A DNA stretch of 64,000 bases, from the IMG/VR virus record IMGVR_UViG_3300040801_005525, positions 1 through 64,000 of that record; one strand, given 5' to 3'. Origin of the DNA: a virus. A program made the translations under genes and the position numbers. The stretch's first letter is position 1. Each line of letters begins with the position of its first letter. The notes beneath the pieces were generated by a model, which was given only the letters and a program-made list of their open reading frames with translations, was not told the DNA's origin and searched no databases. Shown here in pieces: positions 1 through 64,000 of the stretch.

Positions 1-225
1 CTCGGTCTGGACAGGCTCGATCGGCGCATCCTCGATCAAGGCCTGGGTGAGCCCGAGCCCGCTTCGCTCCTGGAGGCCCAGGTAGAAGGAGGCATGGCCC
101 TGGCTGTCGAGGTCGACGACGAGGAGGCGCTGGTCAGGCCAGATGTCTGCGAGGCCCACGGCGACGTGCACGGCGGTCGTGGTCTTCCCCACGCCCCCTT
201 TCTCTGCTGCGACGGCGATGATCAT
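1..225 (-). CDS. parA: ParA-type partition ATPase, N-terminal part (cut by window edge)
   Basis: The first 75 codons are visible; the rest lies left of the window. The start is the ATG at 225, giving MIIAVAAEKGGVGKTTTA. This holds the deviant Walker A motif KGGVGKTT of ParA/MinD ATPases near residues 9-16, followed by the A' motif VVDLDSQG. ParA proteins use ATP-dependent DNA binding to segregate low-copy plasmids or chromosomes, normally with a ParB-type partner and parS sites, which would be expected further left. It is the last visible gene of a minus-strand set with an XRE repressor and two membrane proteins, starting 8 nt after the stop at 233. In a phage genome this suggests plasmid-like prophage maintenance, although orphan ParA-like proteins also occur in phages. 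Family call is secure; role is inferred. Confidence 0.85.
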   Translation of the reverse strand, partial: MIIAVAAEKGGVGKTTTAVHVAVGLADIWPDQRLLVVDLDSQGHASFYLGLQERSGLGLTQALIEDAPIEPVQTE

Positions 226-232
226 GGTTCAC

Positions 233-835
233 TTATCCTTGTGGTGAAAGGTCTCGGAAGACGAAGAAGGGAAGGAGCACTCCTGCCGCGGTGACGAGCG
301 CCCCTGACACGACGATCGAGGGCTCCTTGAGCTTGATTCCTGTGGCGACGAGCCCACCTCCCATGCTGCCTGCAACAAGACCTGTGGCCATGGATACGGG
401 GCGCGCATCCTTGTTGTCCCCCACCGCCAGGGCACCACCGAGTAGACCGAGTGCGGCGAGCCCGAAGACCGCGCCGGCCGTCTCGCTCGAGCTCGAAGAC
501 TCCTCCTCTTCAAACTTTGGGGCCTGATTCTGGCGCAACCCTGCGACCTCGGCCTCGAGGCTTGCGATACGCCCCGTCATCACGACGAGCTCTGGAGTAG
601 GAGGTGCGGCGGCCTCGCCCACCTGGCTGACCTCGGGCTCGATGGGGGCGGATGGTCGCTCGCTGATGGCCTTCGAGATCGTGCGCGCGTTCGCAGTGAT
701 CATGTAGGCGAGCGGCACGGCCTCCTTCTGCGTGATACGCTCACGCGCAGATTGGGCCCACGCTGGGGAGCTCGTGCACACGGTGATGAGCATCGCCATG
801 CAGAGCGCGCGTCTCAGTGTGGTCAGTAGTTGCAT
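233..835 (-). CDS. Exported/membrane protein with coiled coil, unknown function
   Basis: A 200-residue protein. Residues 1-28 look like a Sec signal peptide ending in PAWAQSA. A short coiled-coil stretch (ASLEAEVAGLRQNQ) lies near residue 95, followed by an acidic/serine run (EEEESSSSSE). Two or three Ala/Gly-rich hydrophobic segments occupy the C-terminal half, suggesting a membrane anchor. It overlaps the end of the upstream membrane-protein gene by 13 nt and precedes parA, so the three are probably cotranscribed. Family not recognised. Carriage in the immunity/partition side of the phage suggests a role in the lysogenic state, such as envelope modification or superinfection exclusion, but that is only inference. 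Confidence 0.6.
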   Translation of the reverse strand: MQLLTTLRRALCMAMLITVCTSSPAWAQSARERITQKEAVPLAYMITANARTISKAISERPSAPIEPEVSQVGEAAAPPTPELVVMTGRIASLEAEVAGLRQNQAPKFEEEESSSSSETAGAVFGLAALGLLGGALAVGDNKDARPVSMATGLVAGSMGGGLVATGIKLKEPSIVVSGALVTAAGVLLPFFVFRDLSPQG

Positions 836-1392
836 GATCCCATCCTCTTTTGCGTCACGTCCATGGTGCGCAGCTCACGCGCTGAGTCATTGCCACACAG
901 GCGCCCCTCGTCCATCCCGGTCATCTTGCCCCCCACGAACTCACCAATGTAGTGCGCGCATGCGGTATCATGGTCCCAGATCAAAAACTCGATGCCGCCC
1001 TTTTTGCAGGCATAGAAGGGTGCCCCCATGGCCTTGATCGCGCTCTCCTTCGAGATGCCCACGAACATCGCCATGCGAGGATCGGGACGCGAGGCGAGCT
1101 CTCCGTCTCTCTTGTGTTTCTCGCGCAGCATCGTGTTCGTGTGTTCAAGCTTCTGCGCGTCGAGCTCGCGTTGAAACGCGAGCCCTTTGCGAGCGTGTTC
1201 GGCGCGTTCATTGAGCGCCGCCGCGCGCCTTGCTCCTGCCCCATCATCTCTTTTGGCCATGGCCAACGCGAGAGGCACCATGAGCAGCCCGACAAGACCA
1301 AGCGCCCCAAACACATACAGGGTGATGCGCTGGTTCTTCTTCTTGCGGCCCTCGGGGGAGAGTTGGCCGTGCATATAGGGTTCATGTGACAT
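823..1392 (-). CDS. Single-span membrane protein with BamE-like C-terminal pattern
   Basis: About 189 residues from the ATG at 1392 (MSHEPYMHGQLSPEG); an upstream in-frame start at 1437 is possible but lacks a good ribosome site. A basic stretch (GRKKKNQR) precedes one transmembrane helix (LYVFGALGLVGLLMVPLALAMA). A charged, probably helical region follows, then a C-terminal domain containing GISKESAIKAMGAPFYA. The G-x-S-x-x-x-(A/V)-x-x-x-(L/M)-G-x-P pattern resembles SmpA/BamE-like small domains, but this is a weak match. Four Cys in the C-terminal domain would fit a periplasmic fold. It sits between the repressor gene and the signal-peptide protein at 233-835. Function unknown. Confidence 0.6.
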   Translation of the reverse strand: MSHEPYMHGQLSPEGRKKKNQRITLYVFGALGLVGLLMVPLALAMAKRDDGAGARRAAALNERAEHARKGLAFQRELDAQKLEHTNTMLREKHKRDGELASRPDPRMAMFVGISKESAIKAMGAPFYACKKGGIEFLIWDHDTACAHYIGEFVGGKMTGMDEGRLCGNDSARELRTMDVTQKRMGSCNY

Positions 1393-1474
1393 GAGACAAA
1401 GGTGTCCTGCACAACCAGAGCTTGTTGCCTTGAGCAAGCCCTCGCGTTAAAATAATCAAAGTGTAATGAAGAGG

Positions 1475-1723
1475 TTAGGAGTTTGCGACGCGCTCGGAGA
1501 TGTGCTGACCGTTTCGATACCACTCGAGCAGGGTCTCAGGCGTCAAGTTCAGCTTCTCGATGAACTCGAGCACAGTCTGCTCTGGCGCATATCCCGAACG
1601 CTCCATGTTCGAAATGCTGACCCGGGAGCACCCCACGCGCTTGCTGAAGGCGTCCTGGTTCAAACCCAGGAAACCTCGCAGGGCGATGAGCGCCTGAATC
1701 AACTCTCTGTTTGTGTCACTCAT
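1475..1723 (-). CDS. XRE-family helix-turn-helix repressor
   Basis: An 82-residue protein that is almost entirely a Cro/CI-type HTH domain: LRGFLGLNQDAFSKRVG then CSRVSISNMERSG, with the usual Ser/Ile contacts in the recognition helix. There is no C-terminal dimerisation or RecA-cleavage domain. The ribosome site is AGGAAG, 5 nt before the ATG. It is divergent from the 20-kb early operon, separated by a 365-bp control region with two opposing promoters, the standard position of a phage master repressor or Cro. It probably binds palindromes in 1769-1988 and sets early-gene expression. Whether it is the lysogenic repressor or a Cro-type antagonist cannot be told from sequence alone. Confidence 0.85.
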   Translation of the reverse strand: MSDTNRELIQALIALRGFLGLNQDAFSKRVGCSRVSISNMERSGYAPEQTVLEFIEKLNLTPETLLEWYRNGQHISERVANS

Positions 1724-1768
1724 GCTCTTCCTTGATGAACCGACATGGCTCTCGTGTACGTGGGATGA

Positions 1769-1797
1769 ATAGTAAAATCGTCACGACAAAATGACAA
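1769..1797 (-). promoter_or_regulatory. Probable sigma70 promoter for the repressor gene
   Basis: On the minus strand, TTGTCA (1797-1792), a 17-bp spacer and TACTAT (1774-1769) precede the repressor gene by about 45 nt. Just upstream lies a near-perfect inverted repeat, TGTCAAAAC (1805-1813) and GTTTTCACA (1819-1827), with one mismatch, which would suit autoregulation by a dimeric HTH protein. Confidence 0.5.
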
Positions 1798-1804
1798 CAC
1801 ACTC

Positions 1805-1827
1805 TGTCAAAACAAGCTGTTTTCACA
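1805..1827. promoter_or_regulatory. Inverted repeat, candidate repressor operator
   Basis: TGTCAAAAC (1805-1813) and GTTTTCACA (1819-1827) form a 9-bp inverted repeat with one mismatch around AAGCT. It lies directly upstream of the -35 box of the repressor promoter and in the middle of the divergent control region. Binding by the XRE protein is inferred from position only. Confidence 0.45.
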
Positions 1828-1883
1828 ATATTACGACACCATAGGTCTGAACGCATGTTCAATCGATCCATACATTCGATCGT

Positions 1884-1893
1884 CATGAGATCG
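1884..1893. promoter_or_regulatory. CATGAGATCG site in the divergent region (shared with 18149-18158)
   Basis: The 10-mer CATGAGATCG lies in a stretch rich in GATC palindromes (ATCGATC, CGATCG). The same 10-mer occurs in the only other sizeable control region inside the early operon, upstream of the dCTP deaminase gene. CGATCGTCA also occurs twice here, at about 1877-1885 and 1915-1923. This is a candidate operator for a phage regulator; no protein is assigned. Confidence 0.35.
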
Positions 1894-1960
1894 ATCATAG
1901 GGATCCAGTGATGCGATCGTCAATTCAAAGTGTTAAATCATATTGTTTTTACAAAATGTA

Positions 1961-1988
1961 TTGACAGGATGTGGAAGGGCTCTAGAAT
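1961..1988 (+). promoter_or_regulatory. Early promoter
   Basis: A perfect -35 box TTGACA (1961-1966), a 16-bp spacer and TAGAAT (1983-1988) point rightward into the 20-kb early operon, about 100 nt before the first start at 2089. Just upstream is TTGTTTTTACAA, an inverted repeat (TTGT/ACAA) that could be an operator. This is the strongest promoter-like sequence in the control region. Confidence 0.7.
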
Positions 1989-2088
1989 TTGAAGAGTCGA
2001 AGCAAGACACCACCTCTGTATCGATTCCCCACAAGATCACTCTGAAGCTCACGACGAGCCTCCTCACCCACCGGCCGGAGAAGAAGCC

Positions 2089-2541
2089 ATGCACACCCAA
2101 CTCTCAGAAGCGTACGTCTTTCACATCAACTGTCTGCGCAACATGCACTCCACCCATCCTCGCTTCAGGGAGCGCCTCCTGTCTGGCGCGCTCGGGAGCG
2201 TCATGGCGCTCGAGCACAGCGAGCAGCAGCGCGACATCGACGACCTGATCATGACCTGCCTGCTCGCCGTGGACGCCTACCAGGAGCTCGCCGATGACGT
2301 GAGCGCGATGAAGGCCGAGTGCCGAAAGCGCATGAGAGGCAACGAGGTCGTGGACATCAATCGGGCAGGGCGCGAGCTGGCCGCGTTCGATGAGCAGCTC
2401 ACGCTCGTGCTCACCCAGCGCGACAGGGTGCACGAGCTCTTCAGGAAGCTTGAGGAGATCATCAGGCGTACCCAACCCTCACTCCCTGGCATGACCGTCC
2501 AGGGTGGCCAGTTCGTCGAGCTCTCCCCGCGCCCGGCCTGA
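2089..2541 (+). CDS. First gene of the early operon, unknown function
   Basis: A 150-residue protein with ribosome site GGAG upstream of ATG 2089. It is largely alpha-helical by appearance, with a central charged region (ADDVSAMKAECRKRM) and a C-terminal helical stretch ending in a polar tail. No domain is recognised. It is the first gene read from the early promoter at 1961-1988, a position where phages often carry host-takeover or anti-repressor proteins, so it would be made first and strongly. Nothing in the sequence gives a specific function. Confidence 0.7.
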   Translation: MHTQLSEAYVFHINCLRNMHSTHPRFRERLLSGALGSVMALEHSEQQRDIDDLIMTCLLAVDAYQELADDVSAMKAECRKRMRGNEVVDINRAGRELAAFDEQLTLVLTQRDRVHELFRKLEEIIRRTQPSLPGMTVQGGQFVELSPRPA

Positions 2542-2594
2542 TTGCTTCTTCCCAGGACGTTCTCCCATCCCCCCTTACTCGAGGACACCACACC

Positions 2595-3041
2595 ATGACC
2601 AAGCACTTGACCGCCCTGCACACGCACTTCCACGTGTTCGCCGAGGACGACCTCGACCTGGTCGATGAGGTCTCCCCGCTCGAGCTTGGCGAGGTGCTCG
2701 CCCGACTCGCCACACAGGACACCCCGCTCACCCCTGAGCAGTCCGCACACCTTCGCGCCCAGGTGCCGCGTGAACTCGGTGAGGCCCATGACAGGGACTC
2801 GAGAGCCTGCATCTGGCGCATGGACGTGCAGGACGCCCACGGCAACCCCGCACACCTCACGATCCGCATCCCGCACGAGCAGGGCGCGCCAGTGACGCTC
2901 GGGTTCGTGCCGCCCGGGGAGGGCACATGGATCGACGAGCGCTTTAGCCAGGAGGTGCCGGGTGTGCTCGAGCCCACACGCGCCCATGACCCGACAGGCG
3001 GCAAGGCCATCGCCGCCAAACTCCTCGCTCAGCTCAAATAA
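2595..3041 (+). CDS. Early protein, unknown function
   Basis: A 148-residue acidic protein, rich in Glu, Asp, Leu and His in the N-terminal third (THFHVFAEDDLDLVDEVSP). The middle part is predicted beta-rich (CIWRMDVQDAHGNPAHLTIR). No family recognised. The start at 2595 follows a pyrimidine-rich leader (ctcgaggacaccacacc) with GAGGAC as the likely ribosome site. It belongs to the early operon, 53 nt after the previous stop. Confidence 0.65.
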   Translation: MTKHLTALHTHFHVFAEDDLDLVDEVSPLELGEVLARLATQDTPLTPEQSAHLRAQVPRELGEAHDRDSRACIWRMDVQDAHGNPAHLTIRIPHEQGAPVTLGFVPPGEGTWIDERFSQEVPGVLEPTRAHDPTGGKAIAAKLLAQLK

Positions 3042-3070
3042 ACTCTCCCTCTCCACACAGGACACTTCTC

Positions 3071-3394
3071 ATGCGCACACCACAAAGCCCAAGCTGTACG
3101 CCGTGCTCGTCATCCCTCTGCATCGACGACTTGAAGGCGGGTCGCATCACGCTCGAGGAGGGCGCGCTCATCAGCGAGGTGGGGCGCACGCCCTTCGATG
3201 ACCAGGACGTGGTGCAGTGGGGGGTGGGGAGGGTCTCTTCTTTGATCCTCGAAGGGGAGGACTACTCGGAGGATGGGAGCCCGTGCGTGGTGATCGTCGT
3301 GCACGTGACGCAGAGCGATTCCCCTGAGGATACGAGGTATTGGCTCTTCCCTACAGGTACACACGTTCACCTCATTAATAATTCGGGTTTTTGA
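3071..3394 (+). CDS. Early protein with an in-frame G-rich repeat, unknown function
   Basis: A 107-residue protein. The N-terminus has three closely spaced Cys (SCTPCSSSLC), then a helical segment (DDLKAGRITLEEGALI) and a C-terminal beta-rich part. The middle residues QWGVGRVSSL are encoded by copy 1 of the dispersed G-rich element at 3212-3243, so the element lies within the reading frame here. No family recognised. Ribosome site AGGAC, 9 nt before the ATG. Confidence 0.6.
   Translation: MRTPQSPSCTPCSSSLCIDDLKAGRITLEEGALISEVGRTPFDDQDVVQWGVGRVSSLILEGEDYSEDGSPCVVIVVHVTQSDSPEDTRYWLFPTGTHVHLINNSGF
3212..3243 (+). repeat. Dispersed G-rich/pyrimidine element, copy 1
   Basis: GTGCAG followed by G6-T-G4-A-G3 and then TCTCTTCTTT. 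The G-rich strand is sense inside the gene 3071-3394. It has at least three G-runs of three or more, so quadruplex formation is plausible. Confidence 0.7.
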
Positions 3395-3431
3395 GCAAAT
3401 CAGCTTGACCCCGGATCCCCACCATGATCGA

Positions 3432-3701
3432 ATGGATAAGGTCACCCAGATGACTCTGACGCCCTACACCAAGCGCACCCTCCGCCACGGTCACCTCGTG
3501 AGCACCGTGCAGCTCTCGCCCCGACGTTTCGAGACGCAGGTCTTTGCGCTCATCGACGGGGAGCCCGACTTCACGCACGTGTGCGAGGAGTGTGTGGGGC
3601 TCACGTTGACCGAGGCGCGACACCAACACGGCACGATCCTCTACCGCCTGAGGCGCGCACACGAGCAGGGCATCGCCCCCTATGGAGACAAGGCAGCATG
3701 A
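3432..3701 (+). CDS. Small early protein, unknown function
   Basis: About 89 residues from ATG 3432; a second in-frame ATG at 3450 (MTLTPYTKRTLRHG) is equally possible. It contains a CEEC pair near the middle (HVCEECVGLTLTEARHQHG) and is predicted to be mixed alpha/beta. It overlaps the next gene in an ATGA junction (3698-3701), implying translational coupling. No family recognised. Confidence 0.55.
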   Translation: MDKVTQMTLTPYTKRTLRHGHLVSTVQLSPRRFETQVFALIDGEPDFTHVCEECVGLTLTEARHQHGTILYRLRRAHEQGIAPYGDKAA

Positions 3702-4267
3702 CGACGCTCTACACACACGAAGATCGCGACGGCGATGAGGTCGAGCTCGAGCTTGATATGGGAGAGCTCTTCCTCCATGTGAACAGCAAGAGTGATGAAT
3801 TCACCACATCCGCCTTGATCGAGGATGAGGCACAAGCCCGTGGGCTCGCCAGCGCGCTCGGCGCCCACTTTGGCTACGAGGTGCTCTTTCGCCCCGTGAC
3901 GCACGACCCTGTGACCTTCACAGGAGAGGGAGACTCGATGCTCGTCTTCGAGCTGCTCGAGTCAGAGCACACCTTTGTGCTGTTGATTCGCGGGACTGGA
4001 AACACCTCCGGGCTCGATGCGCGTGCCGCGCACATGCTCAAGGGCTTCATCACCCACGTGTCATCTGGGCAGGTGTTCTCCCGCTTTGGCGTCATGCTCG
4101 ATGGGTTCGGTGGCACGAGCCTGCTCGAGCTCGAGGTGGATCACACGCACGTGACCCTGAAGCTTGGTGGCTCGAAGCCCGTCCAGGCGCACGTCTCTGA
4201 GCTCGACGAGCTCATCCCGCTCATCGAGCGCGGCCTGTTCGACCTCGCACACAAAGAAGAAAAATAG
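3698..4267 (+). CDS. Early acidic protein, unknown function
   Basis: A 189-residue protein coupled to the previous gene by ATGA. It is very acidic at the N-terminus (EDRDGDEVELELDMGELFLH), suggestive of beta strands. A similar beta-rich segment near the C-terminus (LLELEVDHTHVTLKLGG) suggests two related halves. The last codons and stop are formed by the tail of the dispersed G-rich element, copy 2 (4253-4287). No family recognised. Confidence 0.65.
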   Translation: MTTLYTHEDRDGDEVELELDMGELFLHVNSKSDEFTTSALIEDEAQARGLASALGAHFGYEVLFRPVTHDPVTFTGEGDSMLVFELLESEHTFVLLIRGTGNTSGLDARAAHMLKGFITHVSSGQVFSRFGVMLDGFGGTSLLELEVDHTHVTLKLGGSKPVQAHVSELDELIPLIERGLFDLAHKEEK

Positions 4268-4287
4268 ACCCCCACCCCCCTCTGCAC
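4253..4287 (-). repeat. Dispersed G-rich/pyrimidine element, copy 2
   Basis: Read on the minus strand: GTGCAG-A-G6-T-G5 then a T-rich tail. The C-rich strand is sense. It spans the stop codon of 3698-4267 and fills most of the gap to the next gene. Confidence 0.75.
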
Positions 4288-4308
4288 TCACCTGACGAGT
4301 TTGTCACC

Positions 4309-4872
4309 ATGGCCCGCTCACGCGATGACCTGAACCCCGCTGCACGACGCGCGCTCAAAGACCACCCTGGCTTGTTCGAGGGCGTGCTCCTCGGAGAGAG
4401 CCTCGACTCGATCGCGCGCCAGTACGACCTCGACGCGAGGATCACCTTGCGCGCCTACTTGCTCTACCGCGAGCAGCTCGTCGAGGAAGAACGCGCGAGG
4501 CTCGCCCTGGCGCTCATGCCCGAGACCGAAGAACAGGCCGCCGAGCGCCTCGCCCTGTTCAAGGGGCAGGGTGTGGCGCCGCAGCGCATGATGGATGAGA
4601 GGCGCCATCGCGAGCTCGAGGCGCGCCTTGGCGATGAAGCAGGTGAGAGACCCTGGGAGAGGTGGATGAGCCGACTCGCGCTCAGCACCATGCTCGAGAT
4701 CACCGCAGGGCAGCTCAATTATCGTTTCGCCAACTGGCCGCACTACCACAAGAGGCCCGCCACCCCCGAGGAGATGGAGGAGCACGGCGATGCGCTCGTG
4801 TGCCGCGTGATAGGGGGAGAGCCTCACAGTGCCAAATCGTACCAGAGACAACCCGTGCCACGACGCACATGA
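4309..4872 (+). CDS. HTH-containing early protein, unknown function
   Basis: A 187-residue protein. Residues about 20-55 (LLGESLDSIARQYDLDARIT) look like a sigma-region-4/HTH-type helix pair. A long charged helix follows (YREQLVEEERARLALALMP), then a C-terminal region with aromatic residues (NYRFANWPHYHKRP). It may bind DNA or act as a small regulator; no specific family is recognised. It lies immediately upstream of csrA, with stop and next start 15 nt apart. Confidence 0.6.
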   Translation: MARSRDDLNPAARRALKDHPGLFEGVLLGESLDSIARQYDLDARITLRAYLLYREQLVEEERARLALALMPETEEQAAERLALFKGQGVAPQRMMDERRHRELEARLGDEAGERPWERWMSRLALSTMLEITAGQLNYRFANWPHYHKRPATPEEMEEHGDALVCRVIGGEPHSAKSYQRQPVPRRT

Positions 4873-4886
4873 CAAGGAGGTCATTC

Positions 4887-5147
4887 ATGCTCACGCTCAC
4901 ACGAAAATCAGGCGAGGTCATCGTCATCACGCTCGAGGACGGGCGCCAGATCGAGGTGGTCGTCAAGGAGATCCGAAGAAACCAGGTCAGGCTCGGCATC
5001 GAAGCGCCACGCTCCTGCATGATCCACAGAGAGGAGCAGCTCGCCGAAGAGCCCGCTCCCCTCGAGCCTGTCCAAGTCGAGGAGCTCGACGAGCAAGAAG
5101 AGCTCCCCTACGAGCCATGCCGCGTGCTCTCGAGGGGGCGCCGATGA
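4887..5147 (+). CDS. csrA: CsrA/RsmA-family RNA-binding regulator
   Basis: The first 50 or so residues match CsrA closely: MLTLTRKSGEVIVIT, then EVVVKEIRRNQVRLGIEAP, then a final IHREE. The N-terminal MLxLTRK strand and the conserved RLGIxAP and HREE segments carry the RNA-binding residues known in CsrA (Arg near the N-terminus and Arg in HRE). CsrA dimers bind ANGGA motifs at ribosome sites and change translation or mRNA stability. The protein is 86 residues, longer than the usual 55-70, with an acidic C-terminal tail. The ribosome site AAGGAGG (4874-4880) is strong and decides the start. An early-expressed phage CsrA could redirect host mRNA use or govern phage messages. Confidence 0.92.
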   Translation: MLTLTRKSGEVIVITLEDGRQIEVVVKEIRRNQVRLGIEAPRSCMIHREEQLAEEPAPLEPVQVEELDEQEELPYEPCRVLSRGRR

Positions 5148-5257
5148 GTGCCGAACACTGTGCGCTGCGCGCCGCCAATGAGGTGTTCGAGCCGAGCTGG
5201 ACCGAGCGCCTGATGGCGCTGTGGCGACGCCTTTGTCGCAAGGAGGATGTGCTGTGA
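5144..5257 (+). CDS. Very small early protein (37 residues)
   Basis: An ORF coupled on both sides: it starts in an ATGA overlap with csrA and its stop TGA overlaps the ATG of the next gene at 5257. The peptide begins MSAEHCALRAANEVF and has a hydrophobic/basic middle (ERLMALWRRLCRK) that could be an amphipathic helix. Its two-sided overlap is the main reason to accept it. No function assigned. Confidence 0.5.
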   Translation: MSAEHCALRAANEVFEPSWTERLMALWRRLCRKEDVL

Positions 5258-5919
5258 TGAGCTGTGATCTGACTCGACTCGACGACTATCACCACCTGGT
5301 CGTGCTCCCGGAGCGCCAGGGCGTGGTCATGATGCACTCCTCTCGCGAGCCTGACATTCTGGTGTGCTGCCATGAAGACGACCTTATCAGGGTGACCTCT
5401 CAGGTTGCATCGGGAGGTGTCGTGCTCGAGGGCGAGTCGTCAGACTTCATCGCCCGCATCAAGGCAGCTGGTGAGCTTGGCCGCCACAGCAGGAAGGGCG
5501 AGGCGAGCTACGAGGCTGCCGTCTCATGGAACAAGGCGCCCGCGCTGTGCTGGGACAGCGTGGAGACCGGCGATGACCTGAAGATGATGGCGCGTCAGGC
5601 TCGAGAAGAGCTCTGTCATGAGCGCCGCAAGCCCGAACGCTTGAGAAACCTCGAGAGAGAGGAAGAGCTCAGGATCGACGCGCTCCACTGCCTTCAGCTC
5701 GCCGAGGAGTTCAACAGGAATGAGCCCTGGGACGAGCAGGAGTTCTTCTTCGACCGGGTCAAGCACCTGTATGGCGTCGAGGAGCTGCCCGAGCGCTTTG
5801 CCGAGGTGGGGGTCCATCGCACCGAGCATTGCACCTGGATCCTCAGGGTGCTCCAGCGCACAGCTCACCTGATCAAGCTCCATGAGCACTACCAGCAACG
5901 AGCGACTCGCTATGCATGA
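5257..5919 (+). CDS. Early protein, unknown function
   Basis: A 220-residue protein starting at ATG 5257 inside the previous stop, with AGGAGG at 5241-5246. The N-terminal half is beta-rich (YHHLVVLPERQGVVMMH). The C-terminal half is strongly helical and charged (MARQAREELCHERRKPER). No known domain recognised. Its position directly after csrA and the 37-residue peptide suggests coexpression. Confidence 0.65.
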   Translation: MSCDLTRLDDYHHLVVLPERQGVVMMHSSREPDILVCCHEDDLIRVTSQVASGGVVLEGESSDFIARIKAAGELGRHSRKGEASYEAAVSWNKAPALCWDSVETGDDLKMMARQAREELCHERRKPERLRNLEREEELRIDALHCLQLAEEFNRNEPWDEQEFFFDRVKHLYGVEELPERFAEVGVHRTEHCTWILRVLQRTAHLIKLHEHYQQRATRYA

Positions 5920-6124
5920 CACCGCACGACTTGTGCAGATCCGCCTGCGCCATGATGAGCTCGCGCTCACCTTGAAGCGTCTCGCTGACCGATACGGGTG
6001 CCGCCCGAGCAGGACACAGCGCGTCTTCGATGAGGTGTGGAGCTGGGGGCGCCAGGCGCACGAGGACTACACACAGAGCGCGCAGCATGCGCACGAACTT
6101 GGAGACGAAGACACATGGGAATGA
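5912..6124 (+). CDS. Small helical early protein
   Basis: About 70 residues from ATG 5912 (MHDTARLVQIRLRHDELAL); an upstream in-frame ATG at 5882 would add 10 residues and a longer overlap. It appears mostly helical, with an HTH-like central segment (LKRLADRYGCRPSRTQRVFD) that might bind DNA. It overlaps the next gene in ATGA. No family recognised. Confidence 0.55.
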   Translation: MHDTARLVQIRLRHDELALTLKRLADRYGCRPSRTQRVFDEVWSWGRQAHEDYTQSAQHAHELGDEDTWE

Positions 6125-6330
6125 GGATCATCTACCATGACGTGCCTGGCCCTGAGGCCTTCGAGGAGATGCACGAGGTGCTCGACACCATGCACACGCG
6201 CTACCCCAGGGAGCGCCGCAGGCCTGGATTCGCGGGTGCGGTGGCGTTCGCGGGAGGGACGTGGAAGTGGCTTGCTTACTACACGAAGACGGCGCTGGTG
6301 ATCCGGTGTGAGGGGGAGGTGCAGACGTGA
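6121..6330 (+). CDS. Small early protein, unknown function
   Basis: A 69-residue protein, MRIIYHDVPGPEAFEEM at the N-terminus, then a basic middle (RYPRERRRPG) and a C-terminal strand-rich end. It is coupled to its neighbours by 4-nt overlaps on both sides. No family recognised. Confidence 0.55.
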   Translation: MRIIYHDVPGPEAFEEMHEVLDTMHTRYPRERRRPGFAGAVAFAGGTWKWLAYYTKTALVIRCEGEVQT

Positions 6331-6530
6331 GACGCGCGATCCTCCTCTTCGCCCTGTGTGCCCTCCTCGGGACGGCCATGCTCCTCGTGGGCTGGCTCGT
6401 GACCGTGCCGGACCCTTTTGACCCTGCCCAGATGAAGCGTGAGTGGTTCCTGATGGGGGCTGCGATGTGGGGGATGGGGGGATTTCATCTTTTGACTGAA
6501 TGGATTCTGGAGAAAACCCATGTCGAGTGA
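6327..6530 (+). CDS. Two-span small membrane protein
   Basis: A 67-residue protein starting with GTG in a GTGA overlap. It has two hydrophobic helices (AILLFALCALLGTAMLLVGW near residues 4-23 and FLMGAAMWGMGGFHLL near 42-57) joined by a short polar loop. An early-operon inner-membrane protein of this size could be a superinfection-exclusion or host-physiology factor, but this is not shown. The second helix is encoded by a G-rich stretch (6471-6482) that may be a decayed copy of the dispersed element. Confidence 0.55.
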   Translation: MRRAILLFALCALLGTAMLLVGWLVTVPDPFDPAQMKREWFLMGAAMWGMGGFHLLTEWILEKTHVE

Positions 6531-7593
6531 ACAACAAAAACGCGTCGCGTCCGCACAATCCATCGCCACACGCCTGACGTTCGTGTCCTATGACGCCATC
6601 GCCGGTGTCATCACGCTGAGCAACCAGGGCTGCCCTGTCTGGGTAGGCGCGCTCCCTGGCGGGATGGTGGGGGTGTGGGGAGACTATGGCACCGCGATGT
6701 TCCGCATGCACAGCTTGACCCACCCTCTCACCGCCCTGAAGTGGGGCGCCACCATGGGAGAGGGCTACCTCGAGGAGAAGTACCGGATCGGGATGGGCGA
6801 GGCCTCTGATGAGTTCCACATCGACACGGCGTTCGAGGAGCTCGAGGAGTTCGTCAGGGATTGCTGCCACGAGGAGATGGAGGAGATGCTCGAGCAGGGC
6901 GGTGAGCTGCCTCGCTACATCCAGCGCATCAACGAGGTGCGTGAAGAGTTTGACTCGGAGACCACGCAAGGCGAGTTCATCAGCAAGCTCGGTGAGCACT
7001 ACGATCCCGAAGCGTTCTATTGCATGGGCGAGGTGACACGTCAGCGCGTGCTCAATGCGGGTGTCATCATGCGCCGTGCCTGGGAGCTTCTGCTCGCGCA
7101 CGAACCCACCGTGCAGCCGTCAGAGAGTGTCGTGCGTTTTGGCATGGCCCACGACGACGGCCACCCGATCGATGGGTGGCACGCCCACGAGCATGTGGAC
7201 GACGCCATCGAGGAGTTCCTCGAGTGGTGTGAGCAGGGCCATGTGGAGGAGGAACGCATCAAGGCGCGCATCTACGTGTGCAGGATGGAGCGCCTGAGTG
7301 AGATCGATTTCGAGCGCGGATGGAAGAGCTCCATCGAAGACCTCGATGCGGATCCTGAATCATCATGGAGCGAGGCTGACGTCACGTTCAACGCACACAC
7401 CAGGGCGCAGCTCGAGGCCCATCTCGAGACGTTCTCGAAGAGCGTCCACACGAACCTGTTCTTTCCCTCTTCGCGCTACATGACCATCGAAGTCGAACGC
7501 CAGGGCGAGGAGGAGTTCAAGGTGCACACGCCGCTCGAGATTCATCAGTGGGAAGTCTGGGAGAACGGGAGGGCGAAGCGTCATGAGTGGTAA
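6520..7593 (+). CDS. Early protein of 357 residues, unknown function
   Basis: Starts at ATG 6520, overlapping the previous gene. The N-terminal 70 residues look beta-rich (LTFVSYDAIAGVITLSN). The rest is acidic and largely helical with many Glu (FEELEEFVRDCCHEEMEEML). There is a DDGHPIDGWHAHEHVDD segment that could bind a metal. No family recognised. It overlaps the next gene by 11 nt. Confidence 0.65.
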   Translation: MSSEQQKRVASAQSIATRLTFVSYDAIAGVITLSNQGCPVWVGALPGGMVGVWGDYGTAMFRMHSLTHPLTALKWGATMGEGYLEEKYRIGMGEASDEFHIDTAFEELEEFVRDCCHEEMEEMLEQGGELPRYIQRINEVREEFDSETTQGEFISKLGEHYDPEAFYCMGEVTRQRVLNAGVIMRRAWELLLAHEPTVQPSESVVRFGMAHDDGHPIDGWHAHEHVDDAIEEFLEWCEQGHVEEERIKARIYVCRMERLSEIDFERGWKSSIEDLDADPESSWSEADVTFNAHTRAQLEAHLETFSKSVHTNLFFPSSRYMTIEVERQGEEEFKVHTPLEIHQWEVWENGRAKRHEW

Positions 7594-8221
7594 GAAGAAG
7601 ATCGAATACACAGTCGAGAGCGTGATCTCGCAGGAGTTTCTGCCGCTTGGTTTCAAGGTGCTCTCGGAGCTCGTGAAGCCTGGTGGACAGGGCGTGTGCA
7701 GAGGATGGCACACCCTAAGAGGTCCATACACGCCCGAGGTGTACTCAGAGATGGTCGCGCACTTCAAGCGCTTCGGGTGGGAGGTCGTTCATGAGAGCAA
7801 GGGCGAACAGATCGTGGCGCTCATCAGACGTGAGAGTCTGTTCCACATCATGATCGGTCCCGAGGGCGATGGGTTGGCCGCCGAGCTCGAGGTGTATGAC
7901 ACCTGTGCAGGGTTTGCGGCGATGCTCGCCGTCACGCACGGAATCGAACCTGTCTTCTGTGAGCCTCCCAGCACCATCGTTCACATCCAGGACACCCTCG
8001 AGACGCTCGGGGAGCTCGCCGCGCGCTACCCCACAGAGCGTTTCGGACAGCTGCTCCTGAACGCCCTGCGCAGCCACGCTAGGCCGTTCCCGTTCAATGA
8101 CACGGATGCCTACGAGCGCAACATCAAGCTCTTCTCGCGGCTCTTCACGATGGGGGACAGGGAGATGCTCGACGCGATCCAGGGACGCCTCGAGGCACAT
8201 CCTGATGGGGGCGCGTCATGA
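7583..8221 (+). CDS. Early protein, unknown function
   Basis: A 212-residue protein starting MSGKKKIEYTVESVIS with a predicted mixed alpha/beta fold. The region HFKRFGWEVVHESKGEQIVA suggests a helix-strand unit repeated in a small domain. The C-terminal 60 residues are helical. It is coupled to the next gene by ATGA. No family recognised. Confidence 0.65.
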   Translation: MSGKKKIEYTVESVISQEFLPLGFKVLSELVKPGGQGVCRGWHTLRGPYTPEVYSEMVAHFKRFGWEVVHESKGEQIVALIRRESLFHIMIGPEGDGLAAELEVYDTCAGFAAMLAVTHGIEPVFCEPPSTIVHIQDTLETLGELAARYPTERFGQLLLNALRSHARPFPFNDTDAYERNIKLFSRLFTMGDREMLDAIQGRLEAHPDGGAS

Positions 8222-9075
8222 ACTTCGACAGCGGACGATATGCCGAGGTGCGCGCGCTGTGCACCACACGTCAAGGGGCGCACTGGTGGGAGGCGGCATG
8301 GATGCACGCGCGACGCATCGAGGAGCCCGAGCAGCGCGCGCTCGCTACAGAGCACGTACAGGGTACGTTCGGTGAACACCTTGCTCAAGTGCAGGAGACA
8401 GGCGCGCCACGTCATCATGGCCAGCTCAGGGCCTATCACTTCACTCCGGAGCACTTTGTACAAGCTCAGATGATCTTCAAGGTGATGACCAGGCACCTGC
8501 GTGACTACGCCTTTTACATGCAGGCCGCAGCGAAAATGGGGCTCGGTGACAAGCTTCTCATCGAGTCGCGTGGAGAGGATACCGCACGCACCACCACACG
8601 CATCAACTCCACGCGTACACTTGACCTCCGGGGGAAAGGCACGCCGCGCTACCATGATCTTCACATCCCGCTCATCTTCAAGGTGCCGAGCGTGGTGTGC
8701 TTTCTGGGCACTGTGAACAACCTGTTCGCCTTCGACCTCCACCCCGACCACATCCATGTCTGGGCCAACCCCTACAGCTACCACACAGCTCATCTCGCTC
8801 AGGAGTTCGAGAGGCGTGAAGGGTTCAAGGTCAGTTGCCTGTCCGAGCATGAAGGTGCTGAATTGCCCATGCCTGCTGTGAAGTACGGGACTGATCTCGA
8901 GCGACACGCCAAGTGGTCCTCGTCCAAGTGCATGCTTACCGAGCGTCAGATCCTCGAGCGTGCATGGCTGCTCCACGAGCGTCATGATCACCTTTGGCCC
9001 GAGGAGCTCGTGAAGCGCGTGCTCGAGATGAGCTACCTCGATGATGAGCGCTTCGAGAAGTGGGTGGGACAATGA
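8218..9075 (+). CDS. FGEVR-module protein A, unknown body
   Basis: A 285-residue protein. Its N-terminal 45 residues (RYAEVRALCTTRQGAHWWEA, then an Arg-rich helix) belong to a module shared with five other proteins in this window: 15254, 17338, 20420, 21157 and 26196 (minus). The body is unrelated to those and contains DLHIPLIFKVPSVVCFLGTV and several His residues. No enzymatic motif recognised. It is coupled by overlap to the Mom-like gene that follows. Confidence 0.65.
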   Translation: MNFDSGRYAEVRALCTTRQGAHWWEAAWMHARRIEEPEQRALATEHVQGTFGEHLAQVQETGAPRHHGQLRAYHFTPEHFVQAQMIFKVMTRHLRDYAFYMQAAAKMGLGDKLLIESRGEDTARTTTRINSTRTLDLRGKGTPRYHDLHIPLIFKVPSVVCFLGTVNNLFAFDLHPDHIHVWANPYSYHTAHLAQEFERREGFKVSCLSEHEGAELPMPAVKYGTDLERHAKWSSSKCMLTERQILERAWLLHERHDHLWPEELVKRVLEMSYLDDERFEKWVGQ

Positions 9076-9890
9076 GCTCTCTCGACTACGCACAGCGATG
9101 GGCGGAGCAGGAGTCACGCTGGGTGAGCCACAGGCAGCTCTGTGACACCCGCGTCATCGAGGCGGCGCCCCTCCCCGAGGAGGATGCCAAGGCGTTCATC
9201 ATGACCCACCACTACTCGGGCTCCTACCCTGCCGCGCGCTGCCGTGTGGGGATCTATGAGCGCGGCAAGCTCGTCGGGGTGTGCGTGTTTGGCATCCCCG
9301 CTGGCCCCACAGTCCTCGAGACGTGGACGGGGTTTGGCCAGGACGAGGCCGTGGAGCTCTCCAGGTTCGTGTTGCTCGACTCTGTGGGGTACAACGCCGA
9401 GAGCCATGCGTTGAAGCTCGCGCGCCGCGTCCTGCTCGAGCACCTCCCCGAGCTGCGCGCGCTCGTCTCCTTTTCTGACCCCGTGCCGCGCTACACGCTC
9501 ACAGGCGCGTGCGTGCTCCCTGGCCACCAGGGCACCATCTACCAAGCCACCAATGGCGCCTACCTCGGGCGCACAACCCCACGCACGCTCTACCTCGATG
9601 CCGAGGGTCGCGTCATCTCGGCGCGTGCCATGCAGAAGGTCGCCCAACAACAACGCGGCCATGAGTACGCCGAGCGGCTTATCGTCGAGGCCGGGGCACC
9701 TCCCCGACGCGCTGGCGAGTGCCCGAAGGCGTGGCTCGCGCGCGCGAAGAGGTGCCTGCGCAAGATACGACATACGGGCAACCACGGCTATGTCTGGGGC
9801 TTGAAGCGAGGCGTGAGTTTTGCCTCGAAAGCGGCCTATCCCAAGCAGGTCGATCCGGTCCAACTCGGGCTTGTGGGGGTGTCTCGATGA
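9072..9890 (+). CDS. Mom-like DNA base modification protein (GNAT fold)
   Basis: A 272-residue protein. Visible features of the Mom family: a HHYSG segment near residue 40, then VGIYERGKLVGVCVFGIP, ELSRFVLLD, the strand LVSFSDP, the HQGTIYQATNGAYLG block, and near the C-terminus GNHGYVWGLKR. Mom of phage Mu converts adenine to N6-(methylcarbamoyl)adenine and blocks many restriction enzymes; the related phage proteins share this GNAT-like core. It is coupled by overlap to genes before and after and lies just upstream of a DpdA-like transglycosylase and a C5-methyltransferase, making a DNA modification block. The family call rests on motif order; the exact product is not known. Confidence 0.75.
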   Translation: MSSLDYAQRWAEQESRWVSHRQLCDTRVIEAAPLPEEDAKAFIMTHHYSGSYPAARCRVGIYERGKLVGVCVFGIPAGPTVLETWTGFGQDEAVELSRFVLLDSVGYNAESHALKLARRVLLEHLPELRALVSFSDPVPRYTLTGACVLPGHQGTIYQATNGAYLGRTTPRTLYLDAEGRVISARAMQKVAQQQRGHEYAERLIVEAGAPPRRAGECPKAWLARAKRCLRKIRHTGNHGYVWGLKRGVSFASKAAYPKQVDPVQLGLVGVSR

Positions 9891-10057
9891 TGACCCAGGA
9901 CACCATATTTTGTCGGCCTCCTTACGACGCACACATGCTCGAGCTTGAAGAGAAGGGGCTCGTGTACTGGCAGCCCATTCATCTCTGGCTCCCCGATGGC
10001 GGGGTGTGGAAATTGACACCACAGGGCGTCGACTTCTTTGCGCAGAGCGTCCCATGA
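9887..10057 (+). CDS. Small protein between Mom-like and DpdA-like genes
   Basis: A 56-residue ORF. It begins in ATGA overlap with the Mom-like gene and ends in ATGA overlap with the DpdA-like gene, so it is almost certainly translated. The end (HLWLPDGGVWKLTPQGVDFF) is reminiscent of a winged-helix wing, but it is too short to classify. It may be an accessory subunit of the neighbouring modification enzymes; that is inferred from coupling only. Confidence 0.55.
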   Translation: MMTQDTIFCRPPYDAHMLELEEKGLVYWQPIHLWLPDGGVWKLTPQGVDFFAQSVP

Positions 10058-10683
10058 TCGGCTACGCATCACGCACAGGCACCAGGCGCAACCTGGACGC
10101 TTTGAGGGGAGCCGGGTGGCGCCTGCTCATCAGCGCCACGGGCGTGCACAGACACGAGGGATTCAGGTACGGCATCGACAATGGAGCCTGGACTGCATTT
10201 CAGGCGGGCGAGGACTGGGACACGCCCGCTTATCGTGGCCGCTTCGAGGCCCTGCTCATCACACATGGACAGGACGCAGACTGGATCGCAGTGCCAGACA
10301 TTGTGGAGGGTGGGCTCGTCTCGCTCGCCGTGAGTTTGCGGTGGCTCGAGATGCTGCGCGAGGAGTTCCCCGCGCAGACCTTCCTCATCCCCGTGCAAGA
10401 CGGGATGTGTGGTGAGGATCTCGACCCCTACTTGGATGCATGCACAGGCGTCTTCGTCGGGGGTTCGACCTCATGGAAAGAGCAAACCGCGCACATCTGG
10501 GGGGCGGTCTGTCGCAAGCATGACGCATGGCTCCATATCGGGCGTGTCAACTCCAGAAGGCGCATCAAGCTCTGCGCGCTCGCTGGAGCACATTCGTTCG
10601 ATGGCACGAGCGTGAGTCGTTTTGCAAAGACTCTCCCGAGGCTCGACGCCGAGCGGCGTCAGCAATCCTTCGTCTTCAACTAA
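10054..10683 (+). CDS. dpdA: DpdA-family (TGT-like) deazapurine DNA modification protein
   Basis: A 209-residue protein resembling the short phage DpdA/queuine tRNA-ribosyltransferase-like family. Motifs in order: YGIDNGAW near residue 46, ADWIAVPDIVEGG, LIPVQDGM, GVFVGGSTSWK, LHIGRVNSRRR and HSFDGTSVSRF. TGT-type enzymes exchange guanine for a 7-deazaguanine; DpdA does this in DNA and protects phages from restriction. No preQ0 synthesis genes (folE, queD, queE, queC) are visible here, so the base precursor would have to come from the host or from outside the window. Its neighbours are Mom-like and C5-methyltransferase genes. Family call is good; activity is inferred. Confidence 0.7.
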   Translation: MIGYASRTGTRRNLDALRGAGWRLLISATGVHRHEGFRYGIDNGAWTAFQAGEDWDTPAYRGRFEALLITHGQDADWIAVPDIVEGGLVSLAVSLRWLEMLREEFPAQTFLIPVQDGMCGEDLDPYLDACTGVFVGGSTSWKEQTAHIWGAVCRKHDAWLHIGRVNSRRRIKLCALAGAHSFDGTSVSRFAKTLPRLDAERRQQSFVFN

Positions 10684-10712
10684 GAGAACCACCCACCCCC
10701 TCCCCACAGCAC
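10682..10712 (-). repeat. Dispersed G-rich/pyrimidine element, copy 3
   Basis: Minus strand: GTGCTGTG4-A-G5-T-G3 then a TCTCTTA tail. The C-rich strand is sense. It begins exactly at the stop codon of the dpdA-like gene and fills the 40-bp gap before the methyltransferase start. Confidence 0.75.
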
Positions 10713-10723
10713 GGATTTTCATC

Positions 10724-12379
10724 ATGGTACAGACGCACAAGAAGAAGACCCCCTACACCTGCCTGACGCTCTTCAGCGGCATCGGGGGAGGGGCGCTCGG
10801 GTTCCAGCAGGCGGGCTATGAACTCGTCGGGGGACTCGACTCCTGGGAAGAGGCGTGCATCGACTACGAGTACCTCACGGGCAGCAAGGCGCACCACGTG
10901 GACCTCGCCACGCTCGAGCCGCACGAGCTGCGCGCCCTGGTCGGCGCGCGCAGGCCTGATGTCCTGTTCACCTCGCCGCCCTGCAAGGCCTTCTCGGGCT
11001 GTCTGCCGCAGGCCAAGTCCAGGACCGCGAAGTACGTGGCGCTCTCGAGCCTCGCCGAGCGTGGCGTGTGGCTCGCGCTCGAGGCCTGGGACACTCCACC
11101 TCCCATCATCCTGATCGAGAACGTGCCTCGTATCCAGTCACGCGGGCGCAACTGGCTCGATGCCATCACGAGCTTGCTCCACGGCTATGGCTACGCGGTG
11201 ACAGAGAGCACGCACGACTGCGGGGAGCTCGGTGGACTCGCGCAGAAGCGCAGGCGCTTTCTGATGATCGCCCGACACGTGCCTCAAGTCGGTGAGTTCG
11301 TCTATGAACCTCCAAAACAGGTGCTGCGGGGGGTGGGGGAGGTCTTCTCTCTGCTCCCTGTCCCTGTCCCAAAACAGGACGTGCAGCCGGGCGGGGTGAT
11401 GCACACGCTCGGGAACCTCTCGGCGATGAACTGGCTTCGGCTCGCCCTCGTGCCAGCTGGCGGGGACTGGCGAGACTTGCCCGAGCGCGTCATGCTCCCT
11501 CACCGCGCCGCGCGCCAGAATGGGTGCTATGGGGTCGTGGGGTGGGAGGATGCGGCGCGCACGGTCGTGGGGCATGCCACGGTGCAGGCGGCGCGCTCGA
11601 ACGTCGCAGACCCGAGGGTGACGTGTGTGAGGCGCCCGGGCAGCGAGGGCGTCACCTCCTGGGATGCCCCCTCGACCACCGTGATCGCACATGGGCGCCA
11701 CTTCAATGGACCCTGGCAGGTGGCAGACCCCCGAATCACGTTCGCGCCGAGGAGCTCGTGCTACGGGGTGCAGGAGGAAGGCGAGCCTGCATGCACGGTC
11801 ATCGGCCACGCCCACCACGACAAGGGACGCTACATCTTCGCCGATCCCCGTCTCACCTGCTCGCCACGCGCCACGGCCTACGGGGTGCAGTCCTTCGCGG
11901 AGAGCTCGGGGTGCATCGTCGGCCATGCATGCCATGACAACGGACGCTACGCGGTGGCTGATGAGCGCGACGTGATGCGCGCCACGCACGTCCTGCGCAC
12001 GCGTGATGGCGAGATCTACCTCGAAGGCGAGCCGCTCGACCTGGAGAGCAGAAAGGCCATGCACCTCGTCATCGCGGCGCGCGATGGCACGTGGCACAGG
12101 CCGATGACGACGCTCGAGCTCGCCGCGTTGCAGAGCTTCCCGATGTGGCATCAGGGCGACTGGCTCAAGCTCCATGGCGAGAACAAGGCTGCATGGCGCC
12201 AGAAGATCGGGAACGCGGTGCCGCCGATGACGGCCAAGGCCATCGCCGAGACGATCGCGCGAAGCCTCGATGCCTCGCTTCACGGTGCGTTTCTGATGGC
12301 CGGTGAGCCCGTGTGGGTGCAGCCTGATGATGTGGCAGAAGAGGTACAGGTCGATGATGGACTTGAACAACGAGGTTGA
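10724..12379 (+). CDS. DNA (cytosine-5) methyltransferase with four tandem TRD repeats
   Basis: A 551-residue enzyme starting at ATG 10724. Visible C5-MTase motifs: I (LFSGIGGGALGF, residues 16-27), IV with catalytic Cys87 (TSPPCKAFSG), VI (ENVP, 132-135), VIII (QKRRR, 174-178) and X (IGNAVPP near the C-terminus). Between VIII and X, residues about 268-423 consist of four tandem 39-residue units with the pattern YGV...TVIGHA.HD.GRY.VADPR. In the DNA the units are spaced exactly 117 bp apart (11525, 11642, 11759, 11876). It transfers methyl groups from SAM to cytosine; the repeats occupy the target-recognition region, so they may set specificity. No partner endonuclease is adjacent, suggesting self-protection. 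Confidence 0.93.
   Translation: MVQTHKKKTPYTCLTLFSGIGGGALGFQQAGYELVGGLDSWEEACIDYEYLTGSKAHHVDLATLEPHELRALVGARRPDVLFTSPPCKAFSGCLPQAKSRTAKYVALSSLAERGVWLALEAWDTPPPIILIENVPRIQSRGRNWLDAITSLLHGYGYAVTESTHDCGELGGLAQKRRRFLMIARHVPQVGEFVYEPPKQVLRGVGEVFSLLPVPVPKQDVQPGGVMHTLGNLSAMNWLRLALVPAGGDWRDLPERVMLPHRAARQNGCYGVVGWEDAARTVVGHATVQAARSNVADPRVTCVRRPGSEGVTSWDAPSTTVIAHGRHFNGPWQVADPRITFAPRSSCYGVQEEGEPACTVIGHAHHDKGRYIFADPRLTCSPRATAYGVQSFAESSGCIVGHACHDNGRYAVADERDVMRATHVLRTRDGEIYLEGEPLDLESRKAMHLVIAARDGTWHRPMTTLELAALQSFPMWHQGDWLKLHGENKAAWRQKIGNAVPPMTAKAIAETIARSLDASLHGAFLMAGEPVWVQPDDVAEEVQVDDGLEQRG
11321..11354 (+). repeat. Dispersed G-rich/pyrimidine element, copy 4
   Basis: GTGCTGC-G6-T-G5-AGG then TCTTCTCTCTGC. 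The G-rich strand is sense and in frame within the methyltransferase gene, just after motif VIII and before the repeat region, encoding LRGVGEVFSLL. Confidence 0.65.
11525..11992 (+). repeat. Four exact-period 117-bp coding repeats
   Basis: Units begin at 11525, 11642, 11759 and 11876 with no period variation. Each encodes 39 residues with a conserved GV...T(V/I)(I/V)(G/A)H and a terminal VADPR-like motif. Units 3 and 4 are the most alike in DNA (both start with a TACGGGGTGCAG stretch). They lie between motifs VIII and X of the methyltransferase. Confidence 0.85.
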
Positions 12380-12381
12380 AA

Positions 12382-12975
12382 ATGAAGGACAGGATCAAGG
12401 TAAGCGTCGCGCGTGATTTCAGCAGGTTTCCGGGCGGCCGCTACAGGGCGCAGGGGGAGACGAGCGGCGAGGCGCTGCGTGATGATGTGCTCGTGCCTGC
12501 GCTCAAGGAGGCCGAGGTCGTGGAGGTGTACCTGGGCGATGTGCTCGGGCTTGGCGCGAGCTTCCTCGAGGAGGCGTTTGGCGGGCTCGTGCGACGTGGG
12601 GGATTCACCCAGGCCGAGCTCGATCGCAAGCTCGTGCTCAAGGGAGGTATCGACTCGGATCACGAGGACATCAGGAGTTACATCGCAGACGCAGATGCCA
12701 TCAAAAGTGAGGAGCAGCTGTACGAGCTTGCTTTGCGTGAGGATCCATTCGAGCAGCCTGACCATGTCATGACGCAGAGTGAAGAGGGAAAGACAGGGAT
12801 CTGCTCGATGAGCGGGCTCAAGTGTCCCTATTGCCTCGAGCGCCAGAGTTTCTTCGATGAGCCCATGGAGGGTGACTCGGATGTGGCGCGATACACCTGT
12901 GAATCATGCGAGCGAGAGTTCATGCTCGAGCTGTCATGGGGAGTCACGTGCTACAACACATGGAGGGCAACGTGA
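12382..12975 (+). CDS. STAS-like (DUF4325) protein with C-terminal zinc ribbon
   Basis: A 197-residue protein. Residues 5-75 match the DUF4325 STAS-like pattern: ISVARDFS-like opening, RFPGGRYRAQGETSGEALR, and LGLGASFLEEAFGGLV. A C-terminal zinc ribbon has CPYC near residue 150 and CESC near residue 174. DUF4325 proteins are thought to act in signalling or regulation, and their role in phages is not established. The start is the ATG at 12382, 2 nt after the methyltransferase stop. A TTG 6 nt upstream is in frame but less likely. Confidence 0.75.
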   Translation: MKDRIKVSVARDFSRFPGGRYRAQGETSGEALRDDVLVPALKEAEVVEVYLGDVLGLGASFLEEAFGGLVRRGGFTQAELDRKLVLKGGIDSDHEDIRSYIADADAIKSEEQLYELALREDPFEQPDHVMTQSEEGKTGICSMSGLKCPYCLERQSFFDEPMEGDSDVARYTCESCEREFMLELSWGVTCYNTWRAT

Positions 12976-13304
12976 CCACCTACACACAACGACGCGCCGA
13001 TGCGGTCTATGCGTGGGCGCTTCGGCACGCCGAGGCACACTCTGCTCTGCTCGAGCGCCTCATCGATGGCGTCTATCGCACCTGTGATGTGGGCTGCGTA
13101 AGCTTCTCACTCGATCAGCGCAAGATCAGTGATGGCACAAACGAGTTCGAGCCGCTGCTCGAGGGGAGTGAGGTGCTGTCGTGGAAGCTCGTGTCCTCCT
13201 CGGATGTGCATGGGCCAGCAGAGCAAGCATGGCAACTCGTGCCAGCACATGCGGATGCGATCTGGTGTGCGCTACAGGACCATCCAAGCAGGAAGGAGAC
13301 GTGA
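12972..13304 (+). CDS. Small early protein, unknown function
   Basis: About 110 residues from GTG 12972, chosen because GGAGG lies 5 nt upstream and the start overlaps the previous stop. It opens TTYTQRRADAVYAWALRHAE, a probable helix, and has a Cys pair in CDVGCVSFSL. The C-terminal third is helical with a WQLV...WCAL pattern. It overlaps the next gene by one nucleotide. No family recognised. Confidence 0.55.
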   Translation: MTTYTQRRADAVYAWALRHAEAHSALLERLIDGVYRTCDVGCVSFSLDQRKISDGTNEFEPLLEGSEVLSWKLVSSSDVHGPAEQAWQLVPAHADAIWCALQDHPSRKET

Positions 13305-13711
13305 TGGAGGCATGCATCATCAAGATTCCACCTTCGGCGATCTCCGAGTCGAGGTGCAGGCTTTGCGACAGAAACGACGATTCACTGGAATGGATTGTCG
13401 ATGGTGAGGCCATATGTGATTGGTGTTGCGGTTTCATCATGGGTCCATATTACACGCCAGATCCTGATAAACTTCGCAACGCGATCGAGGAGAAGAGGAA
13501 GGAAGGACATGTCGAAGTGTCCTGGTTGGTCAGGCATGCTCATCCCTTCCACCGTGCTGGTCACAAGTGCGTTGCGAAGTGCTCGCTGTGTCAGCGCCTT
13601 GAGTTTGAGCATGATGAGAGGGCGAAGATGGTGTCGCAGTGGGATGGCTTGATAGCGGTAGACGACGCATTCAAACGTGCGCTCCGCAAGCTCGAAGCAG
13701 GAGGTGCGTGA
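13304..13711 (+). CDS. Zinc-binding small protein
   Basis: A 135-residue protein. Cysteine pairs occur at SRCRLCDRND, ICDWC and KCVAKCSLC, enough for one or two structural zinc sites. The C-terminal part is a helix (DDAFKRALRKLE). GGAAGGAGACGTG gives a good ribosome site. It precedes the HNH gene with a one-nucleotide stop/start overlap and may act with it, but no function is recognised. Confidence 0.6.
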   Translation: MEACIIKIPPSAISESRCRLCDRNDDSLEWIVDGEAICDWCCGFIMGPYYTPDPDKLRNAIEEKRKEGHVEVSWLVRHAHPFHRAGHKCVAKCSLCQRLEFEHDERAKMVSQWDGLIAVDDAFKRALRKLEAGGA

Positions 13712-14043
13712 TGCCGATCGATGCTGAATGGAAGAGCCTCTACCCGGCAGACTGGGACGCCATCAGCCTCGCCGTGCGCGAGGATGCAGGCTGGGTGTGT
13801 GAGTGGTGCGACGTAGCGCAGGGGGCAAAGATAAAGCGCCCTGGTGACAAGACCACGATCGTCGTGCTCACCGTGGCACACCTCGACCATGACCCGAGGC
13901 ACTGCGACAGGGAGAACCTGCGGGCACTCTGTCAGAAATGCCACATCAACTATGACAAACGCCCCGGACAGCAGCGAAAGCGGGAGATGCTTCGCGCCGA
14001 GGTGCTCCACGGGCAGACGAGCATGTTTGGAGAAGGCGCATGA
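13711..14043 (+). CDS. HNH endonuclease
   Basis: A 110-residue protein with the HNH fold pattern: CEWC near residue 30, then TVAHLDHDPRHCD, ENLRALCQKCHINYD. The first His pair, central Asn and final His, plus CEWC/CQKC zinc cysteines, match the compact phage HNH family. Such proteins nick or cut DNA and in some phages assist packaging or act as homing nucleases. Here it sits in the early operon between a zinc protein and an unknown gene, far from terminase, so an early DNA-processing role is more likely. It is coupled to the next gene by ATGA. Confidence 0.85.
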   Translation: MPIDAEWKSLYPADWDAISLAVREDAGWVCEWCDVAQGAKIKRPGDKTTIVVLTVAHLDHDPRHCDRENLRALCQKCHINYDKRPGQQRKREMLRAEVLHGQTSMFGEGA

Positions 14044-14642
14044 TCAAGCGAGTCAAAGAGATGACATTTGATGACGTGTTTCCCGGCATGGTCGGGATCA
14101 GTGAAGATATGACGCTCATGACCGAAGATGGAGTGGGGACACAGCGCGCTCGCCGAGAGGTGGGGATCTATGTGACGTTCGATGAGCGCCAGAGTCTCCC
14201 GGCAGAAGGTCTGGAGGAGCCCGAGATGAGGATGAGCACGCGTCAGACCATCCTGTCGAAGTTCCAGAAGAAGTTCCTTCGCGCCGAGGCGAGCCACATC
14301 GAGCCAGTGCGCCGTGTATGTGAGCCGTTCGATGTGCACATCGAGCAGCTTGATGCGCACATCCTTGGCCATGCCGGACGACGTGGCTGGGCGCTGATAA
14401 GCCCCTCGGCGCTCGCTCTCTATCATGATGAGGAGGACCCGTTCCCCATGCTCATCCTCGAGCATATGGGCAACCGAAGCGCGTGGATCGTGCACTCGAT
14501 TGTGTATGTCGATGAGATGGAGGGTCGGGAGATGACCGCTGATGAGTTGCTCGCCGGTCTCGCTGGCGAGATTCGTGCCGCGCAGGATCGCGCTCGTCAC
14601 GTGCCCCGGCCTGACTTCCGTATCGACTTTGGGTGGTACTGA
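14040..14642 (+). CDS. Early protein, unknown function
   Basis: A 200-residue protein opening MIKRVKEMTFDDVFPGMVG. It contains a basic helical region (RQTILSKFQKKFLRAEASH) and a C-terminal acidic helix (DEMEGREMTADELLAGLAGE). No domain recognised. It starts in an ATGA overlap with the HNH gene and its stop overlaps the SLOG gene start. Confidence 0.6.
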   Translation: MIKRVKEMTFDDVFPGMVGISEDMTLMTEDGVGTQRARREVGIYVTFDERQSLPAEGLEEPEMRMSTRQTILSKFQKKFLRAEASHIEPVRRVCEPFDVHIEQLDAHILGHAGRRGWALISPSALALYHDEEDPFPMLILEHMGNRSAWIVHSIVYVDEMEGREMTADELLAGLAGEIRAAQDRARHVPRPDFRIDFGWY

Positions 14643-15055
14643 TGGACCGCATCAAACTCTGCGTGGCGGGCTCACGCCATCTTCACGACCAGGCGCGCGT
14701 CGAGCAGCTCATCGTGAAGGGCTTGCACGAGCTGGGCATCAACCCGAAGCTCGTGCACACGCTCATCAACGGCAAGTGCCCCTATGGCGGCGTGGATGCA
14801 TGCGCTGAAACATGGGCGCGTCGCATGGGCATCCAGATCGAACTCTATCCGGGTCGAGGCGGCAAGGGTGGGTTCCCGGCGAGGAACAAGCAGATGGCGC
14901 AGCGCGCCACACACGCCATCCTCATCTACGCCGCGCATCACGCGTGCCGGGGCACGCAGGACATGCACACGCAATGGATAGGCGTGCACGGCGCCACGGC
15001 CGACAACATCATCACCTACACCATCGATGAAGAGGGCAGCGAGGTCGATCCATGA
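14642..15055 (+). CDS. SLOG-family (DUF2493/YspA-like) protein
   Basis: A 137-residue protein. It opens IKLCVAGSRHLHDQARVEQL, the GSR nucleotide-binding loop of SLOG/DUF2493 proteins, then LINGKCPYGGVDACAETWAR, GIQIELYP, and PARNKQMAQRATHAILIY, ending with GTQDM. The order GSR, GxDxxAxxWA, P...RNxxM matches the YspA-like group, which is thought to bind nucleotides or NAD-related ligands. The precise ligand is unknown. It is coupled to the neighbours on both sides. Confidence 0.75.
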   Translation: MDRIKLCVAGSRHLHDQARVEQLIVKGLHELGINPKLVHTLINGKCPYGGVDACAETWARRMGIQIELYPGRGGKGGFPARNKQMAQRATHAILIYAAHHACRGTQDMHTQWIGVHGATADNIITYTIDEEGSEVDP

Positions 15056-15252
15056 GCAACTACAGGAACCACAGAAGAGACGAACACCGGCGCACCGAGC
15101 ATGGTCCGCGATGGGAGAGCGCTGACCCTGGCAAGGGCTGCAACTCCACGCATGTGGCGCGCTCGCGGCGCAAGTGGAGGACCAGGCGGCGCCGCCGTGA
15201 GAGACGACATGGGCTTGACGAGATCAACACATTGACGCATGAGGAAGAATAA
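15052..15252 (+). CDS. Small very basic protein
   Basis: 66 residues with an exceptionally Arg/His-rich composition, for example NHRRDEHRRTEHG and RSRRKWRTRRRRRERR, ending in an acidic tail (THEEE). Such composition suggests nucleic-acid binding. It starts in ATGA overlap with the SLOG gene. No family recognised. Confidence 0.55.
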   Translation: MSNYRNHRRDEHRRTEHGPRWESADPGKGCNSTHVARSRRKWRTRRRRRERRHGLDEINTLTHEEE

Positions 15253-15253
15253 G

Positions 15254-15826
15254 ATGAACGCAGATAATTCCGATATATGGGGCGAGTTGCGAAGTGCGTG
15301 TGCTCATTCACAGAGCAAAGGCATGCTCATGCTCGCGCGTATCGACCGTATGGAGATCGAGGAAAGCGAGCGCAGACAACTCTATGCTTATGCCAGTGAT
15401 CATGGCGTGGAGAGGCCAGGGCACATCCTGAGTTTCGTGCAATCCTGTAGCGAACGTCGCAATCCCAACTTCGACTTGGAGATGCTCGAGGACCTCCAGG
15501 ACATCATGCGTTGGTGGCACGCCCATCATCGCATGACACATCCCGACTGCCTTGCTGTGCAGGCCTCCCATCAATATGGCGAGCGGCCTGATGGGGAGCG
15601 ATGGCGCTATCACTTCAGGTTGGCCTTGCAGCCCACGTTCCCACGCATGTCAGACCAAAGGCTCAGGACGTATCATGATGACTACCCAACTCCTGATGCA
15701 ATGGATGAGTGGTGGACGCATATCTTCAACGAGTGGGTGGTCGCACCACAGGGACAAATGAGAGGAGGACGCGCCGAGGTGTTCTTCTTCTGTGGCAAGT
15801 TTTTTCGCACGAGGCAGGCAAGATGA
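15254..15826 (+). CDS. FGEVR-module protein C, unknown body
   Basis: A 190-residue protein whose N-terminus (DIWGELRSACAHSQSKG, then RRQLYAYASDHG) matches the shared N-terminal module seen in five other proteins of the window. The body is rich in aromatic and His residues (RWWHAHHRMTHPDC, DEWWTHIFNEWVV), typical of a binding domain rather than a known enzyme. It overlaps the phosphoesterase gene by ATGA. No family recognised. Confidence 0.65.
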   Translation: MNADNSDIWGELRSACAHSQSKGMLMLARIDRMEIEESERRQLYAYASDHGVERPGHILSFVQSCSERRNPNFDLEMLEDLQDIMRWWHAHHRMTHPDCLAVQASHQYGERPDGERWRYHFRLALQPTFPRMSDQRLRTYHDDYPTPDAMDEWWTHIFNEWVVAPQGQMRGGRAEVFFFCGKFFRTRQAR

Positions 15827-16515
15827 AGCTGATGATCGTGGGCGATGTGCATGCCCAATACAAGCACATGGAGCACGTCATCAGCTTGGCGCTCGAGCAG
15901 CTCGGGCCGGTCGACAGGATCGTGCAGGTGGGGGATTTTGGCTTCTACCCTTCTTATGTCAGGCGCCGCTGGCGCGACTTCGGGGTGCCCATGCACTTCA
16001 TCCGCGGTAACCACGAGGAGCACGATCGCCTCCCCATCGATCAGGTTGCGACAGGCCCGATGGCCACCCCATGCGGTCCCTGGGAGTTCATCGGTGATGG
16101 CTATGTGGATGAGCACGAGGTGCTCCACATCGGCGGCGCGTGGAGCATCGATCGGCAGTACAGGCAGCTCATCGCGGTGCAGAAGCCGGACTTCATCGAC
16201 GTGTGGCGGCCCACAGAGCAGATGAGCGAGGCGACGATCGAGCGGCTGTGGGGAGAGCTCAAAGGCCAGAGCTTTCGCGCGGTCATCACGCACGAAGCGC
16301 CCGAGTTCCTGTTTCCACAGCTCGTGACCACACGCGTCGAGGAGCCAAACCGCACGGCGGCTTTCCTCGAGCGGCTCGCGCGCTCCATCACGACCCCCAC
16401 CTGGTGCTTTGGCCATCACCACAAGGGCCTGCACGTGCACCACGATGGCACGAGCTTCCACTGCATCGACATGCTCGGCGGCACAAGCTCGCCGGTCCAC
16501 CTCCTGGAGATCTGA
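15823..16515 (+). CDS. Calcineurin-like metallophosphoesterase
   Basis: A 230-residue protein with all five family motifs: GDVH (residues 7-10), GDFG (about 37-40), GNHEEH (about 63), THEAP (about 149) and GHHH (about 194), which provide the two-metal centre. The family cleaves phosphoesters in nucleotides, nucleic acids or proteins; the substrate here is unknown. Its position next to thymidylate synthase and dCTP deaminase suggests nucleotide metabolism, although a phosphatase acting on phage or host RNA ends, with the RNA ligase at the right edge, is another possibility. The start at 15823 is inside the previous gene's stop. Confidence 0.88.
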
Positions 16516-16517
16516 CC

Positions 16518-17315
16518 ATGATGTATGACTACCTCGACCTGCTCGGAGATGTGCTCGAGCACGGCACCCCATCAGATGACCGCACAGGGACGGGCACCCG
16601 CTCGATCTTTGGCGCGCAGCTGCGCTTCGACCTCGCGCAGGGCTTCCCGGCCGTGACCACCAAGCGCCTCTACTTCAAGGGCGTGGTGTGCGAGCTGCTC
16701 TGGTTCCTCAAAGGCTCCACGAACTCGCGCGAGCTCGAGCGCCAGGGCGTCAAGATCTGGCGTGAATGGGCGGATGCAAACGGCGAGCTCGGGCCGGTGT
16801 ACGGGGCGCAGTGGCGATCCTGGGCTGGCGCCGATGGCGCGACCCATGACCAGATCGCGCAGGTCATCGCGTCGATCCGCCACAACCCCAACTCGCGCCG
16901 GCACATCGTGAGCGCGTGGAACGTCGCGGAGCTCGACCAGATGGCGCTCCCCCCATGTCACGTGCTCTTCCAGTTCTATGTGAGGGGTGGAAAGCTCTCG
17001 TGCCAGCTCTACCAGAGGAGCGCTGACCTGTTCCTGGGTGTGCCGTTCAACATCGCGAGCTACGTGCTCCTGACGCACATGATCGCGCAGGTCACCGGCC
17101 TCGAGGTGGGGGAGTTCATTCACACCTTTGGTGACGCGCACATCTATGAGAACCACGTCGAGCAGGTGCGTGAACAGCTCTCGCGCAGGCCTTATGATGC
17201 GCCACGTCTTGTACTCGACCCTGGCATCACGCACATTGATCACTTCGCCCTCGAGCACATCCGCCTCGAGGGGTATGAGCACCACCCCGCCATCAAGGCG
17301 CCGATCGCGGTGTGA
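16518..17315 (+). CDS. thyA: Thymidylate synthase
   Basis: A 265-residue enzyme of normal ThyA length. Visible: the [12 protein letters not shown] nucleotide-binding loop, [20 protein letters not shown] helix, catalytic Cys147 in [28 protein letters not shown] with Asn178, and the C-terminal IKAPIAV. Asn at position 178 fits use of dUMP; dCMP hydroxymethylases carry Asp there. It methylates dUMP to dTMP with methylene-tetrahydrofolate. Hydroxymethyl-dUMP synthesis cannot be ruled out by sequence alone. GGAG lies 9 nt upstream of ATG 16518. Carrying thyA with a dCTP deaminase gives the phage its own dTTP supply. Confidence 0.95.
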
Positions 17316-17337
17316 CCGCATAAAGGAGAGCGAGCCC

Positions 17338-18105
17338 ATGCAGGATGACGCGAAGATCATGAGTACGTTTGGCGACTTGCGTGCGGCATGTCACAACAAG
17401 GATACCGAAGCCCTGTCCTCCATATACCTCGATGGAATTGATGAAGAGGCTGCGATCTCCTATGCGTTCGAGCACCTCGAAGAGAACGCCATCCTGGCAA
17501 GGGCACTTCGCTGGCATGATCAGGACGGGCAAGAGTGCTCACCCGTCTGGGCTCTATTTCAGCAAGAAGGCTCCGTGAACCTGACCTTGTTCGGAGGCCT
17601 CAAGTTCTGGAGCAGCGATGGGACATACGAGAGGCGCATGTTTCTTCTGAGTATCATCGATCTCGTGCAAGGGGCCCAACCGCAACTCTCTGATTCGCTT
17701 GGCTTTGACCCCTTTACTGCCTCACGCACATTCATCGAAACCAAGGAGAGGCTCCTTGACGAAAGGCAGATAAGAACCATGTGCACTGACCTCGACTTTT
17801 GCCAGGGATGGGAGTTCATGGATTTCGCCACGCCCAAAGAGCAGAACATGCATTTTTGCACTATGTATACGCTTGAGGTGCTCATTTGGAGCCTGGAGTT
17901 CATATGGCAATACGGTCAGGCTCATAGGCTATGGACATCTGCGCTCAATGCAGTGTCTTACCACCGAGCTTGCAGTGATGCTGGCGATCTCAAATACACC
18001 CTGGCCGAGCTTGTTGAAGAACACACCTTTGACTTCAATACGACCATGATGGGCCTCATCAGAGAGAGATGGATGGCCCATAGGGCGTCGATGATTTCCC
18101 GTTAA
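17338..18105 (+). CDS. FGEVR-module protein D, unknown body
   Basis: A 255-residue protein. After an 8-residue leader, STFGDLRAACHNKDTEALSS and AISYAFEHLEENA match the shared N-terminal module. The body is helical with many aromatics (CQGWEFMDFATPKEQ, LEVLIWSLEFIWQYG). It has fewer CTC/GAG codons and lower G+C than its neighbours, which hints at a separate origin. The ribosome site is AAAGGAGAG. No enzyme motif recognised. A 113-bp control region follows. Confidence 0.65.
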   Translation: MQDDAKIMSTFGDLRAACHNKDTEALSSIYLDGIDEEAAISYAFEHLEENAILARALRWHDQDGQECSPVWALFQQEGSVNLTLFGGLKFWSSDGTYERRMFLLSIIDLVQGAQPQLSDSLGFDPFTASRTFIETKERLLDERQIRTMCTDLDFCQGWEFMDFATPKEQNMHFCTMYTLEVLIWSLEFIWQYGQAHRLWTSALNAVSYHRACSDAGDLKYTLAELVEEHTFDFNTTMMGLIRERWMAHRASMISR

Positions 18106-18107
18106 TC

Positions 18108-18138
18108 CATGTACAATTCATGCAAAGATTTGTACATG
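18108..18138. promoter_or_regulatory. Perfect 9-bp inverted repeat before the dCTP deaminase gene
   Basis: CATGTACAA (18108-18116) and TTGTACATG (18130-18138) form a perfect inverted repeat with a 13-nt spacer, starting just after the previous stop. It could be a protein-binding operator, or an RNA hairpin ending the upstream part of the operon. Confidence 0.5.
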
Positions 18139-18148
18139 AGGGTTGAAT

Positions 18149-18158
18149 CATGAGATCG
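18149..18158. promoter_or_regulatory. CATGAGATCG site before dCTP deaminase (shared with 1884-1893)
   Basis: The same 10-mer as in the divergent repressor/early control region. It is followed by GTGAGATCATG, so an ATCATGAGATC/GTGAGATCATG pair is formed. This suggests that one regulator acts at both places. Confidence 0.35.
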
Positions 18159-18218
18159 CTCGTGAGATCATGTGTGATGTACGCACATCCATGAATTCAC
18201 ACAAGAAAGAGCCTCCTC

Positions 18219-18767
18219 ATGCGTCTTTGTGACACCGACATCTTGCACGAGCTCGAACACGGCGATCTCCAAATCACGCCTCTCCCCGAAGACCAGGCAC
18301 GCTGGCTCCAGCCCGCTGGCGTGGACCTGCGCCTCGCTTGTGAGTTCCGGCGCCTGAGCCCCTACCTCGCGTGCATCCGCCCGCACGCGCTGACCGGGGA
18401 GGAGTTCGACGAGCCCTGTGACCTGAACGCCGATGGCGAGTTCAGGCTCGCGCCTGGGGAGTTCGCGTTGGCGCGCACCATGGAGTACGTCAAGATCCCA
18501 CGCGACCTGTCTGCGAACCTCGATGAGCGCTCGACCTACGCACGGTGCGGGGTCTTGATGCACCTCGTGGCCGGGAACATCGAGCCAGGGTTCGAGGGGC
18601 ACATCACGCTCGAACTCGCGAACCTCACCCCCTGCCCCGTCTTCCTGAAGCCAGGCGAGCCGGTGGTCCAGATGACCCTGAACGCCCTGTCCGATGTGCC
18701 AGGGCGTGACTACACCACGAAGGGAGGGCGCTACCAGCGCTCCCATGGCTGCATCGCCCCGCGCTAA
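18219..18767 (+). CDS. dcd: dCTP deaminase
   Basis: A 182-residue protein of the trimeric dUTPase/dCTP deaminase family. Visible: the opening LCDTDILHELEHGDLQITP, the QPAGVDLRLA strand, PRDLSANLDERSTYARCGV with the Arg-Ser of the active site, and PGFEGHITLELANLT with the Glu used for deamination in Dcd. It turns dCTP into dUTP, feeding dUMP to ThyA; the bifunctional dCTP deaminase-dUTPase type is also possible. The gene follows a separate control region (18106-18218) and starts at ATG 18219, after CAAGAAAGAGCC. Confidence 0.85.
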   Translation: MRLCDTDILHELEHGDLQITPLPEDQARWLQPAGVDLRLACEFRRLSPYLACIRPHALTGEEFDEPCDLNADGEFRLAPGEFALARTMEYVKIPRDLSANLDERSTYARCGVLMHLVAGNIEPGFEGHITLELANLTPCPVFLKPGEPVVQMTLNALSDVPGRDYTTKGGRYQRSHGCIAPR

Positions 18768-18791
18768 CCCTCTTTGCCCCCCTCTCACATC

Positions 18792-20423
18792 ATGCATCTT
18801 TACGCCCACATCGCCGCCTGCAAGATCGACGAGACCGACGCCGATCGCGAGGCCAAAGCCCTCCTCGAGAAGATGAAAAAGAACCCCTCCCCACCCCCCT
18901 CTGCACCCGTGATGCACGACGATGACGTGCGCACGATCGACCACACTCCCGATCTTGCCGAGCGCACCGCGCGCCCCAACCAGCCAAAATCCCCTACGCG
19001 CGACATGGCCTTTGCTGACGGGCCACCTCCACGCAACGTGAAGATGCGACTCATCGAGTTTGCACGCTACTTCACGATCACCGAGGGCGCGCTTCGATTT
19101 CGTGGCAAGAACCCTGATTGGCCCGAGTTCCACATCGAGTCGAGCGGGAGGGGAGGCAAGCCTGCGCTCATCTGGTATGGCGATGCGATCATCCCTGACG
19201 AGGGGGATGGCGGCGATGCGCCGGAGCTCGACGACGACCTGGTCGCTGACGAGGGTCTGCTCGAGGACGTGGATGACGGCGCCGACGTGTCGAGCACCGC
19301 GTCAGGGGACGCATCGGAGGTGGCGGACCTGCGCAGGCAGCTCGAGCAGCTCGAAGCCAAGGTCAAGGACTTCGAGAGCGTCAAGACATCGAGGGACGCG
19401 TGGCGCGCACAGTACGAGGAGGCCGATGCACGCGCCGAGCAGCTCGAGGCGCGCGTCACCGCGCTCGAAGGGGAGGTGGCACGAGGTGAGGAGAGGCTCA
19501 CCCAGAGGACAAAACGCCACGAGGACGATGTGCGCGACTTCGGCGCCGAGCGCGACCGATGGAAGAAGGATGCGCTCGCGCTGCAAGAGGACATCGACGC
19601 CTGCCACGACCTGCTCGATGAGGATGAGGATGCGGCGACTTGCAATGAGGCGAGGAGCCCGAAGCTCTCACGTCGCATCACGCTCACGCTTGGGATCTTC
19701 CAGAGCATGAAGCTCGTCAGGGATGGGGAGATCGAGAAGCTGACCCGTGAGAAGACCGAGCACCTCGCGCAGCTCGACGAGGCACGACAGAGTGCAAATA
19801 ACTGGAAGAGCGAGTGCGAACGTGTCAGCGCACACATGCTCGCCTGTCACAAGTTGTTCGCGCGCGAGGGCGAGCCCAAGGATGATCGTTTGCTCGAGGA
19901 GAAGGTGCGCGAACTCCTCACCTCTTATGACCTCGTGAGCGATGCACTCACGCAGGCACGTGACGAGATCAACGCGATCGAGGCGCGCCACACGGAGAGG
20001 TTCGACACGTTGTGCGCGGCATATAGGGAGGCGTGCACACGGCACGAGGAGGCGATGGCCACGCTCCGCCATGAACTCGATGAAGCTGAAGCGCGGTTGC
20101 GGGAGCACCAGGAGACAGAGACGAACGTGCACCAGGTCAAGGAGGCTCACGGGGCAACCGAGGTGTGCGCGAGCGGTGCAGAGGGGAGGGGTGGGGATCT
20201 TCTCTCTTCTCTGATCGAGGTCAACCCGAACGACATGGTGGACTGGACCATTCATCTGGACGCGCGAGTGCATGCAGTCAGACAGTGTGCCCCTGATGAG
20301 CTCGATCCGGGGCAGCTCGTCAAGCTCGTCAATGACCTGGCGCACATGCTCGGCGAGGAGAAGAGTTACAGCATGTGCAAGCTCGCCACGGTGTATGCAC
20401 ACATGATGAGGAAGAGGGTATGA
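18792..20423 (+). CDS. Large coiled-coil protein, unknown function
   Basis: A 543-residue protein from ATG 18792 (MHLYAHIAACK); a TTG at 18774 is an alternative. Residues about 25-60 include KKNPSPPPSAP, encoded by copy 5 of the dispersed element. A folded-looking part follows near residues 80-140 (RLIEFARYFTITEGALRF). The rest is a long coiled coil rich in Glu/Ala/Leu (LRRQLEQLEAKVKDFESV onward), broken by short loops. Copy 6 of the element lies near the 3' end. A structural or scaffolding role on DNA or membrane is likely from shape only. It overlaps the next gene. Confidence 0.65.
   Translation: MHLYAHIAACKIDETDADREAKALLEKMKKNPSPPPSAPVMHDDDVRTIDHTPDLAERTARPNQPKSPTRDMAFADGPPPRNVKMRLIEFARYFTITEGALRFRGKNPDWPEFHIESSGRGGKPALIWYGDAIIPDEGDGGDAPELDDDLVADEGLLEDVDDGADVSSTASGDASEVADLRRQLEQLEAKVKDFESVKTSRDAWRAQYEEADARAEQLEARVTALEGEVARGEERLTQRTKRHEDDVRDFGAERDRWKKDALALQEDIDACHDLLDEDEDAATCNEARSPKLSRRITLTLGIFQSMKLVRDGEIEKLTREKTEHLAQLDEARQSANNWKSECERVSAHMLACHKLFAREGEPKDDRLLEEKVRELLTSYDLVSDALTQARDEINAIEARHTERFDTLCAAYREACTRHEEAMATLRHELDEAEARLREHQETETNVHQVKEAHGATEVCASGAEGRGGDLLSSLIEVNPNDMVDWTIHLDARVHAVRQCAPDELDPGQLVKLVNDLAHMLGEEKSYSMCKLATVYAHMMRKRV
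18871..18906 (-). repeat. Dispersed G-rich/pyrimidine element, copy 5
   Basis: Minus strand: GTGCAGA-G6-T-G4-A-G4 then TTCTTTTTCATCTTC. The C-rich strand is sense and in frame, giving KKNPSPPPSAP. This is one of the copies closest to the consensus. Confidence 0.8.
20176..20212 (+). repeat. Dispersed G-rich/pyrimidine element, copy 6
   Basis: GTGCAGA-G4-A-G4-T-G4-A then TCTTCTCTCTTCTCTG. The G-rich strand is sense and in frame inside the coiled-coil gene, encoding AEGRGGDLLSSL. Only about 1.3 kb from copy 5, in the opposite orientation and in the same gene. Confidence 0.7.
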
Positions 20424-21160
20424 CGACATTCGGCGATGTGAGGAGTGCCATTCAGAACGGGTCGCGTTGCCCGAGCCTCGGGAGGGTGCCCGAGGAAGAC
20501 AGGGCGGCGTGCATCGCTTATGTGGAGCGGGCCGGGGAGAGGGCCGTGGTGGAGTCCTCGGTGTTCATCGGCCAGGTCAGGATGCCGAGCCCCTACGTGG
20601 GGTCAGATGAGGAGGACATCGATGTGCCGTGCACAGACATCAGCAGGATCGGGGAGTGCCACTCATGGCGCGTGCACCGGCTCGGGCTAGAGAGTGTAGC
20701 CTCATCGGAGGAGATGGACACGCGGCTCATGATGAACAGGTGGGTGTGCGACAAGCTGCTCGATCGGCTCGATGGATGGAAGGCCGTCATCGAAGGCGAG
20801 CCTGAATTGTCTGGACTTCGAGAGCGTCTCTTCGTTCTGCCTGAACGCCTGGTCAAGCTTCTTGTCTCCGACATGGATTGGCTCGACCTCGAGTACAGGA
20901 TTCGGGGGCAGTTGCTGGGTCACGCTCAACTCCTTCGCCGTGTCGCATCTGGAAGTGCAGGAGCTCTATTCTGGGACACGCTCGAACTCATGGATGCGAT
21001 GATGGAGAGCGCCATGCACGGAGATCCAGTGAGTTTGGACTTCGAGATGGTGCATCTCTTCGCCAAGACCGAGGAGGCCATCGAAGACCTGAAGCTCGAT
21101 CTGATGCGGTTCATTCTATGGAGCGCTGAACGAAGTGACTTCGTCCTGAGGCCTGCATGA
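20420..21160 (+). CDS. FGEVR-module protein E, unknown body
   Basis: A 246-residue protein starting MTTFGDVRSAIQNG, with RAACIAYVERAGERAV at residues 28-43, matching the shared N-terminal module. The body is helical (LELMDAMMESAMH, EEAIEDLKLDLMRF) and acidic. It overlaps genes on both sides. No enzyme motif recognised. The very short lead before FGDVR makes this the cleanest example of the module's natural start. Confidence 0.65.
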   Translation: MTTFGDVRSAIQNGSRCPSLGRVPEEDRAACIAYVERAGERAVVESSVFIGQVRMPSPYVGSDEEDIDVPCTDISRIGECHSWRVHRLGLESVASSEEMDTRLMMNRWVCDKLLDRLDGWKAVIEGEPELSGLRERLFVLPERLVKLLVSDMDWLDLEYRIRGQLLGHAQLLRRVASGSAGALFWDTLELMDAMMESAMHGDPVSLDFEMVHLFAKTEEAIEDLKLDLMRFILWSAERSDFVLRPA

Positions 21161-21717
21161 TGTTCAACGAGGTATTCGGAGAGGTACGCGCACTGTGTGC
21201 GGAGAGGGCATGGGCCAAGGCTTATCGCGCCACACAGCACGAGGCGTTCGCACAGCCACAACGCGAGGTGCTCATCTCCTATGTGGACGAGGCTCGCGCA
21301 GGCAAGAGGTTTGACCAGCAGCTCGTCGGGCCAAGGGTGCTTGCCGCTGGAGAGGAGCATGTGTACGAACCTCTCTACGTCCCCGAAGGTCCTGTCGAGT
21401 TGATGGCCCACGTGCGGGTGACGTTCCCACGTTTTGGGAATCGCGCGCACTCATTCCTTCCTGAACGCGCCAGGGTCAAACTCGAGATCCTCGTAGGCGG
21501 CTTGAGGATGGAAGCCTTCGAGGAGGTGGAGCCTCACGCGCACTCTGACGAGCTCGCCGTCATGCTGCTGTGTGAGGGCACACTTCCCACGTTCTCTCAT
21601 CTGGAGCCAAGGTGTACATGCGAGCTGAAGTTTCTCATTGGAGAGAGGTTCATGAACTACAAGGACGCCACGCTCACAGCCGTCACGCTCTCGCTCAATT
21701 CGGGGAGGTTCTTCTGA
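21157..21717 (+). CDS. FGEVR-module protein B, last gene of the early operon
   Basis: A 186-residue protein. VFGEVRALCAERAWAKAYRA and QREVLISYVDEARAG match the shared module almost ideally. The body is probably beta-rich (PVELMAHVRVTFPRF, CTCELKFLIGERF). It ends the 20-kb plus-strand operon and converges on the minus-strand gene at 21733 with only 15 nt between stops; no clear terminator hairpin is seen there. Confidence 0.65.
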   Translation: MMFNEVFGEVRALCAERAWAKAYRATQHEAFAQPQREVLISYVDEARAGKRFDQQLVGPRVLAAGEEHVYEPLYVPEGPVELMAHVRVTFPRFGNRAHSFLPERARVKLEILVGGLRMEAFEEVEPHAHSDELAVMLLCEGTLPTFSHLEPRCTCELKFLIGERFMNYKDATLTAVTLSLNSGRFF

Positions 21718-21732
21718 TGTGAACGAGTGAGG

Positions 21733-21978
21733 CTACTCTTCTTCGTTGCGATCAGCTTGAGTTCTGCTGTCCAGGTCTGCTCGAGCATCTGCTTCTGCCT
21801 CTTCTCTTGTTTCGAAGAAAATTGTATGAAGGCATGGCCCTACCGATCCCCCGTGTGGGTTTTCGTGCAAGGGGTATGAATAATACCAGCGTTCATCATC
21901 GTCCTGGATGATGTGAACCTTGACGGTGTTTCCCTTGGCGTCGAGCATGTCTATTTCGAGCGTCCTACGTGTCCCCAT
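21733..21978 (-). CDS. Small protein, unknown function
   Basis: 81 residues, opening RTLEIDMLDAKGNTVKVHII, then YYSYPLHENPHGGSV and an acidic helical tail (TREEAEADARADLDS). The ribosome site is GAGGAGATTTAAGCATG. It converges with the early operon. No family recognised. Confidence 0.6.
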   Translation of the reverse strand: MGTRRTLEIDMLDAKGNTVKVHIIQDDDERWYYSYPLHENPHGGSVGPCLHTIFFETREEAEADARADLDSRTQADRNEEE

Positions 21979-22223
21979 GCTTAAATCTCCTCGAGAGTGT
22001 CACTATGGTCATTTTTGGAGAGGCCACGATCTCAAAAAGCGTGCCATGTGTAAAGCAACTCTGAATTCCGATAACACCTGTTATGTCCACTTTTCCTATT
22101 CACCCCTTTTATTTTGTTTTCTCTTTCTTTTTGAAGGGTTGTGCTCGACTTGAACGGTGATGAAGAGAGGCGCTGAGATGGAGCTCATCCTGAGCCCTTT
22201 TGTTTCATCGTATGACGAGCAGA

Positions 22224-22541
22224 TCATGAATCATCATGCACGTCGTGCATGCCCGTCACATCGGAGAAGAGCTCCGGTCTGATTTCAACACGGAGGAGCT
22301 TCTCTCCAGTCGGGGTCTTTTGATAGATGGTCTTCTCAACCATCATGACACCCGGGACAAAATCCTCGAGCTCGTCACCAAAGGCACTGAACAACTCTGC
22401 TGAACTGTAACTGCGCGTGTGCTTCACGAATGTCGAGTTCGCCTCTTCCTTTGCAGCGTTGGCTTCCCTGAGCCTCTTACGTGCTCGAGGTCGTCTTCTA
22501 TTCTTGTCGCGGTTACGCCTTGTGCCTCGCCGAGCTCCCAT
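22224..22541 (-). CDS. Small protein with very basic N-terminus
   Basis: 105 residues. The first 30 are strongly basic (RRGTRRNRDKNRRRPRARKR), followed by a mixed alpha/beta part (SSAELFSAFGDELEDFVPG, LLRVEIRPELFSDV). The basic head suggests nucleic-acid contact. The start lies 11 nt downstream of the RHH gene stop, so the two are probably cotranscribed. No family recognised. Confidence 0.55.
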   Translation of the reverse strand: MGARRGTRRNRDKNRRRPRARKRLREANAAKEEANSTFVKHTRSYSSAELFSAFGDELEDFVPGVMMVEKTIYQKTPTGEKLLRVEIRPELFSDVTGMHDVHDDS

Positions 22542-22552
22542 GGGACCCCCTA

Positions 22553-22777
22553 TCAGAACACGAGCATGACTTCGCGCTCATTGCCTTCTTTGTCTCTGAG
22601 AATGACCGTGCTGCCCTGCTGTGTTTGCTCGAGCAACGCATCGTAAAGCACCAGAGAATTGCGGATGACCTGAGTGAGAGACTCGGCCTGAGCGGTCTCT
22701 TTCACCCGCTCGAGCCGATCTCTGACGCTGGTCGAAATACGCAGGTTGAGACGCACAGTCTCTGCGCTTTCTGCCAT
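22553..22777 (-). CDS. Ribbon-helix-helix DNA-binding protein
   Basis: 74 residues from ATG 22777, chosen for AAGAGG upstream and the natural N-terminus MAESAETVRLNLRISTSVRD. The strand VRLNLRIS, then helices RDRLERVKETAQ and LTQVIRNSLVLYDALLEQ, form the RHH (MetJ/Arc-type) pattern. The C-terminal tail (STVILRDKEGNEREVML) is a beta hairpin seen in several small RHH proteins. Such dimers repress transcription, or act as antitoxin or partition partners; none of these is shown. Upstream lies a small membrane protein gene. Confidence 0.75.
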   Translation of the reverse strand: MAESAETVRLNLRISTSVRDRLERVKETAQAESLTQVIRNSLVLYDALLEQTQQGSTVILRDKEGNEREVMLVF

Positions 22778-22791
22778 GGTTTTGCCTCTTT

Positions 22792-23052
22792 TCAGGAGCG
22801 CCTGTACCAGAGCATGGCGAGAATGAGGACTCCAAGACCCATGTGATGTGTCCAATCCACGACCCCCTTGCAGACCAGGACGATCATCAGGATGATGAAC
22901 ATCGTGATCGAGATCCAGGGAGAATGTGAGATGTAGAAGCACGCTGTGAGTAGAGGATTTCGTTGTGAGACGACCTCCATCTCAAGGCCTTTTCTGTACG
23001 CTTCACGCTCACCTTTGCTCGGGTCAAAGGGCTCCATATGTGGGGTGCTCAT
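22792..23052 (-). CDS. Two-span membrane protein
   Basis: 86 residues from ATG 23052. A polar N-terminus (STPHMEPFDPSKGEREAYRK) precedes two hydrophobic helices (WISITMFIILMIVLVCKGVV and a following GLGVLILAMLWY), ending in YRRS. The function is unknown. It sits upstream of the RHH gene, separated by 14 nt, probably in one transcript. Confidence 0.55.
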   Translation of the reverse strand: MSTPHMEPFDPSKGEREAYRKGLEMEVVSQRNPLLTACFYISHSPWISITMFIILMIVLVCKGVVDWTHHMGLGVLILAMLWYRRS

Positions 23053-23605
23053 GCTTGAGTCTCCATGGTCTATGGTGCTCTCCCTTGTCTGGGGAGAGTA
23101 CCCCATGGAAACCAAGACAGAGCACGAGAGTCATCACGAACATCATGATGAACTCTTGTGTCTGCAAGCTGGGTTTCCTTCGAAGGCGCGCCCGTCTGGT
23201 TTCTCTACTTCGATGGTTCAACGTGCATTATGTAGCGTTCTTTTTGCGAACTGAATCAGAAGTTAAGAGAGGTGACAGGGCGCCAGGCTCATCATCGAGC
23301 CACCAATGGAAACAAACTCTCTCTTACACTTTCTCCCCAAAGGGAGTGCTGCCGTCAGGCACATCACCAATTTAGGCGCCAGTTTTCTTCGCGTCAAGCT
23401 GTGTGAAGCAATTTGGCACCTGCTGAACAAATTAGCTCATTGAAGAGACAGAATGAGCAGGCAGGCTATGCACTAGTACGTCCCTTCCATGCCCATGATG
23501 TGACCATGTCTTCAGAAGAGCGAAGAGCCATAATTTAACTTGACCGATGTTCAGTGTTTGGGGTGTCATGTGTCTCCATCTCGAACCCAAGCAAAGGAGC
23601 ACGCC
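23053..23605. other. 553-bp stretch without a convincing gene
   Basis: A minus-strand reading frame at 23024-23221 with a TTG start and one hydrophobic helix is possible but has no ribosome site. The rest (23230-23590) is lower in G+C, has a repeated GGCGCCAG (about 23280 and 23376), and must hold the promoters for the divergent small genes on either side. No RNA gene is recognised. Confidence 0.4.
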
Positions 23606-23977
23606 ATGAGCCAGGATCCCATCATGCCCCAGATCCATACCCGCAAGAAGAAGAGCACACGCGGTGTCGTCATTACCGAAACCGAGGGGCGCGTGATCGT
23701 GTGTCCCATGCCCATGATGGATGTGAGGCTCGTGCTGCGCGCCAGGTGGGAGGATGAGCCTTACATCAAGGAGCTTGGCACCACGGGCAACGCGTGTTGG
23801 ATGGGGCAGCTGTGGACAACTGGACCGGATGCGCGCGCACTGCGCGATGAATGGGGGGAGGTGCTCGAGTTTGGGGAGGAGACCATGGAGCGCCTGATGC
23901 AGCTCGGCCTCGATCTGTTCGCGGGGCACTACGACGAGGACCTTCAGTACAGAGAAGATGCAACCAAGCCAGAGTGA
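23606..23977 (+). CDS. Small protein, unknown function
   Basis: 123 residues from ATG 23606, set by AAAGGAG 8 nt upstream. A basic patch (HTRKKKSTRG) precedes strands (GVVITETEGRVIVCPMPM) and an acidic helical C-terminus. It is the only plus-strand gene in the 21.7-26.6-kb block and ends at a bidirectional terminator (24022-24057). No family recognised. Confidence 0.65.
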   Translation: MSQDPIMPQIHTRKKKSTRGVVITETEGRVIVCPMPMMDVRLVLRARWEDEPYIKELGTTGNACWMGQLWTTGPDARALRDEWGEVLEFGEETMERLMQLGLDLFAGHYDEDLQYREDATKPE

Positions 23978-24021
23978 GTAAGGGCGTGTGCCCTTCTCTA
24001 CTCCCGCCTATTCAGGACCAC

Positions 24022-24057
24022 AAAGAGGCTCCGAGCATGACTGCTCGGGGCCTCTTT
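24022..24057. terminator. Bidirectional intrinsic terminator
   Basis: AAAGAGGCTCCGAGCA pairs with TGCTCGGGGCCTCTTT around a TGAC loop (one mismatched step), followed by CATTTT on the plus strand and preceded by a run of A/T on the other. It lies between the convergent genes 23606-23977 and 24057-24401. Confidence 0.85.
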
Positions 24058-24401
24058 CATTTTACCTCGTGCCACATCGTCTTGGCCCGGTTCGTGTTGT
24101 TCTCCTTCTCCACGATCTCGAAGCCCCCTTCTACGCTGAACTCTCCGAGCGCCACGCGCTCGCCTTCACTAGGAGCGAGCACGAACACGCGCTCGCTCCT
24201 CTTCTCCCTGTGCACGAGCCGCACGTGCATCACGCTCCAGCCCGTCACACGCTTTGTGCGCCACGCGATGCGCGCACCCTCTCCGTCACGCTCCACGCCC
24301 TCATCGAGCAGCTCCTCGACGCCATCATGGCGCACCTCGAGCTTGAACAGGGGGCTTGTGCCCTCATGCACCTGGATGCTGTGGGGATCTTCGTCTTTCA
24401 T
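24057..24401 (-). CDS. Small protein, unknown function
   Basis: 114 residues, opening MKDEDPHSIQVHEG and containing a beta-rich part (SVMHVRLVHREKRSERVFVL). Its stop codon is in the terminator stem. It overlaps the upstream gene by 4 nt. No family recognised. Confidence 0.6.
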   Translation of the reverse strand: MKDEDPHSIQVHEGTSPLFKLEVRHDGVEELLDEGVERDGEGARIAWRTKRVTGWSVMHVRLVHREKRSERVFVLAPSEGERVALGEFSVEGGFEIVEKENNTNRAKTMWHEVK

Positions 24402-24841
24402 ATCAACTCATCTCGATGCATGTCATACCTGTGAATGGCGCGCACGAGCTCGGGCCACTTGCGCATGCACACGCCCTCGCTCATCTGCTCGAGCACATCA
24501 TAGGCCCAGCCGAAATGGTTTGCATAGACCACGTCGTCTTCGCACTCCTCGAGCAGCTCGAGCTCCTGCACCTCATAGGTGCCACCGAGCTCGCTGTTGA
24601 GGGTGAAGCTCACCCACCAGCCCTCCCCGTCTTGCTTTGGGGTGACGCACTCCATGAGCGTGCACTCGCGCCACGTGCGCACCAGGCGGGCGGTCATCCG
24701 CTCGAAGTTGATGACGCGCACGAGCTGCCCGGGGCCCTTTGGCGCGGTGAGCATGAACGCCCTGAACTCCTCCTGTTGTGCGGCGCGTCGCATGTGTGTG
24801 TCCTCGTCTCCTGTCATGATCTGTCGTGCGCGTGGGTGCAT
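24398..24841 (-). CDS. Small protein, unknown function
   Basis: 147 residues from ATG 24841 (MHPRARQIMTGDEDTHM), supported by AGAGAGGAC upstream; the longer reading frame would run into the previous gene. The middle contains a Trp-rich segment (GEGWWVSFTLNSELGG) and the C-terminus is helical. No family recognised. Confidence 0.6.
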   Translation of the reverse strand: MHPRARQIMTGDEDTHMRRAAQQEEFRAFMLTAPKGPGQLVRVINFERMTARLVRTWRECTLMECVTPKQDGEGWWVSFTLNSELGGTYEVQELELLEECEDDVVYANHFGWAYDVLEQMSEGVCMRKWPELVRAIHRYDMHRDELI

Positions 24842-24867
24842 GGTGTCCTCTCTTTGTGTGTGGGGTG

Positions 24868-25653
24868 TCAAGATGTGTGCAGGCGCTTGCCTGCGGCTGA
24901 AGCGAGCGTACGGTTCAAGCGCTCGCGCAAGTCCTCGTCGAGTCGAAGGTGGATCGTGCCCTTCTTGAAGGGCTTCAAGGCACACCATCCAAGCTCACGC
25001 CATACCCCGAACTCGAGCCCGAGCTCGTTCAACACGTCATACTCTTCGTGGAGCGTGCCCATCGACGCCACGGCGCCGTGCAGATGCCCGAGCCTTTTTA
25101 AGTCATAGAGCCGGTCCCTGAACTGGTAGCCGATGCGTGGCACATCGGTGTAGCTATACAGCGCGTGCTCGATGATGAGGCGTGGCCCAAAGCTGGGCGC
25201 GTCATTGCTCCTGTAGCCGCGGTGGAGCGCGCGCCACATGTCATACACGCTCTGTGTGAGCACCTCGGGCGCGCTCGCCCTGGCCTCGAAGAGCGTGGCC
25301 ATGAGGTTGTCGTGTGTGAGATCGGGGAAGCGATCAGCATACAGATCGCTCGTGAGCTTGTCGCGCTGCTCGGCGCTCATTAGCTCACCGAGCGTACGTT
25401 CGAGCAGGTGCTGCCACAGCGCGCGATCGATGTGCAACGCCTTGACGATCGCCTCGTCACTCTCCCAGGCGCTCGCCCAACCAAGCCGCTCACCCACGAC
25501 ATGCCCCGCTAACCCAGAGCCTGTGATCGCCTGCATGGCGCCGTTCATCTCGACATAGGCCTCGTGCATGCGCTTTGCGGCCTCGAGCGCGCGTGTGCGT
25601 GCGTCAAGGATGCGCGTCGTCTCGCGCTGCTCCTGTGTGGTCAAGTCATCCAT
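24868..25653 (-). CDS. DUF4942-like protein
   Basis: A 261-residue, mainly helical protein. The C-terminal half has SNDAPSFGPRLIIEHALY and later LKPFKKGTIHLRLDEDLRER followed by LNRTLA, a pattern I associate with the DUF4942 family found in phage and mobile-element proteins, sometimes next to methyltransferase domains. The match is from memory of the pattern and is not certain. No catalytic residues can be named. Confidence 0.5.
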   Translation of the reverse strand: MDDLTTQEQRETTRILDARTRALEAAKRMHEAYVEMNGAMQAITGSGLAGHVVGERLGWASAWESDEAIVKALHIDRALWQHLLERTLGELMSAEQRDKLTSDLYADRFPDLTHDNLMATLFEARASAPEVLTQSVYDMWRALHRGYRSNDAPSFGPRLIIEHALYSYTDVPRIGYQFRDRLYDLKRLGHLHGAVASMGTLHEEYDVLNELGLEFGVWRELGWCALKPFKKGTIHLRLDEDLRERLNRTLASAAGKRLHTS

Positions 25654-25692
25654 GTCATCCTCGTCGAAGTATGCGGTGCGTGTCTGTGAGTA

Positions 25693-25729
25693 AGGAAGAG
25701 AGAGAAGAAGATCCCCCCCTCCCCTCTGC
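25693..25729 (-). repeat. Dispersed G-rich/pyrimidine element, copy 7
   Basis: Minus strand: CAGA-G4-A-G7-A then TCTTCTTCTCTCTCTTCC. The G-rich strand is sense and starts directly at the stop codon of the gene 25729-26121. The GTGC head is degraded to TAGC. Confidence 0.65.
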
Positions 25730-26121
25730 TAGACCCCTTGTGGAGCGATGTGTCCCATCCATGCGGTGTCGATGCGGTGGAAGCTCGTGCCGTTGAAGCG
25801 GTAGAACTCGCCATCCACGCGGTAGAGGACGCCCTGACACAGCTGCGCCCTGTGCGCATCAGCGAGCTCCCACATCGTCTCGTAGGGGTTCGAGATCTTG
25901 CGGTAGAGCCCGAGCGTGAGGAGTTGCCTTGTGGGGAGCGTGAAGCCCTGGCGTGTGGCCTCTTCGAGGTCGTGCGCGAGCGCCGTGGGGGCGAGCTCCG
26001 AGTCGAGCCACCCGGAGCGGGTGTGGTGGACATGGCCCGTGGCGTCCAGGCAGTCGAGCTGAAAGCCGCGGCCCTGTGAGGCGTGAGAGAGGCAAAGCGT
26101 TCGAGTCGTGAAGGTGTGCAT
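25729..26121 (-). CDS. Small protein, unknown function
   Basis: 130 residues, opening HTFTTRTLCLSHASQGRGF, predicted beta-rich, with a helix in the middle (PTALAHDLEEATRQG) and a strand-rich end (GVLYRVDGEFYRFNG). Its stop is followed immediately by copy 7 of the dispersed element. No family recognised. Confidence 0.6.
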   Translation of the reverse strand: MHTFTTRTLCLSHASQGRGFQLDCLDATGHVHHTRSGWLDSELAPTALAHDLEEATRQGFTLPTRQLLTLGLYRKISNPYETMWELADAHRAQLCQGVLYRVDGEFYRFNGTSFHRIDTAWMGHIAPQGV

Positions 26122-26151
26122 GATGTCCTCGCAGAGCAGAAGTCAGAGGGA

Positions 26152-26176
26152 GGGGGGAGAGTGGCGCCCTCCCCCC
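26152..26176. terminator. G/C-rich hairpin between small genes
   Basis: GGGGGGA (26152-26158) pairs with TCCCCCC (26170-26176) around an 11-nt loop, in the 74-bp gap between two minus-strand genes. No U-run follows, so it could be an RNA processing or pausing element rather than a true terminator. Its G-runs resemble the dispersed element. Confidence 0.4.
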
Positions 26177-26195
26177 GTGTAAGAGAGGGAGAGGG

Positions 26196-26561
26196 TCAAT
26201 ATTGGCCGTGGAGCGCCTGCCACGCTTCGGGCTCTTCCTGCTGCCTCCTCTCCTCCTCTTCGACTTCATCCACACGCTTCTGCGTGGTCACGCCCATCCC
26301 CTCACACACTTCACAGTCCACGTCGAAGTCGTAGCCGCGCCAGTCCTGACCGCTCCAACCGCCCTTGCCCTGACAGCAGGGGCAGTCGATGACCCCGAAG
26401 CGCCTGACGATCTCGGCGAGCTGGATGTCACGGAGCGTCTCGCTCCAGAGCTCCTCTGTGGCGCGATAGTAGGCGCCCTCCCAGTCTCCCTGAGCCATGT
26501 CGCTGCGAATCTCACCGATCGTCAGGGCGTCCATCTCTTCTTGTTCTTTGTAGTCTGTCAT
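26196..26561 (-). CDS. FGEVR-module protein F with zinc-knuckle (DnaJ-like Cys repeats)
   Basis: 121 residues from ATG 26561 (AAGGAG upstream). Residues about 12-60 (LTIGEIRSDMAQGDWEGAYY, then a helix ending VRRFG) match the shared N-terminal module. The C-terminal part holds CPCCQGKGG and CEVCEGMG, two CxxCxGxG units as in the DnaJ zinc domain, probably binding one zinc. It is the only copy of the module on the minus strand and outside the early operon. Confidence 0.7.
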   Translation of the reverse strand: MTDYKEQEEMDALTIGEIRSDMAQGDWEGAYYRATEELWSETLRDIQLAEIVRRFGVIDCPCCQGKGGWSGQDWRGYDFDVDCEVCEGMGVTTQKRVDEVEEEERRQQEEPEAWQALHGQY

Positions 26562-26653
26562 GAGGGGCTCCTTTGGAGCAGCGGGCCACGTTTTGTCACT
26601 CCGGGCCACGGGGGGAGGGTGGAGGGCGTCATGTCCTCCTCGCTACACCACCT

Positions 26654-26681
26654 ATTATAGTCACCCCATCGATCACGGCAA
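26654..26681 (-). promoter_or_regulatory. Probable promoter for the 24-26.6-kb minus-strand genes
   Basis: On the minus strand TTGCCG (26681-26676), a 16-bp spacer and a perfect TATAAT (26659-26654) lie about 95 nt before the start at 26561. Confidence 0.6.
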
Positions 26682-26690
26682 GGTGGTTTT

Positions 26691-26780
26691 GTAAATATTT
26701 TTTCTTTGATTTTTATTTCTTGTCAATATATTGTAGTCGTGCTCTCTGACCACTCACCTTACTTCAGACCAGGAGACCTC
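26691..26780 (+). promoter_or_regulatory. AT-rich leader of the helicase gene
   Basis: About 60 bp of unusually AT-rich DNA (26691-26750) starting with GTAAATATTT, in an otherwise G+C-rich genome. It contains TATATT with a weak -35 (TTTGAT, 16-bp spacer). A related GTAAATAAATTTAC palindrome lies just after the gene. It could be both promoter and an origin-type unwinding element. Confidence 0.45.
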
Positions 26781-27851
26781 ATGAGTTCCCGCATTAAATA
26801 CGACTCCGCACAGGCCGCTTCATGGCTCGAAATGCTTCAGACCACCAAGAAGGGGGCGAGCGACCTCATCGGTGTGAGCAGGCCACGCTTTGACAAGATC
26901 CTCGAGCAGGGAGCGAGCGACACCGAAGCGCTCGCCATGAAGTTTGTCGAACGTGAGCATCTTCAAGCCGCAAGGCTCGCTTCACAGATGTCCCCGATGA
27001 CCGCAGTCAAGCTTGCCTTCGAGAACATCGAATCCATCTATCGTAAGGAGGAAGGCACGACCGATCATGACACGGGGATCGAGCTTGGAGATGAGGGGAG
27101 GCTCGTGTTGCCTTCACCTGGGTTGGTCGTCGTGACAGGACCACCCTCGAGTGGAAAGTCTTCCCTGCTGCGCCAGCTCGTCTCGCAGAAACCCATGGCG
27201 AGCCAACTTGCTTATCTCTGTCTCGAACAACCCATGACCGAAGCCGTCATCAAGCTCATGTGCCAGGTCGCGCGTATCCACTCGAGTCACATCAAGACAG
27301 CGCGCCTCAGCGAGAATGACTGGGCACGACTCATCAAGGCTGCTGGCGATCTCTCCGAGGCAAACGTGAGCATGATCGGTCAAACCTGGGCGCTCGATGA
27401 CATCATCGAGCATGTGCACGCCTTACACGCCACACGCGGACTCGATGCCTTCGTGCTCGACGGCCTTGGTCTCGTCGAAGTGCACGATGCGCGATCACGA
27501 TCCGAGGAGCTCGCACGTGTGGTACGCAAGCTCAAAAAGCTTGCCTATGAGCTTGGCATTCTCGTCGTCACCAGCGCCCATACTCAGAGCCAAACAGCGC
27601 GCCACAAGCGACCATCGCTCGCAGACATCGAGCAAGCTCCCGGTCCTCTTCACTACGCAGACACGATCCTCGCATTGCACCGTGAAGAGCTCTTTGACCC
27701 AAACTCTGAACTCAGGGGGATCGCGGAGCTCCATACGCTCAAGCATCCTGACGGGCAACTCAGGACAACGCCCCTGCGCTTCTTCCCCCAATACGGACGC
27801 TTCGAGCCGCTCAGTGAGAAGGATCGGCAAGATGCATTCTCCTTCCTCTGA
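26781..27851 (+). CDS. DnaB/KaiC-type (RecA-fold) replicative helicase
   Basis: A 356-residue protein from ATG 26781 (CAGGAG upstream). The ATPase core shows Walker A GPPSSGKSS (residues 120-128), a LAYLCLEQP segment after it, Walker B LDAFVLDGLGLV (about 221-232) and a later VVTSAHTQSQ sensor-like strand, as in DnaB C-terminal and AAA_25/RepA-type hexameric helicases. It lacks the usual DnaB N-terminal domain; instead residues 20-45 (TTKKGASDLIGVSRPRFDKI) look like a small HTH. The HTH could bind the origin. No primase or polymerase is visible in the window. It is flanked by AT-rich palindromes. Confidence 0.75.
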   Translation: MSSRIKYDSAQAASWLEMLQTTKKGASDLIGVSRPRFDKILEQGASDTEALAMKFVEREHLQAARLASQMSPMTAVKLAFENIESIYRKEEGTTDHDTGIELGDEGRLVLPSPGLVVVTGPPSSGKSSLLRQLVSQKPMASQLAYLCLEQPMTEAVIKLMCQVARIHSSHIKTARLSENDWARLIKAAGDLSEANVSMIGQTWALDDIIEHVHALHATRGLDAFVLDGLGLVEVHDARSRSEELARVVRKLKKLAYELGILVVTSAHTQSQTARHKRPSLADIEQAPGPLHYADTILALHREELFDPNSELRGIAELHTLKHPDGQLRTTPLRFFPQYGRFEPLSEKDRQDAFSFL

Positions 27852-27859
27852 GCCGGAGC

Positions 27860-27873
27860 GTAAATAAATTTAC
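27860..27873. promoter_or_regulatory. GTAAAT/ATTTAC palindrome after the helicase gene
   Basis: GTAAAT-AA-ATTTAC lies 9 nt after the helicase stop and is followed by ACAAACCG. Read in reverse, CGGTTTGTAAAT resembles GGTTTTGTAAAT at about 26685-26696 on the other side of the gene. Candidate binding site for a replication or copy-control protein. Confidence 0.4.
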
Positions 27874-28054
27874 AAACCGATTGAGCGGTAGTGACTTGCA
27901 CCTGGTCGCGTCGAGGACAAAACGTGATGGATTTGGTGGGCGCCCCAAACGTCCCAGCTTTTCTGTGTGGTAAAACGTGGCGGGAAAGTTTCACCCGATG
28001 TGATGGCTATTCTGGATTTTCATTCGGGAGGGATTTCGAGGACTTATCGGCAAA

Positions 28055-28071
28055 GGTGAAATAATTACACC
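28055..28071. promoter_or_regulatory. Palindromic operator O1 (GGTG-N9-CACC)
   Basis: GGTGAAATAATTACACC is a 17-bp near-perfect palindrome. An almost identical site (O2) lies 30 bp downstream inside the promoter. Their centres are about three helical turns apart, so two dimers would sit on the same face. Confidence 0.8.
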
Positions 28072-28078
28072 AAATGCA

Positions 28079-28107
28079 TTGACAGGTGAAATGATTGCAC
28101 CTATATT
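28079..28107 (+). promoter_or_regulatory. Strong promoter whose spacer is operator O2
   Basis: Perfect TTGACA (28079-28084), a 17-bp spacer that is exactly the palindrome GGTGAAATGATTGCACC (28085-28101), then TATATT (28102-28107). A repressor bound to O2 must exclude RNA polymerase. It drives 28148-28729 and probably the HTH gene 28765-29196. Confidence 0.85.
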
Positions 28108-28147
28108 GGGTTTCAGAAGGCAATGACGCCTACCACGGAGACTCGCC

Positions 28148-28729
28148 ATGCAGACCATCATCACCCTTACCGAAGTCCGCACCCTCACAAACGGCAGCAG
28201 ACTCGCCCGCTACGAGCTGCGCGGCCAGCGCTGCGCTTCTTTCGTGCCACGCCAGGGTGACGCGCTCGCATGGCTCCTCTCCTCTCTCTCGCTTACTCAG
28301 GAGCCCGCCATGCAAGACGAGCTTGCCGAGGTGCGCAGCATCATCCACGCCGCAGGCTGGGATCGATGGCGCAAGGCCATCGACGCCGTTCACACCATCA
28401 AGGGCGATGCACAGCGCACCGCACAGCTCATGGTCGAGCAGGCGCTTCGTACCGAGTGGATCGCTACACTCGACCGCGCCGAAGCGCTGCTTCAGCAGCA
28501 CCTCGACGAGGAGCTTACCGAGTGGGCTGCCGACATGACCGACGCGATGCGCGCCGAGGTCGTCGAGGTCGTCGCAGAGCGCCAGGCCGCTTTCGCAGCG
28601 CGCCGCAGCGAGATCCGAAGCACGGCGGCCCACACCCTCATCGAGACCTTTCGTAAGCTCGAGGCGCTCGCGCAAGCAGTCCGCTTCGAGGAGAGCACAC
28701 GCATCTGTGACGTGCTCGGCTGCCGCTAA
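28148..28729 (+). CDS. Helical protein under the operator-controlled promoter, unknown function
   Basis: A 193-residue protein from ATG 28148 (CGGAG upstream). The N-terminal 45 residues are strand-rich (TIITLTEVRTLTNGSRLARY). The rest is a long Ala/Glu/Arg-rich helical region (AALLQQHLDEELTEW-like and VVEVVAERQAAFAARRSE), which could be a coiled coil. No family recognised. It is the first gene behind the double-operator promoter and is followed by an HTH gene, an arrangement like a regulator operon or toxin-type module; no toxin motif is visible. Confidence 0.65.
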   Translation: MQTIITLTEVRTLTNGSRLARYELRGQRCASFVPRQGDALAWLLSSLSLTQEPAMQDELAEVRSIIHAAGWDRWRKAIDAVHTIKGDAQRTAQLMVEQALRTEWIATLDRAEALLQQHLDEELTEWAADMTDAMRAEVVEVVAERQAAFAARRSEIRSTAAHTLIETFRKLEALAQAVRFEESTRICDVLGCR

Positions 28730-28764
28730 TCCCCACCTTGCCCCTCACTCTACAGGAGATCATC

Positions 28765-29196
28765 ATGACACACCGACTCTACGCCCCCACCGCTGCCGCG
28801 CTCACAGAGACCACCCACCAAGACATGCCCGACGACGCGCCAGAGGGTGCATTCCTCGCAAGCGGTGGACGCCTCGAGCTCGTCACCCCCCGCACCTTCT
28901 TCGTCCGTCAAGGCGGAGCATGGATCGAAATGGACCGAGACGCCTGGCACGAGGCGCGCCGAGCTGCGGTCTGGCAGGCTCGCGCCACGACACACACGAG
29001 CGAGTGGCTTGCCGAGTGGCGAGCACAGATGGGAGGAAGCGAAGCGCACCCCTTGACGCAAGAGCAGCTCGCCGAGATCCTCGGCGTCTCAGTGAGAGCC
29101 GTCAAGGGGTGGGAAAAGGACGGCTCACCTCAGCCCTATCTGTGGCGCGCGCTCCGAGACTGGGAGGCGCACAGGTACGATGCGATCGAGGAGTAA
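28765..29196 (+). CDS. HTH transcriptional regulator with C-terminal XRE-like domain
   Basis: 143 residues from ATG 28765 (CAGGAGATC upstream). Residues about 95-125, LTQEQLAEILGVSVRAVKGW, form a clear XRE/MqsA-type HTH at the C-terminus; the N-terminal 90 residues are unclassified (LVTPRTFFVRQGGAWIEMD). It is the best candidate for the protein binding the GGTG-N9-CACC operators, giving autorepression, but this is inferred from operon structure. Its stop is followed by a densely structured region. Confidence 0.75.
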   Translation: MTHRLYAPTAAALTETTHQDMPDDAPEGAFLASGGRLELVTPRTFFVRQGGAWIEMDRDAWHEARRAAVWQARATTHTSEWLAEWRAQMGGSEAHPLTQEQLAEILGVSVRAVKGWEKDGSPQPYLWRALRDWEAHRYDAIEE

Positions 29197-29198
29197 CC

Positions 29199-29322
29199 GT
29201 CAGCGAGACACCCCTCGCTGACTCCACCAACAAAAACGCCCCTCCGTGTGAGGGAGGGGCATCACTGCAATACGCCTCGCGGCATCACTGCAATGACTGG
29301 ACTGTCAGTGTAGCGCGAGGCT
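29199..29322. promoter_or_regulatory. Structured intergenic region with hairpins and a direct repeat
   Basis: Contents: a perfect 9-bp hairpin GTCAGCGAG/CTCGCTGAC (29199-29222); a GCCCCTCC/GGAGGGGC hairpin (29238-29260) that on the minus strand is followed by GTTTTTG, so it could end leftward transcription; two copies of GGCATCACTGCAAT (29258-29271 and 29281-29294); and an inverted pair GCCTCGCG (29274-29281)/CGCGAGGC (29314-29321). It separates the HTH gene from 29340-29966. Confidence 0.6.
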
Positions 29323-29339
29323 CACACGAGGACAAGACC

Positions 29340-29966
29340 ATGACTCATGAGATCATCACCCCGAACGGCACCACGTGGACCTTTACCATGGATGAGGAGA
29401 CCGCGCGCGCTGGCGACGTGGATCACCATATCCTCATCGACCCCGAAGCGCACACGGCCACCTATTCGTGGATCTCGAGGGGCTCCACAGCATCGAGCGT
29501 GTGGCATCGGCTTGAGCGATCGATCGCCGTGCCCGAAGGGTCAACCCGTGAGAGCGTCCTCGGTCTGCTCGAGGATGGCGCCTACTTCGACGCCGTGGAG
29601 GCTGCATGGCAGGGCGCGCAGTGGGATGGCTCGAATCATCGCGGCATGTGGGACGAGGATGGCATTATGGCGCTCGCAGACTGGGAGGTGCATGGCCAGT
29701 TCGAGGTACTCTTTACCGGAGACGAGGCGCTCGACCAGCTCCTCTATGGCGCCTCCTCACGCGAACTCTTCGAGGAATGGCTCGAGCTTGGCCCCGCGAG
29801 CCACCAGAGCGACGACTTTGCCTATGACCCTGCCGAGTACGAGAAGAGCCTCTTTGCACACCTTGCGCAGCAGGATCAGGATGACTTGCGCATCGACGAA
29901 GAGGACGAGGAAGACATGGCGCTGTGGCGCGCACTCCAGAATCAGATCAATGTGCGACAATCCTGA
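29340..29966 (+). CDS. Acidic protein, unknown function
   Basis: A 208-residue protein from ATG 29340. The N-terminal half is strand-rich (NGTTWTFTMDEETARAGD, HTATYSWISRGSTASS). The C-terminal half is very acidic (LRIDEEDEEDMALWRAL), which in phages is often a feature of DNA-mimic anti-restriction proteins, although nothing else supports that. It ends at a strong terminator at 29992-30022. No family recognised. Confidence 0.65.
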   Translation: MTHEIITPNGTTWTFTMDEETARAGDVDHHILIDPEAHTATYSWISRGSTASSVWHRLERSIAVPEGSTRESVLGLLEDGAYFDAVEAAWQGAQWDGSNHRGMWDEDGIMALADWEVHGQFEVLFTGDEALDQLLYGASSRELFEEWLELGPASHQSDDFAYDPAEYEKSLFAHLAQQDQDDLRIDEEDEEDMALWRALQNQINVRQS

Positions 29967-29991
29967 GTTTGCGCCTTGCACAAGAAACGCA

Positions 29992-30022
29992 AAGAGCCCG
30001 CGTCGTGATGACGCGGGCTCTT
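29992..30022. terminator. Bidirectional intrinsic terminator
   Basis: AAGAGCCCGCGTC and GACGCGGGCTCTT form a perfect 13-bp stem with a 5-nt loop, followed by CTTATT on the plus strand. It separates the plus-strand 26.8-30.0-kb genes from the left end of the minus-strand late operon. Two further small hairpins (CCCGG/CCGGG near 30036 and CTCCG/CGGAG near 30064) follow. Confidence 0.9.
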
Positions 30023-30132
30023 CTTATTCGCTGCAACCCGGAACCGCCCCGGGACTCGTTTTCTCCGGCTCTCACGGAGCAAAATAGCTCTTCTCATTGA
30101 GGCTTATTGCAGCACAGTTTCATCCTATCGAG

Positions 30133-30588
30133 TCACCAGCGCCACACGGCAAAGCTCACCGCGGTCGTCACGGCCACGCTCACCCCACACGGCACCCGCG
30201 CATCGAGTTCGCCCTGCGCGGCAGGCACGCACAGCGCGGTCGCGGCGCCAAAGGACGCAGCAAGAAGCACGATGCCCCAAGTCGGACGGCGTGAGAGACT
30301 GGCGATCGTGTCGTCCTTCTGAGCTTCACGTGCCGCGCAGTCCTGGGCGCGCACTGTGCAGGCGTCTTTGTCTCGCTCGCACTTGTGCTTGTCAGCGCGG
30401 CACATGTGCACCTCGCGCGCGTCCTTGACGGCTTGTCGGTAGAAGTTCTTCGTGACGATCTTGGACTCGGGAGGGGGTGACTCACTCATCAACGGCGAGG
30501 AGCTCTGCGCGAAGCTCGGCCCACTCTTGATTGAGAGGATGATCAGGATCGCTAATGTCAGGAGGATCCGGCACTGTATCGATCTCAT
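30133..30588 (-). CDS. Cys-rich membrane protein nested in the gene upstream (lysis region)
   Basis: 151 residues from ATG 30588. Residues 1-27 are a signal or anchor helix (RILLTLAILIILSIK). The central part has four Cys in a spaced helical region (HMCRADKHKCERDKDACTV then CAAREAQK). Two hydrophobic helices sit at the C-terminus. The start lies about 105 nt inside the upstream membrane-protein gene, in another frame. Such nesting is typical of Rz/Rz1-type spanin pairs, but no lipobox is seen, so the call stays open. It is the last gene of the late operon. Confidence 0.55.
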   Translation of the reverse strand: MRSIQCRILLTLAILIILSIKSGPSFAQSSSPLMSESPPPESKIVTKNFYRQAVKDAREVHMCRADKHKCERDKDACTVRAQDCAAREAQKDDTIASLSRRPTWGIVLLAASFGAATALCVPAAQGELDARVPCGVSVAVTTAVSFAVWRW

Positions 30589-30880
30589 GATGGTCCTCGG
30601 CGGTCATGATGGTCGGGTCGAGCACGATCGGAGGGAGTTCGATCGGAGGGAACTCGCCCTGCTCGGGACGTGGTGCTGTGGGGGGTGGGGAGGGGGTCTC
30701 TTTTCTGTCTTTGAGGAGCGTGAGCACGAACAGCGCGCCAAGTGGCGGGAGCAGGCAGGCCAAGAAGAGCTTCGCCGCCCACACACGCCTCGTCGTGGCC
30801 CACACCGTGGCGCTCATCACCACCAACACGCCCCACAGTACGAGCAGGATGAGGTGTGCCGTCGTCAGCTGGTCGATCAT
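30482..30880 (-). CDS. Two-span membrane protein with Pro-rich cytoplasmic tail
   Basis: 132 residues from ATG 30880 (MIDQLTTAHLILLVLWGVLV). Two membrane helices occupy residues about 8-60. A KETPSPPPTAP segment follows, encoded by copy 8 of the dispersed element, and then an acidic, Pro-rich tail (PIELPPIVLDPTIM). It overlaps the coiled-coil gene upstream and contains the start of 30133-30588. Probably part of the lysis block. Confidence 0.55.
   Translation of the reverse strand: MIDQLTTAHLILLVLWGVLVVMSATVWATTRRVWAAKLFLACLLPPLGALFVLTLLKDRKETPSPPPTAPRPEQGEFPPIELPPIVLDPTIMTAEDHHEIDTVPDPPDISDPDHPLNQEWAELRAELLAVDE
30673..30713 (+). repeat. Dispersed G-rich/pyrimidine element, copy 8
   Basis: GTGCTGTG6-T-G4-A-G5 then TCTCTTTTCTGTCTTTG: nearly the full consensus. 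The C-rich strand is sense and in frame (KETPSPPPTAP) in gene 30482-30880. Confidence 0.85.
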
Positions 30881-31542
30881 GGCGCCCTCCTGTAGCGCAC
30901 GACCGCCCACAGCTGGGCCTCGCCCGTCAGGGTGAGTGGGTGCGCGTCCACGAGGATCTTGACGCCGTTGACCATGAGCTCGGCGCCGCGCACGACCTCG
31001 CCCCGCAAGGCGCGCGCGAGCGGCCAGGACCTCGGCGGGAGCTCGTGCCCCTCCCAGTCATAGACGGGGCCGATCTGCTCGGCGAGCTCGCGCAGGGTGT
31101 CCGCGTCGAGATCCCGGTCCGTGAGCATCAGGATGTGCAGCGCGCCGCCGTTGCTGATCACGTGGGTCAAGTCGTGCGCCCACACATCCACGCCCTCATC
31201 GAAGGTCTTCAAGACCTTCTCGAAGAGCTCCCTGAGCCTGGCGCGCTCGCGGCGCTCGACCGTCAAGTCCACCTCGAGCGCGTCGATCCTGTACTTGAAG
31301 CGCAGCACGGTGCGCTCGCAGTCCTCGTCCTTCTGCTCGAGCTCTGTGAGGTGCAGCTCGCGCAGCTCACGCACCAGGCGCTCGAGCTCCTCGATGCGGT
31401 GCTGCTTGATCCTCACCTGATCTTGCAGGTCCACGGCGAGATCCATGGCGCTCGTCTCCTCGCCAAGCCCTGGCTGGCTTGCCCTGAGCGCCGCGGCAAA
31501 GTCCTCTCCCCCCAGAATCGTCTTGGTGACGTCGTCGCTCAT
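30877..31542 (-). CDS. Coiled-coil protein in the lysis/late region, unknown function
   Basis: 221 residues from ATG 31542 (MSDDVTKTILGGEDFAA). Residues 35-110 form a long coiled coil (RIKQHRIEELERLVREL and so on). The C-terminal domain is alpha/beta (GGALHILMLTDRDLDADTL, ELMVNGVKILVDAHPL). It overlaps both neighbours by ATGA. No family recognised; it lies between two membrane-protein genes. Confidence 0.6.
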   Translation of the reverse strand: MSDDVTKTILGGEDFAAALRASQPGLGEETSAMDLAVDLQDQVRIKQHRIEELERLVRELRELHLTELEQKDEDCERTVLRFKYRIDALEVDLTVERRERARLRELFEKVLKTFDEGVDVWAHDLTHVISNGGALHILMLTDRDLDADTLRELAEQIGPVYDWEGHELPPRSWPLARALRGEVVRGAELMVNGVKILVDAHPLTLTGEAQLWAVVRYRRAP

Positions 31543-31919
31543 CCATCTGCCTTTCTTGTCAGGGAGGGTGCCGCATCGGCGAGGTTGAGGGAGTCGGACA
31601 CCTCGTCGAGCCCTCGCGCCTCGAGGGTGTGCCGCGTCTCGCGCAGCTTGTCTTGCAACTCCTCGACCTTCTGCTCGAGCGCCTTGCACCTGTCCTGATA
31701 GTAGAGCACGCGTGCCGTCTCCGAGTCCTCGAGCTCCTTGATGCGCGCAGCCTGCGCCTCGATGGTCTTGGCCTGGGTGTCGGTCGCATCCTTGGCGGAG
31801 CCACGTTTATAATCGAGCGTCCAACGCCAGCCATAGACGAGCAAGGCCACAGCGCCACCAAGGGTCATCCCCTTTGGCGACATGATCAGTTCGAGGAGGT
31901 TTGGATCGGGCGTGGCCAT
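31539..31919 (-). CDS. Single-span protein with coiled coil (i-spanin-like)
   Basis: 126 residues from ATG 31919 (MATPDPNLLELIMSPKG). One N-terminal membrane helix (TLGGAVALLVYGWRW) is followed by a coiled coil of about 70 residues (IEAQAARIKELEDSETAR and KALEQKVEELQDKLRE). That architecture is that of Rz-type inner-membrane spanins, which act with an outer-membrane partner after holin and endolysin. No partner lipoprotein is recognised, so this is a candidate only. Confidence 0.55.
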   Translation of the reverse strand: MATPDPNLLELIMSPKGMTLGGAVALLVYGWRWTLDYKRGSAKDATDTQAKTIEAQAARIKELEDSETARVLYYQDRCKALEQKVEELQDKLRETRHTLEARGLDEVSDSLNLADAAPSLTRKADG

Positions 31920-32326
31920 CGTGGAGCCTCCTGACTGGTGTAGAGGGTGAGGGCCGCGAGCAGCGCAGCGACCCCGTAGGAGGGTGTGGAGGTGAGCCAC
32001 ACGGAGGTCTCGCCAAAGGCCACCACGCAGGCACACCACCACACCAGGCAGAATGCCAGGACGATCCAGCGCACACACAGCGCCACACGACCAGGGATGA
32101 TGGCGAGGATCAGGTCACACACCCCGAGGAGGAGCGGCACGAGCCCTGCGGCGCCCTGGATGCCGCCATACTCCGCCCATTCGTACATGTCGCGCAGCTC
32201 GGGCGGCAGCAGGCGCGCGCCCACCAACACCCAGAGCCCCCACCATATGAGCCAGGTCGAGTGCGCGGCGGCAGCGGGGTTGCACGCCCGCAGAATGCGT
32301 CGAGGGGTCTGGAGTAGGCGTCTCAC
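31886..32326 (-). CDS. Multi-span membrane protein
   Basis: 146 residues with about four hydrophobic helices (TWLIWWGLWVLVGARLL, GAAGLVPLLLGVCDLILAII, WIVLAFCLVWWCACVVAF, YGVAALLAALTLY). A basic N-terminus (RRLLQTPRRILRA) would stay in the cytoplasm. It may be a holin or antiholin; the family is not recognised. It overlaps the genes on both sides. Confidence 0.6.
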   Translation of the reverse strand: MRRLLQTPRRILRACNPAAAAHSTWLIWWGLWVLVGARLLPPELRDMYEWAEYGGIQGAAGLVPLLLGVCDLILAIIPGRVALCVRWIVLAFCLVWWCACVVAFGETSVWLTSTPSYGVAALLAALTLYTSQEAPRWPRPIQTSSN

Positions 32327-32622
32327 TTGTCCTCCTCCTTGATCGACACCTCGCCCGAGATCTCGAGCTTGGAGCCGCCCGGCCCCTCCGCACGCAGGCC
32401 CGCGTAGCGTCGCAGCCCCACGAGCGTCACCGTGCCCGCCACGCAGAGCACGGCGCCGATCAGGCCAAAGTACACATAGGGCATCAGATCCTCGCGCTGC
32501 TCTGTGGCGAGCTGGGTCAGGAGCAAGCCCGCACCGCTGGCGAGCACGACGAGGATCCCCGTGAGGATCAGGAGGTAGCCGCTTCGCTCGTGCGGCTCGT
32601 CAAGGGGTGATGGGGTGGCCAT
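32323..32622 (-). CDS. Two-span small membrane protein (holin candidate)
   Basis: 99 residues. Two helices (YLLILTGILVVLASGAGLLL and YVYFGLIGAVLCVAGTVTLVG) are joined by a charged loop (ATEQREDLMP), and a charged C-terminus ends KEEDK. This is the size and topology of class II holins. It lies immediately downstream of the probable endolysin, the usual place for one. Confidence 0.55.
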   Translation of the reverse strand: MATPSPLDEPHERSGYLLILTGILVVLASGAGLLLTQLATEQREDLMPYVYFGLIGAVLCVAGTVTLVGLRRYAGLRAEGPGGSKLEISGEVSIKEEDK

Positions 32623-32648
32623 GGAGTACTCCTCTGGTGAAGCGTGAA

Positions 32649-33281
32649 TCAGCGCAGCGCGCTGCCGGTGAAGTGATGGAGCTCGAAGCGGTACGCATGC
32701 AGGCAGTCCTTGAGGGGCCGCTCGTTACGCACCACACCCTCGCCGCGTGTTCCATCGCCGAGGGTGCCGATGGCGTTGCCCTCCACACACGCGATGACCC
32801 CTCTCTCCAGATCAGGCGGTCCCTCGGCGAGCATGATGTGATCCCCCTCGGGCCTGTTGGTCCTCGGCGTGTCGAGGATCACGATGTCCCCGCGGATCGC
32901 GTCCTTCGGGTCGAGGCGCTCCATCCTCGGCACCCCTGCGCGCCTGTATTGCCTGTCTGAGACGAGGCGTGTGCACGAGGGGATCACGAAGGTGGCCATC
33001 AGCGGGTTGATCGACACATCGAGGCATTGCCCCGGCATGATGAAGTCCCCGACCTCCATGCCGCAGGCCGCCACGTGGATCCCACACCACATCGTGTCGC
33101 TCGTCTCCTTGTAGCCGCCGTGTTTGTCGATGGCCCACCCCCATCTCACCAGACGAAAGAGGCGCTCGATCTCGAGCCTGTCGCCCACATAGCCGCGCTG
33201 GATGTCCCGAATGGTGAGCTCCCAGTTGGCAAGCGCTGCGTCGACGAGGGCGTCGCGCAGCTGTTCAATGGTGATCGTCAT
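32649..33281 (-). CDS. CHAP/NlpC-P60-like cysteine peptidase, endolysin candidate
   Basis: A 210-residue protein. TMWCGIHVAACGMEVG near residue 68 places a Cys at the start of a helix as in papain-like CHAP amidases. Later GDIVILDTPR, then GDHIMLAEGPP with a His and CVEGNAIG with an Asn, complete a Cys-His-Asn set in the family order. Such enzymes cut peptidoglycan peptides. There is no signal peptide, so it would need a holin, and candidate holins flank it on both sides. The match is by motif order and not certain. Confidence 0.6.
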   Translation of the reverse strand: MTITIEQLRDALVDAALANWELTIRDIQRGYVGDRLEIERLFRLVRWGWAIDKHGGYKETSDTMWCGIHVAACGMEVGDFIMPGQCLDVSINPLMATFVIPSCTRLVSDRQYRRAGVPRMERLDPKDAIRGDIVILDTPRTNRPEGDHIMLAEGPPDLERGVIACVEGNAIGTLGDGTRGEGVVRNERPLKDCLHAYRFELHHFTGSALR

Positions 33282-33774
33282 GGGGCACCTCGTGATGGGG
33301 AGTGGGGTTAAAGCGCTCGAACAGCTGCCTGTACTGGTCAGGGAGTCGAAGTGGCATCGGCCCTTGTGACCACGCCACGCTCCCCACGAAGAAGTGAAAG
33401 ATGAAGACGCAGGTCACGACCCAGTGGTGGCGAGGCTGGCCCACGCCGAGCGCCGCGCACGCAATGAGCCCTGCGCCATACACGGCGAGCGCCACGGTCA
33501 CCTGCCACGGCGTGCGAAAAAGCTGGGGGCCAAACAAATGCCCCGAGAGCACGCCGCAGCCTGCCGGGATGAACGCCACGAAAAGGCTCCACAGCGCAGT
33601 CTGTTCGCTGATGGTGTCGCCAAGCTTCGTGCTCACCGCAGGCAGGATGTCATAGAGGATCACGAGGATCGTGCCGAGGAGGAGCAGCCCGAGCGTAAAC
33701 TCGAGGTAATCCCCCTTTTTGATGCGCTCCACGAGCTCTCGCTCGCTCGACTGCGTCGGGGTAGGTCTTTGCAT
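33265..33774 (-). CDS. Four-span membrane protein (holin-like)
   Basis: 169 residues. A polar N-terminus (SSERELVERIKKGDYLE) precedes about four hydrophobic helices (FTLGLLLLGTILVILYDIL, ALWSLFVAFIPAGCGVLSG, VTVALAVYGAGLIACAALG, WVVTCVFIFHFFVGSVAW). The C-terminus is His-rich (HHEVPHDDHH). It is in the lysis block, overlapping the endolysin candidate by 17 nt. Precise role unknown. Confidence 0.6.
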   Translation of the reverse strand: MQRPTPTQSSERELVERIKKGDYLEFTLGLLLLGTILVILYDILPAVSTKLGDTISEQTALWSLFVAFIPAGCGVLSGHLFGPQLFRTPWQVTVALAVYGAGLIACAALGVGQPRHHWVVTCVFIFHFFVGSVAWSQGPMPLRLPDQYRQLFERFNPTPHHEVPHDDHH

Positions 33775-33893
33775 GAAGTCTCCGCTGAGATAGGGGGGGA
33801 TGGCGCCTCAAGGGAGGACACCTCGGACAAGCCACCCGATCAGGAGCCCTGCGAGCACACACCCCATGTGCGCTCGTAAGCCCCAAAGCCTGA

Positions 33894-34208
33894 TCAGGTA
33901 GGCCCGTTTGGGTCCGTCCAGGGCACGAGGTTGAAGGCGCCCGCGAGCTCCACGAGCGAGGCATACTCCTGCTGCCCCTCGCTCCCCTCGTCGACATACG
34001 CCCATACGAGCCCCGTGATGCCCCCGAGCTGCTCGATCTGAGCGGCAGGGGCGCTGCCTTGCCCCCCATAGTGCGTGATGGTGTGTGAGCCTGAATTCAG
34101 GGCGAGCGCCACGGTCAGGCCCGCAAGATCCGGGGCCTGGTTGAGCACATCCTGTCTGATGCGTTGAATGTCTGCGGCTGGGCCGTACAGGGCGATTTCT
34201 CGTCTCAT
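33894..34208 (-). CDS. Small late protein, unknown function
   Basis: 104 residues from ATG 34208 (MRREIALYGPAADIQRIRQ), with GAGGACACC upstream. A mixed alpha/beta protein with GLVWAYVDEGSEGQQ near the C-terminus. It lies between the fibre-side gene 34240-34680 and the lysis block. No family recognised. The 119-bp gap after it may encode a 19-residue hydrophobic peptide, but this is unsupported. Confidence 0.55.
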   Translation of the reverse strand: MRREIALYGPAADIQRIRQDVLNQAPDLAGLTVALALNSGSHTITHYGGQGSAPAAQIEQLGGITGLVWAYVDEGSEGQQEYASLVELAGAFNLVPWTDPNGPT

Positions 34209-34239
34209 GGTGTCCTCTCCATCATGGTGGTCAATAAGG

Positions 34240-34680
34240 TCAGATCGCGGGGATCGGCTCGTAGGGCTTGACGCCAAAGTCGCGCATCACCTCGCGGCGG
34301 TCATGCAGCACGACCCAGCGCCCCTCCTGCTTGATCTTGTGTGCGAAGAGCAGCGCGATGCACCGCCCCTCAGGCCCGAGTCGTGCGATAAACGTGTCCC
34401 CTCCTCGGAACACCTCCTTGACCCCGGAGTCGGGCAGAGGCTCCGGGTAGAGCTCGCGGTACACGATCGCGAGCGAGAAGCGCGTCACGACCTCCGAGGG
34501 GATCGCGAGCTCGGCGGCGTAGTGGGTGTGCGTGTGCCCCCCCTCGTTGCTCCACTCGGGGTCAAAGTTCACGAAGTGCTCCCCGAGCTCCTTGAACGCC
34601 TCGTTCACGATGCGTTGTGCGTCCTCCCTGTCCTCGCGTGGCACGAGCACAAAGAGCCTGGTGTCATTACGTGGGGTCAT
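34240..34680 (-). CDS. Late protein downstream of the tail fibre, unknown function
   Basis: 146 residues, opening TPRNDTRLFVLVPREDRED, with an alpha/beta pattern. HTHTHYAAELAIP carries several His. It overlaps the fibre gene by 14 nt, a position used in many phages for fibre assembly chaperones, but no chaperone family is recognised. Confidence 0.55.
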   Translation of the reverse strand: MTPRNDTRLFVLVPREDREDAQRIVNEAFKELGEHFVNFDPEWSNEGGHTHTHYAAELAIPSEVVTRFSLAIVYRELYPEPLPDSGVKEVFRGGDTFIARLGPEGRCIALLFAHKIKQEGRWVVLHDRREVMRDFGVKPYEPIPAI

Positions 34681-36100
34681 CTTCTTTGCCTCCGCAGGTC
34701 CAGTTCATGTCATCGCAGTAGCGCTCCCAGCGCGTCAGCTCGGTCACCGTCATCTCGGCGCGCTTGACCCCAAAGCCCCTGAGGTCTCCCTCGAAGAAGA
34801 AGCCAAGCGAGGTGCCCCCCGAAATCCTCCTGCACCCGAGGGTGAAGGTGGTCATGGCCGTCTCGACAGAGCTCGAGCCGCTCTGTGTGACGATGGGCGT
34901 CACCTCATCAGGGGAGACCCATGCCGCGATGTCGACGCTGCGCGCGCCCGACCCCGTGGGGCCCTCGACCACCTCGATGACCGTCCAGTCGTCTGCCGGA
35001 TCCACGCCAAAGAAGGTGTCGACTGTGGCGCCTGCGCGCCGAATGAAGGGGTAATGGTTGTTGAAGCGTGCATAGGCCGACACCCATGTGCCGCTGTCAT
35101 CGTTGCCCGCGCTCCACATGTACCTGTAGCTCGAGGAGCCTGCGGTCATGTCGCTGTGCGCCATGGCGACCGTGTAGGTCTCCCCGGGGTTAAACCACGA
35201 GGCGATCGCGTCGATCTCGATCTTGTCGTCCACGCCATCAGCCTCTGCGGCACCAGGCACGCCCCCTGCGTCCGCGCGATAGGTGTAGCGCGCGCTGCCC
35301 GTGCTCGTGCCGTCGATCCCGAGGTTTCGCCCGAGCCAGGAGGTGATCCCATCCCCGTCGACATAGCCCTGGTCCTCGAGATCCTGGTAGTCCCAGTACT
35401 CATCAAACAGCAGCTCGGGTGCCTGGCGCACGCTCGCCGTGGGGGCGCTCGTGGCGTCGTCGCTGCCTGCGCCATTTTCGGCAGTGACTGTACACGTCAG
35501 CTGCGCGCCCACGTCCTCGTACTGCACGACATAGGTCGAGAGCGTGGCGCCAGACAGGGCCACGCCATCACGCTTCCACTGGTAGGCATACGTGATGGGG
35601 GTGGTGCCCGTGACGCTCCCGTCGCTCACCGAGAGCGTCTGACCTTCCTTGGCCTCCCCCGAGATGACGGGGTCCACGATGAAGGCGGGCGCCTGCGCGC
35701 CCACGACCACATCCACGGGGTCACTCGTACCCGTCACATCGGGATCGATGCCGTTCGAGTACACCTCATTGAGGCGCACTTGCTTGCCCGCCTGGCCGCT
35801 CGAGGTCGAGAGCGTCAAGCTGTCGGTGCCATTGAGCTCGACCCACAGCCCCGAATCGAGCCGAAGCTCCCAGTAGCGCCGCACGAGGCTTGGCGCAGGT
35901 TGCCCCGCATAGGTGCCTCCTGTTCCAGTGACATCCTCCCCGGCATTGACCTCGTTCGGCGCGCTCGGGGGAGTGACGACGCTCGGCACCACGGTTTGTG
36001 CCCCGGGCACATAGTCCGTGAGCAGGACGTGGCGCGCGATGCGTGGCCCCATCGTGGATTGCGCGCTCGCCGCCCTGAATGTGCTCTGCTTGATGGTCAC
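34667..36100 (-). CDS. Tail fibre/tip protein with Ig-like and LamG-like domains
   Basis: A 477-residue protein. Residues about 130-225 contain an Ig-like unit (TYAYQWKRDGVALSGAT, then a DVGAQLTCTVTAENGAG strand). Residues about 235-470 look like a concanavalin/LamG sandwich (YVDGDGITSWLGRNLG, YTVAMAHSDMTAGSSSY, GVDDKIEID). Both kinds are common in phage tails for binding cell-surface sugars or for reversible attachment. It is the last large gene of the tail module and the likeliest host-recognition protein. Receptor unknown. Confidence 0.75.
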   Translation of the reverse strand: MTIKQSTFRAASAQSTMGPRIARHVLLTDYVPGAQTVVPSVVTPPSAPNEVNAGEDVTGTGGTYAGQPAPSLVRRYWELRLDSGLWVELNGTDSLTLSTSSGQAGKQVRLNEVYSNGIDPDVTGTSDPVDVVVGAQAPAFIVDPVISGEAKEGQTLSVSDGSVTGTTPITYAYQWKRDGVALSGATLSTYVVQYEDVGAQLTCTVTAENGAGSDDATSAPTASVRQAPELLFDEYWDYQDLEDQGYVDGDGITSWLGRNLGIDGTSTGSARYTYRADAGGVPGAAEADGVDDKIEIDAIASWFNPGETYTVAMAHSDMTAGSSSYRYMWSAGNDDSGTWVSAYARFNNHYPFIRRAGATVDTFFGVDPADDWTVIEVVEGPTGSGARSVDIAAWVSPDEVTPIVTQSGSSSVETAMTTFTLGCRRISGGTSLGFFFEGDLRGFGVKRAEMTVTELTRWERYCDDMNWTCGGKEDDPT

Positions 36101-36104
36101 AGCC

Positions 36105-36488
36105 TTACCCCGCCAGCTCGATGATGGTCACAGGCTCTTCCTCGCTCGAGTAGACCTCGGCGGCGGAGAGCCTCACAGTGCACTGCACGAAGGCGGGCTC
36201 GGCATCGAGCGCCTGCGTCTGTGTGGGGGAGAGCGTCGCGCGCACATAGGGCCCCGTGCTCTGCGCCCCGTCCGTGTCGCGCAGACTGAAGATGTCGGCT
36301 TCAGGCGAGCCATTGGCCGAGTCGAACGAGACGAGCGCCTCGCCGCGCTCATCGACCACCACGAGCTTGAATGTGATGCCCGCACCTCCGGTCAACATGT
36401 CCTCACCAAAGGCATCCTTCGGGCGCCACTCGCGCGCCCAGGTGTTCCCCTTCTTGATGGTGTCTTCGGGGGCATAATAGCAGCTCAT
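36105..36488 (-). CDS. Baseplate/tail-tip protein, unknown family
   Basis: 127 residues, beta-rich (KLVVVDERGEALVSFDSA, VRATLSPTQTQALDAEP, VQCTVRLSAAEVYSSEEE), resembling the small N-terminal beta domains that attach receptor-binding proteins to baseplates. It lies 4 nt before the fibre gene, so it may be the adaptor for it. No definite family match. Confidence 0.55.
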   Translation of the reverse strand: MSCYYAPEDTIKKGNTWAREWRPKDAFGEDMLTGGAGITFKLVVVDERGEALVSFDSANGSPEADIFSLRDTDGAQSTGPYVRATLSPTQTQALDAEPAFVQCTVRLSAAEVYSSEEEPVTIIELAG

Positions 36489-36551
36489 GGGGCTCCTCTT
36501 GGCGCAAAAAGGCCTTGGCGATCGTCACGTGTGCGACGAATCGGTTCAGGT

Positions 36552-36582
36552 GTGCTGTGGGGGGTGGGATGGGGTCTTTTTC
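36552..36582 (+). repeat. Dispersed G-rich/pyrimidine element, copy 9
   Basis: GTGCTGTG6-T-G3-A-T-G4 then TCTTTTTC. The C-rich strand is sense. It begins at the stop codon of 36582-37196 and fills the gap to the next gene. Confidence 0.8.
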
Positions 36583-37196
36583 TAGTAGATCAGGGGGAGG
36601 TCGGCGGGCTGGTACCAGGCCTCGGTGAGGTAGCCCTGATCGAGGATGGCAGGGTTGCCGCTCTGGCTGAGGGAGACCTTGTAGCGCACCTCGAAGGGCA
36701 GCGGCACGAGCTCGCCTGTGTCCACATCGACATAGCGGGTCGAGGCCACAACCATCTCGAAATACCCCTCGACCCAGACCTCTCCAACGAGGGGCTGGTC
36801 GAGCACGATCGTGTCGAGCAGCCCCTCGCCATACACCGTGTCGGCGCCATCGTGGGCGATGTGGCGCGCGCGCCAGAGCTCCACTTCGAGCTTCATGTTC
36901 GACACATAGAACTCGCACAGGAGCGCGACGTGTGTCGCCTGCGTCTTGAAGGGGCGATGGGGCCGGATGTACGCGCTCTGGCTTGTGAGGTCCGGCGCGC
37001 TCCCTGCCACATCGGGGGCGGTGGTCCACCCCGCGCTCGTGGTGATGAAGGGCTCCCCTTCATAGAGAGAGGCGATGCTCCCTGATCGGGCGTGCCGGTG
37101 GTGAGCGCGTGAGGCGAGGCGTTGCGCGCTGCGGGCCGTGATGAGCCTGCCGGGGAGCCTGTCCCCGAGCGGTTCGGGCTCGTGATGGGTGGCCAT
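36582..37196 (-). CDS. Minor tail protein, unknown family
   Basis: About 204 residues from ATG 37196; an in-frame ATG at 37208 would add four. Basic and His-rich N-terminus (RLASRAHHRHARSGS), then a beta-rich body (GEVWVEGYFEMVVASTRYV, PFEVRYKVSLSQSG). It lies between two tail proteins. Its stop codon abuts copy 9 of the dispersed element. Structural role inferred from position. Confidence 0.55.
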   Translation of the reverse strand: MATHHEPEPLGDRLPGRLITARSAQRLASRAHHRHARSGSIASLYEGEPFITTSAGWTTAPDVAGSAPDLTSQSAYIRPHRPFKTQATHVALLCEFYVSNMKLEVELWRARHIAHDGADTVYGEGLLDTIVLDQPLVGEVWVEGYFEMVVASTRYVDVDTGELVPLPFEVRYKVSLSQSGNPAILDQGYLTEAWYQPADLPLIY

Positions 37197-37197
37197 G

Positions 37198-38916
37198 TCA
37201 AGGGGCATAGTAACTCGTCACCGAGGGGAAGATCTGTAGACCACAACGCGCCAGGGTCGCCTCCGGGCCGCTCGCGTTTTCGCTCACAGGCACAGGCACA
37301 GAGACAGGGGTCGCCGCGACACGCAGAGATAAGGGGCGGTCACGCTGGGCAAGCGTCATCGCGTCGAGCTTCAGGGTGAGCTTGAAGAGCGTGAGCAGCC
37401 CGAAGTCCACCTCGTAGAGCGCGCCTTCTTTCAGGGTGGGGAAGCGTCGCGTGGTCGCGTCCGCTTCATAGCGCCAGTAGAGCTGGATGAGCGCGGGCCA
37501 CACGGGCGCGAGGCTCGTGGGCACATGCTCGAAGGTCTGCACCGCCTCCACGCTCTGGATCGTGGTGAAGGCGCCCCCATCTGCGGGGGCGCGCACATCG
37601 GCCACAAACTCCCAGTCGAGCGCATGGGCCTGCTCCCTGAGCGCCTCGAGGTGGTCGACGAGCGTGTCGGCCACGAAGTACGGGAGGCATTGCAGCCACA
37701 CCTCCACGGTCTCACCTGGCTCGATGAGCTTCAGGCTGCGCGTGAGCACCCGGTCTCGCCCCTCGATGCTCGGGATGCCGTGCGTGCCATCGCCGAGCAG
37801 ATAGACGGCGCGCTCCTCCCGGCGCCCCATCACCTCGCCATCGCTGTAGGTCTCGCTCACCCCGTGTGCGAAGAGCTGATGGACGCGTGGTCGCGCGACC
37901 ACATGCTCGAGCGAGACGGGCGGCAGCTGCTCCACCACGCTCTTCACAGGCACGTTCGGTCGGAGCTGTCCAGGCACAGGGGTGCGCGCCCTGTGCCGCT
38001 CGCGCACATGGATGTGGCGAAGCTGCACATAGCTCGAGAGGCCCCACATCACATCGAGGTCACGCTCCCAGTTGATGCCAGAGAGGTCCGGGTAGTCATC
38101 AGGCCACACCGCCACGGCGTTGACATCCCCCTTGCTGCTCGTGACCTCGTTGACGTTGAAGAGGCGCTGATGGATGTCTGGATAGCGCGCGTTGACGAGC
38201 GCCTGAGGGAGCTGCACGAGGGTCTCGGGGCCCACCGCGCCGCCAGGCAACCCGAAGGTGAGGCGCTGGGTGGTGTAGTTCGAGATGCTCCCCCAGGAGG
38301 CGGTGTGCGGGTGAATGAAGTCCTCGTCAGCAAAGAGCACACTTCGTCCAAACTTCGCCTCACGTCGTGCGATGAGCCCGAGCGGGGTGCGCGCCGCGAG
38401 CGTGCTCGTGCGGATCCACACCCGCAGCCCTGTGTAGAGCGTGCCGCGTGGAGGGGAGGTGATGGGCACACGCACGCGCACCCCCTCATAGAGGGCACTT
38501 CCCTCGACCTTGACCACGCCACTTGTCCCAAAGCCCACGATCTCGACCTTGAGGTAGCCAAAGGCGAGCAGGCTCCCCACATAGATGTTCTGGGAGGTGG
38601 CGAGCGTGTTGCAGTGCAGGTGCACCATGCACTCGAGCTCGGTGAGTGTCGGGGTCACCGGGTGAATGCCGGTGCCGACGCACAGCCAGCGCTCACTCGA
38701 GTATGCCCTGTCGCCCGAAAAGTTCGAGCCGCTCTGGTTGGCCGTCGCCCAGCGGTGCGCGCACGCGTTGCCCCCCTCACGCTCGAGCCACAAGAGCTGG
38801 TTCTGGAGCATGTGCGCCGCGTGCGTGTCACACGGCTCCTCGCCCTCGAGCGCCTCGTCCCCGAACATGTCCGAGTCGATGGCCTGGAAGTGCGTGCCAT
38901 CGAGCTGCTCATCCAT
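37198..38916 (-). CDS. Large minor tail protein
   Basis: A 572-residue protein from ATG 38916 (MDEQLDGTHFQAIDSDMFG). Mostly predicted beta-structure (YLKVEIVGFGTSGVVKVEG, YTGLRVWIRTSTL). It overlaps the 807-residue tail protein by 8 nt. In siphovirus order (tape measure, distal tail, hub, tip) it is a baseplate or tip component. Family not recognised. Confidence 0.6.
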   Translation of the reverse strand: MDEQLDGTHFQAIDSDMFGDEALEGEEPCDTHAAHMLQNQLLWLEREGGNACAHRWATANQSGSNFSGDRAYSSERWLCVGTGIHPVTPTLTELECMVHLHCNTLATSQNIYVGSLLAFGYLKVEIVGFGTSGVVKVEGSALYEGVRVRVPITSPPRGTLYTGLRVWIRTSTLAARTPLGLIARREAKFGRSVLFADEDFIHPHTASWGSISNYTTQRLTFGLPGGAVGPETLVQLPQALVNARYPDIHQRLFNVNEVTSSKGDVNAVAVWPDDYPDLSGINWERDLDVMWGLSSYVQLRHIHVRERHRARTPVPGQLRPNVPVKSVVEQLPPVSLEHVVARPRVHQLFAHGVSETYSDGEVMGRREERAVYLLGDGTHGIPSIEGRDRVLTRSLKLIEPGETVEVWLQCLPYFVADTLVDHLEALREQAHALDWEFVADVRAPADGGAFTTIQSVEAVQTFEHVPTSLAPVWPALIQLYWRYEADATTRRFPTLKEGALYEVDFGLLTLFKLTLKLDAMTLAQRDRPLSLRVAATPVSVPVPVSENASGPEATLARCGLQIFPSVTSYYAP

Positions 38917-41332
38917 GGGGGTCTCCTTTGACCGCGCCACCTGGCTCGCGGATCTGGTCAGCGTCATTGGCGTAGTAGGCGTGCGCGCGCTCGAAGCATT
39001 CGACGTGCGCGGTGTTCGCATAGGTGTCCGAGCGTGCGAGCCGCACCACGCGCTTCCAGGACACGTTCGTCATGGTCTCGCCATAAGCGGGACTCTTCAC
39101 ATAGAGCGTGTCGCCCACAATGTGTGCGACCGTGGCGAGCACGTTCCCCGACCACCTCACGCCCCAGGGCTCCCAGATCTCGATCTCATCGCCCACCTTG
39201 AAGCTCTGCGCGTCCGGGTCATCGAGCCCATAGAGCGCCCCTCCTGTCAGCTGCCAGAAGCCGCCGGTCTCGACCGCGGCCTCGATGCGCATCGACGGGG
39301 CCCGAAGGCGCGCGAGCAGCGCGGTGTTCCAGCTGATGAGCAGCATCTCGAGCGCGCAGGTCAGGTTCTTGATGCCAAACCCTCTGGCGATGAGCATCCC
39401 GGTGAACCGCACGCGTGTATCGAGGTCTTCGAGCGAGGGGTTCGTGATGAGCTTCGGGCGCGCGCCAGGCACGGGTACAGGAAGCCTTGGGTCCTCGGGG
39501 AGCCCTTGCGCGAGCGTGACGAAGCTCCCGATGTCATAGGGGTCGAGATCGAGCGTCTTCGAGTCTGGCGCCACGACCGAGAGCCTTGGGAGCGAGAGGT
39601 AGGCGAGCGCCCCCTGGGCGCGAAGCTGGGCGGAGAGCAGATCCCCTGCATCGCCGTCACCGCGCGTGATGAGCGCGCTCTTCGGGATCGTGCGCAGGTC
39701 GAGTTCGATGGCGTAGGGGGAGGCCACCTCGAGCTTCTCGCTCCCCTCGTAGTCGCCTGCGGCGCCGAGCTTCACGATGATCTCCGAGGGCGCCTCCCAT
39801 GGCAGACCTCCCACCTGGGCCCTGACCTCCTCGACGGCTTGCGTGTAGGCGTCCTCGATCTTCAGGGTGCCGCCCTGTGCGGGCGAAATGATGCGTAACC
39901 CCTGAGCCTGGGCAGCGCAGAAGGTGCGCACATCGAGCGCGGCGAACCCCTTGACGCTCAGCCGGTTTGCCTCGGTGACCGCCATGAACTGCCCGGCAGG
40001 GCCCATCACCATCTCGAAGGTGTCGAACACACTTGGCACCTCGCCATCCCAGCCGAGCAGGATCTGCTCGAGCGGCAAGGCATCCTGGCATGCCTCGATC
40101 GCCTCAGCCCATGACGCATGATCGAGCAGGTAGGACACATCCCTGCTCCACACCGGCGTGTGCACATCGAAGCGCTCGGCATCAAAGGAAATGAGGCCCT
40201 GCAAGCTCGTGCTCGTCAGGAGCGCATACATCACCGCGGCGCGGTTGTAGGGGTTGTAGAGGGCGCGTGCACTGCTCGCGAGCGCGCTCGACGCGCTCAC
40301 GGGTTGGCCTGTGCGCGCGTCGAGCTCACGCGAGATGAGGTAGACCTCGCGCACCTCCAGGCCCGCGCTCGACACGTCCTCGATCACGCCACCTGTCTCG
40401 AGCATCTGTGGACCCGAGCCGAGCAGCGCGACGCCGCCTGCAAGCTCCTTCAGGTTCCCCAGCCGGATCTCGTCCTTGCCCGGCGTGTACTTGCCAAGGA
40501 AGAGCCCCTGGCCGATCTGCAAGGCGACGATGCTGTACTGGGTGGAGATGGTCTTCTTGACGCCAGGGAGCGCGCCGGTCATGTCGATGAAGCCCGAGGC
40601 GTAGAGCGCGCCCGTGGCGCCGATGCGTGTGAGCTTGATGTGCGCGCGCGCGGTGAGCGTCCCCATGGCGCGCGCCATGGGCATCTGCCCGAGCGCTTCG
40701 AACCCGCTGGAGCACTGCAAGGTGAGGGTCGTGCACGTGTCGTCTGTGGCCATGGCGGTGAGCACGCCATGCCAGCGCGGCACGTACGCATGCTCCACGG
40801 GGTCATACACCACGAGCTGCACATCACGCCCTTTCTTCTGAGGCGGCCCGAGGTAGACCCCCGCGCCCACAGGGTAGGCGCTCTTTTTGGACTCCCAGAA
40901 GCCTCGCACGCTCCCGATGTAGCCGACTCCTGGCGAATAGGCGCCGAGCTTGATGGCCTCGCGTCCGATGAAGACGACCCTGTCCTGATGGCCCTCGACC
41001 CACAGGGGGATCGTGCCCCCCTCGCGCGTGGCGGGCGCGGAGAGTGTGGCAAAAGGGATGGGCTCCTGCCACTGGAGCATCTCGACGACTTTGGTGTGCC
41101 AGGGCATCTCGAAGGCGTAGGCGCTCGTCTGCATGGTGCGCGCGATGGGGTCGACCGCATCATTCACGCTCTCAGGCATCTGCTCGAGCGTGTAGTCCTC
41201 GAGCTCCACACCCCCTGGCGCAGGCGTGATCCTGTGCCACTTTCGAAAGCCGAAGATCGTGGCCGCGAGCAGGGTCTCATCCCGCCCGAGCCCCAGGATC
41301 TTCAAGCCGTACTGGAGGTCTTGATCGCTCAC
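38909..41332 (-). CDS. Baseplate hub-like tail protein
   Basis: An 807-residue protein, predicted mainly beta-structure. It sits in the third gene position after the tape measure, where siphoviruses usually carry the tail hub or tail-associated protein. Features: WHRITPAPGGVELEDY near the N-terminus, DVQLVVYDPVEHAYVPRW, and at the C-terminus KVGDEIEIWEPWGVRWSG, an OB- or SH3-like strand set. No lysozyme or peptidase motif seen. Called a hub from position and size. Confidence 0.6.
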   Translation of the reverse strand: MSDQDLQYGLKILGLGRDETLLAATIFGFRKWHRITPAPGGVELEDYTLEQMPESVNDAVDPIARTMQTSAYAFEMPWHTKVVEMLQWQEPIPFATLSAPATREGGTIPLWVEGHQDRVVFIGREAIKLGAYSPGVGYIGSVRGFWESKKSAYPVGAGVYLGPPQKKGRDVQLVVYDPVEHAYVPRWHGVLTAMATDDTCTTLTLQCSSGFEALGQMPMARAMGTLTARAHIKLTRIGATGALYASGFIDMTGALPGVKKTISTQYSIVALQIGQGLFLGKYTPGKDEIRLGNLKELAGGVALLGSGPQMLETGGVIEDVSSAGLEVREVYLISRELDARTGQPVSASSALASSARALYNPYNRAAVMYALLTSTSLQGLISFDAERFDVHTPVWSRDVSYLLDHASWAEAIEACQDALPLEQILLGWDGEVPSVFDTFEMVMGPAGQFMAVTEANRLSVKGFAALDVRTFCAAQAQGLRIISPAQGGTLKIEDAYTQAVEEVRAQVGGLPWEAPSEIIVKLGAAGDYEGSEKLEVASPYAIELDLRTIPKSALITRGDGDAGDLLSAQLRAQGALAYLSLPRLSVVAPDSKTLDLDPYDIGSFVTLAQGLPEDPRLPVPVPGARPKLITNPSLEDLDTRVRFTGMLIARGFGIKNLTCALEMLLISWNTALLARLRAPSMRIEAAVETGGFWQLTGGALYGLDDPDAQSFKVGDEIEIWEPWGVRWSGNVLATVAHIVGDTLYVKSPAYGETMTNVSWKRVVRLARSDTYANTAHVECFERAHAYYANDADQIREPGGAVKGDPHG

Positions 41333-41344
41333 ACACGCACCTGT

Positions 41345-42259
41345 TCAGGAGTGGACATAGGTCGAGGCGAGCACCTCACACCGGAGTTCGAGCTGGTAGA
41401 GCTCCCCTTTGGCCTCGACAGGGCGCTCGCCGATGCAGGCCGTGAACCTGTTGCGCTGCTCGGCATCATCGATCCTCAGGGCCTCGACCCCCGTGGCGGG
41501 GAGCTCGAGGGTGTGGGTCGAGGCCGCGTTGTGCACCACGAGCATCGGCTCCATGCGGGAGAGCGTGTGGCGCCAGAGCTGCTGGAAGGTGTTGTTCCCA
41601 TCGTAGCGCGCCGCGCACACCTTGCGCGCCATGGCCGGAAACTCGGCGTTCCTCGTGTGGCGCACCATCCCGCCTGGCATCTTCCTGTAGAGCAAGGTGC
41701 GCAGCACCTTCGTGCCCCAGCGCCAGTTGCCAAGGGCGTGGTCATACTGCTCGTGCACCTCGTCCTGGAGCTTGAACGAGGCGCGACGGTGCGTGGTGAG
41801 GTTCCCCTCGATGGCATAGGGCGTGAGGTAAGGCCCACCAAACGCGACAATCACATCCTCGGGGTGCTCCGGCGTGAGCGCGCTCATGCCGAGCAGGCCC
41901 ACAGGAAGCGTCCAGTTCGGGTGGGTCACAAACCAGGTGTAGGTCGGGTTCGCGGCGAGCGTGAGCGCGAAGCCGGTGCCAGGCATGCGTGAGAGGCGAG
42001 GGGTGCGCACGGCGATCTGCACGCTCGTCAGGTTCGAGTAGATCGCCTGGCTGATCGCCTGCACCAGCGCCTTGAAGAAGGAGGGGTAGGCGGTGCTCCA
42101 CATCGGCGAGTTGCCGCGGTCCATCCACAGCCAGTAGCGCCCCACGGGGAGCGTGATGGTGAAGATCTGGCCGCCAAAGTCGATCACAAGAGTGTTGTTC
42201 GCGCTCGTCAGGAGCACGCTCCCCACGATCCAGTCAGCTTCAAAGGGCGCACGGGCCAT
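41345..42259 (-). CDS. Distal-tail-type minor tail protein
   Basis: A 304-residue protein from ATG 42259 (MARAPFEADWIVGSVLL). It follows the tape measure gene directly (17 nt), the usual place of the distal tail protein. The N-terminal half is beta-rich (NTLVIDFGGQIFTITLPVG, GRYWLWMDRG), and the body contains ALTLAANPTYTWFV. The family is not recognised, so the call is positional. Confidence 0.6.
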   Translation of the reverse strand: MARAPFEADWIVGSVLLTSANNTLVIDFGGQIFTITLPVGRYWLWMDRGNSPMWSTAYPSFFKALVQAISQAIYSNLTSVQIAVRTPRLSRMPGTGFALTLAANPTYTWFVTHPNWTLPVGLLGMSALTPEHPEDVIVAFGGPYLTPYAIEGNLTTHRRASFKLQDEVHEQYDHALGNWRWGTKVLRTLLYRKMPGGMVRHTRNAEFPAMARKVCAARYDGNNTFQQLWRHTLSRMEPMLVVHNAASTHTLELPATGVEALRIDDAEQRNRFTACIGERPVEAKGELYQLELRCEVLASTYVHS

Positions 42260-42276
42260 GAGGCAAAGCCCTCCTG

Positions 42277-45200
42277 TCAAGCCGAGCGCGCGAGCGTGCG
42301 GCGGGTGTCCTGATCGCTGGCTTGCCTGATCTCGCGCGCGATCTGCGGCGCGCTTTGCAGGAGCGTCGCGTTGTCAAAGCTGATCTGGTAGGTGATCGAG
42401 GTGGGCGCCTCGAGCTGGTCACGCAGCGCCCTGGCGTAGGCCTCGGCGCTCTTGGTGCGCTCGACTTCCAGGTCAAGCCGCGTGGCACGTGCAGCGCCCG
42501 CACCCGCCCCGCTCGCGCCCCCTCCGGAGCCTCCCGCCCCCGAGGCCCCGGCCACGCCCGCCACGATGCCATACTTGAGCGCGCTCGCCCCATGCAGCGC
42601 GGCGCCCTGCGCGAACGCAGGCACACCCGTCGTGGCGAACAGCGCGAGGTTCGCGAGCGCGGCGGCGCTCTCGATGAAGACCTGCGTCTTCGCGCGCTTC
42701 TTCGCATCCTTGATGAACACGTCGGCGAGCTCGCTGCCGATGCCTGCCACCGCAGACAGCGCGCTCTGGGTGAGCTTTGCCGCATCGGCCGCCGTCTTCT
42801 GGCTCGCCGCATACTCGAAGGTCTGCGCGGTCAGCGCACCCACGCTCTCAGTCACGCTCGAGAGCACCCCGAGGCGCTCCTGAAGCTGGGCCTGGTTGCG
42901 CTGCTCGAGCTCGAACTCCTGCTCGAGCTGCTCGATCCTGCGGTCGAGGAAGTCCGTGCTCCCCCCGCGCGCAGCCACGTTGTCCCGGTTGGCGCGCAGC
43001 TCATCGATGCCCGATTGACGCTCGGCGAGCAGGTCTCGGCTCAAGCTCGAGGTGTCCACCGAGAACCCCTGCACGGCGCCCTGCGTGACCGCATCGGGGA
43101 CGAGGCGAGCGCGCTGCTTCTCGATCTCGAAGAGCTCGCGCGTGGCGGTCATCTCGGCGTTCCGGATGCGGAGCGCTTGCTCCTCTTGCGTGAGCGCGCT
43201 CTGCCTGATCTGGGTGATCTGTTGCGCGAGTTCGAGATCGATGAGGCGCATGGCCTGCGCTTCTCCCGCAAGCCGCGCCGATTCGATGCGCGCGCTCTGA
43301 AGCGCCTCGACCTCGGCGCGCTCCAGGGCGGCGAGCTCCGTGAGCCTCGCCTGGTTGACGAGGTACTCCTCCTCGACACGACCACGCGCGCCGAGCTCCT
43401 CGTTCTGCCTGATCTGGGCGATGCGGCTCCGGGTCTCGAGTTCGATGGCCTCGCGCTGCTTGCCCTGGGCGCGCAAGATCGCCACCTGGCGACGCGTGGA
43501 CTCTTCGGCGCGCTCCTGCTCGATGGCCTCGAGTTCATCGGTGAGCTCTCGCTCGATCCGCACACGCTCGGCCACGAACTCATCGTTCAAGAGCTTCAAG
43601 AACCTCTCCTGCTTCTCCTCCTTGACGCGCGCGAGCTCCTCCTCGTTGGCGAGGATCTTCTCGTCGAGTTCGAGCTGTTTCAAAGCGGCGCGTGCCCTGG
43701 CCTCCTCCTGCCGTGTGCTTGCCGAGGCCAACTCTCTGTTCAGGATGAGCAGCTGCTCGCGATGAAAGATCTCTGCGTCGGTGATGTAGTCGATGCGCGC
43801 GCGAGAGGACGCAGGGGGTGTATCCCCCTCATCGGGCACCACAGGGGCTCTGGGCTGTCGCACCACGTTCCCGAAGCCCTCGAGCACGGCCGCCGAGCCT
43901 GAGGCCGTCAGGCTGGTCGTGAGCTCATATTGTGTGGCGAGCGCACGGTTCGAGGCGATGATGGCCTCCTCCATCTCGCGGTAGCGCTCGGAGAGCGTCG
44001 AGAGCGACTGCCCTGCCACAAACGCGATCTCGGGCTGGGTGCGAAGCCGCTCGTTCACACCGCTCACACGCTCACTTGCCGCGGCGAGCGCCTCGCCGAA
44101 CTCATCCCCGATCTTCGCGCTCGCGGCGTACGCCCTGCCCGACTCATCGACGAGTCGGTTGGTGTCCTCGAGGACCACGCCGATGTCCTCGAGGTTGTCC
44201 TCGAAGTTCGTGGTGAAGTCGTCGATGTTCTGGGCGGCCTCGGAGAAGTCGAAGGTCAACGCGTTGAAGAAGGCGCGCGTGGCGAGCGTCCCGTTCTCGA
44301 GCGTGCGCAGGTAGATGCGCCCCGCGCGCGTCACGACACCAAGACCCTGCGCCACCTCGATGAGCCCGCCACCGAGGCGCGCGAGCACAGGGATGGCGAG
44401 GCTCCCCGCATCGAGCAGCGCGACGAGCACATCGACCCCCTCCTCGGCGAGCACGTCGAACTGCTCGAAGAGCGCGTTGTTCTTCTGGAGTTCCTGCCCT
44501 TGCCCGGAGAGCGCGATCGCGCTCTCCTTGACCACAGGCAAGAAGCGCTTGCCGATCGTGATGGCGTTGGCCTCCATGACGCTCAGGAAGATCCTGCCCT
44601 GTGCGCTCGCCGTGTCGTTGACCGTGGCGTTGAACTCGCGCGCGGTGCCCTCGGCGGCCTTGAAGCGCGCCGTGTAGCGATCGAGCACGCCCGTGCCCTG
44701 ATTCAAGACGGTGATGAGCGAACGGCCCGCCACCTCCCCAAACAACCGAAGCACATCGGCGTTCGAGATGCCTGCGGCCTCGAGGTCGCGCAGCACATCG
44801 GCGAGCTGGCGCACGCTCCCGTCGCTGTTCTTGACCTCGACGTTGTACTTCTTCAGGACCGCCTGGCCCTCGGCCGTGGTCTTTTGCAGGCGAGAGAGCG
44901 CGTTGGCCGTGGCGCGGCCTGCGCGGGTGGACTTGATGCCCGAGTTCGCGAGCGCGGCGAGGATCGCGGCGGTGCCCTCGAGCGTCTGGTTCGAGGCGCT
45001 CGCAATGCCCGCGGTGTAGCTAAACGCGTTGCCGAGCTCCTCGACGTTCGTGTTCGCCCCGGTCGACGCGCTCACGAGCACATCGTTGACGCGCGCGAGG
45101 TCTTTGACCTCGAGGTTCAAGCCCGTGAGGATGTTCGTGGAGATGTCTGCGGCGCGCGCGAGATCGAGGTTCCCTGCGGCGGCGAGCTCGAGGCTCCCGG

Positions 45201-45825
45201 GCAGCGCCCCCACGCTCTTCTGGGCGTCGAGCCCTGCCTGGGAGAGGAATTGCAGGGCGCTTGCGGCCTCACGTGCGGTGAAAAGCGTCCTCTGAGACTG
45301 CTCGAGCGCGGCCTCATCAAAGAGCGCGAAGTTCCCCCCTCCGCTGATGGCGTCGACACGCGCGAGCTGCTGGGTGTATTCGGCGGCCGTCTCCACGCTC
45401 GACTGCAAGGCGCGTCCCTGCACGAGCACCGCGTCGGTCAGGACGCGGATGCCCCCTTCGACGAGCTGAATGCCTGCGTAGACCCCCGTGTAGCGTCTGG
45501 CCACGATCCCGAGCGCGTCAGACTGCCCACGGTAGGCGCGCGTGCTCTGACGGATCGCGCGCACCTCGGCCTGGGAGAGCCTGTTCTTGGCCGTGGCGGT
45601 CTTCAAGAGCTCTTGCACGGCGCGGCGCTGGTCTCGCGCGGCCTTGAACTGTGCGTTCGCGGCGCGGGCGGCCTCCTGGCTCGAGCGCGTGACGCGCTTG
45701 TTCGCACGCGCCACGGTCGCCAGATCGCTCACCAACTCCCCGTACTCGCCCTTGAACGCGGCGAGCGTGCGCGTGGCCTGATCGGCATCGGCTGTGACCT
45801 CGAGCTCGAGGTATTCGGCGCGCAT
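42277..45825 (-). CDS. Tail tape measure protein
   Basis: A 1,182-residue protein, the longest in the window, from ATG 45825 (MRAEYLELEVTADADQ). The N-terminal 350 residues carry the TP901-type tape measure core (ALQFLSQAGLDAQKS, AADISTNILTGLNLEVKD, AFSYTAGIASASNQTLEG, SGIKSTRAGRATANALSRL). A long Glu/Arg-rich coiled coil lies at residues about 700-1020, and small-residue-rich hydrophobic segments (GAAGSGGGASG-like) near the C-terminus. By the usual rule of about 1.5 angstrom per residue it would set a tail of about 170-180 nm. It directs tail tube assembly and is ejected with DNA. Confidence 0.93.
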   Translation of the reverse strand: MRAEYLELEVTADADQATRTLAAFKGEYGELVSDLATVARANKRVTRSSQEAARAANAQFKAARDQRRAVQELLKTATAKNRLSQAEVRAIRQSTRAYRGQSDALGIVARRYTGVYAGIQLVEGGIRVLTDAVLVQGRALQSSVETAAEYTQQLARVDAISGGGNFALFDEAALEQSQRTLFTAREAASALQFLSQAGLDAQKSVGALPGSLELAAAGNLDLARAADISTNILTGLNLEVKDLARVNDVLVSASTGANTNVEELGNAFSYTAGIASASNQTLEGTAAILAALANSGIKSTRAGRATANALSRLQKTTAEGQAVLKKYNVEVKNSDGSVRQLADVLRDLEAAGISNADVLRLFGEVAGRSLITVLNQGTGVLDRYTARFKAAEGTAREFNATVNDTASAQGRIFLSVMEANAITIGKRFLPVVKESAIALSGQGQELQKNNALFEQFDVLAEEGVDVLVALLDAGSLAIPVLARLGGGLIEVAQGLGVVTRAGRIYLRTLENGTLATRAFFNALTFDFSEAAQNIDDFTTNFEDNLEDIGVVLEDTNRLVDESGRAYAASAKIGDEFGEALAAASERVSGVNERLRTQPEIAFVAGQSLSTLSERYREMEEAIIASNRALATQYELTTSLTASGSAAVLEGFGNVVRQPRAPVVPDEGDTPPASSRARIDYITDAEIFHREQLLILNRELASASTRQEEARARAALKQLELDEKILANEEELARVKEEKQERFLKLLNDEFVAERVRIERELTDELEAIEQERAEESTRRQVAILRAQGKQREAIELETRSRIAQIRQNEELGARGRVEEEYLVNQARLTELAALERAEVEALQSARIESARLAGEAQAMRLIDLELAQQITQIRQSALTQEEQALRIRNAEMTATRELFEIEKQRARLVPDAVTQGAVQGFSVDTSSLSRDLLAERQSGIDELRANRDNVAARGGSTDFLDRRIEQLEQEFELEQRNQAQLQERLGVLSSVTESVGALTAQTFEYAASQKTAADAAKLTQSALSAVAGIGSELADVFIKDAKKRAKTQVFIESAAALANLALFATTGVPAFAQGAALHGASALKYGIVAGVAGASGAGGSGGGASGAGAGAARATRLDLEVERTKSAEAYARALRDQLEAPTSITYQISFDNATLLQSAPQIAREIRQASDQDTRRTLARSA

Positions 45826-45850
45826 GGGGAGGCGGCCTCCTGGCAAGGGG

Positions 45851-45894
45851 GTGCTGTGGGGGGGATAGGGAGGGGGTTATTTGTATTTTTTCTT
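45851..45894 (+). repeat. Dispersed G-rich/pyrimidine element, copy 10
   Basis: GTGCTGTG7-A-T-A-G3-A-G5 then TTATTTGTATTTTTTCTT. The C-rich strand is sense. It spans the end of the tail chaperone frameshift ORF (KKKYK then stop) and fills the gap before the tape measure gene. Confidence 0.8.
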
Positions 45895-46314
45895 GAGCTC
45901 GTCGTGGACCTCGGCTTCGGCCGCAAGCCAGATGTCATCGCCGATGTCGGCAAGCTCGGTGATCCAGTAGGGCTTGTGGTAAAGGTCCCCCAGTCGACCT
46001 GGCCTGATGAGCTTGAGATAGGTGTGGGCCAGGTCCCCGGCTCGACCATAGTCATGAGGGCGCCGCTCGGGATCAGGCACATCAAAGCCTTCGGCCTGTC
46101 CGAGCTCGCGCCACAGGTCCATCTCAGGAAGCCTCATGAGCTCGTCATGCAGCGCTTCACACTCCTCACAAGGGAAGAGGTCTGTGCCGCAGAAGGGGTC
46201 GTGGTCGTTTCGAAGGTGCGCCACATCCATGGCGAGGCGCTCCTTGCTCTGGGCGTGCTCCTCGGGGACCGACTTGCTCCTGAGGAGCGCGCGTTCAAGC
46301 AGGTCGGTCAGGTT
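45877..46314 (-). CDS. Tail assembly chaperone, frameshift extension (T part of G-T)
   Basis: This frame has no start of its own at the overlap and is reached by a -1 shift at the A9 run (46313-46321), giving a fusion of about 397 residues. It adds about 145 residues starting NLTDLLERALLRSKSV, with CEEC and FCGTDLFPC Cys clusters and ending KKKYK. As in lambda gpG-T and its many siphovirus equivalents, the short and extended forms together chaperone the tape measure protein, whose gene follows. An internal ATG (46216-46218 region, MDVAHLRNDHDPF) could also give a shorter product. Confidence 0.8.
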   Translation of the reverse strand, partial: NLTDLLERALLRSKSVPEEHAQSKERLAMDVAHLRNDHDPFCGTDLFPCEECEALHDELMRLPEMDLWRELGQAEGFDVPDPERRPHDYGRAGDLAHTYLKLIRPGRLGDLYHKPYWITELADIGDDIWLAAEAEVHDELKKKYK

Positions 46315-47069
46315 TTTTTTTCCTCGGCATCGAGCCCTTCTGCAATGGCATACCCGAGCGACACGAGGTTCTTGAGCATCATGGCGCTGTCCCCGAGGCG
46401 CAGCAGCACGCCGTTCTGACGATACTCCTCGCTCTCCTCGCGCCAGATGACAGGCACGCGGTCGTTGCTGCCCTCCGAGCGCTTGGTGAAGTTCGACAGG
46501 CGGGTGACATACTTCATGGCGAGCGCGAGGTGGTGTTTGACATCCTCGAACTCGAGCACGTGGAATACACCACGACGCGGCGCCCATTGAACGTGTGCGT
46601 GACCATGCGCATCAAGCTCGACTTCCTCGAGGAAGAGGTCCGGATCTTCAAAGGCTTCCTCCTCCTCCTCGGACGGGTTGGGCTCCTGAGAGGGAGAGTC
46701 TGTCTCGGCATCCTCTTCGGCCTTTGCAGAGGCTTCGACCTCGGCCTGATCCTCAGAAGGCGCTTCATCCTTTGGTGCGAAGTGGCTCCACGGTGCCACC
46801 TTGATTTTGATGCGTGCGCCCGGTTCGCCCTGCACCTCGATCTCCACGAAGCGCCCATGCAATAACTCGCTGAGACGCTCGAGCTCTCCATCAATGAGCT
46901 CCTCCTCCTTGCGCTGGACAATCTGGTCCTGCCGACGCCACTTCTGGCGATCCTCCAGCGTCACGGGATTGAACCAGATCTTGGGTACGCTGCGTTGGTC
47001 GTACTTCTCCGCATCGCGGTACTGCAACGGAACGAAGCTCTTCTCGTCATCGATAAAAAATTCAGCCAT
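46308..47069 (-). CDS. Tail assembly chaperone (G protein)
   Basis: A 253-residue protein from ATG 47069 (MAEFFIDDEKSFVPL); the ribosome site is weak. It has an acidic low-complexity middle (EDAETDSPSQEPNPSEEEEE) and a helical C-terminus (MMLKNLVSLGYAIAEGLDAE). It ends EEKKT at a TGA lying just after the run GGAAAAAAAAACC. The location between the major tail protein and tape measure, with a slippery run at its 3' end, identifies it as the G-type chaperone. Confidence 0.85.
   Translation of the reverse strand: MAEFFIDDEKSFVPLQYRDAEKYDQRSVPKIWFNPVTLEDRQKWRRQDQIVQRKEEELIDGELERLSELLHGRFVEIEVQGEPGARIKIKVAPWSHFAPKDEAPSEDQAEVEASAKAEEDAETDSPSQEPNPSEEEEEAFEDPDLFLEEVELDAHGHAHVQWAPRRGVFHVLEFEDVKHHLALAMKYVTRLSNFTKRSEGSNDRVPVIWREESEEYRQNGVLLRLGDSAMMLKNLVSLGYAIAEGLDAEEKKT
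46311..46323 (-). other. Programmed -1 ribosomal frameshift site
   Basis: Minus strand GGAAAAAAAAACC: zero-frame GAA AAA AAA ACC TGA; after slipping back one base the reading is AAA AAC CTG ACC GAC, which opens the 145-codon extension. The nine-A run allows tandem slippage at A AAA AAA. The position is exactly that of the lambda G/T slippery site. Confidence 0.85.
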
Positions 47070-47179
47070 CACATCACGCAAATACACACGAGCAAGGAAG
47101 CGACAGACCTGATGGACATGCCGCTTCCTTGCCCATGCTTGTGGGGGTTATGGGGAGAGGGAGAGGGGCAGGGGGAGGA

Positions 47180-48211
47180 TCAGGCGAGCTTCTCGAAGCG
47201 CATCAGGTAGTTGTCATCGCCGTTCAGAGCCTGGGCGAGGTAGTCCACGGTGAACTGCTTTCTGGAGTTGCCGCTGCCCGGCTGCATCGTGGTCCAGCGC
47301 ATGTTCGGGAAGCTGATGCGGAAGAGGTTCACGCCGTCGTTGATCTCGAGCACGAAGTCCAGATCGAGGTCGTTGTTGTGCACGCGCTTGACCCAGTTGC
47401 CAGGGCCGGTGTCCGCGATGAGCGTGTCGAGGAACTTCAGGGTGAGCTGGCCACCCATCTCGCCCGGGTCCATGATGATCTCGCTCACGCCCTCATCACA
47501 CGCCTCGATGTCCTCGGTGTTGTCCTCGAACGTGTTGTTCGGCGAGAACGTGAACGCGTCGATCCCGAGGTCGAAGTACGCGTCCGCGCTGTCACGCTCC
47601 TTGACCTTGGCGCTGACGCACTTGCCCTTGAAGAATCCCACCCCAAGGCCCTTGGTGGCAGGCCCAGGGATCGTGGCCACCCCTGCAAACTCCTCATAGA
47701 ACCCGTGCAGGGCACGCAGGGTCAGGTCGAGGATCACAGCCCCCGTGCCCTGGATCTGAAGGTTGAAGGTGCCGCGCGTGCCGAGGTGTTTCTGGCGGGC
47801 GAGGTTCCCGTTGCCATCCTCTCGCCACAGCCCATAGAACACGGAGTCCGGCCAGTTCGCACTCGTCGGGCCATACTCGGCGTAGTTCCCCACGCCAGCA
47901 GACCCCTCGGTGTCCTTGATGATGGCGCCGCAGGCTTGCAAAGCGGCATCCGAGGCGCTGATGGCGGCGACCTGATCGACCAGGAACCCGAGCTTGTTCT
48001 GGAAGGTCAGCCCGAGGTAGCCATGTTCGCGATCGCCCGCACTCGAGGTGGGGTAGAGCTCGAACTCCTCGTCATTCTCGAAGGTGTCCTGGTGATCATA
48101 GCCAGGCTGCCCCGCGAGACGCATCGCGTCCACGGGCTCGGTGTCGGTGCCATAGGCCGCAGGGTTCGTGATGCCGAGCACCGCGCCGTATTCTTCATAG
48201 ACTCTGCCCAT
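47180..48211 (-). CDS. Major tail tube protein
   Basis: A 343-residue protein, MGRVYEEYGAVLGITNPAA at the N-terminus, with a beta-rich body (TFNLQIQGTGAVILDLTLRA, GQLTLKFLDTLIADTG, DLDFVLEINDGVNLF). It lies just before the chaperone pair, the standard tail-tube position. The length exceeds the common 150-250 residues, suggesting an extra surface domain. A G-rich, element-like gap (47142-47178) follows the stop. Confidence 0.75.
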   Translation of the reverse strand: MGRVYEEYGAVLGITNPAAYGTDTEPVDAMRLAGQPGYDHQDTFENDEEFELYPTSSAGDREHGYLGLTFQNKLGFLVDQVAAISASDAALQACGAIIKDTEGSAGVGNYAEYGPTSANWPDSVFYGLWREDGNGNLARQKHLGTRGTFNLQIQGTGAVILDLTLRALHGFYEEFAGVATIPGPATKGLGVGFFKGKCVSAKVKERDSADAYFDLGIDAFTFSPNNTFEDNTEDIEACDEGVSEIIMDPGEMGGQLTLKFLDTLIADTGPGNWVKRVHNNDLDLDFVLEINDGVNLFRISFPNMRWTTMQPGSGNSRKQFTVDYLAQALNGDDNYLMRFEKLA

Positions 48212-48254
48212 GGGGGTGTCCTCTGGTTCGTGGGGGATGGTGGGGGAGGTGGGT

Positions 48255-48962
48255 TTAGAGGTTCGGGACGTACTGGTGCTGCTCGATGCGAAGCTCGAGG
48301 TAGACGATGTTGATGGCGAGCTGCTGCACCTGCCCCACGGCGTTCCTCACGGAGGTGGAGAACTGCACGGTGAGGTCGTCGACGATCTTCAGGTCCTGGC
48401 ACACAGGCGAGTGCTTGCAGCGCGCAAGGAGCATGTATTTGAGCGCGCCGATGTAACACATCGCCCGGTGGGAGAGGATCTCCTCGTCCTCGAGTAGGCG
48501 CCCCACAAACACCTCGCCTGGCGGCAGCTGGTCAGGCGCCCTGCCCTGCGCGTCTTCCTCCTCATCACGCACGGGCTCGTGCCCTCCCGCAGACAGCATC
48601 AGCGCGACGCCAAAGGAGAGCTCCACGCGTGACTCGAACGAGCCGCCGTTCGACAGGCTTCGCGCCCCCTCGTCTTCCTGGGTGGGCAGCGTGGGCCCCA
48701 CGAACAGACACGTCGACTCGCTGCGGGGCGAGAGGTTGTCGGGCGTGGGCTGCACCTGCGTGATGATGCGCTTTGGCGCCGGGAGATAGAGCCCGTTTGT
48801 GGTGGAGTACGGCAGGCCGTCAGCGTTCTCCTCCACGTCATAGAGCGCGTGAAGGTCTGCCTCGAAGTGGTGGCGCAGCTGGTAGCGCAGGTAAGCATTC
48901 GTGCCCCTCCACCCCTCGTCCACGCCCACCTCATAACCATTCTGTAAGGGGCTGGCGGGCAT
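48255..48962 (-). CDS. Tail terminator/tail completion-type protein
   Basis: A 235-residue protein between the gpG-like gene and the tail tube gene, where the tail terminator is usually found. The N-terminal half carries YLRYQLRHHFEADLHALY; the C-terminal half is strand-rich (LTVQFSTSVRNAVGQ, INIVYLELRIEQ). It contains a Cys set (MCYIGALKYMLLARCKHSPVC). Family not recognised; positional call. Confidence 0.55.
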   Translation of the reverse strand: MPASPLQNGYEVGVDEGWRGTNAYLRYQLRHHFEADLHALYDVEENADGLPYSTTNGLYLPAPKRIITQVQPTPDNLSPRSESTCLFVGPTLPTQEDEGARSLSNGGSFESRVELSFGVALMLSAGGHEPVRDEEEDAQGRAPDQLPPGEVFVGRLLEDEEILSHRAMCYIGALKYMLLARCKHSPVCQDLKIVDDLTVQFSTSVRNAVGQVQQLAINIVYLELRIEQHQYVPNL

Positions 48963-48978
48963 CTGAACGGCTCACGGG

Positions 48979-49533
48979 TCAGGGGGTGAGTGCAGGGATG
49001 GGGGTGTTCGCGGGGAGGCCTCGCCTCAAGACATCCGTGAAGACGTCTTTGGCGAGCTCGCGCTTCTGTGCGGCGCGCATCGCAAACGGGTTTCTCCCCG
49101 GATAAGGCTCGCCAAACTGGTTGGTGCCCCCTCTGAAGAGCTTGACGATGTGGGGGTGCACGGCGCCAAACTTCACGCTGCGGTCGTTCACCTCGAACAC
49201 GTGGCCGGGGTCATTGGGGTCGGTGAGCGCGGGGAAGAGCCTCTCCTTGCCCCCCTTCTCCCAGCGCAGAAGATCGAGGTGCCCGAGGATCGCGCGCTTG
49301 TAGGCGGCATACTTCGGGTTGTAGCCCGCCCAAGGGGTGCCGCCGTGGGCGCCTGCGGTGGCAAACTGGCGCCTCAGGTGCGCGAGCAGGTAGCGGTGGG
49401 TGTGCATGAGCGGGCGGCGCATCGACTTGAGCGCGCGGATCATGCGAGACAGGGTCCGCTGGGTGTGCGCGGTCTTCGCGCGGTCGATCTTGATATCGAT
49501 GACAGGGAGGAAGGTGGCGTTGGCGAGGCTCAT
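48979..49533 (-). CDS. Virion morphogenesis protein (Mu gpG/tail_S-like)
   Basis: A 184-residue protein. HGGTPWAGYNPKYAAYK followed by LGHLDLLRWEKGG and a later RNPFAMR match the phage virion morphogenesis (gpG-like, PF05069-type) pattern in which a conserved W.PL/YAxxK segment precedes a short strand unit. Such proteins act in head-tail joining or tail completion. It overlaps the next gene by ATGA. Confidence 0.65.
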   Translation of the reverse strand: MSLANATFLPVIDIKIDRAKTAHTQRTLSRMIRALKSMRRPLMHTHRYLLAHLRRQFATAGAHGGTPWAGYNPKYAAYKRAILGHLDLLRWEKGGKERLFPALTDPNDPGHVFEVNDRSVKFGAVHPHIVKLFRGGTNQFGEPYPGRNPFAMRAAQKRELAKDVFTDVLRRGLPANTPIPALTP

Positions 49534-49943
49534 GACAGCCCCCTGCCAATCACGCGACGCGTGCGGCGTGCGCAGGGAGGCTCGGCATCGCCCATCTCAC
49601 GAAGGTGCGCGTGCTCAAGCTCGGCTTCGAGTGCCTCGGCTTCCCTGCGCAGCCGCTCTGTGCTCTCCCCGCTCATGCCAAAGCGCCGATCCACCTCATA
49701 GGCGGCCGCGGCGATGATCCCGGCCTTGAGCTTCTCGTGGGCATCGGGGTGCTCATCGAGGTCACCGAGGATGAAATCTCGCGAGGTGAGGATCGTGTTG
49801 AAGCGCGCCGCAGCGCGCACAATGAGCCCCTCGACCTGCTCGAGGTTCAGGCGCTGTGAGGTCGCCGTGATGGTCGCCCCATCGACGTGGCTTGCCTCGA
49901 GGACCTGTGTGGCCGTGACGCCATGTGTCAAGACTTCGCCCAT
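49530..49943 (-). CDS. Head-tail junction region protein, unknown family
   Basis: A 137-residue helical protein (LEQVEGLIVRAAARFNTIL, then AGIIAAAAYEVDRRFG). It is between the connector-like gene and gpG-like gene, where head-completion proteins are encoded. Start ATG 49943. No family recognised. Confidence 0.6.
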   Translation of the reverse strand: MGEVLTHGVTATQVLEASHVDGATITATSQRLNLEQVEGLIVRAAARFNTILTSRDFILGDLDEHPDAHEKLKAGIIAAAAYEVDRRFGMSGESTERLRREAEALEAELEHAHLREMGDAEPPCARRTRRVIGRGLS

Positions 49944-49944
49944 G

Positions 49945-50430
49945 CTAGAACCCCGGCGTCATGCGGTAGGGCGCCCAGAAGGTGCGCTTGATCTCGCGTT
50001 CGGTGTAGACACGTCGTCCCTTGTGTAAGGACTGCGCGCTCGTGTGGAACGAGGTCGTCTCTTTCGTGCCATCGCCAAGATCACGCGTGATCGACTTGAT
50101 GGTCTGCCCCTCGCGTAGCTCACCCACGAGCTTCCCGCTCTCCGTGCTCGTGAAGTAGTGCCGGTCGGCATCTTCATCGATCTTGATGGCGTCAAAGCGT
50201 GTGCGCACCCACTCCACGACCCCGTTTCTGACGCGCGCGGGGATCTTCATCTCCACGCCATCTGCGTCGACAAAGGGGTTGTTGCAGTAGGTGTCTGCGA
50301 CCTCCAGCGCCTCCTCGACGAACAGGGTGAGCTGCGCATCCCACACGGCGTCATCCTTGGCGAGACGCAGCAGCGGCTTGACGAAGGCGAGGTCGATCCC
50401 CGAACGGTCTGTGACGGCGGTGCAGGGCAT
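49945..50430 (-). CDS. Head-tail connector (gp6-like)
   Basis: A 161-residue protein. FVEEALEVADTYCNNPF near residue 40 and PARVRNGVVEWVRTRFDAIK near residue 65 have the pattern of the HK97 gp6-like connector family, in which a helical bundle binds beneath the portal. The C-terminal part is beta-rich (ESGKLVGELREGQTIKSI). Position two genes after the capsid supports the call. Confidence 0.7.
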   Translation of the reverse strand: MPCTAVTDRSGIDLAFVKPLLRLAKDDAVWDAQLTLFVEEALEVADTYCNNPFVDADGVEMKIPARVRNGVVEWVRTRFDAIKIDEDADRHYFTSTESGKLVGELREGQTIKSITRDLGDGTKETTSFHTSAQSLHKGRRVYTEREIKRTFWAPYRMTPGF

Positions 50431-50463
50431 GGGGTGCGCCTCGGTGTGTGCTGGGGTGATAAG

Positions 50464-50736
50464 CTACTTGGGGGCGTCTTCGCCCTGCGCGGCTTGTGCA
50501 GAAGGGGGTGGGGTCTCTTTTTTCTTCTTCTCGAGGGCGAGCTCTTTCTTGAGCGCCTCGGCCCTGGGCTTGAGCTCGGCGTAGCGCGCCTTGTCCTCGG
50601 GCGGGATCACGACACCCTCACGGATGAGCGCGGCGACCTTGATGGGCTGTTTCAGGGTGCAGTACTCGTACTGCTCGAACACACGGCCCGAGACTTTGCG
50701 CTGCACGGTGAAGATGGGGAGAGAGGGGGTGGCCAT
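50464..50736 (-). CDS. Small structural-region protein with Lys/Pro-rich tail
   Basis: 90 residues from ATG 50736 (MATPSLPIFTVQRKVSG). The last third is KKKKETPPPSAQ followed by an acidic end, encoded by copy 11 of the dispersed element. The N-terminal part is alpha/beta. The upstream gap holds a perfect 15-bp hairpin (50773-50813). Role unknown. Confidence 0.6.
   Translation of the reverse strand: MATPSLPIFTVQRKVSGRVFEQYEYCTLKQPIKVAALIREGVVIPPEDKARYAELKPRAEALKKELALEKKKKETPPPSAQAAQGEDAPK
50496..50530 (+). repeat. Dispersed G-rich/pyrimidine element, copy 11
   Basis: GTGCAGAA-G5-T-G4 then TCTCTTTTTTCTTCTTC: a shortened G-block with a full pyrimidine tail. The C-rich strand is sense and in frame, giving KKKKETPPPSAQ. 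Confidence 0.8.
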
Positions 50737-50772
50737 CGCATGTCCTCGCTGTGTAGGGGGAAAGGAGAGGGT

Positions 50773-50813
50773 GTGTCGTGAGAAGCCTTGAAGCTCAGGG
50801 CTTCTCACGACAC
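50773..50813. terminator. Perfect 15-bp hairpin
   Basis: GTGTCGTGAGAAGCC pairs with GGCTTCTCACGACAC around an 11-nt loop, between the 138-residue gene and the 90-residue gene. On the minus strand it is followed by ACCCTCTCCTTTCCCCC rather than a U-run, so it may be a partial terminator or RNA stability element setting head-gene ratios. Confidence 0.7.
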
Positions 50814-50817
50814 GAGA

Positions 50818-51234
50818 TCAGATCAGCCCGTGCTCGGTGAGGAAGGCCTCACGGCGAGCCGCGAGCTCTTCTTGCGTGCCCTTGCCAGAGAGGCCCTCGA
50901 CGGCGGCGACCGCGCTCCGCAAGGCGCCGAAGTCCTCGATGTCCACATCGATGAGCTTCTGGATCTCGGGGGTGACCACGAAGTCCTTGTCAGGCTCTCC
51001 CTTCTTATGCGCGCCTTCCTCGGACTGCGCGGGGGGTGCAGGCGGGGCCGTGGGCTCTGACCTCGAGGAGGTGGGCCTCGCCAGGAACTCGGCGGGGCAG
51101 TCGATGATGCCCTGCGCGTGAAGGTACATGAGCGTGGAGGGGTGGCGCTCTGGACACGCGTCGCCACTCTTGTACGAGACACCCTGCATGGTGTGCTTGG
51201 TGCGAAAGACAGGGCCAGTTTGCTTGGTCGTCAT
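50818..51234 (-). CDS. Head-region protein downstream of the capsid gene
   Basis: A 138-residue protein. Residues about 5-45 (GVSYKSGDACPERHPS, then CPAEFL) look like a compact Cys-containing domain. A Pro/Ala-rich linker (PTAPPAPPAQSEEGAHKK) leads to a C-terminal helix (QEELAARREAFLTEHG). It is bracketed by two strong hairpins, so it is probably expressed as its own mRNA segment. It may be a capsid decoration or head-completion protein; unproven. Confidence 0.6.
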   Translation of the reverse strand: MTTKQTGPVFRTKHTMQGVSYKSGDACPERHPSTLMYLHAQGIIDCPAEFLARPTSSRSEPTAPPAPPAQSEEGAHKKGEPDKDFVVTPEIQKLIDVDIEDFGALRSAVAAVEGLSGKGTQEELAARREAFLTEHGLI

Positions 51235-51276
51235 GGGGATGGACTCTTCTTTTAAGGGAGGGGGAAAGGGGACTCA

Positions 51277-51311
51277 TGACGAGGCAGGCGATGGTCTCAC
51301 CTGCCTCGTCA
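51277..51311. terminator. Perfect 12-bp hairpin after the major capsid gene
   Basis: TGACGAGGCAGG and CCTGCCTCGTCA form a perfect stem with an 11-nt loop, 21 nt after the capsid stop. As with 50773-50813 the loop is 11 nt and the downstream side on the minus strand is C/T-rich (GAGTCCCCTTTCCCCC), not a simple U-run. Terminator or mRNA 3' stabiliser. Confidence 0.75.
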
Positions 51312-51331
51312 CGTTCGGCGAGCGCGCGGCA

Positions 51332-52852
51332 TCAACCCGCCTGAGGCGCCTCGTTGAAGCTGCCGCGACGGAAGGCCTGGGGCTGCTCGACGATGAGCAC
51401 CTCGAGCTGCTCGGCGAGCATGACGACCATGTTCTTCACGAAGAAGTCCGCGTGCTGCTCGGCGACCCTCAGGGTCATCTCCTCGTTGTAATAGACAGGC
51501 GCCTGGTTGAAGTCCCCCACGAGGAAGTCACCACGCTTCAGGAGCCCGCACAGGATCACGCGCACGTTCCAGAGCATCATCTGCCCGTTCTGGTTGGTGT
51601 AGCTCATGCCCATGATGTACTGCCCGTGGTCATCCTTGGCGAGCTCGATGTCCTCGGCATCGAACGGGTTCAGGACCACGTAGTTCGGCATCACGCCGAG
51701 GTCATACAGGCCGGTCATCGCGCGGCGCACCGCGTCACGCTTGGTGTCGCCCACGACCCCATTGCTCCACAGGTAGGCCGGGATGTTCGTGTTCGAGAAG
51801 AACCCGAGCATGTTCCCGTTCTGCCCGTCGCCATAGAGGTAGTTGTACACGGCGCTCTTGCGCACCTTGACGGGGAGCTTGCGCTCGATGGAGTCGACGA
51901 TGGTCGAGGCGGTCTTGAGCAGACGATTCGAGACAGGGATCCAGCCTGCGATCGTCTCGAGTTGAGAGCTCTTCTCCTCGTACTTCGCCTCGAGCTCGGG
52001 CTTGAGCTCGGTCTCTGCGGTGTACGCAAACTTGTCCGCGGTGACCTCCACGCCCTGGGCATGGGCGGCGGTGAACGCGTCGACGGTGATGACGTTCGTC
52101 GCCACGTTGATGGCGGAGATGGTACGCTCCTCGCCCCCGACGCTGATCTTTGTGCCCACCACGAAGGCGCGCGCGTTGCTCACCGTGAGCGTCGTGTCGG
52201 CGATGGCCACGGCGGCGGCGAGCTTGTCGATGAGCTTGATGGGGGTGGTCTCCTCGATCCACTGCACCTCGCCTGCGCTGGTCTCGATGCGGGGGAGGAT
52301 GTCATCCAGGCCGATCATCGTCTCTAGTGCGTCGACGACCTTGCCGGTGCGCTCCACGTCCTCGATGGGGTTGCCGTTTGCATCCGTGCTCGTGAGCGCG
52401 GCGCGGGTCACCGGCTTGCGAGGCATGTCACGGGTCTTGATGGTGATGGCGCCGCTTCGCTGACCTGACTTCAGGCTCTCGAACAGCTCGCTCTCGACCA
52501 TGATCTGGCCTGCGCGCTTGCGCTGACCTGCCTCGGGCGTGCGGGCGTGCTTCTGGATGAGCTTCTCGAGGTCATCAAGACGCGTCATCACCTCGCCGCC
52601 TGCCTTCTCGTCGTCGAGCTCGGCAAGCCGGGTCTTCAATGTCTCGACCTCCGAGGAGAGCTTGGTGACCTGCTCGGTGGACAGCGTGCTCGCCTCCTGG
52701 GCAGCGCGGCTCGACTCCGCGGCCTTTTCGCTTGCCTCACGAGCCTGGGTGAGCTGGGTGGTGACGGTGGTGGACAGGGTGGTCACGCTCGCGAGGATCG
52801 TGTCCATGTCTGCGTTTCGGGTCGAAGTGGGTGCGGTGTTGGTGTCGCCCAT
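51332..52852 (-). CDS. Major capsid protein, HK97 fold, with inserted domain
   Basis: A 506-residue protein. Residues about 15-100 form a coiled coil (LSTEQVTKLSSEVETLKTRL), the delta/scaffolding domain removed by the protease. The HK97 core follows: ETMIGLDDILPRIETSAGE, ELKPELEAKYEEKSSQLETI, WIPVSNRLLKTASTIVDSI, MPNYVVLNPFDAEDIELA and LVGDFNQAPVYYNEEMTLRV. Residues about 211-272 (TTLTVSNARAFVVGTKISVG and so on) interrupt the core with a beta-rich domain like those exposed on capsid surfaces. It forms the icosahedral shell. The ribosome site GGAG is next to a stem-loop (52866-52893). Confidence 0.95.
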   Translation of the reverse strand: MGDTNTAPTSTRNADMDTILASVTTLSTTVTTQLTQAREASEKAAESSRAAQEASTLSTEQVTKLSSEVETLKTRLAELDDEKAGGEVMTRLDDLEKLIQKHARTPEAGQRKRAGQIMVESELFESLKSGQRSGAITIKTRDMPRKPVTRAALTSTDANGNPIEDVERTGKVVDALETMIGLDDILPRIETSAGEVQWIEETTPIKLIDKLAAAVAIADTTLTVSNARAFVVGTKISVGGEERTISAINVATNVITVDAFTAAHAQGVEVTADKFAYTAETELKPELEAKYEEKSSQLETIAGWIPVSNRLLKTASTIVDSIERKLPVKVRKSAVYNYLYGDGQNGNMLGFFSNTNIPAYLWSNGVVGDTKRDAVRRAMTGLYDLGVMPNYVVLNPFDAEDIELAKDDHGQYIMGMSYTNQNGQMMLWNVRVILCGLLKRGDFLVGDFNQAPVYYNEEMTLRVAEQHADFFVKNMVVMLAEQLEVLIVEQPQAFRRGSFNEAPQAG

Positions 52853-52865
52853 GATGTGTGATCTC

Positions 52866-52893
52866 CGTGGGGTTTGTACGAAAAAACCCCACG
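52866..52893. promoter_or_regulatory. Hairpin in the capsid gene leader
   Basis: CGTGGGGTTT (52866-52875) and AAACCCCACG (52884-52893) form a perfect 10-bp stem with an 8-nt loop. On the minus strand the stem ends right before GGAGATCACACATC-ATG of the capsid gene, so it could protect the mRNA 5' end, mark a processing site, or control the ribosome site. Confidence 0.65.
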
Positions 52894-52946
52894 TCCTGGA
52901 CCTGAACGCGGTCCGGGAGGTGAGGCGGCTGGGGTGAAGGAAGGAA

Positions 52947-52973
52947 GAAAGAGAGGTGGGTGAAAGAGAGGTG
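52947..52973. repeat. Short direct repeat, purine-rich, before the capsid leader
   Basis: GAAAGAGAGGTG occurs at 52947-52958 and 52962-52973 (15-bp period), within a purine-only tract of about 50 bp between the protease stop and the capsid leader hairpin. Its mRNA strand is all pyrimidine. Confidence 0.55.
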
Positions 52974-52981
52974 AGGGTGGC

Positions 52982-53785
52982 CTACATGATGGCGAGCTGC
53001 GCGTGCGCGAGCTCGAGCGAGAGCAAGACCTTCTTGGCGGCCTGATCTCGAGCGCGCTCATCCATCTGCGCGACCTCGGCGCGCACGGCGGGGGGCACGG
53101 CGGGCACCTCGATGGGCACATCCTTGCCCGACTTGATGGCGTCGAGCTCGGCCTTCAAGGTCTGCATCATCTCGAAGAGCTGCGCGTGGGCCTGCTCGGG
53201 GGCATGCGCCGCGAGCGCGGCGAAGCGCGCGCCCTTGTCGCGAAGGCTTCGCACGCTCTCCACGGTCGCCTGATCGTTGGCGGGGTAGGTCACCACGCTG
53301 TACTCGGCAAGGCGCGCCACGAGGATCTCCTCGGTGGCGTTCTGGTAGATGGGGTTGAACCACATGTCCCACCAGTCCTCGGGCGGCTCGATGAGATCCC
53401 CTGTGGTGTCATCACGCCACCGTGAGACGAGCGTCCAGAACCCGATCGAGAGCCCGTCGATGCTGCCATCGTTCAGGAGGATCAAGGCGTCCTTGCCGCG
53501 CGTCGTCTGGCTGACCTTCGCCTCGCCGAGCAGGCCCTTGTCGTCCTCCTCGAGCGAGAGGATCTTGCCGATGGGCTCATCGGTCTTGTGCTGCCACAGG
53601 AACTTGACCTTCCCCTCCTTGAACTCCTTGTCGATCGTCTCGGTGAAGGCGCCCTTGATGAGCTTCGTGCCCCAGGAGTCCTTGACGTCGAACACGCTCG
53701 CGTAGCCCGAGACGATGCCCTCCTTGAGCTTCTCGAGCCCATCGGGCGCGAGTCTGCAATTCCACTGTCGCTGGTGGTCGATCAT
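52982..53785 (-). CDS. HK97-type prohead protease (S78)
   Basis: A 267-residue protein with the S78 pattern: GIVSGYASVFDVKDSWG near the N-terminus, catalytic His66 in LWQHKTDEPIGK and Ser113 in DGLSIGFW. The later EYSVVTYPAND matches the family strand. The C-terminal 100 residues are helical and Ala/Glu-rich. The enzyme cleaves the N-terminal scaffold domain from the capsid protein during maturation. It lies between portal and capsid genes as in HK97. Confidence 0.93.
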   Translation of the reverse strand: MIDHQRQWNCRLAPDGLEKLKEGIVSGYASVFDVKDSWGTKLIKGAFTETIDKEFKEGKVKFLWQHKTDEPIGKILSLEEDDKGLLGEAKVSQTTRGKDALILLNDGSIDGLSIGFWTLVSRWRDDTTGDLIEPPEDWWDMWFNPIYQNATEEILVARLAEYSVVTYPANDQATVESVRSLRDKGARFAALAAHAPEQAHAQLFEMMQTLKAELDAIKSGKDVPIEVPAVPPAVRAEVAQMDERARDQAAKKVLLSLELAHAQLAIM

Positions 53786-53820
53786 GATGACGTCATCCTG
53801 TGAGGAGAGAAGAGGAGCGC

Positions 53821-55146
53821 TCAGGGCGCGATCGAGGGGAGCCCGAGCTCGAGGTAGTCGTTGATCTGGTCGTTGGTGTACCCGAGCTTCTTGAGCCGAA
53901 GCGCGCTGTTGAGCTTGGCGTCGAGCACCGCTTGCATCGCGGGGATGCGGGTCTCATCGGGCACGATCACCAGGTCCTCGCCGAACTCGTAGGCGAGGTC
54001 CGAGGTGAGCATCTGGCAGATGCGGCGCAGGTAGGCCATGACCGTCTGGAGCCAGAAGATGTCGAAGGCGCCCTGCACGTTCGAGTAGTTGGCGTTCTCG
54101 AAGTAGGTGGCCACAGGGGGCGGCACGTGGAAGAGCGCGAGCAGGTCATGGCGGTAGTGCACGCGCTGCTCGAGGAACTGCATCTCGCGCGGGGACAGAG
54201 AGAGCCCGTGGATCGTGGCCCCGTTATCGAGGATCAGGACCTTGCCGTCCTGCTCCGCGTCGGTCGTGGCATCGAGCCGCTCACGACGCTCGTTGTAGGC
54301 GAACTCGTTGAGCTCCTCTTCGAACATCACCGCGGCGCTTGGCCTGCCCTGGCGCCCTGCGACCTTCTTCTGGTAGCCGAGCGCCTCGGTGTCCGAGTCG
54401 ACGGCGAGCGCCGCGCTCCGCAGCACGCTCGAACCCCACCACGGGTTGCACGGGTCAGGGAGCATGATGTGCCCGACATCCTCGGGGTTCCAGCGCTCGA
54501 CGACCTGGCTCCTCGCGATGGTCGAGCGGCGCCTGTAGTGGTCGAGGATGGCGCGTGAGCCCTGGCGCGCCTCGATGGGCGTCATGTCATCGGGGCTCAC
54601 CTGATCGAGCTCGATGGGCAGCCCGTCGCTGCTTCGCAGGGCCTTCAAGAAGAGCCCGTTTCCCGCGAGCAGGATGTGCTGGACCATGCGCTCGATGAAG
54701 TCGGACTGGGGCTGGTAGGTGTTGGGCTGGTCGATCACGTGTTGCAGGCGCTGCGCGCTGACCTTGTTCGTGGTGATGACCTTGCCATCACGCTGGCGCC
54801 GGCGCACGACGAGCGGCACCGTGGCGACGTTCTGCGCGATCAGATCGACGCACAGCCTCACCACCGCGGCCTTGTGAAAGCCGTCACGCGTGGCAAGCTT
54901 CAGGCTCATCGCCCCATCCCTGTGGGAGAGCGAGGAGGTGGTCGACGAGGAGACCGGGCGATGGGCCGTCAGGCTCAGGCCGAGCGTCCCCGTGCCGATC
55001 GGGGGGTTCAAGTCCGAGCGCAGCCGGGCGGGGCCAGCTTCCGCATGCACGGAGGGAGAAGATGCCCCGTCTGCGAGCTGGCGCGCCCTGTAGGCCCACA
55101 CCGACTCCCCCTGTCGCCACGCCGCGATACGCTCTGAAAAGCTCAT
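53821..55146 (-). CDS. HK97-type portal protein
   Basis: A 441-residue protein from ATG 55146 (MSFSERIAAWRQGESV). Portal features: VVRLCVDLIAQNVATVPLVV near residue 95, NTYQPQSDFIERMVQHILLAGNG-type helix, PIELDQVSPDDMTPIEA, FHVPPPVATYFENANYSN and LAYEFGEDLVI. The 12-mer forms the head vertex through which DNA is packaged. The gene is between terminase and protease, the usual order. Confidence 0.92.
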   Translation of the reverse strand: MSFSERIAAWRQGESVWAYRARQLADGASSPSVHAEAGPARLRSDLNPPIGTGTLGLSLTAHRPVSSSTTSSLSHRDGAMSLKLATRDGFHKAAVVRLCVDLIAQNVATVPLVVRRRQRDGKVITTNKVSAQRLQHVIDQPNTYQPQSDFIERMVQHILLAGNGLFLKALRSSDGLPIELDQVSPDDMTPIEARQGSRAILDHYRRRSTIARSQVVERWNPEDVGHIMLPDPCNPWWGSSVLRSAALAVDSDTEALGYQKKVAGRQGRPSAAVMFEEELNEFAYNERRERLDATTDAEQDGKVLILDNGATIHGLSLSPREMQFLEQRVHYRHDLLALFHVPPPVATYFENANYSNVQGAFDIFWLQTVMAYLRRICQMLTSDLAYEFGEDLVIVPDETRIPAMQAVLDAKLNSALRLKKLGYTNDQINDYLELGLPSIAP

Positions 55147-55189
55147 GGTGCCCTGGGCAAAAGAAGGAGAGGTGAGAGAGGGGCGCGAT

Positions 55190-56806
55190 CTAAGTCCAGC
55201 CGATGTGTGCGGTGCGCCTCGGCGCGATGACGTCATCGGCGAACGCGTAGACGAGCGCATCGGCGTGATCAGGAGACTGCGAGGAGCCACGGCGGCGCTT
55301 CATCTCATCCTTGCGCTCGACCTGGATGAGCCCTGCCGTGCTGCGCTTCTCCTTGAGCCAGGAGAGCTGGTCGATGAGCTTGGGGTCATTCGGGATGCTG
55401 ATGCACTCCTCGAGCGGGTAGCCTGCGCCCCGGGTCACGTTCTCATAGGTCTTTCGGAAGCGCTCGCGCACGTTCCAATAGAGCTCGGCCCTCAGGTTCA
55501 CAAAGAGCTCGTGACTGCGGCGCCCGTCAGGCCACCTTCGCCGCGTGGCCTTCGCCGAGAACTTGATGCCCTGCGCCTTGAAGTGCGCGGGGAGGTCGTG
55601 CAGGGCGAGCTGATGGGGCGGGAGATCCCCGAGCGCCACGCGCAGCGCCTCACCCACGCCGAGCACGTCATAGGAGAGGCAGGAGGCCCCCTCCTCCCCG
55701 CAACGCTGCAAGATCCGCTCGGCGCTCTCCTCAGGCAAGAGTCCATGCCAGCTCTCCCCCTCGAAGACGAGCGGCCCGCAGCGTGGGTAGAGCACGTTCG
55801 AGTCTCCTGTCAGGCCCACGTCGAAGCCTGCCGAGATGTGCGCGCCGCCCGAGACCTTGAACCCCACGGCCGCCTTGACCCAGGCTGGCGGGATGACGCT
55901 CCCCTCGGCGCTCCCGAGGAAGTCCATCATGACCTCCTGGGCAAAGCCTCTGGGGTCATGGGCGCTCTCTTGCCTCATGCGCTCGAGCCAGTGCGCATCC
56001 CTCCAGGGCACACAGTCCCAGGGCATCTCGAAGAGGCGGGTGACGCCCTGCTTGATGCGCTGGGCAAAGGGATTATCGAGCCCGTTGGGGGTCGAGATCT
56101 CGATCAGGACCTCGGTGTTGTTCAGGATCCCGCGCAGGCGCTCCAAAGGGTTGTCGCTCTTGGCGGCCTCGTCCCACACGTAGATCGAGGCGCGGCCCCC
56201 CACGCCCATGTTCTTGCCGATCTCGCCGGTGATCGAGCTGCCGGTGTCCGGGAACACGATCGCGAGCTTCTTGGAGTGGTCATCGCGCTTGAAGCCTGGC
56301 GCGACCACGGCCATGAACCACTTGGGCAAGCGCGCCATGAGGATGCGCGCCTTCTCGAACAGGCTGTCGGGATCCCCCAGGACATCGAGGCTCTTCTCGG
56401 TGCGTGACCCGAAGGTGGCCTTGAAGCCCTTCTGGAAGAGCCCGGCCCACACCGAGTAGGCGATGAGCACCCAGGAGGCGCCCACGCCGCGGCATTTGAG
56501 GATCGAGGCGTTCAATTTGTCGCGGCGCCACAGCCCGATCTCGATGAGGAGCTCGCGCTGGCGCTCATAGAGCTCGAAGGGCACATAGCCCGGGACATCC
56601 TTGCCGGGGTTGCGTGGGTCATAGGTCCAGGCGAAGTGATCGATGAAGAAGGCCACATCCCTGCGACACTTCTCGATGACCTTGGCCTGGAAGTCGGGAT
56701 CCCCCTCGCAGCGCCTCTGGAACTTCAGGCGTTTTTCTGCGGCCTGTCGCCAGAGGTCATGCGCACGCGCATCGCTCGTCTTGAGGCTCGCGAGCTCCTG
56801 CACCAT
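55190..56806 (-). CDS. terL: Terminase large subunit
   Basis: A 538-residue protein. ATPase part: a Walker A-like SILKCRGVGASWV (residues about 101-113), deviating from the classical GxxGxGKT as in many terminases, and Walker B IYVWDEAAKS (208-217). The RNase H-like nuclease part starts GFDVGLTGDS (327-336) and ends DHADALVYAF (about 515), supplying the acidic metal ligands. It cuts concatemeric DNA and pumps it into the prohead. The stop-start gap to the portal gene is 43 nt; the small subunit precedes it by 7 nt. Confidence 0.93.
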   Translation of the reverse strand: MVQELASLKTSDARAHDLWRQAAEKRLKFQRRCEGDPDFQAKVIEKCRRDVAFFIDHFAWTYDPRNPGKDVPGYVPFELYERQRELLIEIGLWRRDKLNASILKCRGVGASWVLIAYSVWAGLFQKGFKATFGSRTEKSLDVLGDPDSLFEKARILMARLPKWFMAVVAPGFKRDDHSKKLAIVFPDTGSSITGEIGKNMGVGGRASIYVWDEAAKSDNPLERLRGILNNTEVLIEISTPNGLDNPFAQRIKQGVTRLFEMPWDCVPWRDAHWLERMRQESAHDPRGFAQEVMMDFLGSAEGSVIPPAWVKAAVGFKVSGGAHISAGFDVGLTGDSNVLYPRCGPLVFEGESWHGLLPEESAERILQRCGEEGASCLSYDVLGVGEALRVALGDLPPHQLALHDLPAHFKAQGIKFSAKATRRRWPDGRRSHELFVNLRAELYWNVRERFRKTYENVTRGAGYPLEECISIPNDPKLIDQLSWLKEKRSTAGLIQVERKDEMKRRRGSSQSPDHADALVYAFADDVIAPRRTAHIGWT

Positions 56807-56813
56807 GGTGGAC

Positions 56814-57320
56814 TCACTTCAACCCGTCAGCGAGCTCACGGTCGAGCTCGTCATCAGTGAGCTCGGCGGCAGCCTTCTGCTGGGCGAGCGTGGCGCTCGC
56901 GATCGCCCCGGAGTGCTCGACCTTGTAGGAGGAGCGAAGGTGCGGGAAGAGCCTCTCACCAAGCCACGCATCGGCCTTCCAGTCCACGAGCGCCTTGGCG
57001 TGGGACTTCTCGAGGATCTTTGCGGTGAGGTGTTGCTCGGCGACGGCTCGCGCGTGCGCGCAGCTGTAATAAAACTCGAGGTAGACGGCTTCACTGGCGG
57101 CCTCGGGCGTCGCACACACGACCTCTTCATCGAGGGTGGGGTCGGCTTCAAAGAGCGCCATGAGGCGCTCGGCCTCCTTCTTGCCTCGCGACATCCAGCG
57201 GTGGTAGGCCTGGCGGGTGATGCGATGGAGCCCACACACGACCTCGATGCTCACGGTCTTCTTGAGCTCCTCGGCGATCGCCGAGGTCAGCTCGGGGGTG
57301 CATTTGGTGGGTCGGGCCAT
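56814..57320 (-). CDS. terS: Terminase small subunit
   Basis: A 168-residue protein. Residues 5-50 (CTPELTSAIAEELKKTV, then VVCGLHRITRQAYHRWMSRG) form an HTH DNA-binding head, followed by a helical oligomerisation region (FYYSCAHARAVAEQHL) and a C-terminal arm (LTDDELDRELADGL). It recognises the packaging site and recruits TerL. Being the first head gene, it is probably the first late gene of this block. Confidence 0.85.
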   Translation of the reverse strand: MARPTKCTPELTSAIAEELKKTVSIEVVCGLHRITRQAYHRWMSRGKKEAERLMALFEADPTLDEEVVCATPEAASEAVYLEFYYSCAHARAVAEQHLTAKILEKSHAKALVDWKADAWLGERLFPHLRSSYKVEHSGAIASATLAQQKAAAELTDDELDRELADGLK

Positions 57321-57352
57321 GGTGGTGTGAGGGGGTGTGGAGGAGAGGGGTT

Positions 57353-57547
57353 TTAGTCGCAGAGGATGTCGCGGGTGTCGAGGTAGTCCCGCACCCTCTC
57401 GCTGTGGGGGGGTGGGGGTCCTTTTTTCTTGATCCAGTGAAGGAGCACATCACGGGAGAGGCCAAGCGAGGCAGCCAGATCATCGAGGTCAAGGAGCCCT
57501 AACCGATGAGCCCTGCGCACTCTGCATACAAGACAGCACGAGCTCAT
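57353..57547 (-). CDS. Small HTH protein before the terminase genes
   Basis: 64 residues from ATG 57547. CLVC near the N-terminus, then LLDLDDLAASLGLSRDVLLHW as a clear HTH, and KKKGPPPPHSE encoded by copy 12 of the dispersed element. The final helix is RVRDYLDTRDILC. It sits directly upstream of terS and could be a late-gene regulator or packaging helper. The long upstream reading frame to 57775 is probably not translated. Confidence 0.55.
   Translation of the reverse strand: MSSCCLVCRVRRAHRLGLLDLDDLAASLGLSRDVLLHWIKKKGPPPPHSERVRDYLDTRDILCD
57401..57430 (+). repeat. Dispersed G-rich/pyrimidine element, copy 12
   Basis: GCTGTG7-T-G5 then TCCTTTTTTCTT. The C-rich strand is sense and in frame, giving KKKGPPPPHSE, 15 codons before the stop of 57353-57547. 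The first GT of the head is lost. Confidence 0.8.
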
Positions 57548-57915
57548 GGCGGTCAGCGCTCCTTTTTGGTCTTCGATGATGAAGAGGAGGGAGATCGAGC
57601 GTGAGCATCCTATGGGGAGGGGAACCACGTCACGAGGGTCACAGGTGGAGAACCCTGTGCGCAAAAGGCTCTGGCTCGTGTAGAGAGAAGGAAGCCAAAG
57701 CCCTGAAGAAATGTGACGCGAGGCCCTTGCCCGCAAGATGTTCAGCACGATCCTTTCTAAGGAGAGAGATGGCATGGTGAGTCCGTATCGCCTGGCCTGC
57801 TCATCCCGTGGTGTGTGAGGTCTGCGCCTCTACCCTACTGCAACACACCCACGCGTCACGTGCATAATTAATCCATAAAAATCAAAAACTTACACAAATA
57901 AACAAGACTTCTTTG
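57548..57915 (-). promoter_or_regulatory. Late-operon upstream region
   Basis: About 370 bp without a convincing gene, between the hairpin at 57916-57938 and the HTH gene at 57353-57547. The segment 57862-57912 is much more AT-rich than the rest of the genome and is the natural place for the late promoter, but I see no good -35/-10 pair on the minus strand, so an activator or a phage sigma factor may be needed. Confidence 0.4.
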
Positions 57916-57938
57916 TGCCGTCTAGATTCCTGACGGCA
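57916..57938 (-). terminator. Hairpin after the small-gene cluster
   Basis: TGCCGTC and GACGGCA form a 7-bp stem with a 9-nt loop, immediately after the stop of 57939-58244. On the minus strand it is followed by CAAAGAAGTCTTGTTTATTTG. It probably ends the 58-64-kb minus-strand transcript before the late-promoter region. Confidence 0.65.
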
Positions 57939-58244
57939 TCAGGGAGGCGGGGGGCTCTGCGGCGTGAGCTCGAGCGAGAGCTCCAGGATGCTGATCAGGG
58001 CGCGAGTGCGATCGAGCTCGTCCACGAGCCGGGCCTCTTCGGCCTTCAACACCTCGAGATCACGCTGCGTCTGGCGGGGGCCATAACCGAGCACACGCTC
58101 GGTGCGCTTCCAGTCGAGCACCTTGCTCACCAGGTCACGCACACTCTTTGGGGGGTTGCGGTGCAGATAGCCCGCCCAGAGTCGCGCGGGTTGAGTGCGC
58201 AGCTTCAGGACGACGCGCGCGTAAAGGTAGCGGTCTTTCTTCAT
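57939..58244 (-). CDS. Small coiled-coil protein
   Basis: 101 residues. A basic N-terminus (KKDRYLYARVVLKLRTQPAR), then a coiled coil (LEVLKAEEARLVDELDRTR), ending in a Pro run (PQSPPPP). It overlaps the upstream gene by 4 nt. No family recognised. It ends at a hairpin. Confidence 0.6.
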   Translation of the reverse strand: MKKDRYLYARVVLKLRTQPARLWAGYLHRNPPKSVRDLVSKVLDWKRTERVLGYGPRQTQRDLEVLKAEEARLVDELDRTRALISILELSLELTPQSPPPP

Positions 58245-58813
58245 CTCACATCCTCTCTTCGTTGCCGGGCAAGGCGTCTTCGCTCCTCGGCGAGCGCGTC
58301 ATCGAGCAGCGCCATCACTTCATCGCTCCATCCAAGGATCTCCTCATCGGGGAGGTGCGCGAGCTCGGGGTGCCGTGTGCGGTGGTTCTTGAGCACGCGC
58401 CCCCTCGTGCAGAAGGTCTGCTTGGGAAAGGGAGGGGCGAGCTTGGCGTGGTCGCTCAACCCGAGCCGACGGCGCTCCTTGCGCCACTCATCGAGCGTGC
58501 CCTGCTGGTGGTTCTCACGCAGCTCCCTGGGAAGCCTTGGCCGATCGCGCAGCCCGTGCACCCAGTCATCGGCGAAGACCTGCCCCTTGTGGGGAGGGAT
58601 GGTCCTGGCGAAGCGCGCGAAGAAGTGGGAGAAGTCAGCCAGGTCAGGCGCCCACCACGGCTCGGGGTCAGGCGGCGTGGAGGTGTCGATCTTCTGGCGC
58701 GCGGTGTCGAACGCGTTGATGGCGCACTGCTCCTGCAAGAGCAGGTACACCAGGACGAAGTGCAGGCCGTTGTGGATGTCTGCGAGCGCGCAGATCTTGA
58801 CGTCATCGTGCAT
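58241..58813 (-). CDS. Protein of unknown function
   Basis: About 190 residues from ATG 58813 (MHDDVKICALADIHNG); a GTG at 58825 is possible. The middle is Trp/Phe-rich (PEPWWAPDLADFSHFFARFA). The C-terminal part is basic and helical (LLDDALAEERRRLARQRRE). No family recognised. Confidence 0.6.
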   Translation of the reverse strand: MHDDVKICALADIHNGLHFVLVYLLLQEQCAINAFDTARQKIDTSTPPDPEPWWAPDLADFSHFFARFARTIPPHKGQVFADDWVHGLRDRPRLPRELRENHQQGTLDEWRKERRRLGLSDHAKLAPPFPKQTFCTRGRVLKNHRTRHPELAHLPDEEILGWSDEVMALLDDALAEERRRLARQRREDVR

Positions 58814-58843
58814 GGGGCATGTCACATGAGGGAGGAGTGAGAG

Positions 58844-59065
58844 TCAGGGCAAGGGCGCGCATCCAGCGCGGGCAAGAAGATGGGCACAGTGATCGACGGC
58901 CTCGGCGAGGCTGCACAGCCCGAGGGTCGCAGCGCGGGACGATTCAGCGAGCTGCTCGAGCACAAAGAGGGTGCGCGCCCAGCGCACATCAGGGCGCCTG
59001 TCGATCCATCGCGCAAGCCCTTCGCGCAAGAGTGGCTCTCTCCAGTGATGTCTCGTGTCAATCAT
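58844..59065 (-). CDS. Small helical protein
   Basis: 73 residues from ATG 59065, set by GGGAGAG upstream and an 8-nt overlap with the previous gene. The sequence MIDTRHHWREPLLREGLA and LEQLAESSRAATLG suggests a small helical domain. A competing frame at 58822-59061 lacks a ribosome site. No family recognised. Confidence 0.5.
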   Translation of the reverse strand: MIDTRHHWREPLLREGLARWIDRRPDVRWARTLFVLEQLAESSRAATLGLCSLAEAVDHCAHLLARAGCAPLP

Positions 59066-59858
59066 CGAACTCTCCCTGTGCCACGAGCAAGAGCAAGTCT
59101 CTGTGCTGTTGATGTGCTTCATCGACGGTCAAACACTGAACTTGTTCCACAAGGCATCCTCCATGCTTTGTGCCCAGGCCACCTCGCCATACAGATGAGC
59201 TGTACACGTACACATCACGAGTTCGAGAGGTGAAGGGGGTGTAGTCACGTGCGTCTCGGACGCATCGAAGCGTGGACACTGTCAGATCACCCACGCGAAA
59301 CCTCCAACCAGGATATTTGACTCGCGAGAGATCCGCAGGATCGTGCATCCGCAGCATCGGGGGCTGGCGCTGAGCTCGAGCTTTCACCCATTCAATAAGT
59401 CGCACGCTCTTTTCTCTGCCATGGTCTGGACTGCGAAGCCTCCTACAGAGCGCACATGACCTTTCACACTCACGGCCCGGCACATGCTTGAGATGAAGCA
59501 CAGCATCAAGGCGCTGAGGTTTCACGAAGACCCTGATATACACGGATGCGCCGCGCTCTTCATCGAACGTCCTAACATCTTCGACGAGTTCCACGGTCAC
59601 GCCGAGATACGCATCGAGGTAAGGCTCGATGTGTGCGATCAACCAGCGAATGGCATCATCACGCTCATCAGACCACGCGATCTCAAGATAGCCCCCGTGC
59701 ACGTCTCGCTCTTCATCCCACGTCACCTCACAGGTCAAGACATCCAGGCCCTGCCCACCACACGCATGCATGAGCGCCTGCCTGACCTGCATCGCATCTA
59801 CAGACGTGACAACATAGGGCACGTTATCGATGACCTTCACGATACGCTTCACACCCAC
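59058..59858 (-). CDS. Protein of unknown function
   Basis: A 266-residue protein, MGVKRIVKVIDNVPYVVTS at the N-terminus, with mixed alpha/beta structure and a CERSCALCRRL Cys cluster near residue 135 that may bind zinc. The C-terminus includes VDEAHQQHRDLLLLVAQGE. It overlaps both neighbours. No family recognised. Confidence 0.6.
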   Translation of the reverse strand: MGVKRIVKVIDNVPYVVTSVDAMQVRQALMHACGGQGLDVLTCEVTWDEERDVHGGYLEIAWSDERDDAIRWLIAHIEPYLDAYLGVTVELVEDVRTFDEERGASVYIRVFVKPQRLDAVLHLKHVPGRECERSCALCRRLRSPDHGREKSVRLIEWVKARAQRQPPMLRMHDPADLSRVKYPGWRFRVGDLTVSTLRCVRDARDYTPFTSRTRDVYVYSSSVWRGGLGTKHGGCLVEQVQCLTVDEAHQQHRDLLLLVAQGEFDD

Positions 59859-60388
59859 CCTCCCCGCTCACAAGCCTCGCCGCTGACACGCCTTCGCATC
59901 CACGCGATCGCGCGCCCATCACACTCCACCTTTCGAAGGGTGGTGCAGCGATGCCTCGCGAGGAATCCCTTGATGCCCTCGACCCATTCGCCTGGCGTCT
60001 CGTCATAGAAGATCGAGCCCCCACCCACGTACTCGATGCACTCGTGGGAGAGGCCTATCCCCTCCTCTTCGCCGTTGATGACCACGCAGGACGAACCAGA
60101 CACAGACTCATCCTCGGGCCACCACGTCACGTCGAACGGGATGCCACGACGCACCGCGTCGATGAGGAGCTCGCACACGATGGCGAGCTCGCGCTCTGCT
60201 GCGCTCTGTGGCCAGGGCGTGCAGGTACGCCAAGGGGTGGGGAAGGTCGCACATCTGCCATCCCACGCATGCCCACATACCTGGAGTCGTGCACACCGCA
60301 TGACCACGGCGTCACGAGGGCAGGGTTGAGGCACAGGTTCACTCAGCACACCACAGTCCCCTTGAATGCGACACACTACCCCCATCAC
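59849..60388 (-). CDS. Protein of unknown function
   Basis: A 179-residue protein with several Cys in the first 50 residues (CRIQGDCGVLSEP, CARLQVCGHAW). The C-terminal half is alpha/beta (DVTWWPEDESVSGSSCVVIN). It overlaps the downstream gene by 10 nt and the upstream by 4 nt. No family recognised. Confidence 0.6.
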   Translation of the reverse strand: MMGVVCRIQGDCGVLSEPVPQPCPRDAVVMRCARLQVCGHAWDGRCATFPTPWRTCTPWPQSAAERELAIVCELLIDAVRRGIPFDVTWWPEDESVSGSSCVVINGEEEGIGLSHECIEYVGGGSIFYDETPGEWVEGIKGFLARHRCTTLRKVECDGRAIAWMRRRVSGEACERGGWV

Positions 60389-60810
60389 TCCTCCTTCACG
60401 CTCGACAAAGAACCCGACTCGGGCCTCTCCTTGTGAGCACGAACCATTGCCTCATAGCGCGCAATGACTTTCTCCCTGGTACCGTTGTCCTCCAAACCCC
60501 GAAGCGTCACAAACTTCCTGGCGTGCCACCACGCTACCCAGGACATCAGCAATGCGAACCCAACGCAAATCAATGTCGAGATGAGCCTTGCTGTATGGTT
60601 GGGCGCAAAGGGACACACCACAAGCCCGGCTACCCATAGGATCAGAGCAAAGAGGCTCGCAAAGATCATGTCTCCAGCAAGACCCCCCTCCCATCCGATC
60701 CACCAACGCACCCACCACACCGGATGGACCTGACGCGCTGTGTCGAGAGCCACCCCGCGCTCGAGCTTCTTGAGGCGCCTTGTCGTGCGCCATGCCTGCC
60801 ACAAATTCAC
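60385..60810 (-). CDS. Two-span membrane protein
   Basis: About 141 residues from GTG 60810, chosen because AAGGAGGAAGA lies just upstream. Hydrophobic helices at GDMIFASLFALILWVAGLVV and LISTLICVGFALLMSWVAW. The ends are basic or charged. The start overlaps the stop of the 57-residue gene. Function unknown. Confidence 0.6.
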   Translation of the reverse strand: MNLWQAWRTTRRLKKLERGVALDTARQVHPVWWVRWWIGWEGGLAGDMIFASLFALILWVAGLVVCPFAPNHTARLISTLICVGFALLMSWVAWWHARKFVTLRGLEDNGTREKVIARYEAMVRAHKERPESGSLSSVKEE

Positions 60811-60980
60811 TCTTCCTCCTTGATGTGTTCGAGCTCGCCGCACGCTGTCTCATGCGTCGCAGCGTGAAGGTGTTCGTTATGCTCCTGATTCTGCTCTTGT
60901 TTCAGAACCTTCGCGTTCCTCTTTCTTCCTCGGGAGCGTGGCCTGTCCCGACTCCTCCTTTTCTTTCGTCGTGTCGCCAT
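60807..60980 (-). CDS. Very small basic protein (57 residues)
   Basis: Starts ATG at 60980 after GAGGAGGAATAG, immediately at the stop of the previous gene, and ends in a GTGA overlap with the next. The head is extremely basic (MATRRKKRRSRDRPRSRGRK); the tail is acidic (LEHIKEEE). Tight coupling on both sides and a good ribosome site support it. It probably binds nucleic acid. Confidence 0.6.
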   Translation of the reverse strand: MATRRKKRRSRDRPRSRGRKRNAKVLKQEQNQEHNEHLHAATHETACGELEHIKEEE

Positions 60981-61265
60981 CTATTCCTCCTCTCGATAGG
61001 CGAGGATCGTCCTGTGCGTCTCCTCGCTCGATGTATCAGGAGTCACCTCGGCGTGCTCATCGAGCACCTCACGGGGACTCGCACTCATGACCTCCCAGGG
61101 ATCGGTCGCATAGCGTGCGGTGACATACTCGGGCGTGATGCTCAGCTCGGCGCTCGGCCAGCGCCTCGCCATGTACGCCACCACGGCCTCTTGCGAGGTA
61201 CACAGGGCAAGGAGCCCACCCTCCCGCGTCGCCGAGTTGTAGACAGTCACAGGCCAGATCTTCAC
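60981..61265 (-). CDS. Small protein of unknown function
   Basis: About 94 residues from GTG 61265 (GGAGGGGAT upstream), opening KIWPVTVYNSATREGG. Contains SQEAVVAYMARRWP and a beta-rich C-terminal half. It overlaps the upstream gene by 4 nt. No family recognised. Confidence 0.55.
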   Translation of the reverse strand: MKIWPVTVYNSATREGGLLALCTSQEAVVAYMARRWPSAELSITPEYVTARYATDPWEVMSASPREVLDEHAEVTPDTSSEETHRTILAYREEE

Positions 61266-61762
61266 ATCCCCTCCTCGATCTGCACGAGCACGGGCTGTCG
61301 TGTCACAGGGCACATCGTGTAGTGCGTATGCGGCATGGGCACATGACCGAGCAACGCGAACACCTCGAGGTCTGAGTGATCCTCACCACATCGCGCGCAG
61401 CATCGAATGCCCATCTTGTGCGTGGCAACGGGCATCTTGTGCACCTCGGGCAACTTCATGTGGTCGATCAACTGCCCGCCACGCTCCCTGATGTACCCCA
61501 TCATGAGGGTGGCGAGCCCTCCTGACATGGCCGCACGACTCAGAGGCTCTGGCGGATGAGGCTCGATGCGCGCGATGAGCTCGAGCGCATCGCGCATTCT
61601 GTTGATGCAGGAAGCCACCTCCTGCCACGCGAGCTCGACCTGGTCACTCGTCTTGGGCCACAACCGGCTCTTGGTCTTGAAGCCGCACGCCGTGCACTGG
61701 CTATCCCCATCAGGGCGCCTCTCCATCACGATCTGGTCACTCCCACACTCCGGACAATTCAT
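61262..61762 (-). CDS. Zinc-ribbon protein
   Basis: A 166-residue protein. MNCPECGSDQIVMERR and CTACGFKTK form an N-terminal zinc ribbon of the kind in transcription-related proteins. A helical middle (ASCINRMRDALELIARIE) and a second Cys pair (CCARCGEDHSD) follow. It may be a regulatory or nucleic-acid-binding protein. It overlaps both neighbours by ATGA. Confidence 0.65.
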   Translation of the reverse strand: MNCPECGSDQIVMERRPDGDSQCTACGFKTKSRLWPKTSDQVELAWQEVASCINRMRDALELIARIEPHPPEPLSRAAMSGGLATLMMGYIRERGGQLIDHMKLPEVHKMPVATHKMGIRCCARCGEDHSDLEVFALLGHVPMPHTHYTMCPVTRQPVLVQIEEGM

Positions 61763-62157
61763 GCGGTCTTCTCCTCTTCCATGTCTTTCCCGAGCCCTTC
61801 CTCGAGCTGTTCAATGACCCGTGAGAGCGTCCAGTGCGCCTCTTTGAGATCTTGCAGCGCGCCCTTCCCGCCTGAGCGCTTACCAAGGCACAAGAGCTTC
61901 TTGATGGCATGCGCCACGCCATAGTCTGTCACGTGATAGGCCGCGCACACGTCGTACACATCGATCTGCACGCCACGAATGATCTTGTTGTACGGGTTCT
62001 GCTTCTTTGCCCGGTCGATGTCGAACCCCACAGGGGCAGGCTGTGCAGGCACCGCTTCCGCGAACAAGGGGCGGTTGCATTGATGACACACCTCACCCTC
62101 CTCGCCCATCAAGGGCGGCGCGCCGCACCCCGCGCAACGGATCTTGAACTCACTCAT
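61759..62157 (-). CDS. Zinc ribbon plus DUF3310-like protein
   Basis: 132 residues. An N-terminal ribbon (IRCAGCGAPPL, CHQCNRPLF), then NPYNKIIRGVQIDVYDVCAA, AHAIKKLLCLGKR and LQDLKEAHWTLSRVI, which follow the DUF3310 order (HY...IDV...AIKYLLR..GK...EDLKKA.WYL). DUF3310 proteins are phage-encoded and their function is not firmly established. Overlaps both neighbours. Confidence 0.6.
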   Translation of the reverse strand: MSEFKIRCAGCGAPPLMGEEGEVCHQCNRPLFAEAVPAQPAPVGFDIDRAKKQNPYNKIIRGVQIDVYDVCAAYHVTDYGVAHAIKKLLCLGKRSGGKGALQDLKEAHWTLSRVIEQLEEGLGKDMEEEKTA

Positions 62158-62546
62158 CCCTTCACCTTTCCAAAGATCGTCCTGTCATCGATGTCTTGAG
62201 CTGCAAACCAGTCTCGAAGACGCCCTGCTGACGCACACGAGAGGGGCGCGTGGAGCTTGAAGCACCCGCTCACGAGCTCCATCGTGAATGCCACCCCCTC
62301 CCCCACCTGCACCCGGCGCATCACGAGCACGTCCCCGTTGCCAAGTGGGAGCTTGATCTCGCCCTCGGGCTGGGGCGCAAGCCAGGGCTCAGGGTCATAC
62401 GTGAACCCGTGTGGGAGGTTCAGCCTGGCGAGCGCTTGCGCGGGGGTCTCCCAGAGGTGATCACACGCGCTGCATTCACAGTGCATCTCATGGTCGTGGT
62501 CCCCCACCGCCCCACACTCTGGGCATGTCATCATGTGCGGAGTCAT
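62154..62546 (-). CDS. Zinc-ribbon protein, unknown function
   Basis: 130 residues. CPECGAVGDHDHEMHCECSAC near the N-terminus is split as CPEC and CECSAC and probably binds zinc. The rest is beta-rich (GEIKLPLGNGDVLVMRRV). It overlaps the downstream gene by 4 nt. Third zinc-ribbon gene in a row in this cluster. Confidence 0.6.
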   Translation of the reverse strand: MTPHMMTCPECGAVGDHDHEMHCECSACDHLWETPAQALARLNLPHGFTYDPEPWLAPQPEGEIKLPLGNGDVLVMRRVQVGEGVAFTMELVSGCFKLHAPLSCASAGRLRDWFAAQDIDDRTIFGKVKG

Positions 62547-62549
62547 GCA

Positions 62550-62780
62550 CTATCCCTCGCTGAGCCTTCGAAACTCTGCCTTGAATGCCAAGAAATCGAA
62601 CGCCTCCTTGGTCTTGTCTGGATGCACGACGAGTACGCCTGTCATCGTGAACTTGAGCCGGGTGAGACACGTCGTGATGTAGATGAACCTTTCGATCACC
62701 ACGCGCTCTCCCGTACTCCTGCACTCGTACTCCCCACCCTCCTCGAGGAAGTTCAAGGGATCTGGCACACCGCGATTCAT
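62550..62780 (-). CDS. Small protein, unknown function
   Basis: 76 residues from ATG 62780 (MNRGVPDPLNFLEEGG), starting in ATGA overlap with the RNA ligase gene. Strand-rich (GEYECRSTGERVVIERFIYI, FTMTGVLVVHPDKTKEAF). It may be a partner of the ligase, but that rests only on coupling. Confidence 0.55.
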   Translation of the reverse strand: MNRGVPDPLNFLEEGGEYECRSTGERVVIERFIYITTCLTRLKFTMTGVLVVHPDKTKEAFDFLAFKAEFRRLSEG

Positions 62781-64000
62781 GCATCCTCCCTGGGCGGGCA
62801 CATCGCCCTGAACCCCTTGCAGGGCTCGAAGCGACACGCCACGTCATGGAGCGTCACGTGCTTGCCGCGCGCCATGTCCATCACGACAGGGAGAAGCTCA
62901 GCGTGCGCCTCCTTGCACCTGAGCGCGAGGCCCTTGAAGTAGTCATGATCGCGTGGCGCATCACCCCACAGAGTGTCCCAGCGAAGGAGCATGCCTCCCG
63001 CACACGCTTTCAAGCCCGTCACGCCGATCTTCCACACCTTGAACGCCTCGAAGTGCGCGGCGTACTCCGCCATGAGCTCCTCCTCGTGCAACCCCTGCTC
63101 GAGCAGGTAGGTCTTGAACGCCTCCCATGTGTCGAGCTGGGCGTTCCAGCACGTCTCCACCACGCGCTTGTAGGAGCAGTCGAACTTGAGCGCATGCATG
63201 CGCACGTAGGCTTGCGTCTTGACCTTGACCCGGTGCACGACCTCGCCGTTTTGCTCGAGCTGCACGACGAGCCCCTCGTGCAAGCCGCTCTTCATCTCGA
63301 CTGAAAAGATGGCATCCTCGATGCTGCCGCTGTAACGCTCGGGCAAGGGAAGGGCGAGGTGCACGCTCAACCCCTCCATCGCCTCAAAGCCCATGTAGTG
63401 ACCCCATGGATGCTCGGCGTCAGGGTGCACATAGACGGCATGGAGCACGAGCCCCGTCAACTGCCCGTAGCGCGTGATGATCCTGTTCTCGGGGTGAATG
63501 AGCTCACAGATGAGCGTCTTGCCGTACACGTACCTGGGGTCGAGCGCGCTCGCGTCATGCGAGGTGAGGATCGCGCGCGCCGCTTCCACGAAGCTCCACC
63601 CGGTCAAACCCTGTGTGCCCTCCCCTGCCCCGCGTGTGGCGAGCAGCACCTCTCCCTCATGCTCGAAGATCTGGATCATCGTGCCATCGAGCTTCTCGCA
63701 GAGCACGGCCTGGGCGCCCTCGTCGAGCAGGGTGTCGTGCAGGGTCGTGGCCGCCTGATGCAGCCCCAGGTTGTACATCTTGACGAGCGGGAGGCTCACC
63801 ACGCGGTAGGGATCGCGCGCGTACACGATGCCCTTTGAGAGCAGCTCGTGAGGCTTCGCTGGCTCGGGGAGTTGCGGGCCACAGGTCGCCACGATCAGGC
63901 CATGGGCCATCTCGCGCTTCTTGATGCGGGGATCGGCGTCGATCTCGCGGAGCACACCGTGAGGGCACTCGGTCAAGGTCCTGAGCAGGTAGGGGATGTG
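62777..64000 (-). CDS. RNA ligase, T4 Rnl1-like (5' end beyond the window)
   Basis: At least 407 codons; the frame is open to the right edge, so the true start lies outside. Visible nucleotidyltransferase motifs: I, CEKLDGTMIQIFE, with the adenylated Lys; then HPENRIITRYG; IV, EGLVVQLEQNGE; V, HRVKVKTQAYV. The order and ELIHPENRI segment match the Rnl1 family rather than DNA ligases. Rnl1 enzymes reseal RNA, classically tRNAs cut by host anticodon nucleases during phage defence. A polynucleotide kinase partner is not visible here, though a metallophosphoesterase is (15823). Confidence 0.82.
   Translation of the reverse strand, partial: HIPYLLRTLTECPHGVLREIDADPRIKKREMAHGLIVATCGPQLPEPAKPHELLSKGIVYARDPYRVVSLPLVKMYNLGLHQAATTLHDTLLDEGAQAVLCEKLDGTMIQIFEHEGEVLLATRGAGEGTQGLTGWSFVEAARAILTSHDASALDPRYVYGKTLICELIHPENRIITRYGQLTGLVLHAVYVHPDAEHPWGHYMGFEAMEGLSVHLALPLPERYSGSIEDAIFSVEMKSGLHEGLVVQLEQNGEVVHRVKVKTQAYVRMHALKFDCSYKRVVETCWNAQLDTWEAFKTYLLEQGLHEEELMAEYAAHFEAFKVWKIGVTGLKACAGGMLLRWDTLWGDAPRDHDYFKGLALRCKEAHAELLPVVMDMARGKHVTLHDVACRFEPCKGFRAMCPPREDA

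Follow-up and report, generated by a model that had tools for sequence, protein, structure and literature searches.

Can a single run of viral genes equip a tailed phage to alter several bases of its own DNA? The question is raised by a locus in IMG/VR record IMGVR_UViG_3300040801_005525, of which we analyzed the first 64,000 nt (hereafter, the window) and in which a first-pass annotation had described a Mom-like protein, a 56-residue protein, a DpdA/TGT-like protein, and a cytosine-C5 methyltransferase as one coupled block with three stacked DNA-modification chemistries. All four open reading frames (ORFs) are present where they had been placed (Table 1). ATGA at 9887–9890 serves as the Mom stop and the start of the 56-aa ORF, ATGA at 10054–10057 as the stop of this ORF and the start of the TGT-like gene (4-nt overlap in each case), and a 40-nt gap separates the latter from the methyltransferase ATG at 10724. 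Although these overlaps and the short gap are real, the block lacks clear edges, as equally tight packing extends on both sides into genes of unknown role, those at 6520, 7583, and 8218 upstream and those from 12376 downstream, with gene 12376–12975 packed against the methyltransferase. Gene 8218–9075 overlaps the Mom ATG (9072) by 4 nt, which shows that coupling reaches past the modification genes; it had no significant match in Pfam, PHROG, or NCBIfam and no relatives in the loci that were retrieved.

Table 1. Features of the gene run, numbered from the first nucleotide of the window.
Feature	Position	Strand	Description
Upstream gene	8218–9075	+	285 aa; no family match
Mom-like protein	9072–9890	+	272 aa, GNAT-type fold; PF25680, phrog_1384, 8BV8
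56-aa ORF	9887–10057	+	ATGA overlaps with both neighbors; orphan
Compact TGT/DpdA-like TIM-barrel protein	10054–10683	+	209 aa; phrog_15826; fold, hhalign
D42 codon (DNGA)	10177–10179	+	D in 78/79 sequences; predicted counterpart of catalytic Asp102 in TGT
D183 codon (FDGT)	10600–10602	+	Invariant (79/79); predicted counterpart of TGT nucleophile Asp280
C5-cytosine DNA methyltransferase	10724–12379	+	551 aa; PF00145, phrog_116
STAS-like DUF4325 with zinc-ribbon-like C-terminus	12376–12975	+	PF14213 (1e-10)

The Mom assignment was correct, based on matches to PF25680 in Pfam (3.8e-28; 99 bits against a curated cut-off of 27.1) and phrog_1384 in PHROG (6.8e-30), and on a structure model (pLDDT 74.8) whose top PDB fold match was Mom (8BV8; E 1.6e-11, TM 0.68 by target), an entry also matched by sequence. 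The HYS, ELSR, NAES, SFSD, and YQATN motifs align with Mu Mom, H47, E95, S111, and Y157 are invariant in an eight-member alignment, and D136 is aligned with the Mu SFAD motif; we take these conserved residues to have catalytic roles. An 11-residue insertion is common to the Mom subfamily of loci L203–L219, which rules out an assembly error as its origin. The protein is thus a predicted N6-adenine methylcarbamoyl-type transferase. Searches with an alignment query retrieved 68 Mom loci, whereas patterns built from single sequences of Mom and the C5 enzyme retrieved few relatives, and a scan of genome contigs with Mom returned one distant match and no host.

The C5 methyltransferase was also correctly identified (PF00145, 4.9e-27; phrog_116, 9.6e-51), with motifs I, IV (PPC), VI (ENV), VIII (QKRRR), and X present, a variable (target-recognition) region comprising about four imperfect repeats, and full-length phage relatives at 35–39% identity. 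The phage thymidylate synthase was considered as a hydroxymethylase that would change the fourth base, an idea that found no support, since the enzyme carries canonical PPCH and PFN motifs. The 56-aa ORF has coding-like G+C by codon position (0.62/0.38/0.71), in contrast to the same frame upstream, and is an orphan: its best phage match had an E-value of 0.6, nothing was found in PDB, Pfam, PHROG, or NCBIfam, and no relative occurred among 266 loci. A Com-like role was ruled out, given that the ORF lies downstream of mom and contains one Cys and no zinc Cys, whereas Mu Com has two CxxC pairs. By eye, part of the protein (LEEKGLV...WKLTPQG) resembles a winged helix, a resemblance without database support.

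The description of the third protein as DpdA/TGT-like was borne out by fold, active site, and gene context, but the protein belongs to a separate compact family outside the Pfam and NCBIfam models of TGT and DpdA (including PF01702 and PF23859), none of which it matched. It falls in phrog_15826 (unknown function; 5.6e-38), with a weak match to the queuine-TRT family phrog_887 (E 0.25). Sequence profiles of the family compared to PDB did not recover TGT, which was found by fold comparison alone: TGT accounted for each of the first 22 PDB matches of the AF2 model (pLDDT 87.7, pTM 0.87), with E-values from 7.7e-6 to 3.7e-5 and a query TM of about 0.6, although specificity is moderate because a generic TIM barrel comes next at 4e-5. 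Vibrio nt-1 and annotated queuine transferases were among the viral fold matches. Using deeper alignments, which replaced a three-sequence DpdA profile that had given a weak comparison, hhalign related the compact family to DpdA (94%, E 1.3e-7). In a 79-sequence alignment, the predicted base-contact residues D82, Q115, and G136-G137 were near-invariant in addition to D42 and D183, whose putative TGT counterparts were assigned from the order of strand-end residues (Asp102 catalytic, Asp280 nucleophile in TGT numbering). The protein stops 26 residues after D183 and has no CxCxxC-type site, so that the zinc-binding C-terminal region of tRNA TGT is absent. Together, the model and alignment predict a base-exchange (transglycosylase) enzyme.

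We consider it somewhat probable that the region belongs to an operon-like run of phage genes whose products modify the DNA of the phage itself in several ways. In this reading, the Mom-like enzyme would place a Mom-type group on adenine N6, the compact enzyme would swap guanine for a host-derived 7-deazaguanine (preQ0 or a derivative) by a TGT-type mechanism with D42 and D183 as the two catalytic aspartates, and the C5 methyltransferase would methylate cytosines within its recognition sequence; jointly, the three modifications could block different restriction enzymes. Here, we infer that DNA is the substrate, that the host supplies the base, which base this is, and that the modifications counteract restriction.

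A rather doubtful reading is that three separately acquired genes for modification or host takeover, each useful alone, accumulated loosely in a permissive region without forming a joint system, with the 56-aa ORF being a small gene present by chance. The coupling that runs on into unrelated genes at both sides is in favor of such accretion, as is the finding that most relatives of Mom, the compact TGT, and the C5 methyltransferase occur without the other two: Mom was found in one of 26 earlier compact-TGT records, far from the TGT gene, and in none of 50 further records. DNA methyltransferase genes are, moreover, generally common around loci of this kind, as judged by reading sequences that were partly profile-checked. 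Against it, locus L210 repeats the layout with a D12 methyltransferase, Mom, a 57-aa ORF, DpdA (PF23859, 1.9e-45), and an N6/N4 methyltransferase, in this order. This contig is unrelated to the window (the phage terminases do not match), its small ORF is unrelated to the 56-aa ORF, and its TGT-type enzyme is of a different subfamily. Furthermore, a C5 methyltransferase lies near Mom in L204–L208 and L221 and, in two or more lineages, directly adjoins members of the Mom subfamily. The single recurrence in L210 is suggestive of a joint system and, with the C5 methyltransferases beside related Mom genes, lends weight to the idea of stacked chemistries, even though the exact trio is mostly not found together in relatives; from these gene arrangements, the stacking of DNA disguises looks like a recurring phage strategy.

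The compact family comprises at least 570 IMG/VR stretches and splits into two clades. In the window's clade, QueC, QueD, or FolE adjoin about half of the members, and the nearest relative of the window's protein overlaps a QueC gene. The other clade is operonic with the PF02592 queuosine-precursor transporter, which is absent from the window's clade. Overall, the transporter occurs in 54 of 97 compact-TGT loci, in 49 of them on the strand of the TGT gene and at most 100 bp away, compared to 8 of 80 DpdA loci and none of 69 Mom loci, and all 33 scanned transporters belong to PF02592. QueC was present in 11 of 26 compact-TGT records of the first set, compared to none of six Mom- or methyltransferase-seeded records, and in 5 of the 24 phage records encoding the compact protein (including two near-duplicate accessions whose status was inferred from kin), compared to 329 of 50,697 overall (binomial P 4e-7, uncorrected for relatedness). 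PF02592 is the QPTR transporter family, members of which also occur as fusions with bacterial TGT (PMC11130926).

An alternative that we regard as unlikely is that the compact protein acts on tRNA or other RNA (e.g., altering the queuosine of host tRNA in the course of infection), leaving only Mom and the C5 enzyme to modify DNA. The nearest solved folds are tRNA enzymes, Q115 is a TGT-type glutamine where aligned DpdA proteins have His, and four records hold the compact protein alongside full-length DpdA. However, the compact protein lacks the C-terminal region that holds the zinc site in tRNA TGTs, compact genes often lie among DNA methyltransferase genes, and the published DpdA2 likewise lacks the DpdA histidine (PMC6884629). 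Because DpdA knockout in CAjan abolishes dPreQ0 (PMC6884629), the coexistence with DpdA suggests that the compact protein may act otherwise.

Regarding base supply, the earlier observation that no preQ0 pathway genes are visible holds across the whole 82,837-bp record (possibly incomplete), where we found no QueC, QueD, FolE, radical SAM (and therefore no QueE), PF02592 transporter, or phrog_887 DpdA; the base would therefore come from the host. Phage Orion, which has DpdA but receives the base neither from its own genes nor from its host, had unmodified DNA (PMC6884629). The record without any base source and the coexistence with DpdA would also fit a compact protein that exchanges no guanine. 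Such a binder of modified DNA, enzyme for another base, or partner subunit (eukaryotic TGT pairs a catalytic with a non-catalytic subunit) is very improbable, given that the predicted catalytic Asp and base-contact residues are essentially invariant and would be needless in a degenerate partner.

We tentatively propose, as possible rather than probable, that phrog_15826 is a widespread phage 'salvage' base-exchange enzyme, using a PF02592-imported base in one clade and host- or phage-made preQ0 in the other, and that a few phages stack it or a similar enzyme with Mom and methyltransferases, altering three of four DNA bases. If true, these phages shield their DNA by combining several different base changes, and many of them import deazaguanine or draw it from the host rather than synthesizing it themselves. 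The tight tie of the transporter to one compact TGT family differs from the published result that YhhQ correlates with no phage group (PMC6884629), and it makes the base supply of 'DpdA-only' phages directly testable in phages available in culture, for example GreaseLightnin (Mycobacterium smegmatis).

Compared to known systems, the Mom-like protein shares a GNAT-type fold and the HYS / ELxR / NxES / SFxD / YQAxN motifs with Mu Mom (PDB 8BV8; PF25680), but is about 30 residues longer, including the insertion, and has no Com-like zinc finger upstream, unlike Mu com-mom, in which the zinc-finger regulator Com overlaps mom. The methyltransferase resembles, over its full length, phrog_116 enzymes of Marinobacter PS3, Pseudomonas H66, and LKA5 (35–39%), and its gene in the window comes after those for Mom and the TGT-like protein. 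With DpdA of 9g, CAjan, and nt-1 (PMC6884629; PF23859; phrog_887, phrog_1279), whose deazaguanine products and anti-restriction effect are published, the compact protein shares the TGT-type fold, D(S/N)GA and LDV/PDV motifs, GG, a second Asp, and, in its relatives, ties to QueC/QueD/FolE; it differs in its size (209 aa), its place outside DpdA models, the Gln for the DpdA His, and a record without synthesis genes. Sonali gp81, Aoka gp40, and GreaseLightnin gp55 (Arthrobacter and Mycobacterium phages), already labeled 'DpdA-like tRNA-guanine transglycosylase' by annotators, belong to the same compact family, but to the other clade; in Aoka and GreaseLightnin a PF02592 transporter sits beside the compact TGT, unlike in the window's clade. 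Finally, PA5oct and other jumbo phages combine Mom with a deazaguanine system in one phage (PMC7824862). This published combination, which stacks the same two types of system, counts against a dedicated cassette, along with the coupling into flanking genes and the 50 compact-TGT records that lack Mom. Those phages, however, have jumbo genomes with a deazaguanine synthesis and incorporation system, whereas the window, without synthesis genes, carries one compact TGT-like enzyme in an operon-like run with a C5 methyltransferase.

The four ORFs that the first-pass annotation had grouped as one coupled block of DNA-modification genes are all present in the window at the positions given, joined by short overlaps or a short gap. 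Tight packing continues both upstream (genes at 6520, 7583, and 8218) and downstream (12376), so that this 'block' belongs to a longer operon-like run of genes. The virus record containing the window is 82,837 bp long, and its terminase, portal, major capsid, and tape-measure genes lie on the minus strand. The same record has an additional DNA-modification gene, a Dam-type methyltransferase, and its thymidylate synthase probably has its true start at an internal ATG near 16510. The C5-methyltransferase has about four imperfect repeats (DPR..T...YGV...TVIGHA..D.GR) within its variable region, and these do not show up as tandem repeats at the DNA level.

Coordinates of the modification genes, their junctions, and other features of the virus record (L021 is the remainder of the record beyond the window)
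Feature	Position	Strand	Remarks
Upstream gene/Mom-like overlap	9072-9075		4 nt
Mom-like/56-aa overlap	9887-9890		4 nt
56-aa/TGT-like overlap	10054-10057		4 nt
C5-methyltransferase	10724-12379		starts 40 nt beyond TGT-like gene
Thymidylate synthase	16140-17315		PF00303; PPCH and PFN motifs canonical
Phage Dam-type N6-adenine methyltransferase	L021:5102-5842 (record 68601-69341)	minus	PF05869, 6.5e-9
ParB-like and ParA-like partition ORFs (putative)	record 81226-82834 (L021), record end	minus	read from sequence only

The identification of the first of the four proteins as Mom-like was borne out by its match to the PF25680 profile (99 bits) and by Mu Mom (PDB 8BV8), which was the sole PDB sequence match at E < 0.01, was also the top match in the structure comparison (E 1.6e-11), and agrees with the window's protein in its motifs. 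Next to its SFSD motif, the protein carries an insertion of 11 residues that was modeled with low confidence. Because this insertion is common to the relatives at the Mom-type loci L203-L219, it marks a subfamily.

For the 209-aa protein called DpdA/TGT-like, profile searches returned no TGT or DpdA match, but its fold, its conserved residues, and a deeper comparison with DpdA support the assignment. AF2 modeled the protein with confidence (pLDDT 87.7, pTM 0.87). The top 22 PDB fold matches of the model, at E 7.7e-6 to 3.7e-5, are all tRNA-guanine transglycosylases; other TIM barrels rank close after them. Viral fold matches included annotated queuine transferases from Mufasa8, Sonali, and Motura as well as R9TGF0 of nt-1. 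Residues D42, D82, Q115, G136-G137, and D183 are near-invariant in the alignment of 79 family sequences, and the deep profile comparison of this family with DpdA (94%, E 1.3e-7) aligns DNGA with DSGAF, PDIV with LDVIGD, and GG with GG.

Relatives of this compact TGT are encoded in at least 570 IMG/VR stretches, and the family's tie to queuosine-precursor transporters is the most testable new point of the analysis. PF02592 (QPTR/YhhQ) imports queuosine precursors and is at times fused to bacterial TGT (PMC11130926). It was found in 54 of 97 compact-TGT loci, in 49 of these on the same strand and within 100 bp, and all 33 transporters scanned belong to it. The 97 loci also encode QueC (16), QueD (8), QueE (8), FolE (4), full-length DpdA (3), and C5-methyltransferase (12), and 26 are without any deazaguanine gene; Mom was found in none. 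For comparison, 80 DpdA loci contained QueC (65), FolE (61), and PF02592 (8), and 69 Mom loci contained a single FolE, no other deazaguanine gene, and no PF02592. Related contigs were kept as separate entries in these counts, and P values computed on them thus overstate independence. In the tree, the window's compact TGT falls within a clade of 19 members (support 1.0) that lacks the transporter and in which Que or DpdA genes adjoin 9; its nearest relative, at locus L002, overlaps QueC.

The compact TGT gene is a single ORF of 194 aa in Vibrio phage R29Z and two overlapping ORFs (94 and 109 aa) in Escherichia phage SHIN8 (L035:4648-5240), reflecting either a frameshift or a split gene. A marine viral protein (BFVD A0A0F7L9Z1, 499 aa) joins a compact-TGT-like part, 44% identical, to about 290 additional residues. 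At loci L007, L009, and L010, QueC is followed by an additional gene (about 116-151 aa) and then by the compact TGT. The intervening gene, which on visual inspection looks cupin-like at L007 and L009, is possibly an extra base-supply step. Erythrobacter phage R6L (L029:7463-8506) and Rhodococcus phage ReqiPine5 (L030:6625-7542) have genes with a PAPS-reductase domain (PF01507) in the neighborhood of the compact TGT.

The absence of visible preQ0 pathway genes, noted earlier, held when the search covered the whole record, which may be incomplete and in which no QueC, QueD, FolE, radical-SAM, PF02592, or phrog_887 gene was found. With no gene for base synthesis or uptake in the record, the TGT-like enzyme, if active on DNA, must take its base from the host. 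PMC6884629 describes DpdA-only phages for which it leaves the source of the base unresolved; one of them, Orion, has unmodified DNA and a host without preQ0 synthesis.

The 56-aa ORF has a coding-like composition and overlaps of the translational-coupling type, and database and locus searches detected no relative. A hint of its role comes solely from a small coupled ORF at the matching place in L210, an 81.6-kb contig, where a D12 adenine methyltransferase (PF02086), Mom (PF25680), a 57-aa ORF, DpdA (PF23859, phrog_1279), and an N6/N4 methyltransferase (PF01555) form a series. The 57-aa ORF overlaps the following gene by TGATG; no relationship was detected between the two small ORFs, nor any match to the window's terminase in L210.

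The reading of stacked modifications was partly supported: the L210 layout and a published precedent favor it, but a profile search found Mom in 0 of 50 further short-TGT records. Mom had occurred in one earlier such record, that of Synechococcus phage Ssp-JY42, about 15 kb from the compact TGT, and phrog_1279 was matched in 1 of 50 Mom records. In L204-L208, contigs so alike that they represent one lineage, a C5-methyltransferase gene lies shortly downstream of Mom; in L221, one lies directly upstream of it. Phage PA5oct combines five Mom enzymes with a deazaguanine system (PMC7824862), and stacking therefore has a precedent.
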